DNA from: Caldicellulosiruptor changbaiensis
GTDB taxonomy: Bacteria > Bacillota > Thermoanaerobacteria > Caldicellulosiruptorales > Caldicellulosiruptoraceae
Assembly (NCBI RefSeq): GCF_003999255.1
Contig: NZ_CP034791.1
Span: 1 to 64,000 of the forward strand
Length of the DNA: 64,000 nucleotides
Direction of reading: 5' to 3'
Under the pieces are notes generated by a model that saw only the letters and a program-made list of their open reading frames with translations, did not search any database and was not told the DNA's origin. This document shows, piece after piece, positions 1 to 64,000 of the stretch. The translations under genes and the position numbers were made by a program. Each line of letters starts with the position of its first letter. Within the stretch, counting starts at the first letter, position 1.

Positions 1-1365
1 ATGGTTGACTACGACGTTAACAAAGTATGGGAGGATATAAAGGAGGTCATTAAAAAAGAGCTAAACCCAAGCCCGACAGATATTTCATACAACACATGGG
101 TAGAGACTCTTGTTCCAATTTGTTTTGATGAGAATGATACATTCATACTAAAGGCATTTGCAGATTTTCACAGGGAGATTGTCATAAACAGGTATTCACT
201 TTTGATTTTAAACGCACTGAGGCAGCTTTACTCACCTCATTTGAGTTTAAAAGTAATCTTGCCGAACGAGGTCGAAAAGTACAAAAAGTACATAAAGCAA
301 AAACAAGAAGAAAAAGTTGAAGTCACAACAACATTAAATCCCAAATACACCTTTGAAACCTTTGTAGTTGGGAACAATAATAGGCTTGCTCATGCTGCAG
401 CCTTGGCAGTTGCAGAAACACCACCGGGAGAAAAGACATACAACCCACTTTTTATCTACGGTGGAGTTGGGCTTGGAAAAACTCATCTTATGCATGCAAT
501 TGGCCACCATGTACTAAAGCTCTATCCTGATACAAAGGTCATGTATGTGACATCAGAAATATTCACAAACGAGCTGATTGCAGCAATTCGCGATGAAAAG
601 ACTGATGAGTTTAGGATGAAATACAGAAATGTCGACGTTCTTTTGATTGACGACATCCAGTTTTTAGGTGGAAAAGAAAGGACCCAAGAAGAGTTTTTCC
701 ACACATTCAACACACTCTATGAAGCAAATAAAAAGATAATTCTGTCCTCAGACAGACCGCCAAAAGAGATAAACACATTAGAAGACAGGCTCAGATCCCG
801 CTTTGAATGGGGACTTATAACAGACATACAACCGCCTGACTTTGAGACGCGAATTGCAATCCTGAGCAAAAAGTGCCAGCTTGAAGGAACACCAGTGCCA
901 CAGCACATTTTAGAGTTCATAGCCTCAAAGATTGAGACAAACATAAGAGAGCTCGAAGGTGCTTTAAATAAGATCTTAGCATACTCAAAGCTGATGGCAC
1001 CAGACAAGGAAATCACCTTAGAGCTTGCTGAAAAGGCCCTAAAAGAGTTTATAGACACAAACACCAAAAAAGAGCTCACAATTGAAGATATTCAAGCAGA
1101 GGTTGCAGGTTATTTTAATATCAAACTGGAAGACTTTAAATCATCAAGAAGGTCTCGAAATGTAGCATTCCCACGCCAAATAGCAATGTACTTAGCAAGA
1201 GAGCTCACAAATGTATCCTTGCCTAAAATAGGGGAAGCCTTTGGCGGAAAAGACCACACAACAGTACTTCACGCTTGTGAAAAAATAAAAGAACTTATCA
1301 ACAAGGATACTAACATAAGAAATACTGTGGAAAACCTAAAAAAACGACTTATCAACAGAGAATAA
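1..1365 (+). CDS. dnaA: Chromosomal replication initiator protein DnaA
   Basis: AAA+ initiator that binds DnaA boxes at oriC, opens the duplex and recruits the helicase. At 454 residues it has the normal family length. An N-terminal DnaB-interaction domain and a Lys/Glu-rich linker (about residues 90-110) precede the Walker A motif GGVGLGKT at about 154-161 and Walker B LLIDDIQF at about 214-221. The C-terminal DNA-binding helices include the signature GGKDHTTVLHAC near 417. The window starts exactly on its ATG, so its promoter and ribosome binding site lie outside. DnaA boxes follow immediately downstream. Identification is secure. Confidence 0.98.
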   Translation: MVDYDVNKVWEDIKEVIKKELNPSPTDISYNTWVETLVPICFDENDTFILKAFADFHREIVINRYSLLILNALRQLYSPHLSLKVILPNEVEKYKKYIKQKQEEKVEVTTTLNPKYTFETFVVGNNNRLAHAAALAVAETPPGEKTYNPLFIYGGVGLGKTHLMHAIGHHVLKLYPDTKVMYVTSEIFTNELIAAIRDEKTDEFRMKYRNVDVLLIDDIQFLGGKERTQEEFFHTFNTLYEANKKIILSSDRPPKEINTLEDRLRSRFEWGLITDIQPPDFETRIAILSKKCQLEGTPVPQHILEFIASKIETNIRELEGALNKILAYSKLMAPDKEITLELAEKALKEFIDTNTKKELTIEDIQAEVAGYFNIKLEDFKSSRRSRNVAFPRQIAMYLARELTNVSLPKIGEAFGGKDHTTVLHACEKIKELINKDTNIRNTVENLKKRLINRE

Positions 1366-1586
1366 ACAACTGTGGATAACTTATGTGTGAATTTGATTTT
1401 TCACATGTGAATTTAGTTGAAAAATACTTAAATTATCCACAATGTTGTTAAGTCTCTCAAATTCACATTTTTCAAGGACTTGCACACATTTTTAACTTAT
1501 CCACAGGTATTATTAGCTACTACTACTGGTAGAGTTTTATTTAAGCCTGCGTGCAAATACCCCCAATAAAAGAGGAGGGAATAAAA
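1366..1586. other. oriC: Replication origin (oriC), dnaA-dnaN spacer
   Basis: The spacer between dnaA and dnaN holds consensus DnaA boxes: TGTGGATAA (1371-1379, reverse orientation), TTATCCACA (1433-1441) and TTATCCACA (1497-1505). A looser TTATCAACA (1349-1357) lies in the end of dnaA. Directly after the last box is a CTA-triplet run (1517-1528). AT-rich stretches surround the boxes. Gene position and motif set are those of a Firmicute origin. Strand opening at this exact point is inferred. Confidence 0.9.
1517..1528. promoter_or_regulatory. DnaA-trio-like unwinding element
   Basis: CTACTACTACTG lies 11 bp after the DnaA box at 1497-1505. In Bacillus subtilis, repeated 3'-GAT-5' trinucleotides next to a DnaA box guide the DnaA filament onto one strand. 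The run and its spacing fit that arrangement. The assignment is by similarity of layout only. Confidence 0.7.
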
Positions 1587-2690
1587 ATGAGATTTGTTGT
1601 GGATAAAAGCACTCTGCAAGATAATATTTCCAAGGTAATACCTGCTGCAGCATCAACAAAGGTAACATCCATTTTAGAGTGCGTATTAATTGAAGCAGAA
1701 GATGTGGTTGTATTTACCACAAACGATATGAAAATGCAAATGCAAACAGAGTTTCAGGCAGAGATTTTAGAAAGAGGAGCAGCACTTGTCAAGGCAAAGC
1801 TTCTATCTGATATTGTAAAAAAGCTTCCTTCTGGTGACGTTGAAATAATAAGAGAGGACAACGAAGTAAAAATCAGGTGTCAGAAGATAGAATTTAGGCT
1901 CCCAACTCTTGACCCACTTGACTTTCCAAAGATGGACAGAAAGCCAATTGATAGCTTTTGTGAGTTTGCAGCAAACGAGTTTGAGGACGCAATGGACAAG
2001 GTTATATTTGCAACATCTAAGGATGAGACAAGGCCTACCTTTACAGGGGTGCTTTTCGAAAGAGAAGGCGATGTTATAAACCTTGTCGGGATGGACGGGC
2101 ACAGGCTCGCAATTTGCAAGTTAAAACCAATTGAAGTAGACGGCGAGTTTTCAAAGATTGTGCCAGCTGAGAACTTAGATGATATAACAAAGATAATAGA
2201 CATTGAAGAAGCAGAAAAGGTAAGAGTTTCGTTCTTTGAAAATCAGGCTCTGTTTGAGATAGGCTCGACCAGCGTCATTGTAACCCTCATATCAGGTAGA
2301 TTTTTTGACTATAAAAATGTCATTCCGACAGAGTATTCAACAAAGATTTCAATCTCAGCAGATGTTTTAGAGAGCACACTTGAAAGAGCATCAATTGTTT
2401 CAAAGGATGAGAAAACAAATGTCCAAGCTGTTATATTTGAGGTTTCTGGTATGATGTTCAGGGTCATGTCATATTCAACAGATGGAAGATACGAAGAAGA
2501 TGTTCTTTGCGATGTTGAAGGAAAAGACATCAGAATTGGGTTTAATGTTAAATACTTTTTAGATGTTCTAAAGGTTTTAGATGGAGGAGTAGACATTTAC
2601 ATTACATCACTTACAAGCCCGAGCGTTGTAAAGCAGCAAGGGGATGAGGGCTACATCTATCTTGTGCTTCCTGTTAAGATGCCAGAATAA
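1587..2690 (+). CDS. dnaN: DNA polymerase III beta subunit (sliding clamp)
   Basis: Ring-shaped clamp that tethers DNA polymerase III and other factors to DNA. It is 367 residues long and starts MRFVVDKSTLQDNISKV. I chose the ATG at 1587 because a strong ribosome binding site (AGGAGGGA, 1573-1580) sits just upstream. The longer reading from 1551 adds an unlikely 12-residue leader. The C-terminus ends in the usual VLPVKMPE type tail. It follows oriC and precedes recF, the usual order. Confidence 0.97.
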   Translation: MRFVVDKSTLQDNISKVIPAAASTKVTSILECVLIEAEDVVVFTTNDMKMQMQTEFQAEILERGAALVKAKLLSDIVKKLPSGDVEIIREDNEVKIRCQKIEFRLPTLDPLDFPKMDRKPIDSFCEFAANEFEDAMDKVIFATSKDETRPTFTGVLFEREGDVINLVGMDGHRLAICKLKPIEVDGEFSKIVPAENLDDITKIIDIEEAEKVRVSFFENQALFEIGSTSVIVTLISGRFFDYKNVIPTEYSTKISISADVLESTLERASIVSKDEKTNVQAVIFEVSGMMFRVMSYSTDGRYEEDVLCDVEGKDIRIGFNVKYFLDVLKVLDGGVDIYITSLTSPSVVKQQGDEGYIYLVLPVKMPE

Positions 2691-2717
2691 GCTTTTTTGA
2701 TTTGGGGTTTTGAAAAG

Positions 2718-3764
2718 ATGATAATAAAGAGTATTTACCTTGAAAATTTTAGAAATCATAATGAAAGGTTTTTTGAGTTCAAAGATGGAATAAATTTGAT
2801 TTTAGGTAAAAACGCCTCAGGAAAGACAAACCTTCTTGAGGCTATATATTTTTGTCTTTGTGGAAAGTCTTTTAAATCAAAGGATACAAATCTCATCAGT
2901 TTCGATAGCGAATATTTTAAGCTTGAAGCAAGTGTTTTAGCAAATGACGTTGAATATGGTATATTATGCTATGTAGACAGGCTCGGTCAAAAGAGAATAA
3001 TGATAAATGAGAAGAAAATAAATAGGCTATCCGAGCTTATAGAAAAATTCAAATTTGTATATTTTGAGCCAGATTCGACAGAGCTTATAAAGCAAGACCC
3101 AAAGGTGCGACGAAAGTTTTTGGACATGGAGGTTGCAAAACTATACCCTTACATGATAAAAACCTTTCAAGACTATCAAAAAGCCTTGATGAGCAGAAAC
3201 GCTTTTTTGAAAAGTTATGATAAAAAGGATATAATAGATGTGTATGATATTGAGCTTTCTAAATTGGGTTGTCAGATATTAAAAAAAAGAGAAGAGATAA
3301 TAAAGAGGTTGTCTGAGGCAACAAAAGAGATTTGGTACAAAGTGTTTGAAGACAAAAGCACAATTGACATCGTCTTCAGACCCTCAATTCCATCATCAAG
3401 TGAAGAAGAGTATTACAGCCAGCTTAAGAAGCAGTTTGAAAAGGATGTCCAGATGGGGTTTACAACCAAAGGTGTTCACAGAGATGATTTTGATGTTTTT
3501 ATAAACGGCCAAAATGCAAAAGAATATGCCTCAGAAGGCCAAATTAAGTTTGCATGCATTGCAATCTCTCTTGCATCTGCAAAGCTTTTTGAAAAACCAG
3601 TTTTGCTTTTAGATGATATATTCTCAGAGCTTGACAGTGAAAAAAGAAAAAATGTTTTAAAGCTTTGTAAAGATTATCAAGCAATTATAACCTCTGCAGA
3701 TGAGAAAGACAGTTTAGTAAAAACAGGGCTTTTGAGCCATGATATAAATCTCATTCAACTTTAA
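2718..3764 (+). CDS. recF: DNA replication and repair protein RecF
   Basis: SMC-like ATPase that loads RecA at gaps and stalled forks. It has 348 residues from the ATG at 2718; the upstream in-frame ATG at 2697 lacks support. Walker A GKNASGKTNLLEAIY lies near residues 31-45. The C-terminal signature and Walker B run through SEGQIKFACIAISLA and LLLDDIFSELD. The small S4-domain gene (yaaA) often found between dnaN and recF is absent here, leaving only 27 bp between them. Confidence 0.96.
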   Translation: MIIKSIYLENFRNHNERFFEFKDGINLILGKNASGKTNLLEAIYFCLCGKSFKSKDTNLISFDSEYFKLEASVLANDVEYGILCYVDRLGQKRIMINEKKINRLSELIEKFKFVYFEPDSTELIKQDPKVRRKFLDMEVAKLYPYMIKTFQDYQKALMSRNAFLKSYDKKDIIDVYDIELSKLGCQILKKREEIIKRLSEATKEIWYKVFEDKSTIDIVFRPSIPSSSEEEYYSQLKKQFEKDVQMGFTTKGVHRDDFDVFINGQNAKEYASEGQIKFACIAISLASAKLFEKPVLLLDDIFSELDSEKRKNVLKLCKDYQAIITSADEKDSLVKTGLLSHDINLIQL

Positions 3765-3799
3765 ATCTTCTTTTAAAAAATCCATAGGGATGTGAAGGT

Positions 3800-4084
3800 A
3801 TGTTCGCTCATATAGGTGAGGATTATGTTGTAAACAGTTCAGAGCTTCTTTTGATAATGAACTACGACATTTTTATGAGCTCTGAAGATAACTTGAGAAT
3901 TTTGGAAAGTCTTAAAAACGAAGATAGGCTTGTTGTCATAAACGATGATTTGAAAAAGTCAATTATAATCCTTGAGATTGATGGAAGGCTGTATGCTATT
4001 GTCTCTCCTGTGTCCTCAACAACAATTGCAAAAAGGTTTTTGAATTTTAATTACTATGTAGACAACTACTTAGATGAAAGTTAA
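3800..4084 (+). CDS. remB: RemB/YaaB-like DUF370 protein
   Basis: Small 94-residue protein of the DUF370 (RemA/RemB) family, positioned between recF and gyrB exactly as yaaB/remB is in Bacillus. It opens [20 protein letters not shown], and its middle is hydrophobic beta-strand-like ([25 protein letters not shown]). RemA is a DNA-binding matrix regulator in Bacillus; the role of the RemB member is less clear. An AAGGT ribosome binding site precedes the ATG. The family call is good; the function is inferred. Confidence 0.8.
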
Positions 4085-4128
4085 AGGTCATTTTATTTTT
4101 ATTCAAAATTCTATTTTTGGAAGGTGAT

Positions 4129-6048
4129 ATGAAGTTGGCTACAACAAAAAATCCAAATCAAGAATATACTGCAAGTGAAATACAGGTTTTAGAAGGGCTT
4201 GAAGCTGTAAGAAAACGTCCTGGAATGTATATAGGTTCAACATCCCAGCGAGGTCTTCATCACTTGGTATATGAGATTGTTGACAATGCAATTGACGAGG
4301 CAATGGCAGGGTTTTGCAAAAACATTGATGTTACTATTCACAGGGACAATTCTGTAACTGTATTAGACGATGGACGAGGAATTCCTGTTGACATTCATCC
4401 AAAACTTCAAAAAAGCGGTGTTGAGGTAGTATTTACAGTACTTCACGCAGGTGGAAAGTTCAATGAAAGTGTGTATAAAGTGTCTGGCGGTCTTCATGGT
4501 GTTGGTGCATCTGTTGTTAATGCACTCTCAAGATACTTAGAGGTTGAAGTTTACAGAGACGGCAATATATATTATCAAAAGTATGAAAGAGGAAAGCCAG
4601 TTTGTGATTTAAAGGTAATTGGTCAGACACAACGGACAGGTACAAAAGTTACATTCTTGCCAGACGATGAGATATTTGAGACAATTGAGTTTGACGCAGA
4701 CGTTTTGCTGCAGCGTCTTCGTGAGCTTGCGTTTTTAAACAAAGGGATAAGGATAACATTTACTGATGAGAGAGAAAAAAATCCAAAGACAATTGAGCTA
4801 AAGTACGATGGCGGTATTGCAGAGTTTGTAAAGTTTTTAAACCGAAACAAAGAGGTTTTGCACCCAGAGCCAATTTACATTGAGGGCGAGAAAAACCAAA
4901 TCTTGGTTGAGGTTGCAATCCAATACACAGACCAGTTTGGTGAGAACATTTACTCATTTGCAAACAACATAGCGACAATAGACGGTGGTACACACTTAGT
5001 TGGCTTTAAAGCTGCTGTGACAAAGGCTGTGAACGAGTATGCAAAAAAATACAACTTTGTAAAAGGAGATAACCAGCTTTTGGGTGAAGACATAAGAGAT
5101 GGCATGACAGCGGTTGTGTCTGTTAAGATTCACGAGCCGCAATTTGAAGGCCAGACGAAAACAAAGCTTGGAAACAGCGAGGCACGCTGGGCAGTTGAAA
5201 ATTTAGTTTCTGAAAAGCTTGCAGCATTTTTAGAAGAAAATCCTGATGTGTCAAAAAAGATAATAGACAAGGCACTCTTGGCGGCAAAAGCGCGCGAAGA
5301 GGCAAAAAAGGCAAGAGAGCTTGTTATAAAAAGAAAATCTGCTTTAGACAGCTCAAACCTTCCAGGAAAACTTGCAGACTGTTCAGAAAAAGACCCTGAA
5401 AAGTGCGAGATATTCATTGTTGAGGGTGACTCTGCAGGTGGTTCTGCAAAGCAAGGACGAGATAGGCGTTATCAGGCAATCTTGCCGCTTTGGGGTAAGA
5501 TGCTAAATGTCGAGAAAGCAAGCCAGGACAAGATTTATTCAAACGACAAGCTTCTTCCTTTAATTCAAGCGTTGGGGGTTGGTGTTGGAAATGACATTGA
5601 CCTTAAAAAACTCAGATACCACAAGATAATTATCATGGCAGATGCTGATGTTGATGGTTCTCATATAAGGACACTGCTTTTGACATTCTTCTACAGATAC
5701 ATGAGACCTCTTATTGAAAATGGGCACATTTACATTGCCCAGCCACCACTTTACAAGATAACAAAAGGAAAACAGGTTCGATATGCGTATAACGACAAAG
5801 AGCTTCAGAAAATCTTGCAAGAGATGAAGGATGCCCAGGTTCAGCGATTCAAAGGTCTTGGTGAGATGAACGCAGAAGAGCTGTGGGAGACTACAATGGA
5901 CCCTGCAAGGAGGATTCTTTTGAGAGTTGAGCTTGAAGATGCTGTCATGGCAGAGGAGATCTTCACAATTTTGATGGGCGAGAAGGTCGAACCGAGAAGA
6001 GAGTTTATTGAGAAAAATGCTAAGTATGTAAGGAATTTGGATATATAA
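4129..6048 (+). CDS. gyrB: DNA gyrase subunit B
   Basis: ATPase and TOPRIM subunit of gyrase, which introduces negative supercoils. It is 639 residues from the ATG at 4129, preceded by GGAAGGTG; the TTG at 4117 would add four residues and lacks a site. The GHKL ATPase domain shows [10 protein letters not shown] and the lid loop [18 protein letters not shown] shows EGDSAGGSA and [16 protein letters not shown]. The C-terminus has the GyrB signature [15 protein letters not shown]. Its partner gyrA is separated from it by a flavodoxin-like gene. Confidence 0.97.
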
Positions 6049-6070
6049 AATTTGATGAGAAGGTGCAAAA

Positions 6071-6544
6071 ATGAGATTTTTAATAGTCTTTTACTCTTTA
6101 ACAGGAAACTCAAGAAAAGTGGCACAGGCATTGTCAAAGGTGTTGAGATGTGAAATTGTTGAAATTAAAGAATCTTCAAGTAGAAAGAGTATATTTGGTT
6201 TTTTGAGGTCTGGATATGAAGCAATCACAAAGAAAATAGTTCCTATTGAAGATATTGATAAAGATTTTTCAAAATATGATCATGTAATAGTGGTATCTCC
6301 TATTTGGGCTGGTAATTTGCCAAGTCCAGTAAGGAGTTTTTTAAAAAGGTATTTGGTTTTTATAAAAAATATCAGTTTTATTTTTACTCTTGCATCTGAA
6401 AAAGAAGTTGATGTTATAAATGTTTTTGAAAAAGATTTTGGCAAAAAGAGCTTATATTGTATGAGCATTTCTAAAAAGAAAATTCAATCTCAAGAATTTG
6501 AAAAAGCTGTTAACGAGTTTGCTCAGAAGATTAAAATAGAATAG
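6071..6544 (+). CDS. Flavodoxin-like protein
   Basis: 157-residue protein with a flavodoxin fold. The N-terminus FLIVFYSLTGNSRKVA matches the phosphate-binding loop (S/T-x-T-G-N-S) that holds FMN. The middle has DHVIVVSPIWAGNLPSPVRSFL, the typical strand and aromatic loop around the flavin. It would act as a cytosolic electron carrier or FMN-dependent reductase; the partner is unknown. A GAAGGTG ribosome binding site lies just upstream. It sits alone between gyrB and gyrA, which are normally adjacent or close, with 22 and 32 bp gaps, so it is probably cotranscribed with them. Confidence 0.85.
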   Translation: MRFLIVFYSLTGNSRKVAQALSKVLRCEIVEIKESSSRKSIFGFLRSGYEAITKKIVPIEDIDKDFSKYDHVIVVSPIWAGNLPSPVRSFLKRYLVFIKNISFIFTLASEKEVDVINVFEKDFGKKSLYCMSISKKKIQSQEFEKAVNEFAQKIKIE

Positions 6545-6576
6545 TCACTTACTTTTAAAGGAGGCTTTTTAAAAGC

Positions 6577-9006
6577 ATGGAAGAGCTGGATTTCAGGATA
6601 ATTCCTGTTGAGATACAAGAAGAAATGAAACGAAGCTATATAGACTATGCAATGAGCGTAATTGTGTCCCGTGCGCTGCCAGATGTTCGCGATGGTCTAA
6701 AACCTGTTCACAGAAGAATACTTTATGCAATGAACGAGATAGGTCTTACACCTGACAAGCCTTACAGAAAGTCTGCAACAGTTGTGGGGCATGTTTTGGC
6801 TAAATACCATCCACACGGCGATGCAGCTGTGTACGAAAGCCTTGTTCGAATGGCACAGGACTTTTCCATGCGCCACCCTCTTGTTGACGGGCATGGAAAT
6901 TTTGGATCGATTGACGGTGACCCACCTGCTGCTATGCGTTACACAGAAGCGCGTATGAGCAGAATTGCGGTGGAGATGCTTCGTGATATTGAAAAAGAAA
7001 CAGTCGATTTTATGCCAAACTTTGATGAGTCTGCAAAAGAGCCAAAGGTTTTGCCATCGCGTTTCCCAAACCTTTTGGTAAATGGCAGCCAAGGTATTGC
7101 AGTTGGTATGGCAACAAACATTCCACCGCACAACTTGGCAGAAGTTGTAGATGCAATTGTGTACATGCTTGACCATCCAGATGCTACCTTAGATGACATT
7201 ATGAAGATAATTAAAGGGCCTGATTTTCCAACAGGTGGATTTATAATCGGCAAAAAGGGGATAAAAGAGGCATATTCAACTGGTAAGGGCAAGATTGTGG
7301 TGCGTGCAAAGACTACGATTGAGCAGACATCTAAGGGAAGACAGAGAATAGTTGTAACAGAGCTTCCTTACATGGTAAACAAGGCACGACTTATCGAAAA
7401 GATTGCTGAGCTTGTGCGGGACAAGAAGATTGAAGGAATTTCAGATATAAGAGATGAGACTGACAAAGAGGGCTTGAGGATTGTAATTGAGATAAAGAAG
7501 GATGCCGATGCAAATGTTGTGCTAAAACAGCTTTACAAGAACACCCAACTGCAAGACACATTTGGAATAATAATGCTTGCGCTTGTTGACAATCAGCCAA
7601 AGGTCCTGACTCTTTTGGATATGCTAAACTACTACATTGAACATCAAAAGGATGTAATTGTAAGGCGAACAAAATATGACCTCAAAAAAGCTGAAGAAAG
7701 GGCTCACATCTTAGAAGGGCTCAAAAAAGCACTTGACCACATAGATGAGATTATCTCAATCATTCGTTCATCAAGGACAGTAAATGAGGCAAAGGAAAGG
7801 CTAATTGAAAGATTTGAATTTACAGAGGTCCAAGCGCAGGCAATACTTGACATGAGACTGCAACGCCTCACTGGCCTTGAGAGACAAAAGATTGAAGAAG
7901 AGCTTGCGGAGCTTCTTAAGATGATTGAGTACTACAAAAACGTGCTTGCAAACGAGGCAATGGTAAAAGAGATTATCAAAAAAGAGATTTTAGAGATAAA
8001 AGAAAAGTACAAGGATGAGAGAAGGACAAAGATAATTCAAGATGAACAAGAAGATTTTGAAGAAGAAGAACTTATCCAAGAACAAGACACAGTAATTACA
8101 CTTACACACTTTGGATACATCAAAAGACTTCCACTTGACACATACAAGAGCCAGAAAAGAGGCGGCAAGGGCATAACAGGAATCTCAACAAGAGAAGAGG
8201 ACTTTGTTGAAGAGGTATTTGTCACAACAACTCATCACTACATCTTGTTCTTTACAGACAAAGGAAAAGTGTATAAGCTCAGAGCATATGAAGTGCCAGA
8301 GGCATCAAGACAGGCAAAAGGCACGGCAATTGTCAATCTCATTCAGATTGGCAAAGATGAAAAAATCACAGCTTGCATGACTGTGAAGGACTTCAAAGAA
8401 GGCTTCTTGATGATGTGCACCAAAAACGGAACAATCAAAAAGGTGCTTTTGAGCGAGTTTGAAAATACAACAAAGGCAGGCAAAAAAGCAATAACTTTGT
8501 CTGAGGATGACTGCCTGATTGATGTAAAACTCACATCTGGCAATGACGAGATTGTTCTTGTTTCAAGCGGAGGGTATTGTGTTGTTTTCAATGAAAATGA
8601 TGTAAGAGTTATGGGAAGGTCAGCCCAAGGCGTCAAGGGTATGACCCTTGAAGATGGCGACTTTGTTGTTGGAATGGAAAAGGTAAGCGATGGCAAGTAC
8701 CTTTTGTGCGTAACAGAAAACGGTTTTGGAAAAAGAAGCGATATTGAGGAGTACAGGAAAACAAAACGCGGCGCAAAAGGAGTTTTGACATACAAGGTCA
8801 CAGAAAAGACGGGCAGAATTGTTGATATTAAGATGGTAAATGACAATGATGAGATAATGCTGTGCTCAACAGATGGAGTGTTTATTAGGCTTGAAATAGA
8901 TCAGGTGCCAATTCAAGGAAGGTCAACCCAAGGTGTTAAACTCATGCGAATAGACGGCGATAGCATAAAGGTGTCGTCAATTGCAAGGGTTAGAGAGGAA
9001 GAATAA
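6577..9006 (+). CDS. gyrA: DNA gyrase subunit A
   Basis: Breakage-reunion subunit of gyrase, 809 residues. The N-terminus has [29 protein letters not shown]. The catalytic tyrosine is Y122 in [12 protein letters not shown] long coiled-coil arm (about 360-490) precedes the six-blade C-terminal DNA-wrapping domain, which carries a GyrA box QKRGGKG near 526-532; this motif distinguishes gyrase from topoisomerase IV. Ribosome binding site AAAGGAGGC lies upstream. A terminator follows, closing the replication gene block. Confidence 0.97.
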
Positions 9007-9016
9007 TAAAAAGGGT

Positions 9017-9067
9017 GGCTGTCAGAGTTTTAGGTAAGTTTTTTAAGATGGCAGCCAATTTTTTTTT
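9017..9067 (+). terminator. Rho-independent terminator after gyrA
   Basis: Stem GGCTGTCA (9017-9024) pairs with TGGCAGCC (9049-9056, one G-T pair), followed by AATTTTTTTTT. It lies 11 bp past the gyrA stop. Confidence 0.8.
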
Positions 9068-9151
9068 ATTGTGAGGGGTATAAATAATTATAGATGTGGA
9101 AATAAAAAAAAGGAATTATTTTTATAAACCTCTGTGAAAGGAGAAAAGTAT

Positions 9152-9880
9152 ATGATACCTTTAAAAGACACAATTCCAAGCAGGGAAAAACCTTTTGTGA
9201 CCTGGACAATTATATTGGTAAATGTTTTTGTATTCTTGTACCAGGTATCACTGCCTCAAGCCAAGGCAGAGGAGTTTGTGTTCAGATATGGATTTATTCC
9301 AGAAAGGTTTACCTACTATCTTCAACATGGACTTTTGTTTGCAGTCACAGCTTCAGTCGGTTCAATTCTAACATCTATGTTTTTGCACGCAAGCTGGATG
9401 CACCTGATTTCCAACATGTGGAGCCTATGGCTTTTTGGCGACAATGTGGAGGACAGAGTAGGGCACTTTAGGTTTTTGATATTCTACATTTTGAGTGGAA
9501 TTGTAGCATCACTTACTCACTGGTTTTTCAATGCAACATCTTCCATTCCAACAGTTGGGGCATCAGGTGCAATCTCTGGTGTAATGGGTGCATATTTTTT
9601 GATGTTCCCACTGTCAAGAATTGTAACTTTAATTCCAATTGGGTTTATTCCACTTTTTATTGAGATTCCAGCAATCATTTTCCTTGGATTTTGGTTTTTG
9701 TCACAGGTCTCATCTGGGATATTAGAACTATTTGGACCTGTATTTGGAAGCGGCATTGCATGGTGGGCCCATATAGGGGGATTCTTATTTGGTATGCTTA
9801 CTATCAATATGTTTAAGAAAAAATATAGAAGATACAACAACTTCTTTGACGATGAGATTTTCTATTACAGATACTTTTAA
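9152..9880 (+). CDS. Rhomboid family intramembrane serine protease
   Basis: Multi-pass membrane protease of the rhomboid family. From the ATG at 9152 (ribosome binding site AAAGGAG) it has 242 residues. The order of motifs is canonical: a membrane segment at about 18-38; the HASWMHLISNMWSLWLFG histidine/asparagine helix; the catalytic serine in VGASGAISGVMGAYF; and the catalytic histidine in WWAHIGGFLFGM. A hydrophilic tyrosine-rich tail follows. It cleaves transmembrane substrates inside the membrane; its target here is unknown. It is followed after 27 bp by another membrane-linked protease gene, suggesting shared transcription. Confidence 0.93.
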   Translation: MIPLKDTIPSREKPFVTWTIILVNVFVFLYQVSLPQAKAEEFVFRYGFIPERFTYYLQHGLLFAVTASVGSILTSMFLHASWMHLISNMWSLWLFGDNVEDRVGHFRFLIFYILSGIVASLTHWFFNATSSIPTVGASGAISGVMGAYFLMFPLSRIVTLIPIGFIPLFIEIPAIIFLGFWFLSQVSSGILELFGPVFGSGIAWWAHIGGFLFGMLTINMFKKKYRRYNNFFDDEIFYYRYF

Positions 9881-9907
9881 TAATAGACTACTAAAGGAGG
9901 AACGAGT

Positions 9908-10720
9908 ATGAGTTTTTGGGATATATTAATACTGTATCTAATTATTACATCTATTCAGCCTGTGATGAAGCAAAGGATGATTGAATCTGCAAGGCAAAAG
10001 ATGATTGCAAAGATAGAGAAAAAAAGAGGCTCAAGAGTTATTTTGCTTGTCCACAGGCAAGAAACAATGAGTTTTTTAGGCTTTCCCATCTATAAATATA
10101 TTGACATAAACGACTCAGAAGAGGTAATTCGAGCAATCTCAATGACAGACCCCTCTGTGCCACTTGATATTATCCTTCACACACCAGGTGGCCTGGTTTT
10201 AGCATCCCTTCAGATTGCAAGAGCCATAAAGCGCCATAAAGGCAAGGTCACAGTCCATGTTCCTCACCATGCAATGTCAGGTGGGACGCTGATTGCTTTG
10301 GCAGCAGATGAGATAGTCATGGCTCCAGATGCGGTTTTAGGACCTGTTGATCCACAAATTGGTGAGTTTCCAGCAGTTTCGATTCTGGAAGTTGTGAAGC
10401 AAAAGCCAATGACAGAGATAGATGATAGAACATTGATTTTAGCTGATGTTGCTAAAAAGGCTATAAGACAGACAAAGGATGCAGTTTTAGAGCTTTTGAG
10501 CGGAAACTACCCAGACGATGTTGCAGAGAACATCGCAAAAGAGCTTGTTGAAGGTAAGTGGACGCACGACTATCCAATCACCTATGAAAAGGCAAAAGAG
10601 CTTGGATTAAAGGTAAGGTGTGATATAGACAAAGAAATTCAGCAGCTCATGAGCCTATATCCTCAGCCTGTTGTGAAAAGGTCATCTGTTGAGTATTTGT
10701 GGTATCCAAAGGGGAAGTAA
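9908..10720 (+). CDS. SDH-type Clp-fold serine proteinase (ClpP class, membrane anchored)
   Basis: 270-residue protein with an N-terminal hydrophobic segment (about 3-20) followed by a Clp/crotonase-like protease domain of the SDH (serine dehydrogenase proteinase, older name DUF114) family. The likely nucleophile serine is in HHAMSGGTLIALAADEIVM, the oxyanion-loop glycines in HTPGGLVLASLQ, and the conserved GPVDPQIG follows. Strong ribosome binding site AAAGGAGG. With the rhomboid upstream it may form a membrane-protein quality-control pair; that link is inferred from adjacency. Confidence 0.88.
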   Translation: MSFWDILILYLIITSIQPVMKQRMIESARQKMIAKIEKKRGSRVILLVHRQETMSFLGFPIYKYIDINDSEEVIRAISMTDPSVPLDIILHTPGGLVLASLQIARAIKRHKGKVTVHVPHHAMSGGTLIALAADEIVMAPDAVLGPVDPQIGEFPAVSILEVVKQKPMTEIDDRTLILADVAKKAIRQTKDAVLELLSGNYPDDVAENIAKELVEGKWTHDYPITYEKAKELGLKVRCDIDKEIQQLMSLYPQPVVKRSSVEYLWYPKGK

Positions 10721-10745
10721 AAGCTCATATAAGTAAGTATTTTTG

Positions 10746-11020
10746 GTTGCAGACCAGGTAAACATCATGGCTTACAGCAACAGAGCTGAGTATATAATCT
10801 CAATTTTCCACAATGAGGTCAACCTTGCAAAGGTATTTGGGAAGAAACTGGTTATTTCTGTTGAAACAGGACCCACTTCTGAAGGCGATTATGTAACATT
10901 TTACCAAGAAGAATATTAATACATGATGAATGAGTTGCAAGAGTTTGTAAGCTACTTTAAAACAGTGGAGCAAATTTGGGCATAGCGATACATTTATTTG
11001 GTCAATCTTTTGAGATAACA
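10746..11020 (+). pseudogene. Decayed gene relic before CRISPR array 1
   Basis: Reading from 10746 gives an open stretch of about 57 codons (VADQVNIMAYSNRAEYIISI and on to a stop near 10918). Protein-like sequence (MMNELQEFVSYFKTVEQ) resumes in another frame to about 10985. No complete start-to-stop gene exists. The wording VISVETGPTSEGDYVTFY looks like the C-terminal part of a secreted or TIM-barrel protein, but I do not recognise the family. It is interpreted as a truncated remnant. Confidence 0.5.
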
Positions 11021-11044
11021 AAGCAATCAAGAGGAGAAAAAACA

Positions 11045-11077
11045 AAAAAGCTGGTACATCACGTACCAGCTTTTTTT
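11045..11077. terminator. Bidirectional terminator at distal end of array 1
   Basis: Perfect hairpin AAAAAGCTGGTAC / GTACCAGCTTTTT with loop ATCAC. A-runs and T-runs flank both sides, so it can stop transcription from either strand. It lies 4 bp from the leader-distal repeat of array 1 and would end the minus-strand CRISPR transcript. Confidence 0.85.
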
Positions 11078-11081
11078 ACTA

Positions 11082-11845
11082 ATTTCAATCCCCAAAGGGT
11101 AGGCTACAAACTACAGCTACTATGATAACGGGAACTTAACGACTTGGTTTCAATCCCCAAAGGGTAGGCTACAAACAATGCTGGATTCAGACCAGCACTA
11201 TTGGAGAAAAGACGTTTCAATCCCCAAAGGGTAGGCTACAAACTTTCCTTGTAGTATTTCTTCCTATCTGCCATAAGGTGTTTCAATCCCCAAAGGGTAG
11301 GCTACAAACCAATATGTATCACCAATATTTACCCATAAAGTACCGTTTCAATCCCCAAAGGGTAGGCTACAAACAGAAATAAAGGAATTGTTTTTATTAC
11401 AATACGAAAAGTTTCAATCCCCAAAGGGTAGGCTACAAACCATTAGTTAAAGAACTTTTAGATGAAAATGAAATATGTTTCAATCCCCAAAGGGTAGGCT
11501 ACAAACTCTGTAATTGCAGTATTTATTTGTATTGCATAATTTTGTTTCAATCCCCAAAGGGTAGGCTACAAACCTAAGCTGCATACCACTCTTCAGCTGC
11601 TCGCTCAGCGGTTTCAATCCCCAAAGGGTAGGCTACAAACTGGTGAGAAGATGAAGCTGACGATGGATTTCTTTGTAGGTTTCAATCCCCAAAGGGTAGG
11701 CTACAAACGGGCGGTGGGAACCGCTCTATTTTTTTTGAAAGGGGTGTGTTTCAATCCCCAAAGGGTAGGCTACAAACTTACGAAAATGTAATACAAATTT
11801 TGTGCAAGTTGCTCAGTTTCAATCCCCAAAGGGTAGGCTACAAAC
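11082..11845 (-). CRISPR. CRISPR array 1 (12 repeats, 11 spacers)
   Basis: Twelve 30-bp repeats start at 11082, 11147, 11214, 11280, 11345, 11411, 11477, 11544, 11611, 11679, 11748 and 11816. On the plus strand the repeat is GTTTCAATCCCCAAAGGG followed by T and then AGGCTACAAAC. Read on the minus strand it ends in ATTGAAAC, the usual 5' crRNA handle, so transcription runs leftward. Spacers are 35-39 bp. The leftmost repeat is altered at its outer end (ATTTC for GTTTC), as expected of the oldest repeat. The conserved leader is at the right end. Confidence 0.97.
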
Positions 11846-12095
11846 ACGTTAGAAAGCTTAGTTTTATTATATCAACTTTATGCAAAGGTGTCAATGTTTT
11901 TATTTTAGTACACCATATCAAAATGCCACTCAAATAAGAAGTACCAAGGTTTCGATCCCCATAAAACCCTTCCGTCTATCCAGCTGTTGCCAGCAATCCA
12001 GACGAACCCTTACCACATCTTGATGAAACCGTATACAAATCAAACCTCAAAAATTTTGCACTGGAGATCGACGGAAGTGACTTTTAGTCAAAGTA
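11846..12095 (-). promoter_or_regulatory. CRISPR leader 1 with sigma-A promoter
   Basis: About 250 bp, conserved in sequence beside arrays 2 to 5. On the minus strand it carries TTGACA (11889-11894), a 17-bp spacer and TATAAT (11866-11871). This places the start point only some 10-15 nt before the first repeat. Further conserved blocks are CTTCCGTCTATCCAGCT, a TCGAC block near 12070 and GACTTTTAGTCAAA near the outer end. Confidence 0.88.
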
Positions 12096-12355
12096 AATAT
12101 ATATTCATATCTTTTTGAATAAAATTGATTTGGACCAATAATGTTAAAAAGTAAAAAACCTTAAGAGATGAAATTAAAAATATTCGATTAATCGAGGATA
12201 TAAAGCCTTATGTGAGCTCTTAGAGGTTCTTTTAATGAATGCTAAAATCTGCTCACTTGTATCTTTTTGTTTATTGATAGAATATAATAATTTTCTGGGT
12301 ATATATAGATATGTTGAACAAAATAAAAATCAATGAAAGGAGAGAACAAAATAAA

Positions 12356-12925
12356 GTGAAAAGAAAAAGTCGCGTACTTATAATCATCTTAGTAGCAATA
12401 GCTTTTGTTTTGCTCTATCTTTTTTCAGTATACAACAGCCTTGTTAAAGCTGAAGAAAACGTAAAAAGTAAGTGGAGTCAGGTGGAGAATCAGCTTCAAA
12501 GAAGAGCAGATTTAATTCCTAACCTTGTAAACACAGTAAAAGGTTATGCAAAGCATGAAAAGGATATCTTCGAAAAGCTTGCAGAAGCAAGGTCAAAACT
12601 GATAAACTCTTCAACAGTTGAGGACAAAGTAAAAGCAAATGAAGAGCTTTCTAATGCACTTTCAAGGCTTTTGGCGATAGTTGAAAACTACCCTGACCTC
12701 AAAGCTGACCAAACCTTTATTACACTTATGGATGAGCTATCTGGCACAGAAAACAGAATAGCTGTTGCAAGAAAAGACTACAACGATGCGGTAAGAAGCT
12801 ATAACACAAAGATAAAAGTCTTCCCGAATGTAATTATTGCGCGCATGTTTGGATTTGAAGAAAAACCATATTTCAAAGCGGAAGCAGAGGCTCAAAAAGT
12901 TCCCACAGTTGATTTTTCAAAGTAA
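12356..12925 (+). CDS. lemA: LemA family protein
   Basis: About 189-residue membrane-anchored LemA protein: one N-terminal transmembrane helix (VLIIILVAIAFVLLYLF), then the conserved YNSLVKAEENVKSKWSQVENQLQRRADLIPNLVNTVKGYAKHE region split across helices, ending PYFKAEAEAQKVPTVDF. I favour the GTG at 12356, since AAAGGAGAG lies 11 nt upstream. An ATG at 12311 would add 15 charged residues and lacks a good site. LemA genes are commonly paired with TPM-domain genes, as here, 18 bp downstream. Its biochemical role is unknown in general. Confidence 0.9.
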   Translation: MKRKSRVLIIILVAIAFVLLYLFSVYNSLVKAEENVKSKWSQVENQLQRRADLIPNLVNTVKGYAKHEKDIFEKLAEARSKLINSSTVEDKVKANEELSNALSRLLAIVENYPDLKADQTFITLMDELSGTENRIAVARKDYNDAVRSYNTKIKVFPNVIIARMFGFEEKPYFKAEAEAQKVPTVDFSK

Positions 12926-12943
12926 AAAGGTGGAGAGGTAGAA

Positions 12944-13765
12944 ATGCTAAACACACTTAAAGCCAGAAAAAATTTTTATTTAGCCTTTATATTCTTAATG
13001 CTTTTTTTGCTCATTGTATTTTTGCCGCTATATAGCTTAGCAAGTATTCCGCAAAAGCCAGCTGAAAATAGCTATGTCTTTGACTATGCAAACCTCATAG
13101 ATGATTCCGACGAAGATCAGATGAGAGCTTTGGCAAAGAAAATAGAGGATAGCACATCTGCAGAGATTGTAGTTGTTACTGTTGAAACTTTGGGAAACTA
13201 CACGATAGAGGAATATGCTCTAAACCTTTTTAGAAAATGGGGAATTGGGAACAAAGAAAAAGACAATGGCGTTTTGATTTTAGTGAATAAAGAAAACCTT
13301 CTTGCAAATAAAAAAGGAAAGATAAGAATAGAAGTTGGTTATGGCTTAGAAGGTGCAATCCCAGATGGCAAGGCAGGGAGAATTTTAGACACATATGCAA
13401 TTCCAGCGTTTGAGAACAAAGAATACTCAAGAGGGATAAAGGATACATTCTATGCAGTTGCAAGTGAGGTCGCAAAGGAGTATAACCTGAATTTAGATGA
13501 ACTTCAAGGGTACGGCGATGCACAAACAATAGATAATAACTCTACAGCTGAAGATGACAGTGAACTGAAACTTCCAGATGCAATAGCAATTATAGTCTTT
13601 GTAATAATTTTTGTTTTTATCTCTTTAAAATCCCGTAGAAAAGGCAGCTGGTGGTACAGAGGTCCATGGGATGGTTTTGGCGGTGGCTTTGGCGGCGGTT
13701 CATCTGGTGGTGGCTTTGGCGGTTTTGGTGGTGGCTCTTCTGGCGGTGGCGGTGCAAGCAGGTAA
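12944..13765 (+). CDS. TPM-domain membrane protein (YgcG family)
   Basis: 273 residues. A hydrophobic signal segment (about 10-35) is followed by the TPM domain: NSYVFDYANLIDDSDEDQM, TSAEIVVVTVETLG, LFRKWGIGNKEKDNGVLILV, VGYGLEGAIPDGKAGRIL. A transmembrane helix lies at about 207-224. The tail is Gly/Ser-rich (GFGGGFGGGSSGGG) and ends in GGASR, typical of YgcG proteins. It is likely exported or membrane bound with the TPM domain outside. Paired with LemA in one transcription unit. Exact function is not established. Confidence 0.88.
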   Translation: MLNTLKARKNFYLAFIFLMLFLLIVFLPLYSLASIPQKPAENSYVFDYANLIDDSDEDQMRALAKKIEDSTSAEIVVVTVETLGNYTIEEYALNLFRKWGIGNKEKDNGVLILVNKENLLANKKGKIRIEVGYGLEGAIPDGKAGRILDTYAIPAFENKEYSRGIKDTFYAVASEVAKEYNLNLDELQGYGDAQTIDNNSTAEDDSELKLPDAIAIIVFVIIFVFISLKSRRKGSWWYRGPWDGFGGGFGGGSSGGGFGGFGGGSSGGGGASR

Positions 13766-14025
13766 ATCTTATTACTCCAGTACCGCCTTTTTGTTTACAT
13801 GAGGCAAAGGAGACAAACCCAAAAAGTGCTTTAAAGGCTTTGCAAACTTCAGATACAAATGGTGTTGTTACTTCCTGAAAATTGGCGAACAATACTTTGA
13901 TTTGTGCCAAGCTGATAATACCGCTTTGTGGTTTTGTTATGTTATAAAAAGTTATAAAAGTTTGTGACAGAATTAAAATATGTGGGTATAAAAACTATAT
14001 AAAAATATTTTTAGGAGAAGTATAA

Positions 14026-14220
14026 ATGAAAAACGTTGGACCTATTGACAAGGCTATAAGAATAATTCTTGGGCTTGTTTTGTTGAGCTTACTTTTCATA
14101 GTAAAAAGCAACGCAAAATACTTTGGCTTGATAGGAATAATTCCACTTATCACAGGATTTATAGGATATTGTCCGCTTTATAGCATCTTTGGCATAAATA
14201 CATTAAAGAAGAAAAGATAA
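14026..14220 (+). CDS. DUF2892 small membrane protein
   Basis: 64-residue protein with two hydrophobic helices (IRIILGLVLLSLLFIV and FGLIGIIPLITGFIG) and the family features N-terminal KNVGPIDKAIR and CPLYSIFGIN near the C-terminus. DUF2892 domains occur alone or fused to rhodanese in YgaP. It is probably an inner-membrane protein of unknown role. Ribosome binding site AGGAGAAG precedes the ATG. A terminator hairpin follows 26 bp downstream. Confidence 0.8.
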   Translation: MKNVGPIDKAIRIILGLVLLSLLFIVKSNAKYFGLIGIIPLITGFIGYCPLYSIFGINTLKKKR

Positions 14221-14246
14221 ATTAAAAAGCAAAGCTTTACAACCAG

Positions 14247-14292
14247 AAAGCAGGCGAGGTTCTATTGAGAATCTTTAGCCTGCTTTTAATTT
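14247..14292 (+). terminator. Rho-independent terminator
   Basis: Stem AAAGCAGGC (14247-14255) pairs perfectly with GCCTGCTTT (14278-14286), followed by TAATTTTT. It ends the DUF2892 gene. Confidence 0.75.
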
Positions 14293-14383
14293 TTGGTATA
14301 ATATTATCAATATAACAAGGAATTTTCTCTACCCGCAGCGGAAAACTCATAAAGAAAGAAAACTTATAAAGGGGCAGTACACT

Positions 14384-15700
14384 ATGCCAGAGTTCAATCC
14401 TTTTATAAATGACTTTAACAAGCTTAGGAACTTTTCAAGGCTTGTGTATTTGTATGGATGTTATTCACGAGAAGACGCTGAGCTTTTTAAGATAGGTAAA
14501 AGAACATTTGATGAAGAGCTCAGGCGTATGAGAGTGTTTTTAAAAGAAGATGAATATCTATCGGTCGAAAGAGATGGCAAAAAGGTTTTGCCATGTATAG
14601 TTGAAGACTTTTTCAAAGAGGTAGAAAATCCGCTTATCAATATATATTTTTCAAAAACATCAACTCCGCTTCAAACAACATTGTTTTTCAAGATTCTTCA
14701 GATTTTGAATTCTTCAAAAAACAAAAGAGCAACTACAAATGAGATTGTTGATAAGATATACTTTGCACTTGATGAAAGAACAAAAGATAAAGCTATTGAT
14801 TCAAGTATAAAAAGAACATTGAAAGAGATGCAAAGTATAGGGGTTATAAAATTTCTAAAAAAAGAAAAAGTTTATGTCTTGTCAAATACAATCGAAAGGC
14901 TTTTTTCAGGGTTTTCAAAAGATGAGGTAAAAAACATCTACCTATCGGTTTTATTTTTTATAAACACAAATGTACCAAATGTTCCGGGGTGGTTTTTAAA
15001 AGAGAGCTTGGAAAAATATCTTTTGAAAAATGGTGAAGAAGAGTTTGTAAAAGAAGCAAATCAACTATTTTGGTTTACATATGTGCCTCATCATTATGTT
15101 TTAGATGAAGAGCTTGTGTGGAGATTTTGGCAGGCAGCCTCAAGTGGCAGAAAAATAAAAATTTGGTACTATCCAAGAAGCAAAAATGAAAGAAAAGAGT
15201 ATACTTGTATTCCACTCAGAATCATTTACGATGTAAAACTTGGCAGATGGTATTTTATTGTGCTTTTTGAAAAGGCAATAAATACCCTTCCTGCTTCAAG
15301 GGTAGAAAAAATAGAAATTTTAGATGAGACATTTGACAAAAACATTTTCAAAGAATACTGGAAAGTTATAGAAAAGTGTTTTTTTGTGTCTGTTCCACTC
15401 AAAAAGACAGGGTTTAAAAAAATAAAGCTAAGGTTCATCCTCGATGATAAAGAGGCCAGCTTTAACTTTGTATTAAACAGGGTAAAAAGAGAGCTGAAAG
15501 ATGCAAAAATAGATATAGTAAGCCAAAATGAATTTGTTGTTGAGTATGAACTTAGTAACCTAAAAGAATTCAAACCATGGCTTAGAAGCTTTTCACACAG
15601 GGTTGTTGTTGAAGATGGCAGCGAAGACTCAAGTAAGCTCAGACAAGAGATTATAGAAGAGTGGAAGGAGATTTTGAGAAACTATGGAGATATTCAGTAG
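14384..15700 (+). CDS. WYL-domain transcriptional regulator-like protein
   Basis: 438-residue soluble protein. The N-terminal half has helix-turn-helix-like segments (FKIGKRTFDEELRRMRVFL and a second at about 95-160). The C-terminal half has WYL-type beta strands: SGRKIKIWYYPRSKNERKEYTCIPLRIIYDVKLGRWYFI is the ligand-binding core, where IWYYP stands in for WYL. WYL proteins sense nucleic acids or small ligands and often regulate defence genes. It overlaps the next WYL-like gene by 17 bp, implying translational coupling and perhaps a heteromeric regulator. Ribosome binding site AAGGGG. Confidence 0.75.
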   Translation: MPEFNPFINDFNKLRNFSRLVYLYGCYSREDAELFKIGKRTFDEELRRMRVFLKEDEYLSVERDGKKVLPCIVEDFFKEVENPLINIYFSKTSTPLQTTLFFKILQILNSSKNKRATTNEIVDKIYFALDERTKDKAIDSSIKRTLKEMQSIGVIKFLKKEKVYVLSNTIERLFSGFSKDEVKNIYLSVLFFINTNVPNVPGWFLKESLEKYLLKNGEEEFVKEANQLFWFTYVPHHYVLDEELVWRFWQAASSGRKIKIWYYPRSKNERKEYTCIPLRIIYDVKLGRWYFIVLFEKAINTLPASRVEKIEILDETFDKNIFKEYWKVIEKCFFVSVPLKKTGFKKIKLRFILDDKEASFNFVLNRVKRELKDAKIDIVSQNEFVVEYELSNLKEFKPWLRSFSHRVVVEDGSEDSSKLRQEIIEEWKEILRNYGDIQ

Positions 15701-16685
15701 CATAAAAAGCACATTTTACAAGGCGTTAGAAGAGATTATCAACACAGCTTACGAAAATGGCGGAATTACCCGAAGAGGTGTGCAAGAGATTTTACAAAAG
15801 TACAATTGTAATTTTCCAAGCTTAGAGAGAAGAGTTTTAGACAAAAATGAGGAAGAGAATAAAAACCTATATCTTCTAAAAAAAGAAGATGACTCTCAGC
15901 AGTTAACTTTAAGAATTGATGCGCCAATTGAGCCTTATGCTACAGACATAGAACTTATGTGGTTAAAATTCATGCTATCCAGCCGCTATGTGCATCTTTT
16001 TTTGGAAGATGAAACAATTGAAAAGATAAAAAAGCTAAAAGTGAATAACAATTTTCTGTTTGACCCAGAAATTTTGCTTCCTAAAAACTACTCGAAAGTG
16101 GTAAAAAGAGAGTGGGTAAGGGAGATTGGCAAGAAACTCAGAATTTTAATTCATGCAGCTTTAGAAAAAAAAGCTATAAACTACACTTACATAACAAGAA
16201 GTGGTTATCAATTTAAAGAAACAGGGATTCCTGTAAAGATTCAATACTCTCTCAAAGATGATTTGCTCTATGCAATTATTTACTCTATAACTTCTCACAG
16301 CTTTGCAAAATGCGTTGTTCAAAATCTGCATGATATTAGCTTAACCTCTGAAAAGGTTGACATGACGGAAATTTCAAAAGAGTATGAAGAATTTTTAAAA
16401 AAATCTTCAGCACCAGAGCCAATTGTCCTTGAGGTTATGAACACAAGAAACGCTTTAGAAAGAGCATTTTGTCTTTTTTCATCGTTCAAAAAATCAGCAA
16501 GGTTTTTGAGAGAGAAGAACAAACACCAACTTACAATCTATTACTACACATTTGAAGAAGCAGAAGTTTTGTCAAGGATTTTGTATTTAGGAAAGGACGT
16601 TGTTGTAATATCACCTGAGAGGATAAGGAATGAGATAATTTCAAGAGTGAAAAAAGCTCTTGAGAGGTATGAGGAGAAGGTGTGA
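15684..16685 (+). CDS. Second WYL-like protein, coupled to the first
   Basis: 333 residues, beginning inside the end of the previous gene. It has an N-terminal alpha-helical region, then RLDAPIEP-like text typical of WYL proteins (LRIDAPIEPYATDIELMWLKFM), a beta-rich core with INYTYITRSGYQFKETGIPVKIQYSLKDDLLYAIIY, and a C-terminal WCX-like region with RILYLGKDVVVISPERIRNEI. Two adjacent WYL proteins in one operon are known in other bacteria. Its DNA target is not visible from sequence. Confidence 0.7.
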   Translation: MEIFSSIKSTFYKALEEIINTAYENGGITRRGVQEILQKYNCNFPSLERRVLDKNEEENKNLYLLKKEDDSQQLTLRIDAPIEPYATDIELMWLKFMLSSRYVHLFLEDETIEKIKKLKVNNNFLFDPEILLPKNYSKVVKREWVREIGKKLRILIHAALEKKAINYTYITRSGYQFKETGIPVKIQYSLKDDLLYAIIYSITSHSFAKCVVQNLHDISLTSEKVDMTEISKEYEEFLKKSSAPEPIVLEVMNTRNALERAFCLFSSFKKSARFLREKNKHQLTIYYYTFEEAEVLSRILYLGKDVVVISPERIRNEIISRVKKALERYEEKV

Positions 16686-16715
16686 GAGATAAGAGCCCTT
16701 CTCCTTATTTCTTTT
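16672..16715. terminator. Bidirectional terminator between convergent genes
   Basis: AGGAGAAGG (16672-16680) pairs with CCTTCTCCT (16697-16705), followed by TATTTCTTTTTT. The stem overlaps the last codons of both the WYL-like gene and the methyltransferase gene that ends at 16705. Confidence 0.65.
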
Positions 16716-17292
16716 TTAATATAACATTCAACCATTTTTCATTCTCTCTTCCTTTTCTAACGTCATTGGTGGTTTTCATCTCAAGTAGTTCAAAGTAAGG
16801 ATGGTTTTTCAAAAGAGCCATAAAAGAGCTTTCATCGTAATTATTAAAAAATCGGCCATTACGGAATTCTTCGGTATTTCCATATTTATATGATGAATAG
16901 AAAATGCCGTTTTTCTTAAGTGCCAAATATATTTTTCTGAAGATTAAATCTATTTTGCTCCTTGGTACATGCAAAAGCGAGGCACATGCCCAAACTCCAT
17001 CAAATTCTTCAAAAAAGTCAAGTTGTTCAAATGTCATGTGAAAAGTTTGTTTCCCTGTGTACTGAGTAGAAAGTTTTACCATTTCAAGTGAACCATCTAT
17101 TGCAACTGTGTCATACCCATTTTGTAAAAAATATTTAGTATCTCTTCCAGAACCGCAACCTAAGTCAAGAATTTTTGATCCTTTGGGAAGGTATTTTAAA
17201 AACAATTCATATAATTCTTTCATATCTGCATTTTTTGTGTTTTCAAAGAATTCAATTGCATTTTCATCATAATATCTTATTGTTGGGTCCAT
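16705..17292 (-). CDS. Class I SAM-dependent methyltransferase
   Basis: 195-residue protein with a Rossmann-type SAM site: motif I ILDLGCGSGRDTKYF at about 40-54, an acidic end of strand 2 (VAIDGSLEMV), and FDGVWACASLLHVPRS as the post-motif region (D...ASLLHV). It is a small-molecule or tRNA-type methyltransferase by length; the substrate is unknown. It overlaps the end of the PLD-helicase gene by 16 bp on the same strand, so the two are likely coupled. Confidence 0.85.
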   Translation of the reverse strand: MDPTIRYYDENAIEFFENTKNADMKELYELFLKYLPKGSKILDLGCGSGRDTKYFLQNGYDTVAIDGSLEMVKLSTQYTGKQTFHMTFEQLDFFEEFDGVWACASLLHVPRSKIDLIFRKIYLALKKNGIFYSSYKYGNTEEFRNGRFFNNYDESSFMALLKNHPYFELLEMKTTNDVRKGRENEKWLNVILKKK

Positions 17293-19976
17293 TTTTCATA
17301 TCTCTCCCTATAATATCGTTTTATTCTAAAGTCAATTGCATCTTTAAAGTGCATAAGAAAATATTCATTATTTATAAAATCAGCAAGTTTGTCATTTATG
17401 CAAAAATAGTCTCCATCCCAATAGAAAAATTCAGGATGAGAACTTATTAAATATTTTTCAGGATTATTCCTTGATAACTTAATATATTCTTCTTTCTGCC
17501 AATCCTTATAATTGCGAGTGCTTTTGTGAACTTCTAAATCAATTGCATTTGAAGGATTAGAGAAGAATTCTTTGAAAGCCTCATAAATATCGTCAGGTCC
17601 AACTTTCAATTTTATGTTACCATTATTGTAGAACGCAAGAAGCAAGGGCATTTTATAAATCTTTGTCATCATTGTATTCTCAACTACTTTAATAAATTGA
17701 TGTGCAAATGTATTAAATAAAGATTCTTCTCCTTCTTCTAATTGATTGTTAATTTTCAAAAAAGATATATAATCTTTAAACACGTTTATAAAAGGGTCAG
17801 AATATTTTTTCATACTTGCATATATAGCAGTATCAATATATTTAAAAAATTCAACACGGCTTGGGCGTTTCCCAAGCATTTCTTTTATTCTCAAAAACTC
17901 TTCATAGACAATTTCTTGAATATTCTTAAGACTTTCAGCTTGTTTTTTGAATATATCAATAATTCTGAAATCAAAATCCACAACACAACCATCAGGATAC
18001 TCAAAATCATCAACAGAGTATTTACTCTTTTTAATCTTTTCAATATCATATTCACCAGTGCTCAATAGAAATGGTATTAAGTTAGCACGTTTATAGTTTC
18101 CTATAAAATTTAATACTGTTAAATAATTCTTATTTTTAGCTTTTCTCAAGCCACGGCCCAGCTGCTGTAAAAAAACTGTAGGTGACTCTGTTGGTCTTAA
18201 AAACATAACCATGTCAATTTCAGGGATATCAACACCTTCATTGAACATATCCACAGTAAAAATAACCTTTATTTGGCCATTTTTGAGCTTTCTTATTGCC
18301 TCACTTCTTTGCAGGGCATTTTTTCCTTGTTCTCCACTATACACTGCGCAGCATTTAACACCATTTTTATTAAAATAATCAGCCATAAATTCAGCGTGAT
18401 TGCGAGAGCAACAAAAAGCCAAAGTCTTTTGCTTATTGAATTTTAAATAGTTTTTCAGTATCAAGTCTGCTCTTTTGTGTATCATCAGGACTTTTTCAAG
18501 TTCATCTTCTTTAAACTTTCCATTAATTTCTGGAATTTGAGAAAAATCTGTTTCATCATATATTCCATAATAATGAAAAGGCACGAGATAACCTTTGTTT
18601 ATTGCATCTTTGAGCCTTAATTCATAAACAACATTGTAGTTGCAAAGTTCAAAAACATCTTTGTTATCCAACCTTTCAGGCGTTGCTGTGAGGCCCAAGA
18701 GAAATTTTGGCTTGAAATAGTTTATAATATTTTGATAACTTTTTGCAACTGCATGATGAAATTCGTCAATTATTATGTATTCAAAATAATCAGACGAAAA
18801 ATATGTTGGATTTAAATATTCCTCTTTTCCAAGAGTTTGAACAGAGGCAAAAATTATATCTTTGTCAGTTTCCTTTCTATCACCGGTGAAAAAACCAATT
18901 GTTGCATTTGATCTGATAGTCTTAAAAGATAAGGCAGCTTGTCTCAAAATTTCTTCTCTGTGGGCAACAAATAGCACTGTTTTAAATCCAATTGAATCAA
19001 ATGCAGCTAAAAAGGTTTTGCCAATACCTGTTGCTGCAACAACAAGTGCTCTGTCCAATCCCTCTTCACGACATTTTTTGAGCCAATACAATGCTTCTGT
19101 TTGAGCCTCTCTTGGATAAAGAGGTACAATTTTCCTTGAGTTTGGTTTTTTATGCTGAGTTTTTGATTGTTCAGTATCATCTTTTTCAGCAAATGTGGAT
19201 TTATCATATTCAAGAACTTCTTCGGCTACCATGGAAATGTCTTTTGAGGATGTTGAATCTATGTCCTCAGCTGAATTGTCAGTATTTTCAACCTCAGCTT
19301 GAATTTCTTTAATTTCTATGAAAATCTTAGGTCTTTTCCAGCTGCGACTGTACTTTCTCAAAAGCTCATCATCGATTTTTTCTGTACAGCTTTTTAGAAT
19401 TTTGAAGAACTCTTTTTTAAATTGTTCGAAATCCTTCGGATTTGTAGTTTTCTCAATTCTATAATTCCACTCAATCCCATATGTCAACGCTGATTCTGAT
19501 AAATTTGATGAGCCGATGAATATATCTCCTTTTCCGCCTTCGTATTCGATAATGTATGCTTTGGGATGGAAAGGAATATTGTCATCTTTGAAAAATCTCA
19601 AGTCCACATAACTGCCAAGTCTGTCTTTGATAAGATAAAGAGCAGAAGGTTGAGTTATATTCAAATATCGACCAGTTACAATTCTTATGGGACAATTTCT
19701 TTTTTTTGCTTCTATTAAATCTTCAATAATTAGCCTTACACCTGATTCTAACAAAAAAGATACAATCATATTTATCTCAACAGCTTTTGAAAATGCCTTT
19801 TTCAGCTCTTCAAGGAAATTTTCATTTGCGCCGCAAAAACACTTTTGAATATCTATTCCGTGTTTTGAGAGTAATTGGTTATAAATATTTTCCAGATCTT
19901 TATATATCTCTGCGACATCTTCAATTGAAATTTTTGTTAAATGTTCTTGAATTGCTTTCAGCCTCTCTGAGTTCAT
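17277..19976 (-). CDS. PLD-domain and superfamily 2 helicase fusion protein (DUF3427-type)
   Basis: About 899-residue fusion. The N-terminal phospholipase-D-like nuclease domain has HPKAYIIEYEGGKGDIFIG then SSNLSESAL (H-x-K ... GSSN, one HKD half-site near residue 134). The SF2 helicase core has Walker A AATGIGKT (about 312-319), DEFHH (about 402), TATPERLD, and motif VI QQLGRGLRKA. The C-terminal region has DUF3427-like text. Such proteins resemble DNA repair or defence helicase-nucleases. I chose the ATG at 19976 because AAGGTGA precedes it; GTG at 19985 is the alternative. It is transcribed with the downstream methyltransferase. Confidence 0.85.
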   Translation of the reverse strand: MNSERLKAIQEHLTKISIEDVAEIYKDLENIYNQLLSKHGIDIQKCFCGANENFLEELKKAFSKAVEINMIVSFLLESGVRLIIEDLIEAKKRNCPIRIVTGRYLNITQPSALYLIKDRLGSYVDLRFFKDDNIPFHPKAYIIEYEGGKGDIFIGSSNLSESALTYGIEWNYRIEKTTNPKDFEQFKKEFFKILKSCTEKIDDELLRKYSRSWKRPKIFIEIKEIQAEVENTDNSAEDIDSTSSKDISMVAEEVLEYDKSTFAEKDDTEQSKTQHKKPNSRKIVPLYPREAQTEALYWLKKCREEGLDRALVVAATGIGKTFLAAFDSIGFKTVLFVAHREEILRQAALSFKTIRSNATIGFFTGDRKETDKDIIFASVQTLGKEEYLNPTYFSSDYFEYIIIDEFHHAVAKSYQNIINYFKPKFLLGLTATPERLDNKDVFELCNYNVVYELRLKDAINKGYLVPFHYYGIYDETDFSQIPEINGKFKEDELEKVLMIHKRADLILKNYLKFNKQKTLAFCCSRNHAEFMADYFNKNGVKCCAVYSGEQGKNALQRSEAIRKLKNGQIKVIFTVDMFNEGVDIPEIDMVMFLRPTESPTVFLQQLGRGLRKAKNKNYLTVLNFIGNYKRANLIPFLLSTGEYDIEKIKKSKYSVDDFEYPDGCVVDFDFRIIDIFKKQAESLKNIQEIVYEEFLRIKEMLGKRPSRVEFFKYIDTAIYASMKKYSDPFINVFKDYISFLKINNQLEEGEESLFNTFAHQFIKVVENTMMTKIYKMPLLLAFYNNGNIKLKVGPDDIYEAFKEFFSNPSNAIDLEVHKSTRNYKDWQKEEYIKLSRNNPEKYLISSHPEFFYWDGDYFCINDKLADFINNEYFLMHFKDAIDFRIKRYYRERYEKWTQQ

Positions 19977-20171
19977 CTGTATCACCTTATATTATTTATT
20001 AATTCGTCTATTTTCAATAAAATTATGCTTCGTGATTACTAAAAAACATTGGATGAGAACACAATTTTAGAAAAATATCTTAAAGGAATTTTAACATAAA
20101 ATTAAGCAATCCTAAAGATCTGTTTTTAATGTTTCAGTCAAACTTATAATCTTTCCCTATTAAAATGTATG

Positions 20172-20200
20172 TTGACAATACATGCCAAGTAAATTAATAT
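20172..20200 (+). promoter_or_regulatory. Candidate sigma-A promoter for the HelD-like gene
   Basis: TTGACA (20172-20177), a 17-bp spacer and TAATAT (20195-20200) lie 44 bp before the start codon. The -10 box is only 4 of 6. The 267-bp divergent spacer to the PLD-helicase gene shows no other clear feature. Confidence 0.5.
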
Positions 20201-20243
20201 TTATTTAAAGTTAAACAATTTCTTGGTAGAAGGTGACAACTAA

Positions 20244-22571
20244 ATGGCTAACAATTTACAAAACGACATAATTTACGAAGAAGAGAAGAACCAATTAAAA
20301 AAGGTAGTGAAATATATTGATGAAAAAATAGAAAATAGAAAAAAAACAATAGACAAATTAGAAGAAGATTTAATTACATATCATTCACGATCAGCAGACG
20401 AAATTGAAGATTACATTGCTAACAGAAAAAAAATTAAAAGGATAAACGAAGAGATTTTGAAATTGTTAGAGCAAAGGTATATGCCATACTTTGCAAGAGT
20501 AGATTTGGAAAAATCTCATGATAGTAAAAAAAGTATTGATGTTGTTTATATTGGCAAAAGTGCTTTGTTGGATAATAAAGGCAATCTTATAGTGAGTGAT
20601 TGGAGAAGTGATATAGCAAAGACCTATTATCAAAACACAGAAATTGAGTTTAAGATAAATGATATTTGGTATTTAGTTTTGTTAAGAAGAAGTTTTGATA
20701 TAAAAAACGGTGAGCTTATAAGTTACAAAAACGAGTTTGTATATGATGATTCTCTTCCTTCAAAGTATGACCAGTTGTTAGATCCATTTTTAGTTCAACT
20801 TATTAAGGAGAAAAGAACAGAGGGCAAATTCACTGATATTATAAGAACAATTCAAAGAAAACAGATTGAGATAATTTATGAAAAATATGACCAAAATATA
20901 ATTGTTCAAGGATATGCAGGCTCAGGCAAGACAATGATTTTGTTACATCGGCTTTCTTACCTTTTGTACAATAACAAAAATATAAACCCTCACAGCATCT
21001 GGATAATTACACCAAATAACATTTTTAATAAACAAATCAAAGATTTAGCTCATGAATTGGAACTGGATTTGGTGAATAAAGGAACAATAGTTGACTATTA
21101 TTTAGAAAAGTTAGACAATTACGGATTCAAATTTGTTGAAAATATAAGAGCAAGGAGAAAAAATGAAGACGAATATATAAAAACAGTAGAAGCATATTTG
21201 GGTGATGAAGACTCACTTCCAAAAGAAATGTTAGACTATTGTTATAGTGATGAATGCCTTGAAGAACTAAAAAATGCTTACAAACAATGGGTGAGGGGTA
21301 TAAAAAACTATCTTGAAAATATAGGGTATAGAGAATTAATGCAAAAGAATAACATCAAAGTTGGAAATTACAGATTTTTTGATGAGGCTCTAAGAGAAAT
21401 TTTAACCAATGTTAACTGGTTGATAGGAGAAAATGAAATTATTAATGAAAAAATAGAAGATGTAAAAGGATACATAGAAAATGTTGAAAATCTAATAGCC
21501 CAAACAAATAAAGAAATTCAGGAAATAGAAATAATAGCTAATAAACTGAAGAATAAAGAAAATATAAGTGAGGAAATAGTTAAAAAATATGGTTTAAAGG
21601 ACAGGGAAAATATAAATACTCAGCTTTTGGTGTTAAAAAACAAATTAATTAAATTAAAAAAGAGACTAAAACTTTATCAACAGAAACTAGTTGAATATCA
21701 AACTGAGTTAGATAATCTAACTCAAAGAATGCTAAGTAAAGAGATTATTTATAAATTGGTTAAATTAAAACGTTTGATTCCAGAGTATGAAATTAAAGAT
21801 AACAAAATTTATAAAGATAATTTTTTAACTAAGGTTTACAAACCTTTAAGAGAAAAGATCTTTTTGAGATTTGGTCAAAAACTTACGAAAAACATCTTTT
21901 ACAAATTTGATTTGTACCTTATTTTAAACCTTTGCTGTGAGCATTTTGGTTTGCCTAATAAGCAGGAAAAATTAATTTTTATTGATGAGGGGCAGGATAT
22001 TACTTTAAATGAATATAAGCTGTTTATAAAATTGAATGACAATAGAGCAGTGTTCAATATTTACGGTGATTTGTTACAATCGATTTTAAAGAGTGGTTTA
22101 GGTGACTGGGAAGAACTGAAGAATATTTTGAATGCAAAATATTATGAACTTATAGAAAATTATAGAAACTCCAATGAAATAGCCTGCTTTTGCAATGACA
22201 AATTCAATATTTCAATGCAGCCAATTGGAATTAATTCTTTTGCCGTCAAAGAGTTTACTTTGGAGAACATAAATATTCTAGAGTTTCAAAAGACTATAAA
22301 TGAATTTGACGAAAATGGCTTGAGAGCTATTGTAGTAAAGGATTACTATCCTGAGCTTATGGAAAAAATATTTAAATTGTTTCCAAAAGGAGAAATAAAC
22401 AAAGTATCAGAGTCAAAAAGGTTGTTTCTTAGAAAATTCAACTTATTTGATATAAAGCTGGCGAAAGGATTAGAGTTTAGGCAATGTATTGTCTTTACTC
22501 AAGGTATGACGAACAATGAAAAATATGTTGCATTCACACGAGCTATGGATCATTTGATAATTGTGAATTAG
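20244..22571 (+). CDS. HelD-like superfamily 1 ATPase
   Basis: 775 residues. A long N-terminal coiled coil (EEEKNQLKKVVKYIDEKIEN and onward, about 10-75) leads to the region VYIGKSALLDNKGNLIVSDWRSDIAKTYY, characteristic of HelD proteins. Walker A GYAGSGKTMILLHR lies at about 223-236. A second coiled coil (about 410-500) is inserted, then FIDEGQDIT (Walker B) and the C-terminal FTRAMDHLIIV. HelD recycles stalled RNA polymerase in Firmicutes. This one has a long inserted coiled coil and may instead be a relative used in repair or defence. Ribosome binding site GAAGGTG. Confidence 0.82.
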   Translation: MANNLQNDIIYEEEKNQLKKVVKYIDEKIENRKKTIDKLEEDLITYHSRSADEIEDYIANRKKIKRINEEILKLLEQRYMPYFARVDLEKSHDSKKSIDVVYIGKSALLDNKGNLIVSDWRSDIAKTYYQNTEIEFKINDIWYLVLLRRSFDIKNGELISYKNEFVYDDSLPSKYDQLLDPFLVQLIKEKRTEGKFTDIIRTIQRKQIEIIYEKYDQNIIVQGYAGSGKTMILLHRLSYLLYNNKNINPHSIWIITPNNIFNKQIKDLAHELELDLVNKGTIVDYYLEKLDNYGFKFVENIRARRKNEDEYIKTVEAYLGDEDSLPKEMLDYCYSDECLEELKNAYKQWVRGIKNYLENIGYRELMQKNNIKVGNYRFFDEALREILTNVNWLIGENEIINEKIEDVKGYIENVENLIAQTNKEIQEIEIIANKLKNKENISEEIVKKYGLKDRENINTQLLVLKNKLIKLKKRLKLYQQKLVEYQTELDNLTQRMLSKEIIYKLVKLKRLIPEYEIKDNKIYKDNFLTKVYKPLREKIFLRFGQKLTKNIFYKFDLYLILNLCCEHFGLPNKQEKLIFIDEGQDITLNEYKLFIKLNDNRAVFNIYGDLLQSILKSGLGDWEELKNILNAKYYELIENYRNSNEIACFCNDKFNISMQPIGINSFAVKEFTLENINILEFQKTINEFDENGLRAIVVKDYYPELMEKIFKLFPKGEINKVSESKRLFLRKFNLFDIKLAKGLEFRQCIVFTQGMTNNEKYVAFTRAMDHLIIVN

Positions 22572-22639
22572 AATTTAAACTCATAATGAAAAAAATTGTA
22601 TAATCTCTACATATAAATTTTAAAAATTTTGGAACTAAA

Positions 22640-22982
22640 AAATTCAAAAAATAAAGGTATAATACAATGCAAACAATATCATTTAAAAGGAGAAACAAAT
22701 TACTATAAAATTGATCCTGATTATGGCACAGAAAAAGATTTTCAAAACTTCCTTGGAAAGACTCATAAAATGGGTTTTAAAGTTATACTTGACATGATGA
22801 TGAATCACACACCAAGTCAGCATCCTTGGTTTATTGAGGCTTCGACTAACAAGAACAGTAAATATAGAAACTACTATATATGGGCAGATTCTAAAACAAA
22901 TATAAATCAATTATCTGCGTTCGGGCCAAGACAGTGGTACAAAAAAGGTGATTCTTATTACTATGCTTTATCAAAAAATTAA
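22640..22982 (+). pseudogene. Alpha-amylase (GH13) N-terminal fragment
   Basis: Protein text YYKIDPDYGTEKDFQNFLGK and VILDMMMNHTPSQHPWF matches the first conserved region of GH13 alpha-amylase family enzymes; NHT is the conserved Asn-His. The reading ends at 22982 where the tnpB element begins. The start of the protein and the catalytic Asp/Glu regions are missing, so it cannot be an enzyme. The C-terminal piece is on the other side of the insertion. Confidence 0.8.
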
Positions 22983-23057
22983 GCAAGAAGACTCCATCTT
23001 CTACAAGATGGAGATGAATTGCTAAAAATATGTTATAATATTCCTCAGGTGATTAAA

Positions 23058-24275
23058 ATGTACAAAACGCAGAAAAATCATATAAGATGTGATAAACAAA
23101 CATACAGACTGCTACGTCAGCTTTGCCACCTTTCAAAAAACCTGTACAACTATGGTCTGTATCATATAAGGCAACACTACTTTAAAACTCAGGAATATCT
23201 GAGATATGAGAGTGTATATCATCTTGTGAAAGGCAGCGAAAACTACAGACTTTTGCCATCGCAGGTTGCCCAGCAAACACTTATTTCAGTGAGTGAAGCT
23301 TTTAAGTCTTTTCGGGGTCTTTTGAAATCTAAAAAAGAAGGGAAGGTAGAAGAAAAAGTTTCAATGCCCAAATACCTGCCGAAGGATGGGATGTATCAGA
23401 TAGTTTTTCCGAAGGACCAGTTCAAGACAGAAGGGAAAAAAGTACGATTGAGTCTTGGCAGGGGTTTTGCAAAAGAGTTTGGTGTAAGGTACTTGTATTT
23501 TGAGCTACCGAAAACTGTTTTGGGCAAAAAGCTCAAAGAGGTCAGGATAGTGCCAAGGCTGGGTGGCAAATGGTTTGAGATTGAGTATGTGTATGAAGAA
23601 GAATATAAGCTTAATACTTTTGATTTGAGCAGGTATTTAGGGGTAGACTTAGGGCTTGACAATTTTGCAGCGGTGGTTGATACCATCGGGACTGCCTTTT
23701 TGATAGAGGGCAGGTTTTTAAAATCAGTCAACCGATGGTACAACAAACAAAGGGCAAGACTTCAGTCAATCTACAGCAGGCAGGGGATAAAATGTGGCAG
23801 AAAACTTGCTCAGATTTCTCTTAAAAGGCAACATATAATTGACAACTTTTTGAATCAAGCCGTAAGTTTGATAATCAAGCACTGTTTGAACAATCAAGTA
23901 TCTGCAGTAGTTGTTGGCAAGATGAAAGGTATAAAGCAGGGGATAGAGCTCGGGGTTGTAAACAATCAAAATTTTGTGGGAATACCATATGACAAGTTCA
24001 AGAGGAAGCTAAAATCAAAGTGCATGTATTATGGTATAAGGTATGTGGAAGTGGATGAGAGCTATACATCACAAAGATGTAGCAGGTGTGGGCAGGTTAG
24101 CAAAAGTAGCAGGAAATACAGGGGATTGTATGTATGCAAAAAGTGTGGGTATGTAGTAAATGCGGATATAAATGGAGCGATAAACATACTTGCAAAAGTA
24201 GCTGGTGAGTCTGTGGTGAAGCAGATAACCAGTAGTGGGTGTGTGAACCACCCTGTGAGAATAAGGGTAGCTTAA
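23058..24275 (+). CDS. tnpB: TnpB RNA-guided nuclease (IS605 OrfB family)
   Basis: 405-residue TnpB from ATG 23058 (site TCAGGTGAT); a longer reading from 23019 is less likely. The N-terminal half is Lys/Arg-rich. RuvC motif I is GVDLGLDNFAAV (Asp near 197). The usual RuvC-II glutamate position reads VVVGKMKGIKQG, without Glu; a Glu lies in VDESYTSQRCSRCG (about 333). A four-Cys zinc ribbon (CSRCG...CKKCG) and the RuvC-III NADINGAINI follow. TnpB uses an RNA from the element's right end to cut DNA and help retention. Whether the altered motif is active needs testing. Confidence 0.9.
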   Translation: MYKTQKNHIRCDKQTYRLLRQLCHLSKNLYNYGLYHIRQHYFKTQEYLRYESVYHLVKGSENYRLLPSQVAQQTLISVSEAFKSFRGLLKSKKEGKVEEKVSMPKYLPKDGMYQIVFPKDQFKTEGKKVRLSLGRGFAKEFGVRYLYFELPKTVLGKKLKEVRIVPRLGGKWFEIEYVYEEEYKLNTFDLSRYLGVDLGLDNFAAVVDTIGTAFLIEGRFLKSVNRWYNKQRARLQSIYSRQGIKCGRKLAQISLKRQHIIDNFLNQAVSLIIKHCLNNQVSAVVVGKMKGIKQGIELGVVNNQNFVGIPYDKFKRKLKSKCMYYGIRYVEVDESYTSQRCSRCGQVSKSSRKYRGLYVCKKCGYVVNADINGAINILAKVAGESVVKQITSSGCVNHPVRIRVA

Positions 24276-24318
24276 CTGCTGCCAAACTTCTTGCGAAGCC
24301 TCCACCTCTTTAGGTGGA
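24200..24318 (+). ncRNA. Candidate omega (reRNA) guide scaffold of tnpB
   Basis: In TnpB elements the guide RNA scaffold overlaps the end of tnpB and runs to the element's right end, with the guide taken from flanking DNA. The last 75 bp of tnpB plus about 43 bp beyond it contain the hairpin TCCACCT-CTTT-AGGTGGA. Limits are approximate and rest on family knowledge. Confidence 0.45.
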
Positions 24319-24568
24319 CGGTAGTTCACTAAGAGGTGATTTCAAATTAATTCAAACAAACGAATCAATTTTTGCATTTGTCATAACATATGGGAATGAT
24401 AGTATACTTATAGTGCTGAATCTTTCAGATAAGCCTGTATCGGGCAATATACCAATTTATGCAAAAGGATTGAAGGGAAACTTAATAAAAGGGTTTGGAG
24501 ATTTTTCTTTGAAAGGTTCAAATTTGAAATATAACATAAAATCTCCTTCTTTTGTGATTATAGATTAG
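24319..24568 (+). pseudogene. Alpha-amylase (GH13) C-terminal fragment
   Basis: About 83 codons reading LRGDFKLIQTNESIFAFVITYG and ILIVLNLSDKPVSG. This is the C-terminal beta-sandwich region seen after the GH13 barrel. Together with the fragment at 22640-22982 it shows that an amylase gene was disrupted by the tnpB element. The central barrel with all catalytic residues is gone, so a deletion accompanied or followed the insertion. Confidence 0.75.
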
Positions 24569-24674
24569 GTGGTATTTAAAAGTTCACTCAAAAAATTGTT
24601 TTAATTTTCTTCAAAGTGGGTATATATTTAGTTAGAATATTAGTATATCTGCAATATTTCAAAGGTTGATTTTT

Positions 24675-27600
24675 ATGAAAAGGACTTTAAAGGTTATTAT
24701 AATATCAATCCTGTTATTTCTTTTTACAAGCCAGGTTGCATATTGCTATCACAAAACAATAAAGTTTCAAGTAGATAAACAATATCCACCTTTTTCGTAT
24801 GTTATAAATGGACGAGTGTATGGATTTTCAGTTGATTTGGCAAACTTAATTTTTGAGCCAGATAAATATTTTCTAAGTGTGAGTAGCGATACATGGGAAA
24901 ATGTCTATAAAAGACTTGTAAGTGGCGAGATTGACATCACTGGCCCTATTGTAATATTAGAGGAGAGAAAAAAAGGTGTCTATTTCACAGACCCAATTTT
25001 CACAAGACATGTTGGGATTTATACAAGAAAAGATTTTAACAAAGATATAACGTTGAATAATTTAGCTTCTTTTAAGATAGGTGTAATGAAAAGTGATTAT
25101 ACAGAAACATTGCTAAAAGAAAGATTGAAAATTAAGAACTATCTTACCTTTCAAACCATTGAGGATGAGTTTGTAGCACTTTTAGAAGGCAAAGTAGATG
25201 CAGTTATAATCTCTCAAGAAATTGCTAATTACTTTTTAGTGAAGAACAATTATGCAGACCAAGTTGAGATCAAGTTGAAGGACATTTTTATACTCGAGAG
25301 TGGCTTTGGTATAAGCAAAAAACATCCGGAGCTTGTTGACTATGTAAATACAAGACTAAAAGAGCTTATTAAAAATGGTATATTTGATCAGCTTTATTAC
25401 AACTACTTTTCTACATACTCTCCGTACTATTATGAGAAAAAGAACAGAGAAGTAGTGTTTTCAATACTTTATATTCTTTTTATAATTATCTTTGCCTCCA
25501 GCATTACAATATTTGTAATGAGAGGCATAAACAAAAGGCTTCAGCAGGGAAAAGAAGCTTATGAAAAATATGCAGAGCTTTTAGCATCTAACGCAAATGT
25601 AATAGTGCTTACTCTCAATTTAAAGGGTGAGATTATCTATTTTAACAGGTTTGCGGAGGAAGTCACAGGATATAAAAGGGAAGAGGTAATAGGTAAAAGG
25701 TGGGTTGATATATTCATTCCAGAGCATAAGCGAGAGTACATTGAGAAACTGTTTTCAGAGATAGCAGAAAAGAAGGTTTTGAATAACTTTGAAAATGAAA
25801 TTATCACAAAGACCGGAGATGTATGCTGGATAATTTGGAACAATGTGGTTGTTGAAAGTCCATATCTAAATGAACCGTTGATTATTTCAACTGGGCTTGA
25901 CATTACGCCTATTAAAAAGAATCAGCGTCTTTTGGAAGAAAGCTATGAAGAGCTTGAGGAGACAAATCAGGAGCTGGTAAATACCTTAGAAATTCTAAAT
26001 AAACAGACAGAGCTTTTAAAAGAAGAGGAAGAGAGGTATAAATTCATAGTTGAAAACATTTCAGATTGTATTTGGGAGTTTGATGTTGCTGAAAAAAGGA
26101 TTGAGTTTTATGGGAATCTCAAGGACTATTTTGAGACAGATAAGATTAACCCAAAAATTGACTATTATGCATGGCTTGAGCTTTACCATCCAGATGACAT
26201 AAAAGCTTTGATGGAAAAGATTCAAAGAGCTTTTGAGCTAAGAGACGAGAAAATAGAGTACGAAGCGCGGATAAAAGACAAAAATGGAAATTATAAGTGG
26301 GTCTCAGTACACATAAAGGTATTCTATGATAATAGAGGAAAGCCAGAAAAATTAATAGGGATTAATATTGATTATTCAGCTAAAAAAGAGTATGAAGACA
26401 GGATAAAGTATCTTGCGTATTATGATGATCTTACAAATCTACCCAATAGAAAACTTTTTGAAAATAAATTAAGCGAATTAATCAAAAAAGCGGCTCAAAC
26501 AGGTAAAATTGGAGCTGTTATATTAATTGACATTGACAATTTCAAGGATATAAATGACTTGTATGGTCATGAAGTTGGCGATGAATACCTAAGGACAATT
26601 TCCCAGAAAATAGCTGAGTATCTGAAAGGCTTGGAAGTTCAGAACTACTTTAGCAGAGTTGGTGGTGATGAGTTTGCTATAATTCTAAATGGTCTTGAAA
26701 AGAAAGACTTTGTCATAGAGGTTTGCACAGAGATTCAAAAAATTTTTGAAAATGAGATATTTTTAGAAAAAATAGAAAGAGGTCTTTACACAACAGTCAG
26801 TATGGGGATATCCTTCTACCCTGAGGATGGAAGGGATTCAAAAGAGATTCTTCGAAATGTAGATATGGCACTCTCTCTTGCTAAGGAAAATGGAAAAAAC
26901 GATTTTCAGATTTTTATGCCATTTTTGCTATTGAAAAATCTAAATAAGATAGAGATAGAAAAGAATTTAAGAAAAGCAATAGAAAATGATGAGTTTGTAC
27001 TTTACTATCAGCCAGTTGTAAACCTTGAAAATATGGAGATACACAGTGTTGAGGCGCTGATAAGGTGGTTTTTGCCACAAAAAGGAATGGTATCACCACT
27101 TGAATTTATACCAGTTGCAGAGGAAAGCGGACTTATTGTAAGAATTGGAGAGGTGGTAATTGAAAAAGCCTTGAGAGACCTCAGAGATTGGGAGCGAAAA
27201 GGTATAAATGATATTCATATAGCAATAAATCTTTCTGCCCGCCAGTTTAAAACAAAATATTTTGAAAACACGGTTGCAAAACTCTTAGAAAAATACTCTG
27301 TTGACCCAGTTAAGGTATCCTTTGAAATTACCGAAACTGGTGCTGTTGAAAACTTTGATGTGTCTTTAAAGATTTTGGGCTTTTTGTGCCAGATGGGGAT
27401 AAAATTTTTAATTGATGACTTTGGAACAGGGTATTCATCGCTTATATACTTAAGGAAGCTTCCAATTAGTGGTGTGAAGATTGACAAAAGTTTTATATCT
27501 GAGCTTATGTTCTCAAAGGAGAGCAGGGCAATTGTAGAGGGAATTATCCTGATGGCGCACAAGCTTGGTTTAAAAGTTGTTGCAGAGGGAATAGAGAACA

Positions 27601-27722
27601 AAAAAGAGCTTGAGATTTTAAAAGAGATTGGCTGTGATTTTGGACAAGGCTATCTCTTTAGCAAGCCAATTCCAAAAGAGGAAGTCGAAAAGTTGCTTTT
27701 ACAAAAGAAAGTTTTAATGTAA
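24675..27722 (+). CDS. Periplasmic-sensor PAS/GGDEF/EAL protein
   Basis: About 1015-residue membrane signalling protein. It has a signal segment (about 6-22) and an extracellular solute-binding (SBP_bac_3) domain (to about 250, with FSYVINGRVYGFSVDLAN). A transmembrane helix (VFSILYILFIIIFASSITIFV), PAS, a coiled coil and a second PAS/PAC follow. The GGDEF domain has an intact RVGGDEF (about 663) and the EAL domain an intact SVEALIRW (about 793) and DDFGTGYSSL. It could both make and degrade c-di-GMP in response to an amino-acid-like ligand. No RxxD inhibition site precedes GGDEF. It stands alone. Confidence 0.92.
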   Translation: MKRTLKVIIISILLFLFTSQVAYCYHKTIKFQVDKQYPPFSYVINGRVYGFSVDLANLIFEPDKYFLSVSSDTWENVYKRLVSGEIDITGPIVILEERKKGVYFTDPIFTRHVGIYTRKDFNKDITLNNLASFKIGVMKSDYTETLLKERLKIKNYLTFQTIEDEFVALLEGKVDAVIISQEIANYFLVKNNYADQVEIKLKDIFILESGFGISKKHPELVDYVNTRLKELIKNGIFDQLYYNYFSTYSPYYYEKKNREVVFSILYILFIIIFASSITIFVMRGINKRLQQGKEAYEKYAELLASNANVIVLTLNLKGEIIYFNRFAEEVTGYKREEVIGKRWVDIFIPEHKREYIEKLFSEIAEKKVLNNFENEIITKTGDVCWIIWNNVVVESPYLNEPLIISTGLDITPIKKNQRLLEESYEELEETNQELVNTLEILNKQTELLKEEEERYKFIVENISDCIWEFDVAEKRIEFYGNLKDYFETDKINPKIDYYAWLELYHPDDIKALMEKIQRAFELRDEKIEYEARIKDKNGNYKWVSVHIKVFYDNRGKPEKLIGINIDYSAKKEYEDRIKYLAYYDDLTNLPNRKLFENKLSELIKKAAQTGKIGAVILIDIDNFKDINDLYGHEVGDEYLRTISQKIAEYLKGLEVQNYFSRVGGDEFAIILNGLEKKDFVIEVCTEIQKIFENEIFLEKIERGLYTTVSMGISFYPEDGRDSKEILRNVDMALSLAKENGKNDFQIFMPFLLLKNLNKIEIEKNLRKAIENDEFVLYYQPVVNLENMEIHSVEALIRWFLPQKGMVSPLEFIPVAEESGLIVRIGEVVIEKALRDLRDWERKGINDIHIAINLSARQFKTKYFENTVAKLLEKYSVDPVKVSFEITETGAVENFDVSLKILGFLCQMGIKFLIDDFGTGYSSLIYLRKLPISGVKIDKSFISELMFSKESRAIVEGIILMAHKLGLKVVAEGIENKKELEILKEIGCDFGQGYLFSKPIPKEEVEKLLLQKKVLM

Positions 27723-27757
27723 TCTCAGTATAGTAAGTTTTTAAGTTGAATAAGAAA

Positions 27758-27806
27758 AGGAGCTGCAGATTTTGAAAAGAAGTAAGTAAAGCAGCTCTTT
27801 ATTTTT
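27758..27806 (+). terminator. Rho-independent terminator after the GGDEF/EAL gene
   Basis: GGAGCTGC (27759-27766) pairs with GCAGCTCT (27791-27798), followed by TTATTTTTT. Confidence 0.7.
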
Positions 27807-27928
27807 TCTCTGTAACTTCACACGAAATTTGGATTTTAAAAAATACTCTATGAGGGTATAAAAATAATTGTAAAAGAACTTTTTTATCACACAAAAGATT
27901 ATGTTAGTAAAGAGGGGAAAGACAGAAT

Positions 27929-28324
27929 ATGGGATATATTAATACTAATCTCCAAGAGGTTGTTGATATTGTGCTTAAAAATATTTCTCTTTCTGAGTTA
28001 GTAAAAGAAATAGATGTTACTGGCAGCGAAATAAGAGTTAAAATAAAGCCTGTGAGTATTTTGCCGGAGATAGCTTTAAAATTTACCATTACATCAGAGG
28101 CTGAAAAGATAGTGGTTCTATTTGATCCTGCAAAGAGTGTTATCATCTACGGATTTTTACTTGGGAAATTGAAAGATGAACAAATTCCAGGAATAACCCT
28201 TTTTAAAGAGGGGTTAGAAATTGATTTGCAAAAGCTACTTTTGCAGAATATAAAAGGGATAAAGATTCAGAATGTCTTTGTTACCAGTAGCGGAGAGATA
28301 AAAATAGATTTTTCCTGTGGTTAA
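27929..28324 (+). CDS. Hypothetical protein, 131 residues
   Basis: I do not recognise this protein. It is acidic to neutral with alternating beta-like strands (EIRVKIKPVSILPEIALKFTITSEAEKIVVLFD), no signal peptide and no cysteine cluster; the C-terminal sequence is KIDFSCG. A GAGGGG ribosome binding site precedes the ATG by 12 nt. It stands alone between two terminators and converges on spoVS. Codon use looks like its neighbours, so it is probably a real gene. Confidence 0.6.
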   Translation: MGYINTNLQEVVDIVLKNISLSELVKEIDVTGSEIRVKIKPVSILPEIALKFTITSEAEKIVVLFDPAKSVIIYGFLLGKLKDEQIPGITLFKEGLEIDLQKLLLQNIKGIKIQNVFVTSSGEIKIDFSCG

Positions 28325-28352
28325 AATGCTTTATTATGCGAGCATGAAAAAA

Positions 28353-28398
28353 CAAATGGGCTGCCAACCTTTTTGACGGACATTTGACAGCCCATTTG
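28353..28398. terminator. Bidirectional terminator between convergent genes
   Basis: CAAATGGGCTG (28353-28363) pairs perfectly with CAGCCCATTTG (28388-28398). It lies between the 131-residue gene and the convergent spoVS gene. Confidence 0.75.
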
Positions 28399-28415
28399 GC
28401 ATGTTTCTTTTTACT

Positions 28416-28676
28416 TTATCTTGACTTTACGATGAATTTGATAGCTGTTTTCTTTTCACCGTCTATTAAGATATCTGCAAATGCAGGTATTACATAAAGG
28501 TCTATTCCGTTTGGAGCAACCTTACCACGAGCAATTGCGATAGCTTTAACAGCTTGATTTACAGCAGAAGCACCAACAGCCTGAAGTTCTGCTTCTCCTT
28601 GTTCTTTTACAATAGCAGCAAGCGCATTTGCAACCTTCTGAGGCATTGATGAAGCAGCAACTTTTAAAACTTCCAT
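28416..28676 (-). CDS. spoVS: Stage V sporulation protein S
   Basis: 86-residue Alba-like protein: MEVLKVAASSMPQKVANALA, QAVGASAVNQAVKAIAIARG and FADILIDGEKKTAIKFIV are near-universal SpoVS sequences. SpoVS affects spore coat formation and septation in Bacillus, but it also occurs in bacteria that do not sporulate, so it is no proof of sporulation here. A strong ribosome binding site (GAAGGGGTGG) lies upstream of the ATG. It is transcribed alone. Confidence 0.95.
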   Translation of the reverse strand: MEVLKVAASSMPQKVANALAAIVKEQGEAELQAVGASAVNQAVKAIAIARGKVAPNGIDLYVIPAFADILIDGEKKTAIKFIVKSR

Positions 28677-28850
28677 ACAACCACCCCTTCAAATTCTTTT
28701 TTTGATAAAAACAAAGAAAAGTTTTAAGATATATACTTTTACAATATAAATTTTAATGGAAAAAAGTATAATTTTGCAAGAGTCAAAATGAAAGAATTTT
28801 GTTATCAAGGTTTGTAATTTCAGCTGAGATAAGATAAAATAGAATTCAAA

Positions 28851-29567
28851 ATGATACTTGTTAAAGATATTTTTAAGGGAGTGGGAGAAATTTTAGCCTT
28901 TTCAAACTTTCTAAATACTGTCATACAAAAGAACAACTGGATATATACAAAAGAGTTTTTAGAAAAACTCCGTATTCCAATACCAACTGAACAGCAGCTT
29001 AAAAACTTTGATATTGCAAATGCCTTTTACAAAGAGTTTTTATATATTGTCTATTCTCCTGACATAATATCCATGCTAAATTCAATGAAGATCTGGGGGG
29101 CAAACAATAATTTTGATATATTTACAGATTTGACTCTTGATATGATTCCTATTGTCTGGCTTGGCGAAGGTTATTATGGAATTGTGGAGAAGAATAAAGA
29201 GAGAATTATAATGCCATGTGCACTTTATCAGTACTTTGATGATTTGTATAAAAACTTTCCAGTTTCGAACTTTTCTGTACTTGACATTTGTGAGGCTTAT
29301 AAAAGACTTTTTGAAAGTGAAGAAAATGTTGCAATGAACATTGTATATGCAAAAACTATTGAGGATCTTAAAAGGGAATTTAGCAAGAATTTCAAAGACT
29401 TTGACATACTTTTTGAAGGACCTGGTTATTACGACCTTTATTTCAGTCCTGTTTCAAAAAGGTACATTGTTGCCCCAATTAGGGAGATTTTGAAGAAGAT
29501 GTTTGAGATACAACTTGTCTATTTCCACAAACTGCTCAATGTTCACGATAGGTTCAAAGAAAAATAG
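28851..29567 (+). CDS. Hypothetical protein 1 of a three-gene cluster
   Basis: 238 residues, unrecognised. It looks soluble, with no signal peptide or membrane segment, and is rich in aromatic residues (KFSVSNFSV, YDLYFSPVSKRYIVAPIRE). No catalytic motif is apparent. The start codon is ATG at 28851, with no obvious ribosome binding site, so the start is uncertain. It is followed after 42 bp by another unknown gene. All three genes of the cluster point the same way and end at a clear terminator at 31031, suggesting one transcription unit. Confidence 0.55.
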   Translation: MILVKDIFKGVGEILAFSNFLNTVIQKNNWIYTKEFLEKLRIPIPTEQQLKNFDIANAFYKEFLYIVYSPDIISMLNSMKIWGANNNFDIFTDLTLDMIPIVWLGEGYYGIVEKNKERIIMPCALYQYFDDLYKNFPVSNFSVLDICEAYKRLFESEENVAMNIVYAKTIEDLKREFSKNFKDFDILFEGPGYYDLYFSPVSKRYIVAPIREILKKMFEIQLVYFHKLLNVHDRFKEK

Positions 29568-29609
29568 GAATTAAGTTTAAAAAAAGGGAGCTGAGCAACA
29601 ATTAGAAAA

Positions 29610-30119
29610 GTGACAATTACATTTTTTAGCGAAGCTGTTTTAGAGAATTTCAAGGACATCTTTGGTGATGTGAAGATAGGCATGTTTACAGAGATTTCGC
29701 CTACATTTGAGGTTTTTATTGACAATCTCATACAAGCATTAAAATCTATGAATTTGAATATCAAAAAAGAGATAGTTGATGATATAATAATAGAAATAAA
29801 ACAAGTGCAGGTACACTATATGGGTTCTTCAAAGAATGTTACAGATGTTTTAAGAAAGCTTACTTTTCTTTACCAAAGAGATTTTTTGGAGTGCATGGTA
29901 AAATGCAATGTATTTTTAAAAAGCAGGGCTGATACAACATTTGCTGTCAAAAACCTTGAAGTAAAATATAAGCCCTTGCAAAGGTATAATGATACAGTGA
30001 GGACATTAGCAAAAGAAGTTTTAGAATACCTTCCGCTAAGAGATATGCTGGAGAAAGATTTTGAATACACAAAAAAGGCACTTGAATGGATAGAAGACAA
30101 TGGTGTGGTATCATCTTGA
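29610..30119 (+). CDS. Hypothetical protein 2 of a three-gene cluster
   Basis: About 169 residues, unrecognised. It looks helical and charged (VDDIIIEIKQVQVHYMGSS, LRKLTFLYQRDFLECMVKC). The start is doubtful: GTG at 29610 has no close ribosome binding site, and GGGAG lies 20 nt upstream, which could serve an ATT at 29601. The gene lies 42 bp after the first member and 94 bp before the third. Confidence 0.5.
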   Translation: MTITFFSEAVLENFKDIFGDVKIGMFTEISPTFEVFIDNLIQALKSMNLNIKKEIVDDIIIEIKQVQVHYMGSSKNVTDVLRKLTFLYQRDFLECMVKCNVFLKSRADTTFAVKNLEVKYKPLQRYNDTVRTLAKEVLEYLPLRDMLEKDFEYTKKALEWIEDNGVVSS

Positions 30120-30213
30120 TACAGAGATTTAAGAGATTTATTTTTAAAGTGATTTGGCGAGGGTTGTTTGGTTAAAAAGTGTAGTTTGAATCAGAAAAGA
30201 GGCTGATGTTCTT

Positions 30214-31029
30214 ATGGAAAAAAGAAAAGATAAAGATAAATTTTCTGTAAACACATCAAATAAAGAGACAATACTTGATTTTGTTGAGAGAAAGCTTTCA
30301 GAAAATGCAAGTATAAGAGAGCTTATGAAAGATGAGTTTGTAAGATTTACAAGCATAAGAGACTTTCTGTATTTTAAATTTTGCCCAGGTTATTTTGGCA
30401 TGTGTCCGAATAGTAAAAACAAAAAAGACAAGATGTGCAATCCTGCAAACTGCTGGGAAAGAAGATTTGCAGCCCTTTTTCCATATGGTTTTGACAATGA
30501 CTATATCTTCTATTACAATCTTGTAAAAGACACAATCACTCCAAGTATTTGCTACAGTTGTGGTAGCAGCAATGTTGAACTTGAGTGGCAGGATGAAGGG
30601 TATCTTGCCAAAATAGGGCTTATTAACTTTGCTGATATAGCTTATGTCAGATGCAATAGCTGCAAAAAGAAATACATGTCTCATGCAGATAACCTTGCAA
30701 TAGAGTTTATTGTAAAGCTCTTTTTGGCAAAACCCAGCAAAAGATCGCCAATAAAGCCTGGTCAGACAGTGGTGCTTCCAAAAGATAAGGTTGGGCTTGA
30801 GATATTTATAAAGCACTTGAACGAGACAAAAGACATTAAAACAGTGTGGCAAAAACTTGATCCATTTTCTGTAGCAAACCAATTTGGTGAACTTGACTTA
30901 AGCCTTGCTACTTCTGATTTTCTGTGCGACTATTATAACATTGATTATTCAACTGAAGATGATATTTCTCTTGAGAATTTTGAGGATATTGATATAAAGG
31001 ATTTGTTTGATGACTTTGAGGATAAGTAA
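30214..31029 (+). CDS. Hypothetical protein 3 with cysteine clusters and acidic tail
   Basis: 271 residues, unrecognised. Two cysteine groups stand out: CPGYFGMCPNSK...MCNPANCWERR near 60-85, and CYSCG...CNSCKKKY near 110-150, the second looking like a zinc ribbon. The C-terminus is strongly acidic (DDISLENFEDIDIKDLFDDFEDK). It could bind nucleic acid or another protein, but that is inference only. The ATG at 30214 follows AGAGGCTGATG. It is the last gene before a terminator. Confidence 0.55.
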   Translation: MEKRKDKDKFSVNTSNKETILDFVERKLSENASIRELMKDEFVRFTSIRDFLYFKFCPGYFGMCPNSKNKKDKMCNPANCWERRFAALFPYGFDNDYIFYYNLVKDTITPSICYSCGSSNVELEWQDEGYLAKIGLINFADIAYVRCNSCKKKYMSHADNLAIEFIVKLFLAKPSKRSPIKPGQTVVLPKDKVGLEIFIKHLNETKDIKTVWQKLDPFSVANQFGELDLSLATSDFLCDYYNIDYSTEDDISLENFEDIDIKDLFDDFEDK

Positions 31030-31030
31030 A

Positions 31031-31062
31031 TAGGCGGCAACTGCGCCGCCTATCGCTTTTTC
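31031..31062 (+). terminator. Rho-independent terminator after the unknown cluster
   Basis: TAGGCGGC (31031-31038) pairs perfectly with GCCGCCTA (31045-31052), loop AACTGC, followed by TCGCTTTTTCC. It could also serve the convergent pseudogene. Confidence 0.8.
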
Positions 31063-31080
31063 CTCATTACTCCAACAACT

Positions 31081-32737
31081 TTACAAATCAGAGATAACAA
31101 GTTCATTTATAAGCCATTGTCTTACTTCTTCTTCCTTGCAGGAGATATCTCTGATTTTGTCTATGTATCTATATTCGTCAATTCTTAGTTTGTAAAAGCT
31201 ATGAAGGCTGCAACGAGAATCAATTCTGAGGTATTTTGTATTTAACTCATTTAAGAATTTTGAAGGTTTTCTGCTGCAGCACAAATATAGCCTTTCATTT
31301 GCTCTTGTCATGCCAACATAGAAGAGTTTTTTATCGGTTGTTTCTTGAAGTTTTGCAACTTCATTGTCTTCGCAGTTTGAATATGGAATGATATTTGCAT
31401 TGAGCCCAATAATGAAAACAACTTTGAATTCTAAACCTTTAATAGAATGCATAGTGATAAGTTTTATACCATCTTTTTCAAAGCTGTCACCAGAATCTGA
31501 GTTTAAGAATATTGCCTTGAGTCCTTTTGAAGTAACATAATTATAAAAAGAATCTAAGTATTTTTTACTTTTACAAATTACTGCAATGTCTTTTAACTGA
31601 AACTCAAAGGCTAAGTTGTTCATAATCTCATTATAAACAAACTCTGCCTCTTCCTCTTCACTTTGAAAGATTTTTTGCACGGGTAAAGGGACCTTGTTTA
31701 TCTATCAGGGCTGGTTTTACAAAATTCTCATCCTCAATTATTTCTGGTGTTTTTTCTATGAGACTGTATGCGAGATTTGCAATCTGAACAGTCGTTCTAT
31801 AGTTTTTAGAGAGTATGTAACTTTTTCCTGTCATGTCGAAACCAATGCTTGCAAAAGATCTTCCTCTTACTAACCATGAATGCGTGTAAATACTTTGTGC
31901 TGTGTCTGCAATAAACATGATACTGGAATAACTCTTTTCAGAGTTATAGAAAAGTTTTATAATTTCTAATTGAGTCCTTGTCAGGTCTTGGCTCTCATCT
32001 ATTATAATATGTGTATACTTTGGAATTCTGTGTTCATTTTCTTTTAGGTAGTCTAAAGCAATCAAGGCCATGTCTTTAAAGTCAACAAGTCCATTTTCTT
32101 TTAGAAGTTGTGTATAAAGTTGCATAAGTTCAAAGATAGCCTTTTTTGTTTCTGAATTTTTTGCAATCTTTTGAGGAACATCTTTCTGACTTGTGGCTGT
32201 TCTTCCTATTCTATCAGTGCTTTGGTATTCCTCTAATTTTCTTATATTACATGCTTTTATCCATTCTATTTCGTCTAAAAGAAAATTGGCAAAAGCAAGA
32301 TCTATATACTGAACCTTTGGGTATTTGTCTTTGAGTTTGATGATTGCCCGATTGATAAAGTTGTATTTTACAGTTTTATTGTTTACAAGTTCAAGATTGC
32401 AACCAGAAGACTCTTTATATTCTTGGAAATACCCATAGATTATACTATCTATTGAACATATTTTGACCTTGTCTTTGTTGTCATTTACCAGTGCATCAAA
32501 TGAAAGAGAGATTTCTTCATCTAATTTATTATAAAGATATTTCAGGAAATTTACTAAAGTTTTATTAAATGTTACCATCAAGATCTTGGCATCAGGCGCA
32601 AAGCAGTATTCATTCAAAAGATAAACAAGTCGGTGTATTGCGATTGTAGTTTTACCAGAACCACCAACTCCATTTACTAAAACGTGTCAATTTGGCTTTA
32701 ACTGAACTAACTTTTTCTGTTCAATGTTCAAATTCAC
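31081..32737 (-). pseudogene. UvrD/Rep-type helicase, broken by a stop and a frameshift
   Basis: A single helicase of about 550 residues can be rebuilt in three pieces. It begins at GTG 32737 (site GGGGGT) as MNLNIEQKKLVQLKPN. An in-frame TGA lies at 32687-32689, just before HVLVNGVGGSGKTTIAIHR (Walker A). The long middle piece holds IIDESQDLTRTQLEI (Walker B) and KNYRTTVQIANLA. A one-base frameshift lies near 31677-31684 in the run reading GPF/PVQKIFQ. The last piece has KLITMHSIKGLEFKVVFI and YVGMTRANERLYL. Without repair it cannot give a full protein. Confidence 0.85.
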
Positions 32738-32982
32738 AAATATTACCCCCACAGTCAAAAACAAATGTTTTTACCTTTAGATTATTATAAACCAATTTTG
32801 TATTCTTTTCAAACAGAAACATTTTTAAGAGAGTATCAAAAGTTTAAAGGAAAATTTTTTTAATGTGACTTTGTATTTATTACCTTGGTTTAATAAACTT
32901 TTTTCAAATTAAAGCCATTTGAGAAATAACTTTTTGTGTTTACATAAATTAAAAAGCATGATAGAATAAAAACTAACACATG

Positions 32983-33299
32983 AGGGGGCTGTCCCAAAAC
33001 AATAATTTTTAATAACCAGAAACGAGCATTTAATACCATTAAATGCTAATATTGAACTATACAGCAAATAAAAGAAGGGTTGGGAAGTAGTTCTATCCCA
33101 ACCCTCTATTATCATCTTCGCTAATTTTTCTATGTTATAGGCAATACAAACCAAACCCCACTCAAGCTTTACACCCTTCATACCCCTGAATGGAAGACCA
33201 AGGGTTTATACTGAAGGAGATACTATCAAAGTGTACACTTTCCAGATTTAGAAATAATGGTAGATGAAATATTTAAAATAAGTTATTCTTGGGACAAGT
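32983..33299 (-). mobile_element. Internally deleted insertion-sequence remnant
   Basis: On the minus strand, 33205 to about 33100 reads LGLPFRGMKGVKLEWGLVCI and AYNIEKLAKMI. This is the C-terminal end of an IS1182-like DDE transposase. The outer ends look like imperfect inverted repeats: CTGTCCCAAAACAATAA near 32988 against, in reverse complement, TTGTCCCAAGAATAA near 33296. Almost all of the transposase is missing, so this is an inactive remnant. Between 32738 and 32982 I see no gene. Confidence 0.6.
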
Positions 33300-33434
33300 G
33301 AAGATATTCAGCTGGTAAGGTTTCAAATTTAGTGATAAAAAGACTGCGTTTTGTCGATGACAGTCTTTTGGATAGGTTTGAAGACAACAGGGGGCAAGAG
33401 TTTTTGATAAATCTTATAGGCAATAAAAACTAAT
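33300..33434 (+). pseudogene. Short coding relic before a terminator
   Basis: A reading frame of about 40 codons ends at 33433 with RLRFVDDSLLDRFEDNRGQE and FLINLIGNKN. It has no start codon or ribosome binding site and abuts the IS remnant. It is probably the last part of a lost gene. The family is unknown. Confidence 0.3.
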
Positions 33435-33480
33435 GCCACAGGCATGCAAGGAGAAAAATTAGAATGCCTGTGGCTTTTTT
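33435..33480. terminator. Terminator before a solo CRISPR repeat
   Basis: GCCACAGGCA (33435-33444) pairs perfectly with TGCCTGTGGC (33465-33474), followed by TTTTTTATTAT. The same arrangement, hairpin then CRISPR repeat, recurs at arrays 1, 4 and 6. Confidence 0.75.
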
Positions 33481-33510
33481 ATTATCAACCCCAAAGGGTA
33501 GGCTACAAAC
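33481..33510 (-). CRISPR. Solitary CRISPR repeat
   Basis: ATTATCAACCCCAAAGGG, then T, then AGGCTACAAAC: one repeat of the array 1 to 3 type with an altered outer end. It has no partner repeat within 790 bp and is a relic of a lost array end. Confidence 0.8.
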
Positions 33511-33537
33511 TTTTTATCGCTTTAAGAGTGTATTTTA

Positions 33538-33930
33538 TTATGAATGCAAATGTTTTTCGAGTTTTTTATCAAATGTATAGACTGTATAACCTTTGCATTT
33601 GTTTTGTGCAACTAATATAGCATCAACAAAATCAATACTTTTGTCTGCATAAAATTTGAATGCCTCAGTTAACATTTCTAAGTCTTGAACAAAGATATTT
33701 GGATGATTAAATAATTTTATCAACGTGTTGCAAATGTTTTTCCTTTCTACTTTGTAGACTTTTTCTAACACGTAAACAATTTCGGCAACTACTTCATTTA
33801 AAATTAATACTTCATTGTTTTTGATAATTTCCTTGGCAATTTGATTAAGCTCAGCAATGTCATTTAGTAAAAAACGCAGAATCACATTGGCATCAATTAG
33901 TTTTAAAATTTTCTTATTGTTCTTTCTCAT
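33538..33930 (-). CDS. PIN-domain ribonuclease toxin (VapC-like)
   Basis: 130-residue PIN protein. Acidic residues of the metal site are visible: KLIDANVILRFLL (Asp near 13), LNEVVAEIVYVLEK (Glu in the middle), SIDFVDAILVAQ (Asp near 101) and YTFDKKL at the end. VapC-type toxins cut tRNA or rRNA; here the target is unknown. The start overlaps the end of the upstream antitoxin-like gene by 17 bp, the classic toxin-antitoxin coupling. It ends 27 bp from a solitary CRISPR repeat. Confidence 0.85.
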   Translation of the reverse strand: MRKNNKKILKLIDANVILRFLLNDIAELNQIAKEIIKNNEVLILNEVVAEIVYVLEKVYKVERKNICNTLIKLFNHPNIFVQDLEMLTEAFKFYADKSIDFVDAILVAQNKCKGYTVYTFDKKLEKHLHS

Positions 33931-34174
33931 ATATTTCCCTCACAGTATTCTTCCATGCTTCTTCTTCACTGGGGATTAAATTAGGGTTTTTATATTTGCC
34001 AAACACACCAGACAATTCGTTTAGAATTTCATCACCTTTTTTACTTTTTTTTCTTTTATTTAGGGGTATTCTGACTATCAATTCAACAGGCATATTTTTT
34101 GCTGCTTCTGGAATGTCCACTATCTTTTCAAGTTGATAGCCATTTACTATCTTCCTAATTATCATTTTGTTCAC
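33914..34174 (-). CDS. Putative antitoxin partner of the PIN toxin
   Basis: 86 residues. The N-terminal half (MIIRKIVNGYQLEKIVDIPEAAKNMPVELIVRIPL) has the beta-rich look of small antitoxins. The C-terminal half (DEILNELSGVFGKYKNPNLI and EEEAWKNTVREIYEKEQ) is charged and likely wraps the toxin. It precedes and overlaps the PIN gene. A ribosome binding site AAAGGTG lies before the ATG. The family name is not certain; the role is assigned from position and size. Confidence 0.7.
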   Translation of the reverse strand: MNKMIIRKIVNGYQLEKIVDIPEAAKNMPVELIVRIPLNKRKKSKKGDEILNELSGVFGKYKNPNLIPSEEEAWKNTVREIYEKEQ

Positions 34175-34306
34175 CTTTTAATAAAACTACTTCTAACAAT
34201 AAATTTTAACATATCGGAAAAAAGTGTTCAATCAAACAAACTAAGAAGAGCACTTTATTTTATTGACACTTATAGATACAGGGAATTTTGCAACCTCAGC
34301 CACAGC

Positions 34307-34800
34307 GGTTCAATCCCCAAAGGGCAGGCTACAAACCCCGCTGAAGATACCAATTTTGAAGTCAATATAAAAGTGTTTCAATCCCCAAAGGGTAGGCTAC
34401 AAACTGAAGATGATGATGAAGATGAAGACGAAGACGACGGTTTCAATCCCCAAAGGGTAGGCTACAAACACAGAAACTCATTGCTGAAAGAGTAGGACAG
34501 GACTGGTTTCAATCCCCAAAGGGTAGGCTACAAACTTGAAGGTGATTACTACGTACTTGTTAAACCAGAAGGGTTTCAATCCCCAAAGGGTAGGCTACAA
34601 ACAGGCGGTGCTATTAGTGAAGTCTAAGAAGATGATAGGTTTCAATCCCCAAAGGGTAGGCTACAAACGGATGGTACTGGTAGTGTGATTTATAGTTTTC
34701 CGACGTTTCAATCCCCAAAGGGTAGGCTACAAACAGATTTTATTTATCACTCCATATATGAACTCTTCCAGTTTCAATCCCCAAAGGGTAGGCTACAAAC
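34307..34800 (-). CRISPR. CRISPR array 2 (8 repeats, 7 spacers)
   Basis: Repeats start at 34307, 34375, 34440, 34506, 34573, 34639, 34705 and 34771. The leftmost (oldest) carries GGGC at the variable position and a GGTTC end; the other seven carry GGGT. Spacers are about 35-38 bp. The spacer at 34405-34439 is a GA-rich low-complexity run of GATGAAGA-type units. The leader is at the right, so transcription is leftward. Confidence 0.97.
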
Positions 34801-35050
34801 ACGTTGAAAAGTTTGATTTTATTATATCAACATTATACATCCATGTCAATGTTTTTATATCAAAACATCTGTGGATAAGTCATCTCAGCAAAGAAAAATC
34901 AAGCCATAAAACCCTTTTAACCCCTTCCGTCTATCCAGTCGCTGCCAGCAATTTGATCTAATCTACACACTACAAGCCTGAAATCGCATACAAAACAAGC
35001 CTCAAAATTTTGCTACCGGAGGTCGACAGACATGACTTTTAGTCAAAATG
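34801..35050 (-). promoter_or_regulatory. CRISPR leader 2 with sigma-A promoter
   Basis: Minus-strand TTGACA (34844-34849), 17-bp spacer, TATAAT (34821-34826), 20 bp from the first repeat. Also present are CCTTCCGTCTATCCAG, GGTCGAC (35021-35027) and a final GACTTTTAGTCAAAATG. Same length and block order as leaders 1, 3, 4 and 5. Confidence 0.88.
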
Positions 35051-35208
35051 AAATCTCTTTCAATGTTGAGTGTATAAATATAAAAAATAAAATCTTTTTG
35101 AACGTTGATAAACAGCCCACCAATAAAGATGAGAACCAAAATGTTTTTAGCAAATAAAACATCAAGATATTTTGACACTTAAAACAAACTACATACTGAT
35201 GCACAAAA

Positions 35209-35254
35209 TATACTTTAAAGTATAATAAAATAGAGTATAATAAATATGAGGTGA
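35209..35254 (+). promoter_or_regulatory. Palindrome and 15-bp-period direct repeats before the ATPase gene
   Basis: A perfect 16-bp palindrome TATACTTTAAAGTATA (35209-35224) runs into two direct repeats 15 bp apart, AGTATAATAAAATAG (35219) and AGTATAATAAATATG (35234). The next position in register (35249) is AGGTGATTTTTATG, the ribosome binding site and start. It is a likely operator, possibly for self-regulation. The same design precedes the ATPase at 62914. Confidence 0.6.
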
Positions 35255-35259
35255 TTTTT

Positions 35260-36651
35260 ATGAAAAAGTTTATAAACCGCAAGCAGGAGCTTGATTTTTT
35301 AGAAAAGCAGTATCAAGAGCAAAAATCATCGCTTGTTGTTATTTATGGAAGAAGAAGAATTGGCAAAACTGCACTTATTAAAAAATTTATCGAAGACAAG
35401 CCTGCCATTTATTTTTTAGGTTCTGAGGAAGTAGAAAGTCAGAACATAGAATATTTTAAAAGAGCGGTGAGCAGTTTTTTGAAAAATCCTTTGATAGAAA
35501 AATTATCTGGTATAAGTTGGGATGATATTTTCGATATTTTAGTAAAGACAAAAAGCGACAAAAAAATGGTGATAGTATTTGATGAATTTCAAAACTTATG
35601 CAAGACAAATCCAGCTTTTGCTTCGATTCTTCAAAGGATCTGGGATGAAAAACTAAAAAGTGGTAATTTCATGCTGATTTTGTGCGGTTCTTTGATTAGT
35701 ATGATGCAAGAATATGCTCTGTCTTATTCCAGTCCTTTATATGGTAGAAGAACAGGGCAAATAAAGTTAAAGCAGTTTTCCTTCAAAGAAGCAAAAGAAT
35801 TTTTTCCAGATGCATCAGACGACGAATTTATCTGGATATATTCGGTTGTTGGTGGTGTTCCGAAATATTTAGAAATGTTCAAATATGAAGGTGATATTTA
35901 CAAGGCAATTGAAGAGAATATTCTAAGCAGACAAAGTTTTTTATATGAAGAGCCTTTGTTTTTGCTTGAAAAGGAAGTTCATGAGATAGGAAGTTATTTT
36001 TCGATAATCAAGAGCATTGCACTTGGGAATCATAAGCTCAGCCAGATTGCCCAAAGCCTTTCTGTGCCACAAACAAAACTTACAAAGTATCTAAATACCT
36101 TGATAGAGCTTGATATCATAAGAAGAGAGGTTCCGATTACAGAGGAGTATCCTGAGAAGAGCAAAAGAGGGTTGTATTTTATAAACGACAATTTTATAAA
36201 TTTCTGGTTTAAATTTGTATATCCTTATAGAGAACAATTAGAACTTGACAACATTGAATATGTAATTGAAAATATAAGGTCAAAAATAGTAGCAAGTCAT
36301 ATAAGCTATGTTTATGAAGAAGTTTGTAAACAAATCTTGAGTGATTTAATAAGAAGCAAAAAAATGGATGTTCATGTAGATAAAATAGGCAAGTGGTGGG
36401 ATGGAAAATCAGAGATTGATATAGTAGGCATTGGGAGAAGCATGAGGCATGTTGTTTTTGGGGAGTGCAAATATTCGCAAAACATGGCTGATATTGATGT
36501 CTTTTTTGACTTAAAGAAAAAAGCAGAAAATGTAAAAGTATTTCCAGACCAAAAAGAGTTTTATGTCCTCTTTAGCAGAGCAGGTTTTTCAGAAAGACTT
36601 TTGGAATATGCAGAAGAGGCAAAGAACTTGTTTTTAATTAAGTTTCCTTAA
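35260..36651 (+). CDS. AAA ATPase with DUF234 domain (archaeal-type ATPase)
   Basis: 463 residues from ATG 35260 (site GAGGTG). The N-terminus KFINRKQELDFLEKQY leads to Walker A YGRRRIGKTALI and Walker B VIVFDEFQNL. SPLYGRRTGQIKL is the family's sensor region. A winged-helix segment follows at about 250-300. The C-terminal DUF234 domain has WWDGKSEIDIVGIG and VVFGECKYS, a PD-(D/E)xK nuclease-like pattern (E-ID ... E-K). The function of these ATPases is not established. They are abundant in archaea and thermophiles and may be linked to mobile or defence DNA. A second copy begins at 62914. Confidence 0.85.
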   Translation: MKKFINRKQELDFLEKQYQEQKSSLVVIYGRRRIGKTALIKKFIEDKPAIYFLGSEEVESQNIEYFKRAVSSFLKNPLIEKLSGISWDDIFDILVKTKSDKKMVIVFDEFQNLCKTNPAFASILQRIWDEKLKSGNFMLILCGSLISMMQEYALSYSSPLYGRRTGQIKLKQFSFKEAKEFFPDASDDEFIWIYSVVGGVPKYLEMFKYEGDIYKAIEENILSRQSFLYEEPLFLLEKEVHEIGSYFSIIKSIALGNHKLSQIAQSLSVPQTKLTKYLNTLIELDIIRREVPITEEYPEKSKRGLYFINDNFINFWFKFVYPYREQLELDNIEYVIENIRSKIVASHISYVYEEVCKQILSDLIRSKKMDVHVDKIGKWWDGKSEIDIVGIGRSMRHVVFGECKYSQNMADIDVFFDLKKKAENVKVFPDQKEFYVLFSRAGFSERLLEYAEEAKNLFLIKFP

Positions 36652-36689
36652 AATCGGCATTGTGGCGTAGAATTTTTATCCTCAATTCA

Positions 36690-36882
36690 AAAGCTCTTTC
36701 CTCAATTTTTCTTTATCTCCTCAATATCAAGTTCAGTCAGTTCAGCTATTCTTCCCATCTCTTTTGCACCTTTTTGTATCATCTTCTTAGCTATTTTATT
36801 TTAATTTGACTTTCACGAATTCCTTGCTGCAGTCCTTGCTGAAGCCTAAGGTTAAATTCTTTTGTTTGGCATTTTAAAGATT
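36690..36882 (-). pseudogene. C-terminal remnant of an Rpn-type nuclease/transposase
   Basis: On the minus strand, NLRLQQGLQQGIRESQIK, then after a frame change AKKMIQKGAKEMGRIAELTE and LDIEEIKKN, matches the end of the intact Rpn protein at 47629-48588 (QQGLQQGFEQSRIETAERMI). Only this tail remains. It directly adjoins the oldest end of array 3, the same position that the intact copy has relative to array 5. Confidence 0.7.
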
Positions 36883-37352
36883 GTTTCAATTCTTAAAGAG
36901 CAGTCTACAAGCTCCCTTCCTTTCTCAATTCCCAACGGGCAGGCTACAAACGGAACTATTGTGGATATTCACACTTGTCCAGTCTGCGTTTCAATCCCCA
37001 AAGGGCAGGCTACAAACGACCTTTTTCTGCTGTTCCAAGAAGATAAATAGTAGGTTTCAATTCCCAAAGGGTAGGCTACAAACTAAATGTATGGTGCATT
37101 GGCAAGTAATGTTTCCAAGCGTTTCAATCCCCAAAGGGTAGGCTACAAACTATGGAGAAGCGAAGACAAAAATGGCAGGAGAAAGTAAAGTTTCAATCCC
37201 CAAAGGGTAGGCTACAAACTAAATAGAAGGTGATAATAGCAAGCAAAAAGAACGTGTTTCAATCCCCAAAGGGTAGGCTACAAACAACGTTGTGCGTGGG
37301 TCTATTTTGATATTACTTAGTAAATTCAATCCCCAAAGGGTAGGCTACAAAC
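36883..37352 (-). CRISPR. CRISPR array 3 (8 repeats, decayed at both ends)
   Basis: Repeats start at 36883 (highly degenerate), 36922 (degenerate), 36988, 37054, 37121, 37190, 37256 and 37323. The first two are separated by only about 9 bp. The repeats at 36922 and 36988 carry the GGGC variant, later ones GGGT. The leader-proximal repeat (37323) has an altered end, so the minus-strand handle reads ATTGAATT instead of ATTGAAAC. Spacers in the intact part are about 36-40 bp. Confidence 0.93.
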
Positions 37353-37605
37353 AACTTGTTGGAATGCTTGATTTAATTATATCAACTTTATGCACCAGTG
37401 TCAATGTTTTTATTTTAGAACATACCTTAAAAACAAACTCAAAGCCAACAATATCAAGTCTTAAAACCAAATCAAAGTCTTTCGTCTATCCAGCTGCTGC
37501 CAGTAGTCAAGATAAACCCACAACCAACAAGGATGAAACCGTGTTCAAATCAATCTCTAAAAATTTTACACCTGGGGTCGACGGATATGACTTTTGGTCA
37601 AAATG
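37353..37605 (-). promoter_or_regulatory. CRISPR leader 3 with sigma-A promoter
   Basis: Minus-strand TTGACA (37399-37404), 17-bp spacer, TATAAT (37376-37381). Conserved blocks GTCTATCCAGCTGCTGCCAG, GGGTCGAC and GACTTTTGGTCAAAATG follow. Promoter spacing is identical to the other four leaders. The stretch from 37606 to 37912 shows no gene. Confidence 0.87.
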
Positions 37606-37912
37606 TATTAGTATTCATGATTTTTTAAAATATTGTGAATAATATTGCAACAGAGGATGGAAATAGAGAATACAAATTAGAAGAATTTTGTGATTATCGT
37701 AAAGTTAAGCTTTTGAGATTATATGTGAGTATGGATTTAAACAAGAGTTGCCTTTGAAAAAATTAAAACTTGTAAAGCTCATAACAAAACAAGTATGTAA
37801 AAATTACTTTTACTAAAAAATTTTGTAGATTAAAATTTCAAATTGAAAAATCTACGAAAGAGGAAAGAGTTATAGATGCTTATAAAACTCAAACATTTTG
37901 GAGGTTTAAATG

Positions 37913-37941
37913 TTGAAATTTGTCATATTATATTGTATTAT
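37913..37941 (+). promoter_or_regulatory. Sigma-A promoter of the csm operon
   Basis: TTGAAA (37913-37918), a 17-bp spacer and TATTAT (37936-37941), each box 5 of 6 to consensus, lie 57 bp before the cas10 start. This is the only good promoter seen between leader 3 and cas10. Confidence 0.65.
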
Positions 37942-37998
37942 GTTGGTATAAAAGTAACTAGTCATTAAAAACGCCAATTCTTTTTGAAATGGTGGTGA

Positions 37999-40446
37999 TT
38001 GTGCTTGGGGAAAGAAACTTATAGAAACTTAATTGCTGTGACGGCTCTTTTACATGATATTGGCAAATTTATCCGAAGAAGTGGGCTTGGATCTCTTTCC
38101 CACCAGGAAGAATCAAAAAAATTTTTAGAAAAGTATATGGAAAAGTTTAGGAACAAAAATCTATTTACCAATCAAGAACTAGAACTTATAAAAAGACTCA
38201 TAGAAAATCACCACAATATTGAAAAAATAAACAAAAGCTCAGCTTGTAGCGATGCAGAAAACAACTTACTGAAGATTTTAATTTATTCAGATTGGGACTC
38301 TGCATCCGAAAGAAGGCAAGAGAAAGAGACCAGTGGTTCTCAAGAATATGTACCAATTCACAGTATACTGTCTTTTATAAATGAAGCGTTTGATATTGAT
38401 GAGGCGCTTCGTCAGGGAGAAGAAGATAAAATTTTTGAACATATTTCGTATGTAAGAGCATTTTCACCTCAGGATGCCTTTGTCTATGAAAGGCCCGAAC
38501 TTAACCCTGCGCACCCTGTTGTGGAGGATAACCGAAAAAGGTTTGAAATTTTTGAAAGTGAGTTTAAGACTCTTATTGAGGAAAGTAAAAACCAATATGA
38601 ATTTGTATTAAGGTTGAATTACATTCTCAAAAAGCATACAACATACATTACTTCGAGCGGAAAGGAAAAGATAAGAGACATTTCGCTGTACCACCACAGT
38701 GCAACAACTGCCATGTTTGCAATCAACAGACTAATAGATTTTGAGCATGGTGAACAAATAGAACAACGCAAGCAATATGGTGCAGTTTATGGGAGATTGT
38801 TTAAAATTCAGGATTACATCTTTTCTGGTATAAATAGTAAAATTGAGAAACCTTTGAAAAGAATTATAACAAGGTCGCAGTTAGTGTCTATCCTCAACAT
38901 GTTAATTCCATACGATATAGTTAAAACATTAGATTTGTATCCTTTCAACATCATCTTTTATGGCGGAGGAGCATTTTTGATATTAATCCCTCTTTCATAC
39001 ATTTCAAAAGCTCAAGAGAGAATAAAGGAGATTAAAAAAACAGTAGATGAGATTTTCGAATCAAAGATTTATTTTGAAGCTGTTTATGAGAGAATTTCAG
39101 TATATGAAAATGGCTATGTTTTAGGTAATGAATTAAAAAGCTTGGGAGAGAAGCTCTCTGAAAAGAAATTTGCACGATCATTTGATACCATAGCTCCTTT
39201 TATTCACGAAAAATATTTTGAAAAAGCATATTTCAAATGTGAAAATTGCAAAATAAACTCTTCCAAGACGATATTATCTGGTGAGAATTTCGTATGTAAG
39301 TGCTGTCAAGTTGAAGAGAAATGGATGAACGAAGATATTACAAAGTTAAAATTTTTATTTGACCGCCTGTACGTTGAAAACATACAGGACCCAGAGTTGT
39401 TATCTGCTGGTGCTGACAGTAATAGTGCCTTGGTTTTGACCTTTACCAAAAGTGAGGCAGAAAATAGAAAGTGCATTGATACATTTTTACAGGGAAGAAA
39501 GTTTATTTACACGGCTGATTTTTGTCAAAGGTGTCCTGAATACGATGATTGTGCTGAGCCTTACAAACATATTCTTTCAGAAGAAGATGAAAGGCTTACA
39601 ATGAAATTGGCAAGTTTGGATTGCTTAGAAAAGATGAGTGACTCAGACAATATAATTGCAACAGCAAAGATGGACATTGACGATTTGGGTTTTATTCTGT
39701 ACAGTATTTATCCTATAAAGGTTTTACAGAATGAAAGCTATCCGTTTTCTATCACCAGACTTTCTTATGCGTCGTGGCTTTTAAATTTGTTTTTCACAGA
39801 AGGAGTTAAAAAAGTAATAAATGAAAAGTTCAAGGATGATGTCATGATTTTATATAGCGGTGGCGATGATCTTTTGCTCACCGGTGTGTGGTACAAGGTT
39901 ATAGAAGCAATTGACGAGATTGAAAAAGAATTTTCCCAGTTTGTAACAGGTAAAGTGATAGACAGAAAAAATGTTACGGTGACAGCTTCGATATATTTCC
40001 ACAGGGCACATGAAAATTTTGACAGTGTCTTGATAAAATTAAATGAAGGACTTGAAGAGGCTAAGAAAATAAAAAATAGAGTATTTCTGTTTGATAATGT
40101 GATAAGCTATCCAGAGCTGCGAAGAAGCTTAGATATATCTAAGAAAATTGTAGATTATGTAAATGAAAAAGTTTTAGGCAAACTAATTATAAGAAAATTG
40201 TTGAGAATACTTGAATGGAGAAAACTTAGAAATTGTTACCAAGAGATTAAGGCAACTTCCCACTATGTATATCTAAAAACAAGGCTTATAGAAAATAATA
40301 AAAACTTATCTGAAGATAAGAAAAAAGAGGTGATTGAATTTTTGGATTCTTTTATGAGCCTTCATACCGATAATTCTAATGTGTCAATGGCCATTGTTGC
40401 GATAAATATAGCGCTCAGGAAATTAATAAAAGAAAGTGAGGAGTGA
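37999..40446 (+). CDS. cas10: Cas10/Csm1, type III-A CRISPR effector
   Basis: Large subunit of the Csm complex, about 815 residues. N-terminal HD nuclease motif ALLHDIGKFIRR (H20-D21). The first palm-like domain is followed by a four-Cys zinc site (FKCENC...CKCC). The second palm carries an intact GGDD in ILYSGGDDLLLTG (residues 621-624), which makes cyclic oligoadenylates from ATP on target binding. Both activities are therefore predicted. The start codon is TTG, at 37999 or 38005; GGTGGTG at 37991 fits either. First gene of the cas operon, 8 bp before csm2. Confidence 0.95.
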   Translation: MCLGKETYRNLIAVTALLHDIGKFIRRSGLGSLSHQEESKKFLEKYMEKFRNKNLFTNQELELIKRLIENHHNIEKINKSSACSDAENNLLKILIYSDWDSASERRQEKETSGSQEYVPIHSILSFINEAFDIDEALRQGEEDKIFEHISYVRAFSPQDAFVYERPELNPAHPVVEDNRKRFEIFESEFKTLIEESKNQYEFVLRLNYILKKHTTYITSSGKEKIRDISLYHHSATTAMFAINRLIDFEHGEQIEQRKQYGAVYGRLFKIQDYIFSGINSKIEKPLKRIITRSQLVSILNMLIPYDIVKTLDLYPFNIIFYGGGAFLILIPLSYISKAQERIKEIKKTVDEIFESKIYFEAVYERISVYENGYVLGNELKSLGEKLSEKKFARSFDTIAPFIHEKYFEKAYFKCENCKINSSKTILSGENFVCKCCQVEEKWMNEDITKLKFLFDRLYVENIQDPELLSAGADSNSALVLTFTKSEAENRKCIDTFLQGRKFIYTADFCQRCPEYDDCAEPYKHILSEEDERLTMKLASLDCLEKMSDSDNIIATAKMDIDDLGFILYSIYPIKVLQNESYPFSITRLSYASWLLNLFFTEGVKKVINEKFKDDVMILYSGGDDLLLTGVWYKVIEAIDEIEKEFSQFVTGKVIDRKNVTVTASIYFHRAHENFDSVLIKLNEGLEEAKKIKNRVFLFDNVISYPELRRSLDISKKIVDYVNEKVLGKLIIRKLLRILEWRKLRNCYQEIKATSHYVYLKTRLIENNKNLSEDKKKEVIEFLDSFMSLHTDNSNVSMAIVAINIALRKLIKESEE

Positions 40447-40454
40447 TTTTTGTC

Positions 40455-41075
40455 ATGCCAAGACCCAATAACTTGCCCCATAGAGGTAATAATAGAAATG
40501 CTCAGAACAGGACTGCCACTTCACAAAATCAAAGATCATCAACTTTAATAATTGACGAAGATAAGCAGAGAGAATTGGAACAAAATAAACATGATTTATT
40601 TGAGTTAATTAAAGACGACAATGGTTTTTGTGATGAACATGGTATCAGATATGAGGTGGCAGAAAAAATAGAAAAGTTTGCAGAGTATCTGAATGCAGCT
40701 TATGTTCAAAATGATAGTGACGTTGGGGTGACATCTTCAAGCATCCGAAATATATATGACAACTATATTTCTATAAAACGCAAGTTCCAGACTGTTCAGT
40801 TAGAGCAAAGAGAGATAGAAGATGCAGAAACAAGAAAAGAAAATGCGTTTATGAAGATCAAACCCGAGCTTATATTTGTAAAATCTAAAGTGAATTACAC
40901 TGTTGAAAGAAAACTAAAAGAGGAGAGAAATGAAGCAAAAAAGCAGATTAAGGAACTTTCTTACAATGCTTTGAAGGAATTCATAAACATTTCAACCACT
41001 AAGATAACTACAAGCTACAATCAATTTGAAGCTTTTATAAAAATTTTTGAAACATTGGTTGGGTTTATGAAGTGA
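40455..41075 (+). CDS. csm2: Csm2, small subunit of the Csm complex
   Basis: About 206 residues from ATG 40455 (site AGGAGTG). The helical C-terminal 120 residues match Csm2: VAEKIEKFAEYLNAA, SSSIRNIYDNYISIKRKF, FMKIKPELIFVKSKVNY and FEAFIKIFETLVGFMK. The N-terminal 45 residues (PRPNNLPHRGNNRNAQNRTA) are a disordered, Asn/Arg-rich extension not needed for the fold. Csm2 forms the inner belly of the complex along the target RNA. Followed by csm3 after 33 bp. Confidence 0.9.
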   Translation: MPRPNNLPHRGNNRNAQNRTATSQNQRSSTLIIDEDKQRELEQNKHDLFELIKDDNGFCDEHGIRYEVAEKIEKFAEYLNAAYVQNDSDVGVTSSSIRNIYDNYISIKRKFQTVQLEQREIEDAETRKENAFMKIKPELIFVKSKVNYTVERKLKEERNEAKKQIKELSYNALKEFINISTTKITTSYNQFEAFIKIFETLVGFMK

Positions 41076-41108
41076 GATAATAAAAACTAAGAAATTGGAG
41101 GGTTTTTG

Positions 41109-41825
41109 ATGGAGAACAATGAGATGCTTTTAAAACAAATAATAGTGCTCAAAACAATAATGAAGATAAAAACAGGTTTGAGGATTGGTGGAAGCAGAGA
41201 AGAGTTGAAGATTGGAGATATAGACAATCCGGTGATAAGAGACCCTCTAACAAATGAGCCGTATATACCTGGTTCGTCGTTGAAAGGTAAAATGAGGTCG
41301 TCGTTAGAAATAACATTAAAAGGAACTAAAGATCCATGCAATTGTGGAAATTGTCCTATATGTGTACTCTTTGGAGCTGCTAAAAACAAACCTCAGTCAG
41401 GAGAAAAAGAAGTAACAAGGCTTATTGTAAGAGACAGCTTCATGACTGAAAAATCAAAAAAGCTTCTTTTGGATTTTGTTGGTGACTATGTCGAAATTAA
41501 AAAAGAGAATGTCATAAACAGAGTAACAGGAGTTGCGAAAGATCCGCGCACGCTTGACAGGATTCCCGCTGGCACAGAATTTGAATGCGAATTTGTACTC
41601 AGAATTTATCAAAAAGACCAGGAAAAAGTAGAAGAATATATTAAATACATTGAGACTGCATTAACGCTGATAGAACTTACTTACTTAGGTGGTTCTGGGA
41701 CAAGAGGTTATGGTAAGGTTGAGTTTGGAGAGAATGGAAATAAGATTATTGAGAAAAAGGTTTATGAAATAGTCAAATCAGAAGATGGTTTTGTAAAAGT
41801 TGAAGAAAAATCAGAAGATTCTTAA
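41109..41825 (+). CDS. csm3: Csm3, RAMP backbone subunit and target RNase
   Basis: 238 residues from ATG 41109 (site GGAGGG). It has an RRM-like RAMP fold with the signatures LKIGDIDNPVIRDPLTNEPY, IPGSSLKGKMRS and the C-terminal glycine loop GGSGTRGYGKVEF. The Asp in GDIDNPV (about residue 39) lines up with the residue that cuts target RNA every 6 nt in other Csm3 proteins. A cysteine group CNCGNCPIC near 78-86 probably binds zinc, also usual. Several copies line the crRNA. Confidence 0.94.
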   Translation: MENNEMLLKQIIVLKTIMKIKTGLRIGGSREELKIGDIDNPVIRDPLTNEPYIPGSSLKGKMRSSLEITLKGTKDPCNCGNCPICVLFGAAKNKPQSGEKEVTRLIVRDSFMTEKSKKLLLDFVGDYVEIKKENVINRVTGVAKDPRTLDRIPAGTEFECEFVLRIYQKDQEKVEEYIKYIETALTLIELTYLGGSGTRGYGKVEFGENGNKIIEKKVYEIVKSEDGFVKVEEKSEDS

Positions 41826-41852
41826 CTGTCAGTAAAAAGGGGAAGAAAAAAG

Positions 41853-42788
41853 ATGATATACAGAGCAGATTTTTTGATAAGTTCGTCATCTTCAAAACTC
41901 ATATCTCCTGTTATTTTTGGAGCGATTGCAGATAAGGTTTTTGAGCTAACAGAAGAAAAACAGGCAAAAGAACTTGTTTTTGACATGGCACAAAATGTTC
42001 TTATTTCAGATGCACTACCTTCAGAAGAGGAAGAAGATGATTTTATAAGATATTTCTACGTTCCAAGAATTATACCGCCCTATGAAGATGATCAAAATTC
42101 CCTTAGTTTGCGTGAAAGAAGAGAGCTTGCGAGAAAGAACAAAAAACTTGCGAAGAGTGTAAGTCTGGTTGAAATAGACAATAGCGGAATTTTAAAAGAG
42201 GCAGATCCTTCAAAAGTAAAAGATCCAGTTGATTTTTACCGCATAGGAATTCAGGTAAACAGAAAAAGCGCTGCATCAGAAGTGGGTATTTTTTTCTACC
42301 ATCAAGAATTCAGATTTTCTAAAAAGCAATGTTATTCAATTTATATCCAATGTAAAAAGCCGAGTCTTGTTAACAAAATAGAAGAGTGTTTTAAAGTCAT
42401 TGAACTTACTGGATTTGGGCCAGATGTGTCAATCGGTAAGGGGAAAATCTCATTTTTAAGGCACAATCAAAGAATACTTTGCCGAGATGAAGTGACTGAG
42501 CAGTTCTTTGACAGTGAGCCGGATGTTGAAAAAGAATATGTAAACATAGCTTCAACAATCCTTTTTGACAAAGCAGTTTCAGCATGTCAATTCAAAAGTT
42601 ATCAAACATTTAGATATGACAGCAAGGGCTATGGTGTATTCAAACCCCCATACTTTTGTGCAGAAAGAAGTTCAGTTGTAGTTCCAAAAGGTAAAGATTT
42701 GAGTTTTTTGATAGAGTACAAAGGAAGATTTATATATACTTGCATTTTTCCGTTGAGGCTCATTCAAATAGGTGGTGAAAAGATTTGA
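41853..42788 (+). CDS. csm4: Csm4, crRNA 5'-handle binding RAMP subunit
   Basis: 311 residues. It has the RAMP start IYRADFLISSSSSKLISPVIFGAI and the glycine-rich loop ELTGFGPDVSIGKGKISF, typical of Csm4, which caps the 5' handle end and contacts Cas10. An acidic stretch (SEEEEDDFIRYFYVPRIIPP) lies near 50-70. Ribosome binding site AAAAGGGGAAG. Its stop overlaps the start of csm5 by 4 bp, so the two are translationally coupled. Confidence 0.9.
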   Translation: MIYRADFLISSSSSKLISPVIFGAIADKVFELTEEKQAKELVFDMAQNVLISDALPSEEEEDDFIRYFYVPRIIPPYEDDQNSLSLRERRELARKNKKLAKSVSLVEIDNSGILKEADPSKVKDPVDFYRIGIQVNRKSAASEVGIFFYHQEFRFSKKQCYSIYIQCKKPSLVNKIEECFKVIELTGFGPDVSIGKGKISFLRHNQRILCRDEVTEQFFDSEPDVEKEYVNIASTILFDKAVSACQFKSYQTFRYDSKGYGVFKPPYFCAERSSVVVPKGKDLSFLIEYKGRFIYTCIFPLRLIQIGGEKI

Positions 42789-43987
42789 AAGAAAAGTATT
42801 CTGTAAAAACATACGAGTTACGTTTGAGGGCTTTGACAGACTTTTGTGTGAGCGCAAATCAAGACGCTGTTGTGGAAAGCTCAGACTACATCATACATGA
42901 CAAGTATGCTTACATCATAGATAGCAAGGCTGTATTTAATATGCTAAAAGATGGGATAATTTCTGAAAGAGATCTTGAGGATGTAAAAGAGTTTTTGAAA
43001 AATAACCCTGAATATTTGGAAAAGTATTTTAAAACCCGCAGATTAGAACTTGCCAGAAACTATGAGAATATGCTAAGTATAAGTAGATTTTGGAGATATT
43101 TGGATATAAAAGAGAATGAGGTAACAGAAAATTATGCAGTTCCTGCAAGTACAATTAAAGGTATCCTGAATACAGGGTTTTTAAGTTTCTTTTTAGAAGA
43201 TATCGAGTACGTGTATGCAAGAGGACAAAAAGCAAGATTGAATTTAAAATCATTAAAAGTTAACAATGCCCAGGCAAGAATTGATAACACACAAAGCCTT
43301 TTTAAAACTTTTGAAAGTAAAGAGGACTTTCAAAAAGGTTTAAAAGTTTTCTACGCTGCTCAAAGTAGTTGGGAAGAAAAGGGATATTTAGATGAAATAA
43401 GAGAAGCTGAAGATATATTTGATTCTATCGAAAAAAGTCTTTTTAGAACTGTAGAGTGTTTAGATGCTGTATTTAAAGAAGGAAGTTTCATAGTTAAAAA
43501 GGTGAAGAGATTAAGCAGGGCGAACAACAGGTCAGCCCTACCTCAATACTTTGAGCTTGCTCAAAAAGGAAGTCTTTTTGCAGGAAAGGTGCAAGTTTCA
43601 GTACCTCATGACGGAGAACCATTGAGTTCTTTAAGCTTTCTTTACGAAGATTCAAACTACATTGAAGACCTAAACGTAATGGATATTTGCATTGAAGGTT
43701 TGAAAATATACAGCAAAAAATTGGTAAAAGCCGAGGAAAAATTCTTTGCTCAGAAGATTGGTAGTTTAAATAGTCAGAGTCAAAACTTTTACAATGATCT
43801 TTGGTCTGAGTGCGAAAGAGGCAATATTGTAATAAAGATAGGAAAAAGCGGCATTCATGCAAAAAGCTTTATGTCATTTGACTCTAATAATTTAGAAAAA
43901 AATGACTTTTTTCCTTATACCATTAACATTGACGACGAAAATAAGCTTCCTATAGGATGGGTAAAATTAGAAATCGAGGAAGAATGA
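42785..43987 (+). CDS. csm5: Csm5, RAMP subunit at the crRNA 3' end
   Basis: 400 residues with a TTG start at 42785 after GGTGGTG, overlapping the csm4 stop. It has the Csm5 pattern: YELRLRALTDFCVSANQDAV, YIIDSKAVFNML, and VPASTIKGILNTGFLSFFLE (the RAMP IPGSSIKG equivalent, here VPASTIKG). The C-terminal half keeps FPYTINIDDENKLPIGWVKLEIEEE. Csm5 binds the 3' end of the crRNA and recruits trimming nucleases in other systems. Followed by cas6 after 3 bp. Confidence 0.88.
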   Translation: MKEKYSVKTYELRLRALTDFCVSANQDAVVESSDYIIHDKYAYIIDSKAVFNMLKDGIISERDLEDVKEFLKNNPEYLEKYFKTRRLELARNYENMLSISRFWRYLDIKENEVTENYAVPASTIKGILNTGFLSFFLEDIEYVYARGQKARLNLKSLKVNNAQARIDNTQSLFKTFESKEDFQKGLKVFYAAQSSWEEKGYLDEIREAEDIFDSIEKSLFRTVECLDAVFKEGSFIVKKVKRLSRANNRSALPQYFELAQKGSLFAGKVQVSVPHDGEPLSSLSFLYEDSNYIEDLNVMDICIEGLKIYSKKLVKAEEKFFAQKIGSLNSQSQNFYNDLWSECERGNIVIKIGKSGIHAKSFMSFDSNNLEKNDFFPYTINIDDENKLPIGWVKLEIEEE

Positions 43988-43990
43988 AAT

Positions 43991-44728
43991 ATGCGATATA
44001 AAATAAGATTTTACACAGAAAATGATATGAATATAAGCATACATTACAATATTGAACTGGCAAAGGCAGTTAGAAATTTGCTCAACCCCAAATACCGTGA
44101 ATTTGTTGACAAAGGTGGGTTTAGCTTAGGGAAAACTATTTACAAACCATATACATTTTCACGTTTATTTCCTCAGGAATACAGGGTTATAAATTCAAAG
44201 TTAGAAATTAAAAAAGGATATGTTGACCTTATTGTGTCTAGCATCGATGAAAATTTTTGGTTTTCATTTCTTGAGGGACTACTCAAGGAGAAGAAAATAA
44301 CCCTTTATGGTAATACAATGTGCTTGGATTCGTTTGCTATAAAGAAGTTTAAAAGGAAAAACAAAATGATAGTAAAAACTTTATCTCCAATTATGTGTAG
44401 GATAAATCTTTCAGAACAAACGAAAAATGAGTTTGAACTGTTTTTGAAAGGAAATGTGGTAAATAAAGCATGCGTTTTTAAAAAAAGAATCTTTTCTTTA
44501 GATGATATTAATCTCAAATTTTTTGAAAATACGGTAAAAGAAACTGTGGTTATATTGAATGGCACTCCAAACAAAGCATACTCAGGTCTAATTTTGCTTG
44601 ATGGTGACGAAGATATTGTTGAGGTTGCGTATTTTACAGGGATAGGGCCGAAAAATGCTCTTGGGTTTGGCTGTGTTGAAGATATAAAGCTCAAAAATGA
44701 AAGGGTCATATATAAGCTTTCTTTGTAA
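43991..44728 (+). CDS. cas6: Cas6 endoribonuclease (pre-crRNA processing)
   Basis: 245 residues with two RRM-like halves. The N-terminus has MNISIHYNIELAKAVRNLL, with a His (about residue 18) that could be the catalytic base. The C-terminal glycine-rich loop is TGIGPKNALGFGCVEDI (about 216-232), the Cas6 signature. It would cut within each repeat 8 nt before the spacer, leaving the ATTGAAAC handle present in all intact arrays here. It lies inside the csm operon, 3 bp from csm5. Confidence 0.92.
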   Translation: MRYKIRFYTENDMNISIHYNIELAKAVRNLLNPKYREFVDKGGFSLGKTIYKPYTFSRLFPQEYRVINSKLEIKKGYVDLIVSSIDENFWFSFLEGLLKEKKITLYGNTMCLDSFAIKKFKRKNKMIVKTLSPIMCRINLSEQTKNEFELFLKGNVVNKACVFKKRIFSLDDINLKFFENTVKETVVILNGTPNKAYSGLILLDGDEDIVEVAYFTGIGPKNALGFGCVEDIKLKNERVIYKLSL

Positions 44729-44782
44729 ATTGGTGAAAAGTTACCATACGAAAAATTAAAGTTTTGGAGGAAATGATGTGAG

Positions 44783-45694
44783 ATGGGAAAGAAGTTTTTG
44801 AGTTTTTTAGGGGCAAACAACTACACACCTAGCACATACACGTTAAATATTTTGGATAAAAATGATTCAAAGTATGCAAAGTACACGCAGGTAGTCTTAC
44901 TAGAGAAGATTTGCAATCAGTGGGATGAAGATGCAAAAGGGTTCATATTTGTTACACAAGAAGCAAAGAGGGTAAACTGGGATGGTGGAGATGAAAATAA
45001 TCAAAGTTTGAAAAGAGAAATTGAAAAACTAAAAGAGGCAGGAACTATTAAATTTGAAGTTGAAGCCGTTGAAATACCCAATGGTTTTTCGGAACAAGAT
45101 ATTTGGAAGATTTTTGAAATAGTAGTTAATCATATTGAGGAAGAGGACGAGATAGTCTTTGACATAACTCATGGCTATAGGTATTTACCAATGCTTATTG
45201 TTGTTATGTTAAGCTATCTAAAAACAGTAAAAAATATTAATATTTTGGGTATATATTATGGACTTTTTGAAGTAAAGGATAGCAACAAGCCAATTCTAAA
45301 TTTTACTCCATTCATAGACCTTTTGGATTTGAGCTTTGGAGTGAGTGCATTCCTGCATTTTGGAGATGGTTCGTATCTTGAAAATACATTGCTTTGTAAA
45401 AAGGATGTTTGTGTTAAAAACGAAAAGCAAAAACTTATCCAAAGTGGTTTGGATATAGAGATAGCTGAAAAGAAGATTGAAAAGATGTTTGCTTCAAACG
45501 AGTGGTTCAAAGGAATAAACGATTTAATCAGCTTTGCAAAGTCTTTGAGAAATTTTACTGATTCTATCTTTACTCTAAGAGGCAGATGTACACAGAATCG
45601 CGATGAGTCAATTTTTGCTGCTCACAAAGATTTAAGAGAAAAAATTGAAAAGGTTCAAAACTTGGATGCAGATATTTCAAGCCTCTCAAATTAA
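44783..45694 (+). CDS. CARF-domain effector, DxTHG (TM1812/Csx2-type) family, sensor part
   Basis: 303 residues. The CARF fold starts KKFLSFLGANNYTPSTYTL, and the family signature DITHGYRYLPML places D127, T129, H130 and G131 (DxTHG). The CARF domain would bind cyclic oligoadenylate made by Cas10. It then runs into a helical region and stops at 45694 without any HEPN motif; the HEPN part is the next gene, overlapping by one base (TAATG). Related proteins carry both parts in one chain. GGAGG lies 12 nt upstream. It is the seventh gene of the csm unit. Confidence 0.85.
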   Translation: MGKKFLSFLGANNYTPSTYTLNILDKNDSKYAKYTQVVLLEKICNQWDEDAKGFIFVTQEAKRVNWDGGDENNQSLKREIEKLKEAGTIKFEVEAVEIPNGFSEQDIWKIFEIVVNHIEEEDEIVFDITHGYRYLPMLIVVMLSYLKTVKNINILGIYYGLFEVKDSNKPILNFTPFIDLLDLSFGVSAFLHFGDGSYLENTLLCKKDVCVKNEKQKLIQSGLDIEIAEKKIEKMFASNEWFKGINDLISFAKSLRNFTDSIFTLRGRCTQNRDESIFAAHKDLREKIEKVQNLDADISSLSN

Positions 45695-46173
45695 TGGTGG
45701 AAAAGATAAAACAGAAAACTCAGAAGTTTGAAAATGCCGATAACCTTATAGTTGGGGAAGAAGTTATCAAGTGGTGCAAAGAGTATTCCCTTATAGCTGA
45801 AGGATATGTTGCGTTAGAGGAAACTATGATAACCTATCTTTGCAGGGTTTTAGGAGTTGATGAGAATGATTCAGATGTTAGAAAACTTGTTTCTGCTGCA
45901 GCAACCAAAAAGAGTAAGCAGAAAAATGAACAAATAGAGACAAAGAATATATATGAAGCTGAGACAAAAGAGAATGAAAAAATACATGAGATGGCTAAAA
46001 GTATTCCGATAGAAATTGCAGGTTTTATTGAGAGGATAAAGGCAAAAAGAAACTCAGTGATGCATTTTGGCTTTACTAAAGACAGGATAGGGAGTGGGAA
46101 AATAATCAAAGAGTTTGAGGAGCTTGTTGAAGAGGCACTCAAATTACTATCTCAAACAAAAAATCAAGTTTAA
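45694..46173 (+). CDS. HEPN-domain partner of the CARF effector
   Basis: 159 residues, all helical, beginning on the TAATG overlap with the CARF gene. The HEPN RNase motif R-x4-H is visible as AKRNSVMHFGF (R119, H124). A charged Lys/Glu linker (KKSKQKNEQIETKN) lies near 72-95. It corresponds to the C-terminal half of one-chain DxTHG proteins. The two proteins would need to bind each other for cyclic-oligoadenylate-controlled RNA cleavage. Coupled translation would keep them equimolar. Alternatively this is a recent frameshift split; no other lesion is visible. Confidence 0.8.
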   Translation: MVEKIKQKTQKFENADNLIVGEEVIKWCKEYSLIAEGYVALEETMITYLCRVLGVDENDSDVRKLVSAAATKKSKQKNEQIETKNIYEAETKENEKIHEMAKSIPIEIAGFIERIKAKRNSVMHFGFTKDRIGSGKIIKEFEELVEEALKLLSQTKNQV

Positions 46174-46197
46174 AAAATTTGGAAAAATTAAAAATCA

Positions 46198-46232
46198 GCC
46201 ACAGAGAGCCTTTTGCTCTTTGTGGCTTTTTT
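46198..46232. terminator. Terminator between the csm operon and array 4
   Basis: GCCACAGAGAGC (46198-46209) pairs with GCTCTTTGTGGC (46215-46226, one mismatch), followed by TTTTTTGC. It would stop the csm transcript and lies 24 bp from the decayed end of array 4. Confidence 0.78.
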
Positions 46233-46255
46233 GCTTTAAAGTCCTCACTTTTTCT

Positions 46256-47247
46256 GTTTAAATCCTTAAATTTGAAGACTACAAGCCCCAACTCTTCCTT
46301 AAATCCCCAAAGGGCAGGCTACAAACATGAAGATTTAAACGACTATTCGATTGTGCTGAAAGTGTTTCAATCCCCAAAGGGCAGGCTGCAAACCGAATTA
46401 GAGTACAGGGTTGGAACATTGGTGCAACCGTTTCAATCCCCAAAGGGCAGGCTACAAACAAATCAATATTTGTCTTCTTCTTTTTATGTTTGTAGGTTTC
46501 AATCCCCAAAGGGCAGGCTACAAACTTGTTGAATGGTAAGTATTGGTTATGTACTAAATAGTTTCAATCCCCAAAGGGAAGGCTACAAACCGTGGGCGGG
46601 GCGGCTGAGGGCAAGAAAAGAAGAAGTTTCAATCCCCAAAGGGAAGGCTACAAACACAAGAGGCAGACCTCTTACCCTGGCACGTCTTGAGTTTCAATCC
46701 CCAAAGGGAAGGCTACAAACCCAGAGAGTGATTTTGGACAGGCAGCAGCAAAGAAAGTTTCAATCCCCAAAGGGAAGGCTACAAACAAAGATTGAGAATC
46801 ACATTATTGACATTAAAAGAATGTTTCAATCCCCAAAGGGAAGGCTACAAACCTTTGATGGGTGGCGTTGCAACGTCACTAATCATGTGTTTCAATCCCC
46901 AAAGGGAAGGCTACAAACCCGCTAACATGAAAAAGGAGGCAGTTTTAAATGGTTTCAATCCCCAAAGGGAAGGCTACAAACACAACTACACCATACAACT
47001 TGGGTTGGTTAAAGACGTTTCAATCCCCAAAGGGAAGGCTACAAACAAAAACATGCGAAGGAGGAGATACTCAATGACTAAACAGTTTCAATCCCCAAAG
47101 GGAAGGCTACAAACATAGCTTTTAAAAGTCCTAAGTAGCCTTCTTGAATCGTTTCAATCCCCAAAGGGAAGGCTACAAACCAGATTTATCACAATGGGGG
47201 AAAATTCCTTATTTAAAGTTTCAATCCCCAAAGGGAAGGCTACAAAC
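46256..47247 (-). CRISPR. CRISPR array 4 (16 repeats, 15 spacers)
   Basis: Repeats start at 46256 (degenerate), 46297, 46364, 46430, 46496, 46561, 46626, 46691, 46757, 46823, 46889, 46952, 47017, 47085, 47151 and 47218. Numbers 2 to 5 have GGGC; numbers 6 to 16 have GGGA. Repeat 3 has a CTGCAAAC end. The gap between the first two repeats is only about 10 bp, as in array 3. The leader is on the right, so the newest spacers are at 47181-47217. Confidence 0.97.
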
Positions 47248-47498
47248 ACGTTAAAAGACTTAATTTTATTATATCAAGATTATACACCCATGTCAATGTT
47301 TTTATATCAAAACATCTGTGAAAAACTCACATCAAGCCAGAAAAATCAGACTATATAACCACCTCAAAGCCTTCCGTCTATCCAGCTACTGCCAGAAGTT
47401 TTGCAAAAACCATGCCAAATCTTTTTGAAACCGCATACAAATCAACCTTTAGAATTTTACTACCTGAGGTCGACAGATGTGACTTTTGGTCAAAATGA
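47248..47498 (-). promoter_or_regulatory. CRISPR leader 4 with sigma-A promoter
   Basis: Minus-strand TTGACA (47291-47296), 17-bp spacer, TATAAT (47268-47273), 20 bp from the first repeat. CCTTCCGTCTATCCAGCT, GGTCGAC (about 47468) and GACTTTTGGTCAAAATG are conserved. Confidence 0.88.
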
Positions 47499-47572
47499 AA
47501 TAATATAAATTGTCTTTCGAATAATAACTCAAAAGTTGAAATCTCTATTCTGCTGCTTGCTAAAACAATAAA

Positions 47573-47603
47573 AGCCACAAGCAGCATCAAAAACGCTTGT
47601 GGC
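47573..47603 (-). terminator. Terminator after the Rpn gene
   Basis: GCCACAAGC (47573-47581) pairs with GCTTGTGGC (47595-47603). On the minus strand it is followed by TTTTATTGTTTTA. It lies 26 bp past the Rpn stop codon. Confidence 0.65.
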
Positions 47604-47628
47604 AAAAGGATATTTTTCAAAATTTCAA

Positions 47629-48588
47629 TCAATTTCTATGCTTTACACGAAGTTCTTTTATTCTCTCAAGCGAAAGCCCTGTAATCTCTGCTATCTCCTC
47701 ATCTTTGTAACCTTTTAAAATCATCCTCTCAGCTGTCTCTATTCTGCTCTGCTCAAAACCTTGCTGAAGTCCTTGCTGAAGTCCTTCAAAAATCAACTCT
47801 TCTTTTATCTTTCTCAAATTCTGAAATAGTGGCATAACTTTTTCACCCCCTCTTACACTCTCATCAATCGCTCTTTTGGCAGCCTCAACTTCTATCTCAT
47901 CAAGCTCCCTCAAAGCAGCTGGCAAACATACCTTCAATACCTCTATCTCCTTCTCCTCTGCACCCAATAAATATTCTCCAAGCTCTAAAATTAGCCTCTC
48001 TAACTCCTCATACCTTTTTATCCTGTTGAGCTTCAATATTAAGCTCAGTATGTCTTTTACCTGCAAAATGCTTTCTGCTTGGTTTAAGTCAATCAATATA
48101 TACTCAAAATCAATTACGCAATTTCCAAACTCCTCAAATCCTAAAATCTTTTCCTTAAGTCTTCTTGCGGCTGTCCACCTGTCTTCCCCGTCGTAAAATA
48201 CTATCGGCACAACTGCCGGTAATGTAAATCCCTTTTTCTTTATTTCCCCTCTGTCAAAATCCTTGATATAGTCTCTGTATATATCTGTGATGTAAAACAA
48301 AAGCCTCAAGGGCATTGAATGGTCAACTGAAGACTGGTGTTCAAACAAAATGTAAAAGATAATTTCTTTTTCTTTTAAGCTTACTTTATAAAGCAAATCA
48401 CTTTCTTCTTGAGAAAAATCAGGTAGCACATAGCTTTTGTCAATTCTTTCAAGCTGGTCTTCTGTAAGATTTTTGAATATTCCAATCTCATCAAGCCTTT
48501 TCAGAAGCCTGAGGAAAATGCTTTTGTTAGAGAATATGTATTTGTACTCAAGGTCGTTTATGTTATGAGGGAGCTGGTTATTATTCAT
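47629..48588 (-). CDS. Rpn family recombination-promoting nuclease / putative transposase
   Basis: About 319 residues from ATG 48588 (site CAGGTG). It is a PD-(D/E)xK-type protein: DLEYKYIFSNKSIFLRLLKRL, ESDLLYKVSLKEKEIIFYILFEHQSSVD (the E-x-Q nuclease pattern) and AVVPIVFYDGEDRWTAARRLKEKI. It ends with a coiled coil of repeated QQGLQQGFEQ and a helix-turn-helix-like ETAERMILKGYKDEEIAEIT. Rpn proteins cut DNA and promote RecA-independent recombination in E. coli. It lies between array 4's leader and array 5's oldest end. Confidence 0.88.
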   Translation of the reverse strand: MNNNQLPHNINDLEYKYIFSNKSIFLRLLKRLDEIGIFKNLTEDQLERIDKSYVLPDFSQEESDLLYKVSLKEKEIIFYILFEHQSSVDHSMPLRLLFYITDIYRDYIKDFDRGEIKKKGFTLPAVVPIVFYDGEDRWTAARRLKEKILGFEEFGNCVIDFEYILIDLNQAESILQVKDILSLILKLNRIKRYEELERLILELGEYLLGAEEKEIEVLKVCLPAALRELDEIEVEAAKRAIDESVRGGEKVMPLFQNLRKIKEELIFEGLQQGLQQGFEQSRIETAERMILKGYKDEEIAEITGLSLERIKELRVKHRN

Positions 48589-48636
48589 TGTTTTCACCTG
48601 AGGAGTTCTTCTGAAAACATTATAGCAGATGGGAAG

Positions 48637-48657
48637 GAAAATATCAAACATATTTTC
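48637..48657. repeat. Inverted repeat shared by two Rpn gene upstream regions
   Basis: GAAAATAT-CAAAC-ATATTTTC, perfect 8-bp arms. The identical sequence, with several more matching bases on each side, occurs at 60530-60550, at nearly the same distance from the other Rpn start. It may mark the mobile element's outer end or an operator. Confidence 0.7.
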
Positions 48658-48672
48658 TTATCCTCTTCTTCT

Positions 48673-49499
48673 GCATCAATCCCCAAAGGGAAGGCTACAA
48701 ACATATGCTGCGACTTGGACAGCTGGTACAAATCTTGTGTTTCAATCCCCAAAGGGAAGGCTACAAACTGAAACTGCTTTTGTTTTTGAAGATGCAAAAG
48801 TTATGTTTCAATCCCCAAAGGGCAGGCTACAAACAATGATAGAAGAATACATTATGAAATTAAAAAATCCGTTTCAATCCCCAAAGGGCAGGCTACAAAC
48901 CAAAATAGTAGGGATTTAATTCCGAGTAATTTTGTAGTTTCAATCCCCAAAGGGCAGGCTACAAACATTAGGTGGAACGGTAACAGTTCAATTAAGGAAA
49001 GACGTTTCAATCCCCAAAGGGCAGGCTACAAACCTTTGCTGGCAAGATATATACGCAAGAAAGAAGAATGTTTCAATCCCCAAAGGGCAGGCTACAAACT
49101 AGGATTCGAAGAGGGCTTGACTTTGGTTATGCAGTGTTTCAATCCCCAAAGGGCAGGCTACAAACCACTCTGGGCTGACCTACTGCTTGGTGAAAGGCCA
49201 GTTTCAATCCCCAAAGGGCAGGCTACAAACCAGCAAACTTGACATGTATAATGAGGCTACAAAAAATGCGTTTCAATCCCCAAAGGGCAGGCTACAAACA
49301 GTAAGGAGGGGATTTTATGACAGTATGGGAAATGGTGTTTCAATCCCCAAAGGGCAGGCTACAAACGAATGACATTGTCAGAAATTGCGAGATATGCATT
49401 GCAAGTTTCAATCCCCAAAGGGCAGGCTACAAACATATTAGCTTAAATACCAAAGACCAAGTGAGAGTAGTTTCAATCCCCAAAGGGCAGGCTACAAAC
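48673..49499 (-). CRISPR. CRISPR array 5 (13 repeats, 12 spacers)
   Basis: Repeats start at 48673 (altered end GCATC), 48739, 48805, 48871, 48937, 49004, 49070, 49136, 49201, 49270, 49337, 49405 and 49470. The two oldest carry GGGA, the remaining eleven GGGC, the reverse of array 4. No terminator is seen between its oldest end and the Rpn gene 85 bp away, so the CRISPR transcript may read into that gene. Confidence 0.97.
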
Positions 49500-49749
49500 A
49501 CGTAAAAAAGCTTGATTTTATTATATCAAGATTATACACCCATGTCAATGTTTTTATATCAAAACATCTGTGGAAAACTTAAATCAGCCCAGAAAAATCA
49601 GACTATATAACCACCTCAAAGCCTTCCGTCTATCCAGCTACTGCCAAAAGCTTTTAAAAAGCCACATCAAATCTGAATGAAAACGCATACAAATTAACCC
49701 TTAAAATTTTACTACCTAAGGTCGACGGATATGACTTTTGGTCAAAATG
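49500..49749 (-). promoter_or_regulatory. CRISPR leader 5 with sigma-A promoter
   Basis: Minus-strand TTGACA (49543-49548), 17-bp spacer, TATAAT (49520-49525), 20 bp from the first repeat. Nearly identical to leader 4 through most of its length, ending in GGTCGAC (about 49720) and GACTTTTGGTCAAAATG. From 49750 to 49973 there is no gene that I can support. Confidence 0.88.
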
Positions 49750-49973
49750 TTGGTTTTATGCACATTTGCCGCATATATTCTCATCTATTGCTTGTAACTT
49801 CCATATAAGCTCCTTTCTTACCAAATTTATTGTTCCTCACAACGAGCAAAATAATTTTAATTCTATCTTTTCTACAAACTTCGTAAATTTTTTGACCTCA
49901 AAATTTTTAAAGACAGTTATTAAAATTATTCTTGTCTGTCAAGCCATGCCTTTCAAAAGGGAATGAAATAAAA

Positions 49974-50924
49974 ATGTGCCTGCTTGTATATGACGTTATG
50001 AGGATAGCAAAAGAAAATCACTCTTCGGTATGTGTTCGTTATTCCAATTCATTCTATCAGAGAAAAAGCACTTGTGAAAAGTGTCTTCCAAAGGTTCACT
50101 TCGGAAGGAAGAACAATAGCAATGTTCGTGATTATGACTGCAAGAATATGATATACTATTATTGCGGAAGATACTCTCTTAAGCATGCTGGCGAGATCTT
50201 CATGCTTCTTGAACAGATTAACTCCAGGCTTCCAGACAATCCCAGGATTCTTTCAGTTGGTTGTGGACCGTGCACAGATCTTTTTGGATTTGAAGCGTAC
50301 TATAGAAAGTACAAGCCTAAAAGTATGATTGAATACCATGGATTTGAAAAGAGCATGCTTTGGAATGAGGTTCACAGATTTATCATACAACACGGCAAGA
50401 AGCATAAGTTGGCAAGAGTTGAAGTGACGTACATGGATGCGATTAATGAATTTCATAAGATTGAGGATATTATGAGGTGCGAAAAGCCCAATATCATCTC
50501 ATTTCAGTACGTTCTTTCAGACATGGCAAAATACTATGATGTAGCTTTTGTTAAGAGGTTTGCTGAGAAATTTGTTGTAAAAGCTTTCGATATATTGCCA
50601 AAATCTACTATGATAATTTTCAACGATACAAACGTCACACAACAGTATGCTTTGAGGAATCCTGAAGAAGTAAAAGGAAGAGAAATCCTTGATTATTTGG
50701 CTCGAAAGTTTTGGACCAATTACAATATCGCAGTGTTAAAATATTACTTTCCATACAACAGTGACCTAAGCCTTTGTTTTGGTTGTGCTCATTCAAAGTG
50801 TGATATTGACATGGAAAGTGTTCCAGAGGAATTAAAGAACTATTTTGAGATGTGGAATCAGTACAGAAGTGCACAGCTTGTGTTTGTTAAAAATGCTGAT
50901 GTTAGTTTAGCAAAAAGGGGCTGA
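49974..50924 (+). CDS. SAM-binding (methyltransferase-like) protein of unknown target
   Basis: 316 residues from ATG 49974 (site AAAGGGAATG). The N-terminal 75 residues carry cysteines (CEKCLPKVHFG ... DYDCKN ... YYYCGRYS) that could bind metal. A Rossmann motif ILSVGCGPCTDLFGFEAYY follows at about 91-109, with YHGFEKSMLWNEVH as the strand-2 region. IFNDTNVTQQYAL lies later. It is a class I methyltransferase-like fold, but I do not recognise the family. Its stop is 1 bp from the start of a DUF1848 gene, so the two form a tight pair beside the type III locus. Confidence 0.6.
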   Translation: MCLLVYDVMRIAKENHSSVCVRYSNSFYQRKSTCEKCLPKVHFGRKNNSNVRDYDCKNMIYYYCGRYSLKHAGEIFMLLEQINSRLPDNPRILSVGCGPCTDLFGFEAYYRKYKPKSMIEYHGFEKSMLWNEVHRFIIQHGKKHKLARVEVTYMDAINEFHKIEDIMRCEKPNIISFQYVLSDMAKYYDVAFVKRFAEKFVVKAFDILPKSTMIIFNDTNVTQQYALRNPEEVKGREILDYLARKFWTNYNIAVLKYYFPYNSDLSLCFGCAHSKCDIDMESVPEELKNYFEMWNQYRSAQLVFVKNADVSLAKRG

Positions 50925-50925
50925 G

Positions 50926-52026
50926 ATGGTGATAATAAGTGCAAGTAGAAGGACAGATATTCCAGCCTTCTATGGCGATTGGTTTATAAACAGAATAAAA
51001 GAAGGTTTTGCAATGTACCGAAATCCTATGAGACTGACTCAGGTTTTTGCAGTATCGCTCCATCCAAAAGATGTTGATGCCATAGTTTTCTGGACAAAGA
51101 ATCCTAAGAATTTTTTGGACAAGCTCAAATACCTGGAGGAATACACTTATTATTTTCAGTTCACAATTACCCCTTATGGAAAAGACATAGAGCCTGGCAT
51201 TCCTTCGAAGGATGAGGTTATCGAAACCTTTATAGAGCTTTCAAACATGATAGGCAAAAAGAGAGTTATCTGGCGGTATGACCCTATAATTATCACAGAT
51301 AAGATGGATTTGGAATACCACAAAGAAAAGTTCGAAGAGCTTTGCGAAAAGCTTTCACCCTATACGCAAAAGTGCATAATAAGCTATGTTGACTTTTACA
51401 GCAAGGCAGTGGATGAGTTAAATAGAATAAATGCCAAAGATCTTGCGGCAGAAGAGCTTTACAATCTCTTTGGTGCGATGGGCAGCATTGGGAAAAAGTA
51501 TAACCTCAGTGTTGAGACCTGTGCAGAAGATCTACCGGTCGAACAACTGGGGCTAAAAAAAGCGCATTGTGTAGATGGCGAGCTTATTTTGCAGCTAAAA
51601 AGAGAAAAGGACCCATACTGGACAGCAAGCTTTAAAAAAGACAAAAACCAGCGTCAGGTGTGCGGATGTGTCCAGAGTATAGACCTTGGGATATTCAACA
51701 CATGCAAACACTTTTGCACTTACTGCTATGCAAATTTTAGCAGAAATTCAATCCTCAAAAATGCGGAAAAATATGATGTCAACTCACCACTTCTGTGTAG
51801 TAGACTTGATCTTGAAAAGGATGAAATAAGAATAAGGGAAAAAGATGGCTCTATAAAACTTGACAGGGAAGCTATTTTGAAAGCTGAGGCAAACCAAAAA
51901 GAATTAATGACACAGCTTGATTTTTACGAATATGAAAAAATTTCTCTTGAAGATAATTCTAATAATTGGCTTGTGGAAAAAATTTTGGGTTATCTCAAAA
52001 AAACAAAACAGGGAACTTTGTTGTAA
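50926..52026 (+). CDS. DUF1848 family protein
   Basis: 366 residues. It opens VIISASRRTDIPAFYGDWF and continues VSLHPKDVDAIVFWTKNPKNF and VIWRYDPIIITDKMD, the conserved DUF1848 text, with a TIM-barrel-like character. Near the C-terminus it has C246-G-C248 and a C-x3-C-x2-C group at 260, 264 and 267 (TCKHFCTYCYANF), likely an iron-sulfur site of the radical-SAM spacing but at an unusual position. The biological role of DUF1848 is unknown. It is directly downstream of the SAM-binding protein gene, so a joint modification reaction is plausible. Confidence 0.85.
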   Translation: MVIISASRRTDIPAFYGDWFINRIKEGFAMYRNPMRLTQVFAVSLHPKDVDAIVFWTKNPKNFLDKLKYLEEYTYYFQFTITPYGKDIEPGIPSKDEVIETFIELSNMIGKKRVIWRYDPIIITDKMDLEYHKEKFEELCEKLSPYTQKCIISYVDFYSKAVDELNRINAKDLAAEELYNLFGAMGSIGKKYNLSVETCAEDLPVEQLGLKKAHCVDGELILQLKREKDPYWTASFKKDKNQRQVCGCVQSIDLGIFNTCKHFCTYCYANFSRNSILKNAEKYDVNSPLLCSRLDLEKDEIRIREKDGSIKLDREAILKAEANQKELMTQLDFYEYEKISLEDNSNNWLVEKILGYLKKTKQGTLL

Positions 52027-52296
52027 AGAGGGCTATTTATACTTCTCTTTGCAGCTTTTTCTTTTTTTAGAGGAGAAAATAGGGTATAATTAAATTATAC
52101 TGAAGAAAGATTTAGCAATAAATGCAAAATGTTTTTCTGAGGAAAGACAAACGGTATAATGTCAAGGGGGTTTTTTAAAAAATTTTTTTAGATAATTAGG
52201 GCAAAAAAGACAATAAAATACCGAGCCGCTCAGCATGGAAAAATTTAACTGGCAGCTTGTTTGGGAAAGATTATTAAATTAAAAAATTGGGACTAA
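52027..52296 (+). other. Noncoding spacer before the IS110 element
   Basis: 270 bp with no gene. It is AT-rich, with runs such as GGGGGTTTTTTAAAAAATTTTTTTAG near 52168, split here only for description. It may hold the right end of the IS110-type element that follows on the minus strand, but I cannot place the boundary. Confidence 0.4.
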
Positions 52297-53542
52297 CTAA
52301 GTATTGTAAACATCACCTCTTTCTTGATATATTTGACCTTTGCTGAGCATGGCAAAGATCAAAGGAATTAAGCGTCTTGCGGTTAGGACGAGGGCACGTT
52401 TATGCTGATGCTTGGTAACCTCTGAGAACTTCTTGTTGTAGAAGGCTTTGTAGCGTACTGTGTGCACCCTTACACAGTTAGCAGCTTCAACAAGATAGTA
52501 TCTCAGGTATTGGTTACCACACTTAGCTAATGAGACATCTTGGGCATTGAAGTTGCCTGATTGGTACTGAGTCCAAACAAGGCCAGAATACTTTGCCAAA
52601 GCAGCTTCATTTTTGAAGCGCTTGATATCACCGATTTCAGCGATGATGCCGGCTGCAAGAACATCTCCTATGCCAGGGACGGTTGTTAATGTTTGAGAGA
52701 AAGCTTTAAGAAGTTTTGAGATTTCTTTGTCGAGTTTTTTAAGTTGTTCTTGCATAAATCTAATGTTTTCAAGGGTCATAGACAAAGCTAAGTCATTTGC
52801 CTCAGCCAACAGAGGATGTAATCTGTATGAACGCTTGAGCCTCGGTTTTAAGTATTTCAGCGATTTTATTGACATCTGAGAGTCTATTGTTGCCGTTATC
52901 GGATACGAATTTAATTAAGTCTTCTAAAGGCATAGAAGCGATATCATCAGGTGTAAAGTTTTCGATGATAGCACAAGAAGCTTTACCGAAGATATCTGAA
53001 AATGGACAGTCTTGAGAATAAGTAGAGAATTTAAGGTATATGAGATTGAGAGCTCTGTTTTTTTCGCGAGTTAGATTGTGAACAAGATGATAGCGCATTC
53101 TGGTAAGGCGTTGTAGTGCAGCATATTTAAAATCAGGCAAAGGTGTTGGGTTGAGTTTGCTGAACCTGACACATTCAGCGATGATAATTGCATCGATGCT
53201 ATCTGTTTTAGGCAAGAAAGTGTAGATTTTTTTGAAGCCTTTGACTATGCTTGGGTTGAGAACATAAAAAGTTGGTTTATATGGCAGCAGTTCAGATGAA
53301 GAAGCAAGATACAAGTGCAGATGCCAAGCGTAATGTGAAGTTGCTTCCATGCCAAACTTAATACAGGATAGATTATACTGGCTGAGGCAGTCAATAACTC
53401 TTTTGATTAATTCGTTAGCGCCTTCTTGATCATTAGGCAAGGAAAAAGGTTTTTTAATCAAGTGATTACCGGCATCATCGATGAAGAAGATAGAATTTGA
53501 CTGACTACTGATATCAATGCCCACGATTAAAGTATTTGGCAA
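52297..53542 (-). pseudogene. IS110 family transposase 1, frameshifted
   Basis: Two overlapping frames make one IS110 transposase. The first (53542 to 52802, TTG start after GGAGGT) has the DEDD-type RuvC part: LIVGIDISSQSNSIFFID, FGMEATSHYAWHL and PKTDSIDAIIIAECVRF. The second (to 52297) has the Tnp_IS110 C-terminal part: LTTVPGIGDVLAAGIIAEIGDIKRF and AKYSGLVWTQYQSG. The frame changes near 52825-52832, between AQA and SYRL. IS110 genes are normally one frame, so this copy is probably inactive unless frameshifting occurs. Confidence 0.88.
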
Positions 53543-53559
53543 TTTGAAGACCTCCTTTT

Positions 53560-53800
53560 TGCAAGTAGTGGTAAGAAAAAGTGTTAAGCCCTTTATCCTT
53601 GGGGATTACATGTAATGCAGCCTCGCCGATATTAGAGCTACGGAGCAGTTTACAGGGTGCACACATCTGATATGCTCAAATCAGATGTGGTAACCTGACC
53701 GTGCACAGCAAACGAGTAAACATTACTCATGTAATCCTTTGGGGTTCAGTCTTTCGCAAGCTGTGGCGTGCAGATGTCAAAGCACGTCCAGCAGGAGGTG
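53560..53800 (-). ncRNA. Candidate bridge RNA of IS110 element 1
   Basis: The stretch upstream of the transposase start is highly structured. CACATCTGA (53662-53670) pairs with TCAGATGTG (53681-53689). A long-range stem joins GATTACATGTAATG (53604-53617) with CATTACTCATGTAATC (53721-53736). IS110-group elements encode their bridge RNA in the left-end noncoding region, which matches this location. Ends and loops (target and donor binding) are not resolved. Confidence 0.55.
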
Positions 53801-54097
53801 TTCAAAATATATCCAAATAAACTAAATCAGGCTTAAACTTTTTCTGATTTTAGTTTACCAAAGATAAAGGGCAAATTTAAACTGTAGCAGTCAATTTTAA
53901 TATTCAATTTTTGAGAAATGAGTGTTTTAAGAAAGGTGCATTATCAAAATGAATTTCCAGTAATCAATTGGTACTGATAATTAAATGTACCAATTGAGAT
54001 ATGAAGTTTTAAGTGATTTGATAATCATATTATACGAGCATTCCTGTAATGAACGAAAATGAGTGAAAATGAAGAGAAAAGAGATTTGAAAAGATAA

Positions 54098-54165
54098 GGT
54101 ACCTCCTGATAAAATTAATAAAGTAAGTTGTACAACTTACGAAAAAACACAACAAAGGAGGTACC
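54098..54165 (+). promoter_or_regulatory. Hairpin that can hide the transposase ribosome binding site
   Basis: GGTACCTCC (54098-54106) is complementary to GGAGGTACC (54157-54165), which contains the ribosome binding site of the next transposase gene. Between them lies a perfect 18-bp palindrome GTAAGTTGTACAACTTAC (54123-54140). Read-through transcripts would fold and block translation, a common IS safeguard. Confidence 0.65.
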
Positions 54166-54169
54166 CTCT

Positions 54170-55456
54170 TTGAAGTATACACAAAATGAAAAGATATTAC
54201 AAGTCACAGAAAGAACTTTAGTTGTAGGAGTAGATATAGCAAAGGAAAGGCATGTTGGTAGAGCATTTGACTTCAGAGGAGTGGAGCTTGGTAAGAGAAT
54301 AGAATTTGAGAATAGGAAAGAAGGTATGGAAAAATTTCTGGATTGGGCAAATAAGATAATGAAAGCAAATGGCAAGGAGAGTATGATAGTTGGGATAGAA
54401 CCTACAGGGCATTACTGGCTGTGCTTTGAGCAGTACTTAAGAGAGAATGGCATAAAAGTGGTATTAGTGAATCCTTTTCACGTGAAGAGGAGCAAGGAGC
54501 TTGATGATAACACGCAAACTAAGAGTGATATAAAGGATCCGAAGACGATAGCAATGCTTGTGAAGGATGGAAGATACACAGAACCAAATATACCCGAGGG
54601 TATATATGCTGAGATGAGAGTAGCGATGAACATATATGAAAGGCTTCAAAAACAGCTGAATGTTTTAAAAAATCAAATAATCAATTGGCTTGATATATAT
54701 TTTCCAGAGTTTTTAGGAGTATTTTCTGATTGGGAAGGCAAGACAGCAATAGCGACGCTGAGAGAAATGCCATTGCCTTGTGATGTAGTAGGGAAGGAAG
54801 TAGAAGGGATTATAGAGTACTGGCGTGACAAAGTAGATAAGCGAGCGATTAGTCGCAGGAGGGCGATGGATTTAACAGAAGCTGCCAAAAGAAGTATAGG
54901 TAAAAAAGAAGGTAGAAAGCTGGCAAGACAAGAGATAAAATATTTGCTTGAAGAATATGAGCTTTTAAACAAGCAAGTAGAAGAGATAGAAGCCGAGATG
55001 GCAGAGCTTTTGAAAGAGGTGCCGAATGGCGATAAGCTTCTTGAAATAAAAGGTGTTGGAGTGAAGACAGCAGTTGGATTTATTTCAGAGGTTGGAGATA
55101 TAAAGAGGTATGAGGATTCGAAGCAGATACAGAAATTAGCGGGACTCAATATAGTTGAGAATAGTTCTGGCAAGTACAAGGGTCAGACGTGTATAAGTAA
55201 AAGAGGGCGAGGAAGGCTCAGAAGTAGCTTGTTCAAGGCCATGATTACAATAGTAGCAAAGAATGAAGAATTTAAGCAGCTGCACAGGTATTACACCACG
55301 CGAGAGAACAATCCCTTGAAGAAGAAGCAATCATTAATAGCACTGTGTTGTAAATTGATAAGGGTGTTTTATGCGATTTTGAAAAAAGGCGTAAAGTATG
55401 ATGGGAACAAGATGTTGAGCGATATAAAGAGAGAGGCTTTAGCAAGGACAGCGTGA
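54170..55456 (+). CDS. IS110 family transposase 2 (intact)
   Basis: 428 residues from TTG 54170, preceded by AAGGAGGTA. RuvC-like DEDD half: LVVGVDIAKERHVGRAFD, VGIEPTGHYWLCFEQYL and TQTKSDIKDPKTIAMLV. A coiled coil (LEEYELLNKQVEEIEAEM) leads to the Tnp_IS110 half: LLEIKGVGVKTAVGFISEVG, KLAGLNIVENSSGKYKG and ISKRGRGRLRSSLFKAM, including the catalytic serine region. It is divergent in sequence from transposase 1 and points the opposite way. Intact and possibly active with its guide RNA. Confidence 0.92.
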   Translation: MKYTQNEKILQVTERTLVVGVDIAKERHVGRAFDFRGVELGKRIEFENRKEGMEKFLDWANKIMKANGKESMIVGIEPTGHYWLCFEQYLRENGIKVVLVNPFHVKRSKELDDNTQTKSDIKDPKTIAMLVKDGRYTEPNIPEGIYAEMRVAMNIYERLQKQLNVLKNQIINWLDIYFPEFLGVFSDWEGKTAIATLREMPLPCDVVGKEVEGIIEYWRDKVDKRAISRRRAMDLTEAAKRSIGKKEGRKLARQEIKYLLEEYELLNKQVEEIEAEMAELLKEVPNGDKLLEIKGVGVKTAVGFISEVGDIKRYEDSKQIQKLAGLNIVENSSGKYKGQTCISKRGRGRLRSSLFKAMITIVAKNEEFKQLHRYYTTRENNPLKKKQSLIALCCKLIRVFYAILKKGVKYDGNKMLSDIKREALARTA

Positions 55457-55669
55457 AGTGAAGCGAAGTGAGAAAAATTGCTTGAACATTCTTAGTTTAA
55501 AGCAGGAGAAATAGTTTGAGTGATTCACATCTTGAGGGGGTAAAGAAATTCTTAGCTTTGCGAGGAGATTAAGTCATGTCGAGTAGCAAAGCGCCCCTTT
55601 TAATAATAGTTCACATCTTAGAAAATGTATTGATGGTTAAGAAATGAAGGAGAAAGGATTAAATGATTT

Positions 55670-55930
55670 TTTATAGAAAGTAGATTGAAAAATGTGAGCG
55701 GGTGGTCAGAGTACATCCTCCATACGGGCGAAGACCCTGCATACGAGCATAACTGACGTCCACGCCATGGTAGATGGGACGAGGGAATTGAGGGCAAGTG
55801 AGAAAAGACCCTGAGAGACATGAGAGGGTAAACACCATGGTTGTTGTGGATAGATACCCGCCGTAATATGGTAGAGCAACAAGATAAATACAAGAGAGAG
55901 GCTGAGTCTAAGCTAGGTATGGTAGAATAA
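55670..55930 (+). ncRNA. Candidate structured RNA downstream of transposase 2
   Basis: The 585 bp between transposase 2 and csx1 has no gene. Its middle is clearly richer in G and C than its surroundings and contains short repeated and complementary words (AGACCCTG twice near 55732 and 55805, CCATGGTAGATGG). In the IS1111 subgroup of IS110 elements the bridge RNA lies downstream of the transposase, so this is the best candidate. No exact structure was derived. Confidence 0.4.
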
Positions 55931-56041
55931 AGCAATAATAACAATATCAAGAACAAAATTATTTGTTTCGATAGCGAATTTTAAAGAAATCGCGAGATAT
56001 TTTGAGAAAATCAAAGGTATATTGAGAGAGGAGATAATCAA

Positions 56042-57460
56042 ATGAAAATAGTATACCAAGTTGGGAGGCTGGATAATCCTGCAATAGCTATTAAAAAGTT
56101 TTATATTAAAAATTTCAATGGTGAGATAGTTGAGGAGAGCGGAGAGTCTGAACTTTCTTCAACTGTGTTGCGAGATTTTCTTCGCAAAAGAGGCTGTAAG
56201 GCAAAAACCGTTGTCATATATCCCGTTAGCATTGTTCTGAACAGTAGACTTCCTGAATACATTCAGCCAGCCAATTTGAAAGAAGAACTTGCAGCCATCT
56301 TTAAAGATCCATCGGACTACCTGAAAAATCCAGATGAGTTTATAGATAGAATAGATCTTGAAAGGTGCAGGGACGAAAAGCTTATTGTTCACTCTCTTGG
56401 TGAGTATATGGAAACATTTCTTGATGCAAGCTATGATGATATTGTGCTTGAGATTCTTTTTGACATGATAGAAAGATACTTGAAAGGTGAACTTGAAGAT
56501 CTTTACCTTGACATTTCAAGCGGACACAACATTTATATTTCTGCAATTTTAGAGGCTGCAAGACACTTTGCTGTCTTTTCAAATCTTATGAATTGGCTTG
56601 ATGAAAGCAAAGTGCCAAAGATATGCATTACTTTTTCTGACCCGATCATAGGAAGTTCAGCAAAAAGTTTTGAGATACACATTCAGCAGCAAAGATTTAC
56701 GGCATTTTTCTCATCTCCAATTAAACGAAAAGAGGCAGCAGAGTACAACTTTTCATTTTTAAGAAATATATATCCAGATCCAGATAACGGTGCAAAGGGG
56801 TCAGAGGCTGCAAAGCTCAAACAGCAGGTGAGAGAAAAAAGAAAGAAATTAAGAGAGAAGATAGAAATGTTCTGCCTTTTGTTTTCTGCTATAAAAAACA
56901 ACGTTCCTTTGTATCTTTACTATCAGCACTACCACTCTGTAGATGAGATAAAGGAAGAGATTTTCAAGCTAATTGAGCATGCCAAGGGTCAGCTTTGCAG
57001 CGATTATCAAAAGTCTCCCAACCTCAACAAAAGAGCTTACATAGATGCAATTTTGAGTTTGGGATTTTACATTGGGATTGTAAATGTGCTGGAAAAGCAC
57101 AATATAACTATGTTCTGTCAGGATACAGGAATTGATCTGGATCTTCTCAAGAGAAGCTTTTTTGAGATTTATTCAACATTCAGAGTACCTACAAACTATG
57201 TTATGCTCAGCAATGAAATATCAAATACGCAAAAAATATTAGAACAAATGGATGATATCGGTAGCTGGACAGGACTTTACAAGATAATTGATTCTGGAAA
57301 GCCGGTAGGCGAGCCAATTGACAGAAATTATTTTGCGCACAGCGGATTTGAAAGAAATATAACAGAGATAAGGACAGAAGGCAGCACAATTTTCGTAAAA
57401 TATGCATTTAATACCAATTTTAATGTAATCAACTGCTGGCTGAAAGATAGAATAGAATAG
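56042..57460 (+). CDS. csx1: Csx1-type CARF-HEPN ribonuclease
   Basis: 472 residues from ATG 56042 (site GAGAGGAGA). The CARF domain has the conserved ELEDLYLDISSGHNIYISAI (ligand-binding loop) and LEAARHFAVFSNLMNW. A long helical linker (KQQVREKRKKLREKIEMF) lies near 260-280. The C-terminal HEPN domain carries R-x4-H in DRNYFAHSGFERN (R428, H433), matching Csx1. Cyclic oligoadenylate from Cas10 should switch on RNA cutting. It stands apart from the csm operon, about 10 kb downstream, after the IS110 elements, and ends before a terminator. Confidence 0.92.
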   Translation: MKIVYQVGRLDNPAIAIKKFYIKNFNGEIVEESGESELSSTVLRDFLRKRGCKAKTVVIYPVSIVLNSRLPEYIQPANLKEELAAIFKDPSDYLKNPDEFIDRIDLERCRDEKLIVHSLGEYMETFLDASYDDIVLEILFDMIERYLKGELEDLYLDISSGHNIYISAILEAARHFAVFSNLMNWLDESKVPKICITFSDPIIGSSAKSFEIHIQQQRFTAFFSSPIKRKEAAEYNFSFLRNIYPDPDNGAKGSEAAKLKQQVREKRKKLREKIEMFCLLFSAIKNNVPLYLYYQHYHSVDEIKEEIFKLIEHAKGQLCSDYQKSPNLNKRAYIDAILSLGFYIGIVNVLEKHNITMFCQDTGIDLDLLKRSFFEIYSTFRVPTNYVMLSNEISNTQKILEQMDDIGSWTGLYKIIDSGKPVGEPIDRNYFAHSGFERNITEIRTEGSTIFVKYAFNTNFNVINCWLKDRIE

Positions 57461-57496
57461 AATAGTTTGATGTTTGTAAATTTATGTAAGAATTAA

Positions 57497-57544
57497 GCCA
57501 CGGCAGAGACGAAAAATCTTCTTTGTTCTCTGCGTGGCTTTTTA
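57497..57544 (+). terminator. Terminator after csx1
   Basis: GCCACGGCAGAGA pairs with TCTCTGCGTGGC (one bulge), followed by TTTTTATC. It has the GCCAC/GTGGC ends seen in the terminators near arrays 4 and 6. Confidence 0.72.
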
Positions 57545-57596
57545 TCTTGGTTTGCTCTTGAGGAGAGTTTATTGTCCGTTTACATCATTTACAAAA

Positions 57597-57983
57597 TCAT
57601 CCCAAATTTCCCTTCATTTCTTTCAAATCTTCATCCTTTATTTTGTTTATATACTTTTGAATTTCTCTATCTCTTAATTTCGGGTATCTCCTCTTCCAAT
57701 TGTTTTCAAATTTTTCGACTACTGATTTTATTCTGTTCACATCAACTTCACCGATGACAACAAGCGAACCAAATTCTTCAACGAACCACTTCGCACCTTC
57801 ATATTCAATTATTTCTGTTGGCTGGTTTATATCTACTGGAAGTTCAGGATTTGAGGCAGTGGATAAAATGGAGAATCTGTAGACCAGGCACAAACCTCTT
57901 TTAGCAGGGATTATTCTAAAGTATCTCTTTGTAGCCATCAGCGCTCTGAAAACAAGTCTGGCACGTTTTAGCATATGTTTCAA
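57597..57983 (-). CDS. Hypothetical protein starting at a CRISPR repeat edge
   Basis: At most 128 residues, unrecognised. Its reading begins with TTG 57983 inside a solitary CRISPR repeat or with ATG 57974 just outside it. Text such as MATKRYFRIIPAKRG, CLVYRFSIL and FVEEFGSLVVIGEVDVNRIK looks like genuine protein, and the C-terminus is basic and helical. No ribosome binding site is seen at either start. It may be a gene cut off at its 5' end when the array was lost or rearranged. Confidence 0.45.
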   Translation of the reverse strand: MKHMLKRARLVFRALMATKRYFRIIPAKRGLCLVYRFSILSTASNPELPVDINQPTEIIEYEGAKWFVEEFGSLVVIGEVDVNRIKSVVEKFENNWKRRYPKLRDREIQKYINKIKDEDLKEMKGNLG

Positions 57984-58006
57984 TCCCCAAAGGGGAGGCT
58001 ACAAAC
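57977..58006 (-). CRISPR. Solitary CRISPR repeat, GGGG variant
   Basis: One intact repeat: GTTTCAATCCCCAAAGGG, then G, then AGGCTACAAAC. The same G variant is seen only in array 6. It has no neighbouring repeat or leader. Confidence 0.88.
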
Positions 58007-58154
58007 ACAATAATAATAACATAACATTACAAGAAAATATTAGAAATAAATTTGCAAATTTTTAAGGGGCTTGCAAGTAAAAAACAACTCTAACAAGCCC
58101 CTTCTCTTCTTAGGTAGCGTTTTTCCATTTTCCATTCCAAGCGTTTGAGTGTTT

Positions 58155-58485
58155 TTAATTTTTATACTTTGCTCTCAACTCTTTTATTTTTTCTCTGCTC
58201 AGTCCTGTCAGTTCCTCTATCTCGTCATCTGAATATCCCTTTGCTATCATCTTCTCCGCTGTCTCTATCCTTTGCTTCTCTATCCCCTTTAAAAATCCTT
58301 CTGCCATCCCCTTCTGTAACCCTTGTTCAATTCCCTGCTGAATGCCCTGCTGAATTCCCTCATGAATCAAATCTTCCCTTATCTTTCGCAGATTCTGGAA
58401 GAGCGGCATAATATTTTCACCTCCATATGCTATCATATCAAACTTGCTTTTTGCCTCTTCAATCTCCTCTTTGTCAAGCTCGAGA
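58155..58485 (-). pseudogene. Rpn gene, C-terminal fragment
   Basis: About 108 codons reading LELDKEEIEEAKSKFDMIAY, then IQQGIQQGIEQGLQKGMAEG and ETAEKMIAKGYSDDEIEELT. This is the tail of an Rpn nuclease/transposase like the intact one at 47629-48588. It was severed from its N-terminal part (59754-60479) by the IS256 element. Confidence 0.85.
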
Positions 58486-58489
58486 CTTG

Positions 58490-59719
58490 TCAAGAATTTT
58501 GTGTTTCCATTTCATAGCGTATATTGTAGAGCTGTAATATATTGTAACTACATTTTTTAAGAATAGGTACTCCGTTTTTCCACTTGCCCCGACGCAAGTT
58601 TTCTCTTTGTAAATATATGTTTATCTCTAAAACTTCTACAGATTGAAAATAACCACCGGAGTTTATTCTTATCTTTTCAATCATACTGTTTACGCTTTCT
58701 ACAGCATTAGTAGTATAAATGTACTTTCTTAAATCTTCAGGATACCTCATATGTGCAAGATAGAACTCTGCTTTTTCGCAAATACCTTTTATGAATCGAG
58801 GATATTTTGAGGAGTATTGCTCACAAAGAAGTTTGAACTTTGAAATAGCTTCGTCAAAATCAGCAGAGGAAGTTCTTAGTTTATCAAGCTCTTTGTTGAA
58901 AACGGAAGCATCATCTTTTGCCATATGTTTTCTGACATTGCGTTGAAGGTGAACAAAACATAGTTGATGGTCGGCAAGGGGATAAGCGAGTCTAACAGCA
59001 TCGATAATGCCTGGAAAATCATCGCTTACAACTATTAAGACTTTTTTAAGACCTCTTGTAATTAAGTCGTCAAAGACTCTCATCCAATCGGCTTTGTTTT
59101 CTTTGCCGAAGAAAGTGTAGATACCGAAGATATCTTTTTTGCCTTCTAAATCAATGCCAAGCACGACATAGCAAGTAGCTTGTTTAACTTTTGAGTTATC
59201 TTTAATTTCGCAATGGTAACCGTCAATGATAAGAGCAAAAGCACTTTCAGGAAGTTCTCTTTGTTTGAAAAGTTGAAGCTCGTTTTTAAGATCGTTTTTG
59301 ATTTTTTCGATTTCGTCTTCAGAATAAGGCAGATTCATGCTTTTAAGAGTTTGGACAAGAGAACTTTCTGAGTAACCATTGGCGACTAAAGACATGAGCA
59401 GGTCAGTGTATGAGCTGTCAACCCTTTTGTAGCGGTCAGGGAGAATGGAAGGTCGAAAGTTACCAGAGCGTGTGCGAGGAACAGAAATTTCAAGGCTGCC
59501 AACAGGTGTTGCAAGTTTTCTGCCGTAAAAACCATTGCCTTTATCGTTTTCGTTTTTAGCAAGGTAAACAGTTCTTTCTGATAACATAAAGCAATCGAGC
59601 AAGTTTTCCAAAAGCTGTTTTAAAGCTGGGCGAGTAGGATCATCTTTGGAGCAATACATATTTAATACTTGCTCGATAGCCATATTTTTAGCGGTTTCAA
59701 AAATTTCATTTTTCTCCAT
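58490..59719 (-). CDS. IS256 (mutator) family transposase
   Basis: 409 residues from ATG 59719 (site AAAGGGGGG). DDE transposase with DGYHCEIKDNSKVKQATCYVV and LGIDLEGKKDIFGIYTF, VLIVVSDDFPGIIDAVRLAYP, QLCFVHLQRNVRKHM, and the mutator signature YIYTTNAVESVNSMIEKIR. Element ends look like imperfect inverted repeats (AATTTTGTGTTTCCA near 58495 and, in reverse, AAATTGTGTCCACTG near 59770). The element sits inside an Rpn gene. The transposase looks complete. Confidence 0.93.
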   Translation of the reverse strand: MEKNEIFETAKNMAIEQVLNMYCSKDDPTRPALKQLLENLLDCFMLSERTVYLAKNENDKGNGFYGRKLATPVGSLEISVPRTRSGNFRPSILPDRYKRVDSSYTDLLMSLVANGYSESSLVQTLKSMNLPYSEDEIEKIKNDLKNELQLFKQRELPESAFALIIDGYHCEIKDNSKVKQATCYVVLGIDLEGKKDIFGIYTFFGKENKADWMRVFDDLITRGLKKVLIVVSDDFPGIIDAVRLAYPLADHQLCFVHLQRNVRKHMAKDDASVFNKELDKLRTSSADFDEAISKFKLLCEQYSSKYPRFIKGICEKAEFYLAHMRYPEDLRKYIYTTNAVESVNSMIEKIRINSGGYFQSVEVLEINIYLQRENLRRGKWKNGVPILKKCSYNILQLYNIRYEMETQNS

Positions 59720-59753
59720 AATCGTGAGCCCCCCTTTGGTGATTATTTCAACA

Positions 59754-60479
59754 CTAATTATACAGTGGACACAATTTTATTTTAACTCCCTCAAGCTCTC
59801 TCAGCGCTGCTGGCAAACACACCTTCACAATATCTACTTCATTCTCTTTTGCATCCTCCAAATACTCCCATAGACTTGAAAATATCTTCTCTAACTCTTC
59901 ATAACTTCTTACCCTGTTTAGCTTCAATATAAGACTCAGTACATCCTTGTACTTGAGTAAACTCTCCTCAGCTTTTCCAAGGTCAATCAAGATGTATTCA
60001 AAATCAATTATATACTTCCCAAACTCTTCAAATCCTAAAATCTTTTCTTTAAAACTTGTAGGTACTGTCCATGTATCTTCTCCATCATAAAACACTATTG
60101 GTACCACCGCTGGAAGCAAAAAGGTTTTTCTCTTGAGAGTGCTCTTGTCAAACTGTTTAACATAATCCCTGTAAAGGTCGGTTATGTAGAACAAAAGTCT
60201 TATTGGTATCGAATGGTCGACTGTTGACTGGTGTTCAAACAGGATGTAAAAAAGAAGCTCAGAGTCTTTCAAATTGACTTTGTAAACAAGATCACTTTCC
60301 TGTTCAGAGAAATCTGGCAGAACATAGCTTTTGTCAATTCTTTCAAGGCTGTCTTCTGTGATGTTTTGGAATATTTGCAAAAAGTCAAGCCTTTTTAAAA
60401 GACGCAAAAACAGACTTTTATTGGAAAATATGTACTTGTATTCAAGGTCGTAGATAGAGTGAGGGAGTTGATTTTCCAT
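59754..60479 (-). pseudogene. Rpn gene, N-terminal fragment
   Basis: About 241 codons from ATG 60479 (GTG 60482 is the alternative; site AAGGAGT): ENQLPHSIYDLEYKYIFSNK, LLFYILFEHQSTVDHSIPIR and AVVPIVFYDGEDTWTV. It is close to the intact Rpn protein at 47629-48588 and ends at RELEGVK, where the IS256 element begins. The joined gene would have been about 340 codons. Confidence 0.88.
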
Positions 60480-60529
60480 CACAAGTACTCCTTATGTGTT
60501 TCTGATAAGAATTATAACACAGAAAAAAG

Positions 60530-60550
60530 GAAAATATCAAACATATTTTC
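60530..60550. repeat. Inverted repeat upstream of the broken Rpn gene
   Basis: Same sequence as at 48637-48657: GAAAATAT-CAAAC-ATATTTTC. It lies about 50 bp from this Rpn start. Between 60551 and 60720 I see no gene. Confidence 0.7.
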
Positions 60551-60720
60551 TTATTGATTATCTATCTTACATAAAAAACCCAGCGGAGAACCTCGAACAG
60601 AGCTTTTAAGAACTTTGTAAACGAAAAATGTGTTAAAATTGTGATACTATTAATAACGAATAACACAACCTGATTCTTTGAAATAGTATTGTAATGTTAA
60701 TCTTAAGCTGAAAGGGGCTT

Positions 60721-62056
60721 GTGGTTGTGGAAATGCAAAAAGAAAACTGGGTTTTGATATCAATCATAGGTAAAGGACAAGAAAGAAGAGATGGAGCAAG
60801 GGGATATGAAAAGACGCGCTATGTTTTCAATGCAAAATCAGAGAACGAATACATAACAAAAGAGACGGCCTTCTTTGATATAGGGCTTCTTGAATATTTA
60901 AAAGATGTTGAAAAGCTCAATATTGACAAATTCATAGTTGTTGGAACTGCCAAGTCAGCATGGTCAGAGCTTTTGATGGTAATACCACCTGAAGAGCAGC
61001 AAAGCGAGAGCATATCTGATTTGTATCTGAAAGTATATGATCAAGAGAGCGCAAAAGACGAAGAACAAGGCGTCTCTGAGGAGGTATCAAATGAATGGGA
61101 GATGACTTTGTGAAATTTCTTGCCAATTTTGAGGTTATACAGAGTCAAACCTTTGGATTTTAAGGTGTATCTTGGTATCATCCTGAAAAAACTTGAACCA
61201 CAAAAGAAATATAACGTAGTTTTTGATTGCACACACGGGTTTAGATACATTCCAATTGTTTTTTCTTATGCTTTAATGTTTTCTAAATATTTGAGAAATA
61301 TAGACAACATTAGGATTTTTTATGGAGCATTTGAGATGAAGAATTATTTTCTACTGAGAGAGAATTACTCACCGGCTATTGAGGTTGGGTTTGTAAACGA
61401 AGCTGTAAAGCTCATAGAGTCTATGTCGACATTTGAAAATTCGGGATATTTCTCTCCTCTGCTTGATTGTATAGGTATTGAAAATATTGAGGAAACGTAT
61501 TTCAAGATTGAGATGAACAGACAGCCACGGAGTGAAGTAGAAAAAAATTAATAGAGGAATTGAAAAGCAAAAAGCAGCTGTCAGAGAATTTTTATATTGA
61601 GGAAATATCAGATTATCTGCTCAAAGAATTCTCAGATCTGAACAAGCAGGATAGACTGTATCTGAGGATGTTCAAGAGAGCCCAGTTTTTCTTTAGGCGA
61701 AATCAATATCTCAAAGCGTTAATTCTCTTATATGAATCAATAATTTTATTGTTCGCTGACGTGCATGGGATAAAAGATGTGATGAATTATGATTCGCGAG
61801 AAGAAAGTAGAAAAAAGATTAAGGCAGAGATTTACAATTCCGAAATTGATCCTGAGAAGAATTGACTTATAAAAGATAAGGATGAAGCAGGAATTTACCG
61901 AACTTTAGAGTATGTTCGAAATGCAGCAGCACATGGTTCAGAGCCACGAACTAACCAAAATTACCTGCTAAATTCAAAAGCATTCAATGATTTGTTTAAT
62001 TCAGCATCTGAACTCTTTGAGAAGATGTTGAAGCGAAAAGATGAGCTGAAAAGATA
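60721..62056 (+). pseudogene. Decayed DxTHG-type CARF-HEPN effector
   Basis: A TM1812/Csx2-type protein can be traced through at least four pieces: 60721-61113 (GYEKTRYVFNAKSENEYITK, FIVVGTAKSAWSELL), 61120-61551 (VVFDCTHGFRYIPIVFSYAL, the DxTHG motif), 61560-61865, and, after a TGA, AGIYRTLEYVRNAAAHGSEP with the HEPN R-x4-H. Frames change near 61110 and 61550, and a stop lies at 61863-61865. It is a separate homologue of the effector at 44783-46173 and is inactive as it stands. Confidence 0.82.
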
Positions 62057-62106
62057 GATACAAAAATGAATTGATTTATCCGAAAAAAGCTTGAGGTAAA
62101 GTAAAA

Positions 62107-62148
62107 GCCACAAACAACTTTTAAAACAAAGTTGTCTGTGGCTTTTTT
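62107..62148 (+). terminator. Terminator before array 6
   Basis: GCCACAAACAAC (62107-62118) pairs with GTTGTCTGTGGC (62131-62142, one mismatch), followed by TTTTTTAATTT. It runs directly into the decayed end of array 6. Confidence 0.75.
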
Positions 62149-62149
62149 A

Positions 62150-62379
62150 ATTTCCAAAGAGCAGACTGCTAATGCCCGTTCACTCAATCTCAAAGGAGAG
62201 GCTACAACCACCCTTTCATATCGCAATTCCCAGAGGGAAGGCTACAAACGATGGGCTGGTTTAGTAAAGAGGGTAGCTGCCATAGTTTCAATCCCCAAAG
62301 GGGAGGCTACAAACAAAGCTGTTGCAGAACCTACTGCCACATATAACGTATTTCAATCCCCAAAGGGGAGGCTACAAAC
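62150..62379 (-). CRISPR. CRISPR array 6 (decayed, about five repeats)
   Basis: Two near-intact repeats at 62285-62314 and 62350-62379 carry the GGGG variant. Leftward are three degenerate copies (about 62150-62175, 62180-62209 and 62220-62249) with gaps of only about 5-10 bp between them. The leader found beside arrays 1 to 5, including its promoter, is missing to the right, so the array is probably silent. Confidence 0.85.
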
Positions 62380-62848
62380 ACGTAGATGGCTTGGGGAATC
62401 TTACAAGGAACAAATGGTTAAGTTTTCAAGCTGCAGTAGGTTATTTCTATTATACCCCACAAACTCTTGAAAGTCAACACATACCAGAATTTACCTTTTG
62501 CTGTCGACCCCCGGGGGTTTTTGGGGGGATTGCAGGTCGACAGCAATTGGTAAATACAAAAGCCAAATTATGCCTTATATATCAAAGTACATACAACTAT
62601 ATGGAATAAAATGAAAATACAAAAATACAATATACAGGAATAGATGCAATAATATTTCATTTCGCTCCTTTTTAATTTGAAACACATGCATCCTACAGAT
62701 TTGGATAAGGATAAAAAAGAGAAAATTGCTGAAGAATAATGAATCCAAGCTCCAAAGAGGAATTAAATTTAGCATAAGATGGCGTAAACTTCAGAAAAAT
62801 CAAAAACACAATAGAAATCTAACTGTAACCGTGTTATAATATTTATTG
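62380..62848. other. Noncoding stretch right of array 6
   Basis: No supported gene. The most notable content is the inverted repeat at 62498-62548. The remainder is AT-rich and shows no promoter or coding signal that I can defend. Confidence 0.5.
62498..62548. repeat. GTCGAC inverted repeat with GC-rich centre
   Basis: TTGCTGTCGACC (62498-62509) pairs perfectly with GGTCGACAGCAA (62535-62546). The centre contains CCCCCGGGGG and a run of six G in otherwise AT-rich DNA. GTCGAC also occurs in CRISPR leaders 2 to 5, so this may be a relic of another kind of leader. Confidence 0.75.
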
Positions 62849-62908
62849 ACTTCAAAGTTATTAACTTTAAAGTTAGTAACTCTGAAGTTAGTAATTTTAA
62901 AGTAGGTG
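62849..62908 (+). promoter_or_regulatory. Four 15-bp direct repeats before the second ATPase gene
   Basis: ACTTCAAAGTTATTA (62849), ACTTTAAAGTTAGTA (62864), ACTCTGAAGTTAGTA (62879) and ATTTTAAAGTAGGTG (62894) follow each other without gaps. The last unit contains the ribosome binding site AGGTG. The core ACTTTAAAGT is the centre of the palindrome at 35209-35224 upstream of the first ATPase. Confidence 0.7.
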
Positions 62909-62913
62909 ATTTT

Positions 62914-64000
62914 ATGTTTGTTGGAAGAAAGTATGAACTTGAAACATTAAATAGACTTTATAACGAAGACAAATTTCACTTTGTTGTTGTGTATGGAAGA
63001 AGACGTGTTGGAAAAACTACTCTGCTTACTAAGTTTTGTAAAAATAAGCCCTCAATATTCTTTGTTGCTGAGGAATACAATGATAAAATTAACCTTGAAT
63101 CTTTTTCAGATAAGGTACTCTCTTATTTTAACCTTAGTGGGTTGATAAGCCAATTTGAATCATGGGAGAAGGCATTCATATTTTTGGCACAGCAAGCAAA
63201 GGATAAAAGATTAGTTGTCGTAATAGATGAATTCCCCTATATAGTTAATTCAAACAAAAGCATCCCGTCACTTCTGCAAAATTTGATAGACCATCACTTA
63301 AAAAAAACCAAACTCTTTTTGATCATCTGTGGATCTTCTGTAAGTTTCATTGAAAAGGAAGTTTTAAGCTATAAAAGTCCTTTGTATGGACGAAGAACAG
63401 CTCAGCTAATAGTAGAACCATTTGATTTTTTTGAAAGTAGAGAGTTTTTTCCCAATTATAGTTTTGAAGATCAGGTCATTGCTTATGGGGTTTTGGGAGG
63501 AATTCCTCAATACTTGAGTATCTTTGACAGCACAAAAGATATATACGAAAATATCAAGACAAAGATATTGGACAAGTCATCCTACCTTTACGAAGAACCA
63601 AAACTGCTTTTAAGACAGGAAGTAAGAGAGCCTGCTTTGTATAATTCGATAATAGAAGCAATAGCAACAGGCAACAGCAAATTAAGTGAGATAGCTGCAA
63701 AAGTGGGAACTGACATTGATAAATGTGCAAAATATATTTCTGTACTCATAGATTTAAAAATTCTTGAGAAGGTAACTCCTCTAAAGTTAGAAGCAAAAAG
63801 CAGAAAAAGTATCTACAAAATCAAGGATAATTTCTTTAGATTCTGGTATCGATTTGTTTTTACCAACAAGACTTTAATTGAACAGGGATTGATTGATGAA
63901 GTTATCCAGAATAAAATCAAACCTTTCATGAATGAGTTTATTGGAGAGGTTTATGAACAGATATGTATGGATTACCTTAAGATTTTAAACAGGGAAAAAA
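62914..64000 (+). CDS. AAA ATPase with DUF234 domain, incomplete at window end
   Basis: 362 codons without a stop; the gene continues past the window. It has the same family layout as the protein at 35260: FVGRKYELETLNRLY, Walker A YGRRRVGKTTLLTKF, Walker B VVVIDEFPYIV, SPLYGRRTAQLIVEP, and a winged-helix region (GNSKLSEIAAKVGTDIDKCA). The DUF234 part is only beginning (FRFWYRFVFTNKTLIEQG). Ribosome binding site AGGTG lies within the 15-bp repeat block. Confidence 0.88.
   Translation, partial: MFVGRKYELETLNRLYNEDKFHFVVVYGRRRVGKTTLLTKFCKNKPSIFFVAEEYNDKINLESFSDKVLSYFNLSGLISQFESWEKAFIFLAQQAKDKRLVVVIDEFPYIVNSNKSIPSLLQNLIDHHLKKTKLFLIICGSSVSFIEKEVLSYKSPLYGRRTAQLIVEPFDFFESREFFPNYSFEDQVIAYGVLGGIPQYLSIFDSTKDIYENIKTKILDKSSYLYEEPKLLLRQEVREPALYNSIIEAIATGNSKLSEIAAKVGTDIDKCAKYISVLIDLKILEKVTPLKLEAKSRKSIYKIKDNFFRFWYRFVFTNKTLIEQGLIDEVIQNKIKPFMNEFIGEVYEQICMDYLKILNREK

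Follow-up and report, generated by a model that had tools for sequence, protein, structure and literature searches.

CRISPR leaders, arrays and cas genes in the window

The window, that is, the whole 64-kb stretch of DNA analyzed here, contains five homologous CRISPR leaders, each adjoined on the minus strand by an array with the repeat GTTTGTAGCCTNCCCTTTGGGGATTGAAAC. All five leaders are non-coding and abut the first repeat directly, and each carries a promoter and three distal blocks, called A, B and C, at the positions given below (parts of leaders are on the minus strand).

11846-12095, minus strand: leader 1; array 11082-11845, 12 repeats
11866-11894, minus strand: leader 1 promoter; -35 TTGACA 11889-11894, 17 bp, extended -10 TGATATAAT, -10 11866-11871
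12079-12092, minus strand: leader 1 block A, TTTGACTAAAAGTC
12064-12075, minus strand: leader 1 block B, TCCGTCGATCTC
11970-11984, minus strand: leader 1 block C, GCTGGATAGACGGAA
34801-35050, minus strand: leader 2; array 34307-34800, 8 repeats; promoter 34821-34849, block A 35034-35047, block B 35019-35030, block C 34925-34938
37353-37605, minus strand: leader 3, with a 3-bp insertion beside the first repeat; array 36883-37352; promoter 37376-37404, block A 37589-37602, block B 37574-37585, block C 37480-37494
37999-46173, plus strand: type III-A csm operon (Cas10/Csm1, Csm2, Csm3, Csm4, a 400-aa protein, Cas6, Csx1/TM1812-like)
47248-47497, minus strand: leader 4; array 46297-47247, 15 repeats; promoter 47268-47296, block A 47481-47494, block B 47466-47477, block C 47372-47386
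49500-49749, minus strand: leader 5; array 48673-49499, 13 repeats; promoter 49520-49548, block A 49733-49746, block B 49718-49729, block C 49624-49638

The csm operon thus lies between leaders 3 and 4. Its 400-aa protein (42785-43987) has no match in Pfam or NCBIfam and, used as a query, none in the genome contig collection; judged by position, it is perhaps a diverged Csm5. Genes for type I-B Cas4, Cas1b, Cas2, Cas8b, Cas7b, Cas5b and Cas3 are found at about 94.6-102.7 kb of the contig, in the cluster to which the csm operon also belongs. The minus-strand repeats end in ATTGAAAC and the promoter points into the array, a layout in which the repeat 3′ end would provide the 5′ tag of the crRNA, as predicted for a type I-B leader, and Cas1, Cas2 and Cas4 are present in the same genome, as such a leader demands. 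A sixth, small array (62220-62379) has an unrelated leader: its TTGACT-17-TATAAT lies about 69 bp from the repeat, and further upstream there is a hairpin whose GTCGAC arms flank GGGGG/CCCCC. Arrays are also adjoined by a pair of related Transposase_31 (YhgA/Rpn-like) genes, at 47629-48651 and 59754-60482, with 75-77% similarity in their DNA.

A near-consensus promoter beside the first repeat

The first-pass annotation had described TTGACA, a 17-bp spacer and TATAAT in all five leaders, and these elements are indeed present without mismatch on the minus strand in 5/5; the gap between TATAAT and the first repeat, put at 20 bp (23 bp in leader 3), measures 20, 20, 23, 20 and 20 bp, the longer gap being accounted for by the 3 bp inserted at the leader 3 junction. 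The exact pattern TTGACA-N17-TATAAT occurs 44 times in the 2.9-Mb window genome, compared with 3 times for the same pattern reversed as a control. Of the 44 sites, 10 sit in CRISPR leaders. For genus-wide statistics, 59 full leaders from 11 of 12 Caldicellulosiruptor genomes were extracted and aligned. TATAAT is exact in 57/59 and TTGACA in 49/59 of them, the spacer is 17 bp in 57/59, and the -10 element lies 20 bp from the first repeat in 49/59. Two features had escaped the earlier description: an extended -10 TGA (TGATATAAT), found in 55/59 leaders, and an A-tract preceding the -35 element. Conservation of TGYATAA at leader positions -39 to -33, between the -35 and -10 elements, equals that of the hexamers and exceeds what a sigma-A promoter needs.

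Transcription usually starts 7 nt from the -10 element. Because of this distance, a leader RNA of 14 nt is predicted (e.g., AAGCTTTTTAACGT), with the start in leader 1 expected at about 11859, and the predicted +1 position is occupied by A in 58/59 leaders. The ~10-15 nt originally proposed for the leader RNA is therefore narrowed to a predicted value of about 14 nt, now backed by 59 leader sequences. We regard the near-consensus promoter as the part established by sequence, and from it we infer the position of the start.

A perfect promoter is found in 30/30 arrays with at least 8 repeats, as counted within 7 kb, versus 17/29 smaller ones (Fisher p = 5e-5, for arrays that are phylogenetically non-independent), and promoter mismatches are confined to small arrays.

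Differences in leader length cluster at the very end of the leader, within a few bases of the first repeat. Inspection shows eight leaders with insertions or deletions at the junction, versus about seven such changes in the 217 bp before it (binomial p about 8e-10). The eight are the window leader at 37353 and L041, L046, L049, L050, L066, L067 and L094. Such changes might stem from insertion or repair that is occasionally imprecise where spacers are integrated, or they may reflect no more than weaker constraint. At base 12 the repeat carries A, C, G or T, and this letter forms long uniform blocks and switches along arrays, both in relatives and in the window (arrays 46297-47247, 48673-49499 and 36883-37352). 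It changes 28 times among 582 neighboring repeats, compared with 59 changes expected if the repeats were shuffled, a pattern that fits, as far as the repeats themselves can tell, each new repeat being copied from the first.

A genus-wide leader family with three distal blocks

The same ~250-bp element is found in 11/12 genomes of the genus, and the window genome has 12 homologous leaders, of which five are in the window and the twelfth is a decayed copy. Being common to 11 of 12 species, it is taken to be a real shared control element, which probably serves both array transcription and array extension. Blastn against 49 genomes outside the genus found no leader of this family, nor did a profile search of 25 further genomes from the same class, and the exact leader pattern has no match in the genome and viral contig collections, from which records near the window were possibly excluded. 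One weak profile match outside the genus was rejected, as it lies in apparent coding sequence with no CRISPR repeat nearby. The Cas1 of the cas cluster, typed I-B in the window genome, is present in 11/11 leader-bearing genomes; the sole leaderless genome, on which the contrast depends, lacks it and has only a second Cas1. The array that goes with this second Cas1 differs both in its repeat and in its leader, whose -10 element lies about 39 bp from the repeat.

Two decayed leaders, L043 (window genome, about 119.4-119.6 kb) and L082 (G008), have kept blocks A and B together with a single degenerate repeat and have lost the promoter. In G008, all eight aligned arrays (L074-L081) have only 1-3 repeats, with nearly intact promoters and distal blocks and with Cas1 present. 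In L181 (350-860, G001), what is left of a second distal leader half adjoins an intact leader on its upstream side, and L091 (G011) resembles a mosaic of two leader types; as these two cases indicate, leaders duplicate and recombine.

Block A (TTTGACYAAAAGTC, at about -247) forms a TGAC-N5-GTCA palindrome in 50/59 leaders, block B reads YGTCGACC (about -228), and block C reads CTGGATAGACGGAA / GGATAGACGGAA (about -138). The first-pass annotation had noted distal blocks kept at a fixed distance. This holds for the spacings, which are identical in all five window leaders, but not for the letters, which differ among them: block C matches CTTCCGTCTATCCAGCT exactly in the leaders at 11846, 47248 and 49500 and departs from it by one to three changes in those at 34801 and 37353, GTCGAC is intact in 4/5 (leader 1 has GATCGAC), and GACTTTTGGTCAAAATG is exact in the leaders at 37353, 47248 and 49500. 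Conservation in relatives had been singled out beforehand as the point to check, and the blocks are indeed kept genus-wide at fixed distance. Spacings were taken from anchor distances, gapped pairwise indel counts having been dropped because the aligner added compensating gaps; they are 17 bp between A and B in 58/58 leaders, 92 bp between B and C in 52/52 scored leaders, and 217 bp between block A and the -10 element in 52/58.

Besides the promoter, blocks A, B and C are the slowest-changing parts of the leader. Column parsimony gives mean steps of 16.6 for the flank upstream of block A, 5.3 for the leader, 1.1 for the block C 14-mer and 0.7 for the -10 block, and conserved columns of the distal part are more tightly clustered than in any of 5000 permutations. 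A uniform substitution rate along the leader is not what we observe; the sequence between the blocks varies freely while the blocks stay fixed. Across 12 genomes, every exact match to block A (47/47) and to block C (40/40) falls in a leader or leader remnant, with none at cas or other promoters, so the binding partner is likely to be specific to leaders and unlikely to be a general regulator. Block integrity shows no correlation with array size (Mann-Whitney p = 0.94), so the evolutionary record cannot separate a role in adaptation from one in transcription. These are conserved, leader-specific motifs far from the junction and at a fixed distance from it, as with motifs of the Csa3a kind, and by analogy with Csa3a (PMC9456107) and with the type I-D motifs (PMC10212523) it is plausible that the distal blocks serve the adaptation machinery.

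When a block B profile made from other genomes is scored along each leader, the highest mean among 631 positions and strands falls on block C, inverted, and block C ranks first or second in 42/59 leaders. In G006, block C reads GGTCGACGGAA and is the best B match of all sites in that genome's leaders; outside G006 the inverted match is weak to modest, and it would fall short of significance had the two windows been picked arbitrarily. Because of this modest match, we go only so far as to say that B and C, whose centers are 93 bp apart, are probably inverted copies of one site.

The window genome has a single HU-family gene and therefore no IHF pair, and an exact IHF consensus near the repeat is seen in only 9/59 leaders; an IHF-dependent leader of the type I-E/I-F kind was rejected on these two counts. 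Phased A/T tracts, considered as a candidate source of intrinsic bending, give a power of 1.35 at 11 bp versus 0.42 in shuffled sequence, but fall below the control at 10.5 bp.

A putative compound leader and its alternatives

We consider it fairly probable that these are compound leaders, in which a strong sigma-A promoter is combined with distal sites where an adaptation complex would dock independently of IHF. One ~250-bp control element would then be common to the arrays served by a single type I-B Cas4-Cas1-Cas2 set, and the standard start would fall on the A about 14 nt before the first repeat. The open complex of RNA polymerase spans about -55 to +20 and would here extend over the leader-repeat junction, the site of spacer insertion by Cas1-Cas2; initiation and spacer insertion would therefore have to alternate and could never be simultaneous. 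The distal blocks would most likely bind the adaptation complex, or an accessory protein that folds the leader, and the folded leader would deliver the integrase to the junction with no need for IHF; B and C, probably two inverted versions of a single site, would share in the docking. Since the strongest promoters are found on the longest arrays, a conflict between polymerase and integrase would not obviously be harmful. More tentatively, we suggest that polymerase and integrase compete because the promoter overlies the insertion site, and that a long, rigid, IHF-free assembly, anchored on two inverted sites with 93 bp between them, guides the integrase around the promoter and on to the junction; if so, array expression and array growth would be directly coupled. 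The original observation is confirmed in a stronger form than first stated, and the interpretation attached to it is partly supported: the promoter close to the repeat is backed by sequence, and sites for the adaptation machinery are a plausible reading of the distal blocks.

The distal blocks might instead be operators through which a transcription factor controls the array promoter, and take no direct part in insertion, a reading that we find doubtful but worth weighing. The fixed spacing from block A to the -10 element and the palindromic form of block A (50/59) would suit an operator, and S. islandicus Csa3a, acting on a leader-distal motif at -143 to -94, is a reported activator of array transcription (PMC9456107). 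As Csa3a is needed for adaptation too, however, the two roles are not exclusive. Against operators stand a promoter already near consensus, the location of the blocks 80-200 bp upstream of the -35 element and the lack of exact A and C at any other promoter in the 12 genomes, cas operons included.

Short leader-proximal stretches suffice for spacer insertion in type II-A and I-E systems, and by this precedent insertion could use only the last leader bases and the repeat, leaving the blocks some other leader-bound role such as stopping read-through that comes from genes upstream or organizing the array cluster; PMC4390879 cites 42-60 bp for E. coli. We hold this to be improbable, given that exact A and C are confined to leaders and, for read-through, that leader 1 has no terminator-like site.

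That leaders are alike through recent copying along with their arrays, by duplication or gene conversion, and not through selection on the distal blocks, seems very unlikely to us: the mosaic L091, the duplicated leader fragments and some orthologous leaders that diverge more than their flanks speak for copying, but the inter-block sequence is free to vary where the blocks are fixed, block positions and order recur across 11 genomes, and the flanks upstream of block A are mostly unalignable. The distal part is long and conserved, as a gene or structured RNA would be, but can hardly be either one, as no reading frame is open in more than 14/59 leaders, predicted RNA pairs are without any compensatory change, and Rfam matches are to repeats only.

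In most CRISPR subtypes, it is still a question how an adaptation complex reaches the leader end when IHF takes no part. The leader family described here, represented by 59 sequences with sharply bounded, leader-specific blocks at fixed distances in thermophilic bacteria with many arrays each, makes this question testable, and the placement of its promoter allows a direct test of interference between transcription and spacer insertion.

Leaders of related design are known. In type I-A Sulfolobus islandicus, the leader-distal motif of Csa3a acts in concert with a leader-proximal site, and mutation of the motif lowers adaptation (PMC9456107); the conserved motif is distal there as well, about 100-140 bp from the repeat, but the promoter is archaeal, the regulator is MarR-like and the sequences are others, whereas the Caldicellulosiruptor leaders have three blocks reaching -250. 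In Sulfolobales, leader conservation extends over about 230 bp (PMC4390879). In cyanobacterial type I-D (Kieper et al., 2019), as reviewed in PMC10212523, three motifs (I-III) in a ~200-bp leader raise spacer uptake, and bending by an unidentified factor is proposed there; the three conserved motifs recall those described here, in a different subtype and with different sequences. Clostridioides difficile type I-B is reported to have two conserved inverted-repeat motifs upstream of every array (PMC8406132) and resembles Caldicellulosiruptor in subtype and in having many arrays per genome, the motifs being likened by description. In Escherichia coli type I-E, a single leader likewise holds the array promoter and integrase-guiding sites, but the promoter is weak, the leader is IHF-dependent and the distance from transcription start to repeat is about 50 nt in CRISPR-1 and 95 nt in CRISPR-2 (PMC10011333), compared with a near-consensus promoter, a predicted start at about 14 nt and no IHF pair in Caldicellulosiruptor. 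The start lies 33 nt from the first repeat in Nanoarchaeum equitans (PMC3491384), and Pyrococcus abyssi leaders contain short conserved elements whose distance from the first repeat is fixed, one of them at -100 from the start (PMC3124441), although these are fewer and shorter and accompany an archaeal BRE/TATA promoter. Leaders with promoters and adaptation motifs are thus known; what is new is a near-consensus promoter with a predicted start ~14 nt from the repeat, coupled to a rigid, IHF-free layout of blocks over 250 bp.

What the first reader, a model, noticed from the sequence alone, without database searches (positions are those of the whole stretch)
49974..52026. SAM-binding protein and DUF1848 protein as a tight pair beside the type III locus
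An unfamiliar protein with a SAM-type motif and N-terminal cysteines is followed 1 bp later by a DUF1848 protein whose C-x3-C-x2-C group has radical-SAM spacing but lies near the C-terminus. The pair sits between a CRISPR leader and an IS110 element. It could be an undescribed modification or defence module.
Basis: partly seen in the sequence, partly recalled or inferred. Interest (0 to 1): 0.65.

Follow-up and report, generated by a model that had tools for sequence, protein, structure and literature searches.

The report
Radical-SAM and methyltransferase-like immune gene pair
Two adjacent genes, one for a rearranged radical-SAM-type enzyme and one for a cysteine-rich methyltransferase-like protein, recur as a unit inside or beside bacterial antiviral systems (type III CRISPR, restriction-modification), which points to an uncharacterised immune enzyme.

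Summary
A 316-aa protein with a SAM-binding motif and N-terminal cysteines (49974-50924) is followed after 1 bp by a DUF1848 protein (50926-52026) whose CxxxCxxC is at residues 260-267. The pair recurs: the first protein's relatives, found without reference to DUF1848, sit next to DUF1848 in the same order in other Bacillota families and in contigs of the viral collections. Both genes are under purifying selection in the genus. A predicted structure makes DUF1848 a radical-SAM-type barrel whose cluster-binding cysteines come after the barrel (circularly permuted); the first protein is a class I methyltransferase fold, nearest METTL17/Rsm22. Contexts are immune: inside a III-B operon (G210), inside another type III operon with a CARF gene between them (G053), behind hsdMSR (two loci), fused to RnlA-like domains (two loci). 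DUF1848 alone occurs in further type III loci and beside UG25-type reverse transcriptases. PADLOC already lists each protein separately (C3a159, RTasDUF1848), so the pieces are known; my searches found no description of the pair. Best reading: a two-subunit radical-SAM modification enzyme serving several immune systems. Chemistry and substrate are inferred.

The parts
49974..50924 (+). P0001, cysteine-rich class I methyltransferase-like partner protein (316 aa)
   Evidence: PADLOC C3a159 E 1.3e-105; AF2 model pLDDT 69.7, methyltransferase fold
50031..50141 (+). codons of the N-terminal cysteine cluster, C20, C34, C37 and C56 of P0001 (probable metal or Fe-S site)
   Evidence: conserved in 11, 10, 9 and 11 of 11 clade-A relatives; residues 19-55 are poorly predicted, so the site is inferred
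50253..50279 (+). SAM-binding motif I, SVGCGPCTD (residues 94-102)
   Evidence: alignments
50926..52026 (+). P0002, DUF1848 protein (366 aa), predicted circularly permuted radical-SAM-type barrel
   Evidence: PF08902 345.5 bits; AF2 pLDDT 86.2; VIA-align ranks 1-20 all radical SAM enzymes
51520..51669 (+). codons of the four other invariant cysteines C199, C215, C246, C248 (possible auxiliary cluster)
   Evidence: invariant in the 30 sequences of A4 and the 15 of A3; role inferred
51703..51726 (+). C260-x3-C264-x2-C267, putative radical-SAM cluster motif
48672..49499 (.). CRISPR array next to the pair
   Evidence: RF01315 repeats 48739-49499; degenerate first repeat at 48672 read
37999..46173 (+). 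type III-A module: Cas10, Csm3, Csm5, Cas6 and a split CARF/HEPN csx1
   Evidence: PADLOC matches

Best explanation
The pair encodes a two-subunit enzyme used as an accessory by several antiviral systems, type III CRISPR among them. P0002 is a circularly permuted radical-SAM enzyme: C260, C264 and C267 hold a [4Fe-4S] cluster that cleaves SAM to a 5'-deoxyadenosyl radical, and C199, C215, C246 and C248 may hold a second cluster. P0001 is a SAM-binding methyltransferase-fold subunit with its own cysteine metal site that presents the substrate, passes electrons, or methylates in tandem. The substrate is most likely RNA, DNA or a nucleotide made or met during infection. Shown here: the conserved pair, its selection, the predicted folds and the contexts. 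Inferred: cluster binding, radical chemistry, complex formation, substrate, and immune effect.
For: Pair recurrence: profile searches with the first protein alone found it outside the genus in G210, Natronincola L060, gut contig L061, L062, L063 and L068, and with a wider profile in G207 and G053. DUF1848 follows directly in all of these but G053, where one CARF gene lies between. Fold: VIA ranks 1-20 for P0002 are all radical SAM (best Z 10.0, rmsd 3.7, 188 aligned), and model residue 1 aligns to chain residues 66-173. Partner: methyltransferase fold, top 8 rows METTL17/Rsm22, Z 15.1-16.7. Context: III-B operon in G210, type III operon in G053, hsdMSR in L203 and L204, RnlA-like fusions in L060 and L062, UG25 RT with a methyltransferase-like N-terminal part overlapping DUF1848 in L154. 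DUF1848 within 12 kb of cas10: 4 of 26 loci in cas10-bearing genomes against 0.33 expected. Selection: dN/dS about 0.1-0.3.
Against: Most DUF1848 genes in the phylum sample have neither partner nor cas genes nearby, so the parent function may lie outside immunity. In 5 of 10 genus genomes with a partner match the partner is broken while a DUF1848 gene stays intact, so DUF1848 does not always need it. No radical-SAM chain is in Foldseek's best 50. Sequence tests of the permutation were inconclusive. The P0001 model is weak (pLDDT 69.7, 7 sequences), worst at the cysteines. The 12-kb limit was chosen after seeing the distances.
Confidence: 0.45

Rival explanations
1. Housekeeping or stress repair: DUF1848 is a radical-SAM nucleic-acid repair enzyme (like spore photoproduct lyase), the partner a substrate adaptor, and the CRISPR neighbourhood reflects only shared mobile islands.
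For: DUF1848 occurs in 90 of 299 phylum genomes, mostly without defence neighbours in the fetched loci. Some copies lie near alkylation-repair genes: Ogt-like in L107 and L073, AlkA-like in L103 (names recalled from sequence; homology search), AlkB annotated in Planktothrix L159. Spore photoproduct lyase is among the VIA matches (Z 9.1).
Against: The partnered form is concentrated in immune or mobile contexts, including positions inside cas operons. Repair neighbours were found in only 2 of the 72 fetched cellular loci.
Confidence: 0.3
2. A viperin-like or signal-type effector: the pair makes or alters a small nucleotide (a chain terminator or a SAM-derived messenger) when the immune system is triggered.
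For: Viperin is among the VIA matches (6b4c_K, Z 8.7). A lone CARF protein is next to DUF1848 in L110, L111 and L115. [quoted passage not shown]
Against: The PADLOC viperin model matched only 28 residues at E 0.036. No CARF or SAVED domain was found in P0001 or P0002. There is no direct evidence on substrate.
Confidence: 0.15
3. A RiPP or protein-maturation pair, unrelated to immunity.
For: RiPP maturases such as SkfB appear among the VIA matches.
Against: I noticed no conserved small precursor ORF in the ORF listings of the pair loci; the loci carry cas, hsd and RT genes instead.
Confidence: 0.05

Closest known systems
Radical SAM enzymes (biotin synthase, PFL-activating enzyme, spore photoproduct lyase, viperin)
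   Same: CxxxCxxC and a partial-barrel fold (VIA Z 10.0, 9.7, 9.1, 8.7)
   Different: The motif follows the barrel strands instead of preceding them; no significant sequence match to PF04055 (14 bits, cut-off 29.5)
PADLOC C3a159 (type III-associated candidate, 'methyl transferase')
   Same: P0001 matches over the full length, E 1.3e-105
   Different: The listing names one protein and no partner or mechanism; in my relatives search it matched one genus of 32 (10 of 61 genomes), while related proteins occur in other immune contexts
PADLOC RTasDUF1848 and UG25-type reverse transcriptases
   Same: P0002 matches E 5.8e-51; DUF1848 lies beside such RTs in 5 of the 72 fetched loci
   Different: In the window the methyltransferase-like protein stands alone and no RT is fused to it
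METTL17 / Rsm22
   Same: Methyltransferase-like fold plus a cysteine metal site; best structural matches of P0001 (Z 16.7). METTL17 binds a [4Fe-4S] cluster (PMC11046306, passages read)
   Different: Their cysteines lie in a loop late in the fold and in a C-terminal domain (PMC8171064, passages read); those conserved in P0001 are mostly N-terminal, and there is no such C-terminal domain
TcmP with DUF5131 (three-Cys-motif pair; recalled, not from a call)
   Same: The idea of a partner protein for a C-terminal three-Cys enzyme
   Different: P0001 and P0002 match no NCBIfam model up to E = 1

Membership tests
DUF1848 (PF08902) | score above Pfam's curated cut-off | tested here: met
   345.5 bits against 30.5
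Radical SAM superfamily | conserved CxxxCxxC | tested here: met
   C260, C264, C267 invariant in 30 and 15 sequences
Radical SAM superfamily | radical-SAM-type barrel fold | tested here: met
   predicted model; VIA ranks 1-20 all radical SAM, best Z 10.0. Foldseek's own best 50 list none
Radical SAM superfamily | PF04055 above cut-off, motif before the barrel | tested here: not met
   14 bits against 29.5 over 18 profile positions; motif at residues 260-267. Therefore not filed as a member, only as working like one
Radical SAM superfamily | [4Fe-4S] cluster and reductive SAM cleavage | not testable with these tools
   needs biochemistry
PADLOC C3a159 | match to the model | tested here: met
   E 1.3e-105, residues 1-297
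Class I methyltransferase fold | Rossmann-like methyltransferase fold with SAM motif | tested here: met
   model pLDDT 69.7; 984 of 1000 chains at Z 8 or more, the rows shown being largely methyltransferases; motif
Class I methyltransferase fold | methyl transfer activity | not testable with these tools
   needs biochemistry
METTL17/Rsm22 | cysteine cluster in the late loop of the fold | tested here: not met
   C268, C271, C276 of P0001 are not among the conserved columns; the conserved ones are C20, C34, C37, C56; site in Rsm22
Type III CRISPR ancillary effector | encoded in type III loci | tested here: met
   G210 and G053 inside operons; window beside array and III-A module
Type III CRISPR ancillary effector | CARF or SAVED sensor domain in the protein | tested here: not met
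   none in P0001 or P0002; a separate CARF gene lies beside DUF1848 in L110, L111, L115
Viperin (pVip) | match to the PADLOC model | tested here: inconclusive
   E 0.036 over 28 residues at the cysteine motif only; VIA Z 8.7
TcmP (name recalled) | NCBIfam match | tested here: not met
   0 families up to E = 1

The most novel reading that the evidence does not exclude
A portable radical-SAM/methyltransferase cassette is a shared biochemical arm of unrelated immune systems: type III CRISPR, type I restriction-modification, RnlA-like proteins and UG25 reverse transcriptases each recruit the same permuted radical-SAM enzyme, through standalone or fused methyltransferase-fold adaptors, to make a chemical mark or lesion on nucleic acid that no known immune system makes.
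Probability: 0.25. Interest if true: 0.88.

Novelty: new variant of a known kind. Interest (0 to 1): 0.62.

Why it matters
Radical-SAM enzymes in immunity are known mainly through viperins (recalled). If the pair works as proposed, a family present in about 30% of the sampled phylum genomes (90 of 299) gains a first functional frame, type III CRISPR gains a radical-chemistry accessory, and two unexplained PADLOC entries turn out to be two halves of one machine. It also gives a testable handle (cluster, SAM cleavage, deletion phenotype) on a family for which no paper in the held library even names DUF1848.

Tried and rejected
Cysteine-order test: I moved the C-terminal cysteine segment of five DUF1848 proteins to the front and scanned Pfam. 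PF04055 did not improve (P0002 E 0.77 against 0.06 native; L060 0.088 against 0.029, though its match now spans 133 profile positions; L074 0.033 against 0.029; L063 no match either way; L093 0.74 against none). A wrong cut point gave 0.081. A profile of seven such sequences found no radical-SAM chain in the PDB up to E = 10. So the permutation rests on the predicted fold and motif position, not on sequence profiles.

Partner clades as one family: hhalign links A-B (2.7e-9), A-F (7.4e-8) and D-E (4.1e-8) are good, A-C (2e-6) and A-D (7.3e-6) weaker. A generic methyltransferase (L199, itself found by the A6 profile) scored 1.5e-6 against A, HsdM 0.06. The weaker links may be only shared fold, so clades C to E could have been recruited separately.

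CRISPR link as sampling artefact: C3a159 could have been listed only because one genus was sampled; its list also holds a putative invertase beside this locus (C3a178). The G210 and G053 operons argue against this. No relatives were found on plasmids or with clade D in viral contigs. The first viral scan with A1 found none. The class searches around G053 and G083 held only 1 and 3 genomes. PDB sequence searches gave nothing. Families absent from the Foldseek or VIA lists are not excluded. Papers for C3a and UG/DRT origins (recalled: Shah 2019, Mestre 2022) are not held. Novelty searches.

Full report
OBSERVATION. The two frames are real and lie as described: P0001 at 49974-50924 and P0002 at 50926-52026, one base apart. 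P0002 is DUF1848. P0001 has no Pfam or NCBIfam match up to E = 1 but matches the PADLOC model C3a159 'methyl transferase' at E 1.3e-105; P0002 matches RTasDUF1848 at 5.8e-51. So both had been seen, separately, as defence candidates. The genome is one 2.9-Mb contig; I take it for Caldicellulosiruptor from memory, not from a call.

IN THE GENUS. With the C3a159 model, 10 of 12 genomes of the genus match and none of the 49 others searched. In 5 of the 10 the partner frame is intact; in the other 5 it is broken or truncated. DUF1848 stays intact in G001, G002, G005 and G009 although the partner beside it is broken. In G003 the intact partner and DUF1848 are about 36 kb apart. In G004 an intact DUF1848 is followed by a partner remnant, and other remnants lie about 19 kb away. 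Between intact copies dN/dS is 0.10-0.31 for P0001 (8 of 10 pairs; dS saturated in 2) and 0.08-0.20 for P0002 against eight relatives. Both proteins are therefore maintained, and DUF1848 outlives its partner.

BEYOND THE GENUS. Searches with the first protein alone, blind to DUF1848, found relatives in G210, Natronincola L060 (the only one of 88 pattern matches confirmed), the fecal contig L061, and IMG/VR contigs L062, L063 and L068 (one search found 4 loci: two copies of L063's, L068's and L062's). A wider profile matched 11 of 398 phylum genomes in 5 of 266 genera, adding G207, G053 and a weak G107 (E 8.6e-5), which looks like a generic methyltransferase without DUF1848. In G210, G207, L060, L061, L062, L063 and L068 DUF1848 follows directly on the same strand, from a 4-bp overlap to 25 bp apart; in G053 one CARF gene lies between. 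Starting from DUF1848 instead: 9 of 36 viral-collection loci have such a protein directly upstream (some are copies of one another; in L069 it is split). Of 72 cellular loci fetched (60 from the phylum sample, 12 of the 34 genomes with a match in the class of G210), 6 have a standalone methyltransferase-like partner (L104, L106, L115, L118, L167, L171) and 5 have a large RT beside DUF1848 (L143, L145, L147, L154, L172). The RT class is checked only for L154 (UG25) and L172 (RVT_1). Most DUF1848 genes in the sample therefore have no such partner.

IMMUNE CONTEXTS. Window: III-A module and CRISPR array upstream; a second cas10 of the genome begins about 13.5 kb beyond the pair. G210 (L163): Cas6, Cas1, then the pair, then Cmr1, Cas10, Cmr4, Cmr6, CARF-RelE and CARF-HEPN-CARF, all on one strand. 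G053 (L115): CARF-PDDEXK, partner, lone CARF, DUF1848, Csx1, Cas10, Csm3-like. G121 (L110): Cas10 ... Cas6, DUF1848, lone CARF, without partner. G083 (L111) has DUF1848 with the lone CARF, and Cas6 6.5 kb away. G432 (L176): a short DUF1848, a CARF protein and Cas10. L203 and L204: pair behind type I hsdM, hsdS and hsdR. L060 and L062: the partner is fused to RnlA-like domains (E 8.3e-5 and 1.1e-5, both just under Pfam's cut-off); L060 lies among TIR, patatin and dynamin genes. L072 and L206 sit beside integrases (Pfam for L072; L206 by eye). For cas10 distance: 70 DUF1848 loci outside the genus, 26 of them in genomes with cas10; 4 lie within 12 kb (G210, G121, G083, G053) where 0.33 are expected, Poisson P 0.0004, or 0.005 if G121 and G083 (one genus) count once. 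In the class sample 1 of 12 against 0.10 (27 loci). The limit was set after seeing the data, genome sizes are rounded, and loci covering under 150 profile positions were dropped.

MECHANISM. The P0002 model (pLDDT 86.2, 30 sequences) gives VIA matches whose first 20 rows are all radical SAM enzymes (Z 8.9-10.0). The model's first residue aligns to residues 66-173 of those chains, past the N-terminal cysteine segment (positions of their cysteines recalled), while C260, C264 and C267 come after the barrel: a circular permutation. Foldseek alone lists other barrels in its best 50, and sequence tests failed to sharpen the point. Seven cysteines are invariant, enough for a second cluster. P0001 (pLDDT 69.7, 7 sequences) is methyltransferase-like, with METTL17/Rsm22 in the top 8 rows. 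METTL17 carries a [4Fe-4S] cluster (passages read). In P0001 the conserved cysteines lie elsewhere, and other partner clades have theirs at different positions. Electron transfer to radical-SAM enzymes from other redox proteins has been described (PMC10470005, abstract and outline). My reading is therefore a two-subunit radical-SAM modification enzyme; a nucleic-acid or nucleotide substrate is inferred from the company it keeps (RT, RnlA, CRISPR, R-M).

NOVELTY. No paper in the held library contains 'DUF1848'; a type III survey does not mention radical SAM or methyltransferase; further searches found no description. The library lacks most subscription papers, including the two likely sources of the PADLOC models. 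I rate it a new variant of a known kind.

Noticed in passing
window 44783-46173: csx1 is split into a CARF frame (44783-45694) and a HEPN frame (45694-46173) that overlap by one base; PADLOC matches both to parts of the same CARF-HEPN models.
   Followed up: partly
G000:C1:65550-67976: A second type III-A cas10 lies beyond the window, so the pair is between two cas10 loci about 10.5 and 13.5 kb away.
   Followed up: no
window 47629-48651: A reverse-strand ORF between two CRISPR arrays matches PADLOC C3a178 'putative invertase'.
   Followed up: no
L110, L111, L115: A standalone CARF protein of 140-150 aa, matching the last domain of CARF-HEPN-CARF proteins, lies next to DUF1848 in two lineages.
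   Followed up: partly
L060 8130-11708 and L205 6232-9804: A three-gene set, TPR protein, RnlA-methyltransferase fusion and DUF1848, appears in both; the TPR label for L205 is by eye.
   Followed up: partly
L107, L073, L103, L159: Standalone DUF1848 genes with DNA-alkylation repair genes close by: Ogt-like, Ogt-like, AlkA-like (names recalled) and annotated AlkB.
   Followed up: partly
L161 6325-8945: On a Roseburia plasmid, protein-ADP-ribose hydrolase, a Sir2-type protein and DUF1848 lie in a row.
   Followed up: no
LR756501.1 319196-319948: DUF1848 is encoded in 735-kb uncultured phage records.
   Followed up: no
window 52297-53542: The IS110-like element downstream of the pair is read as two overlapping frames, so it may be broken (not tested).
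   Followed up: no
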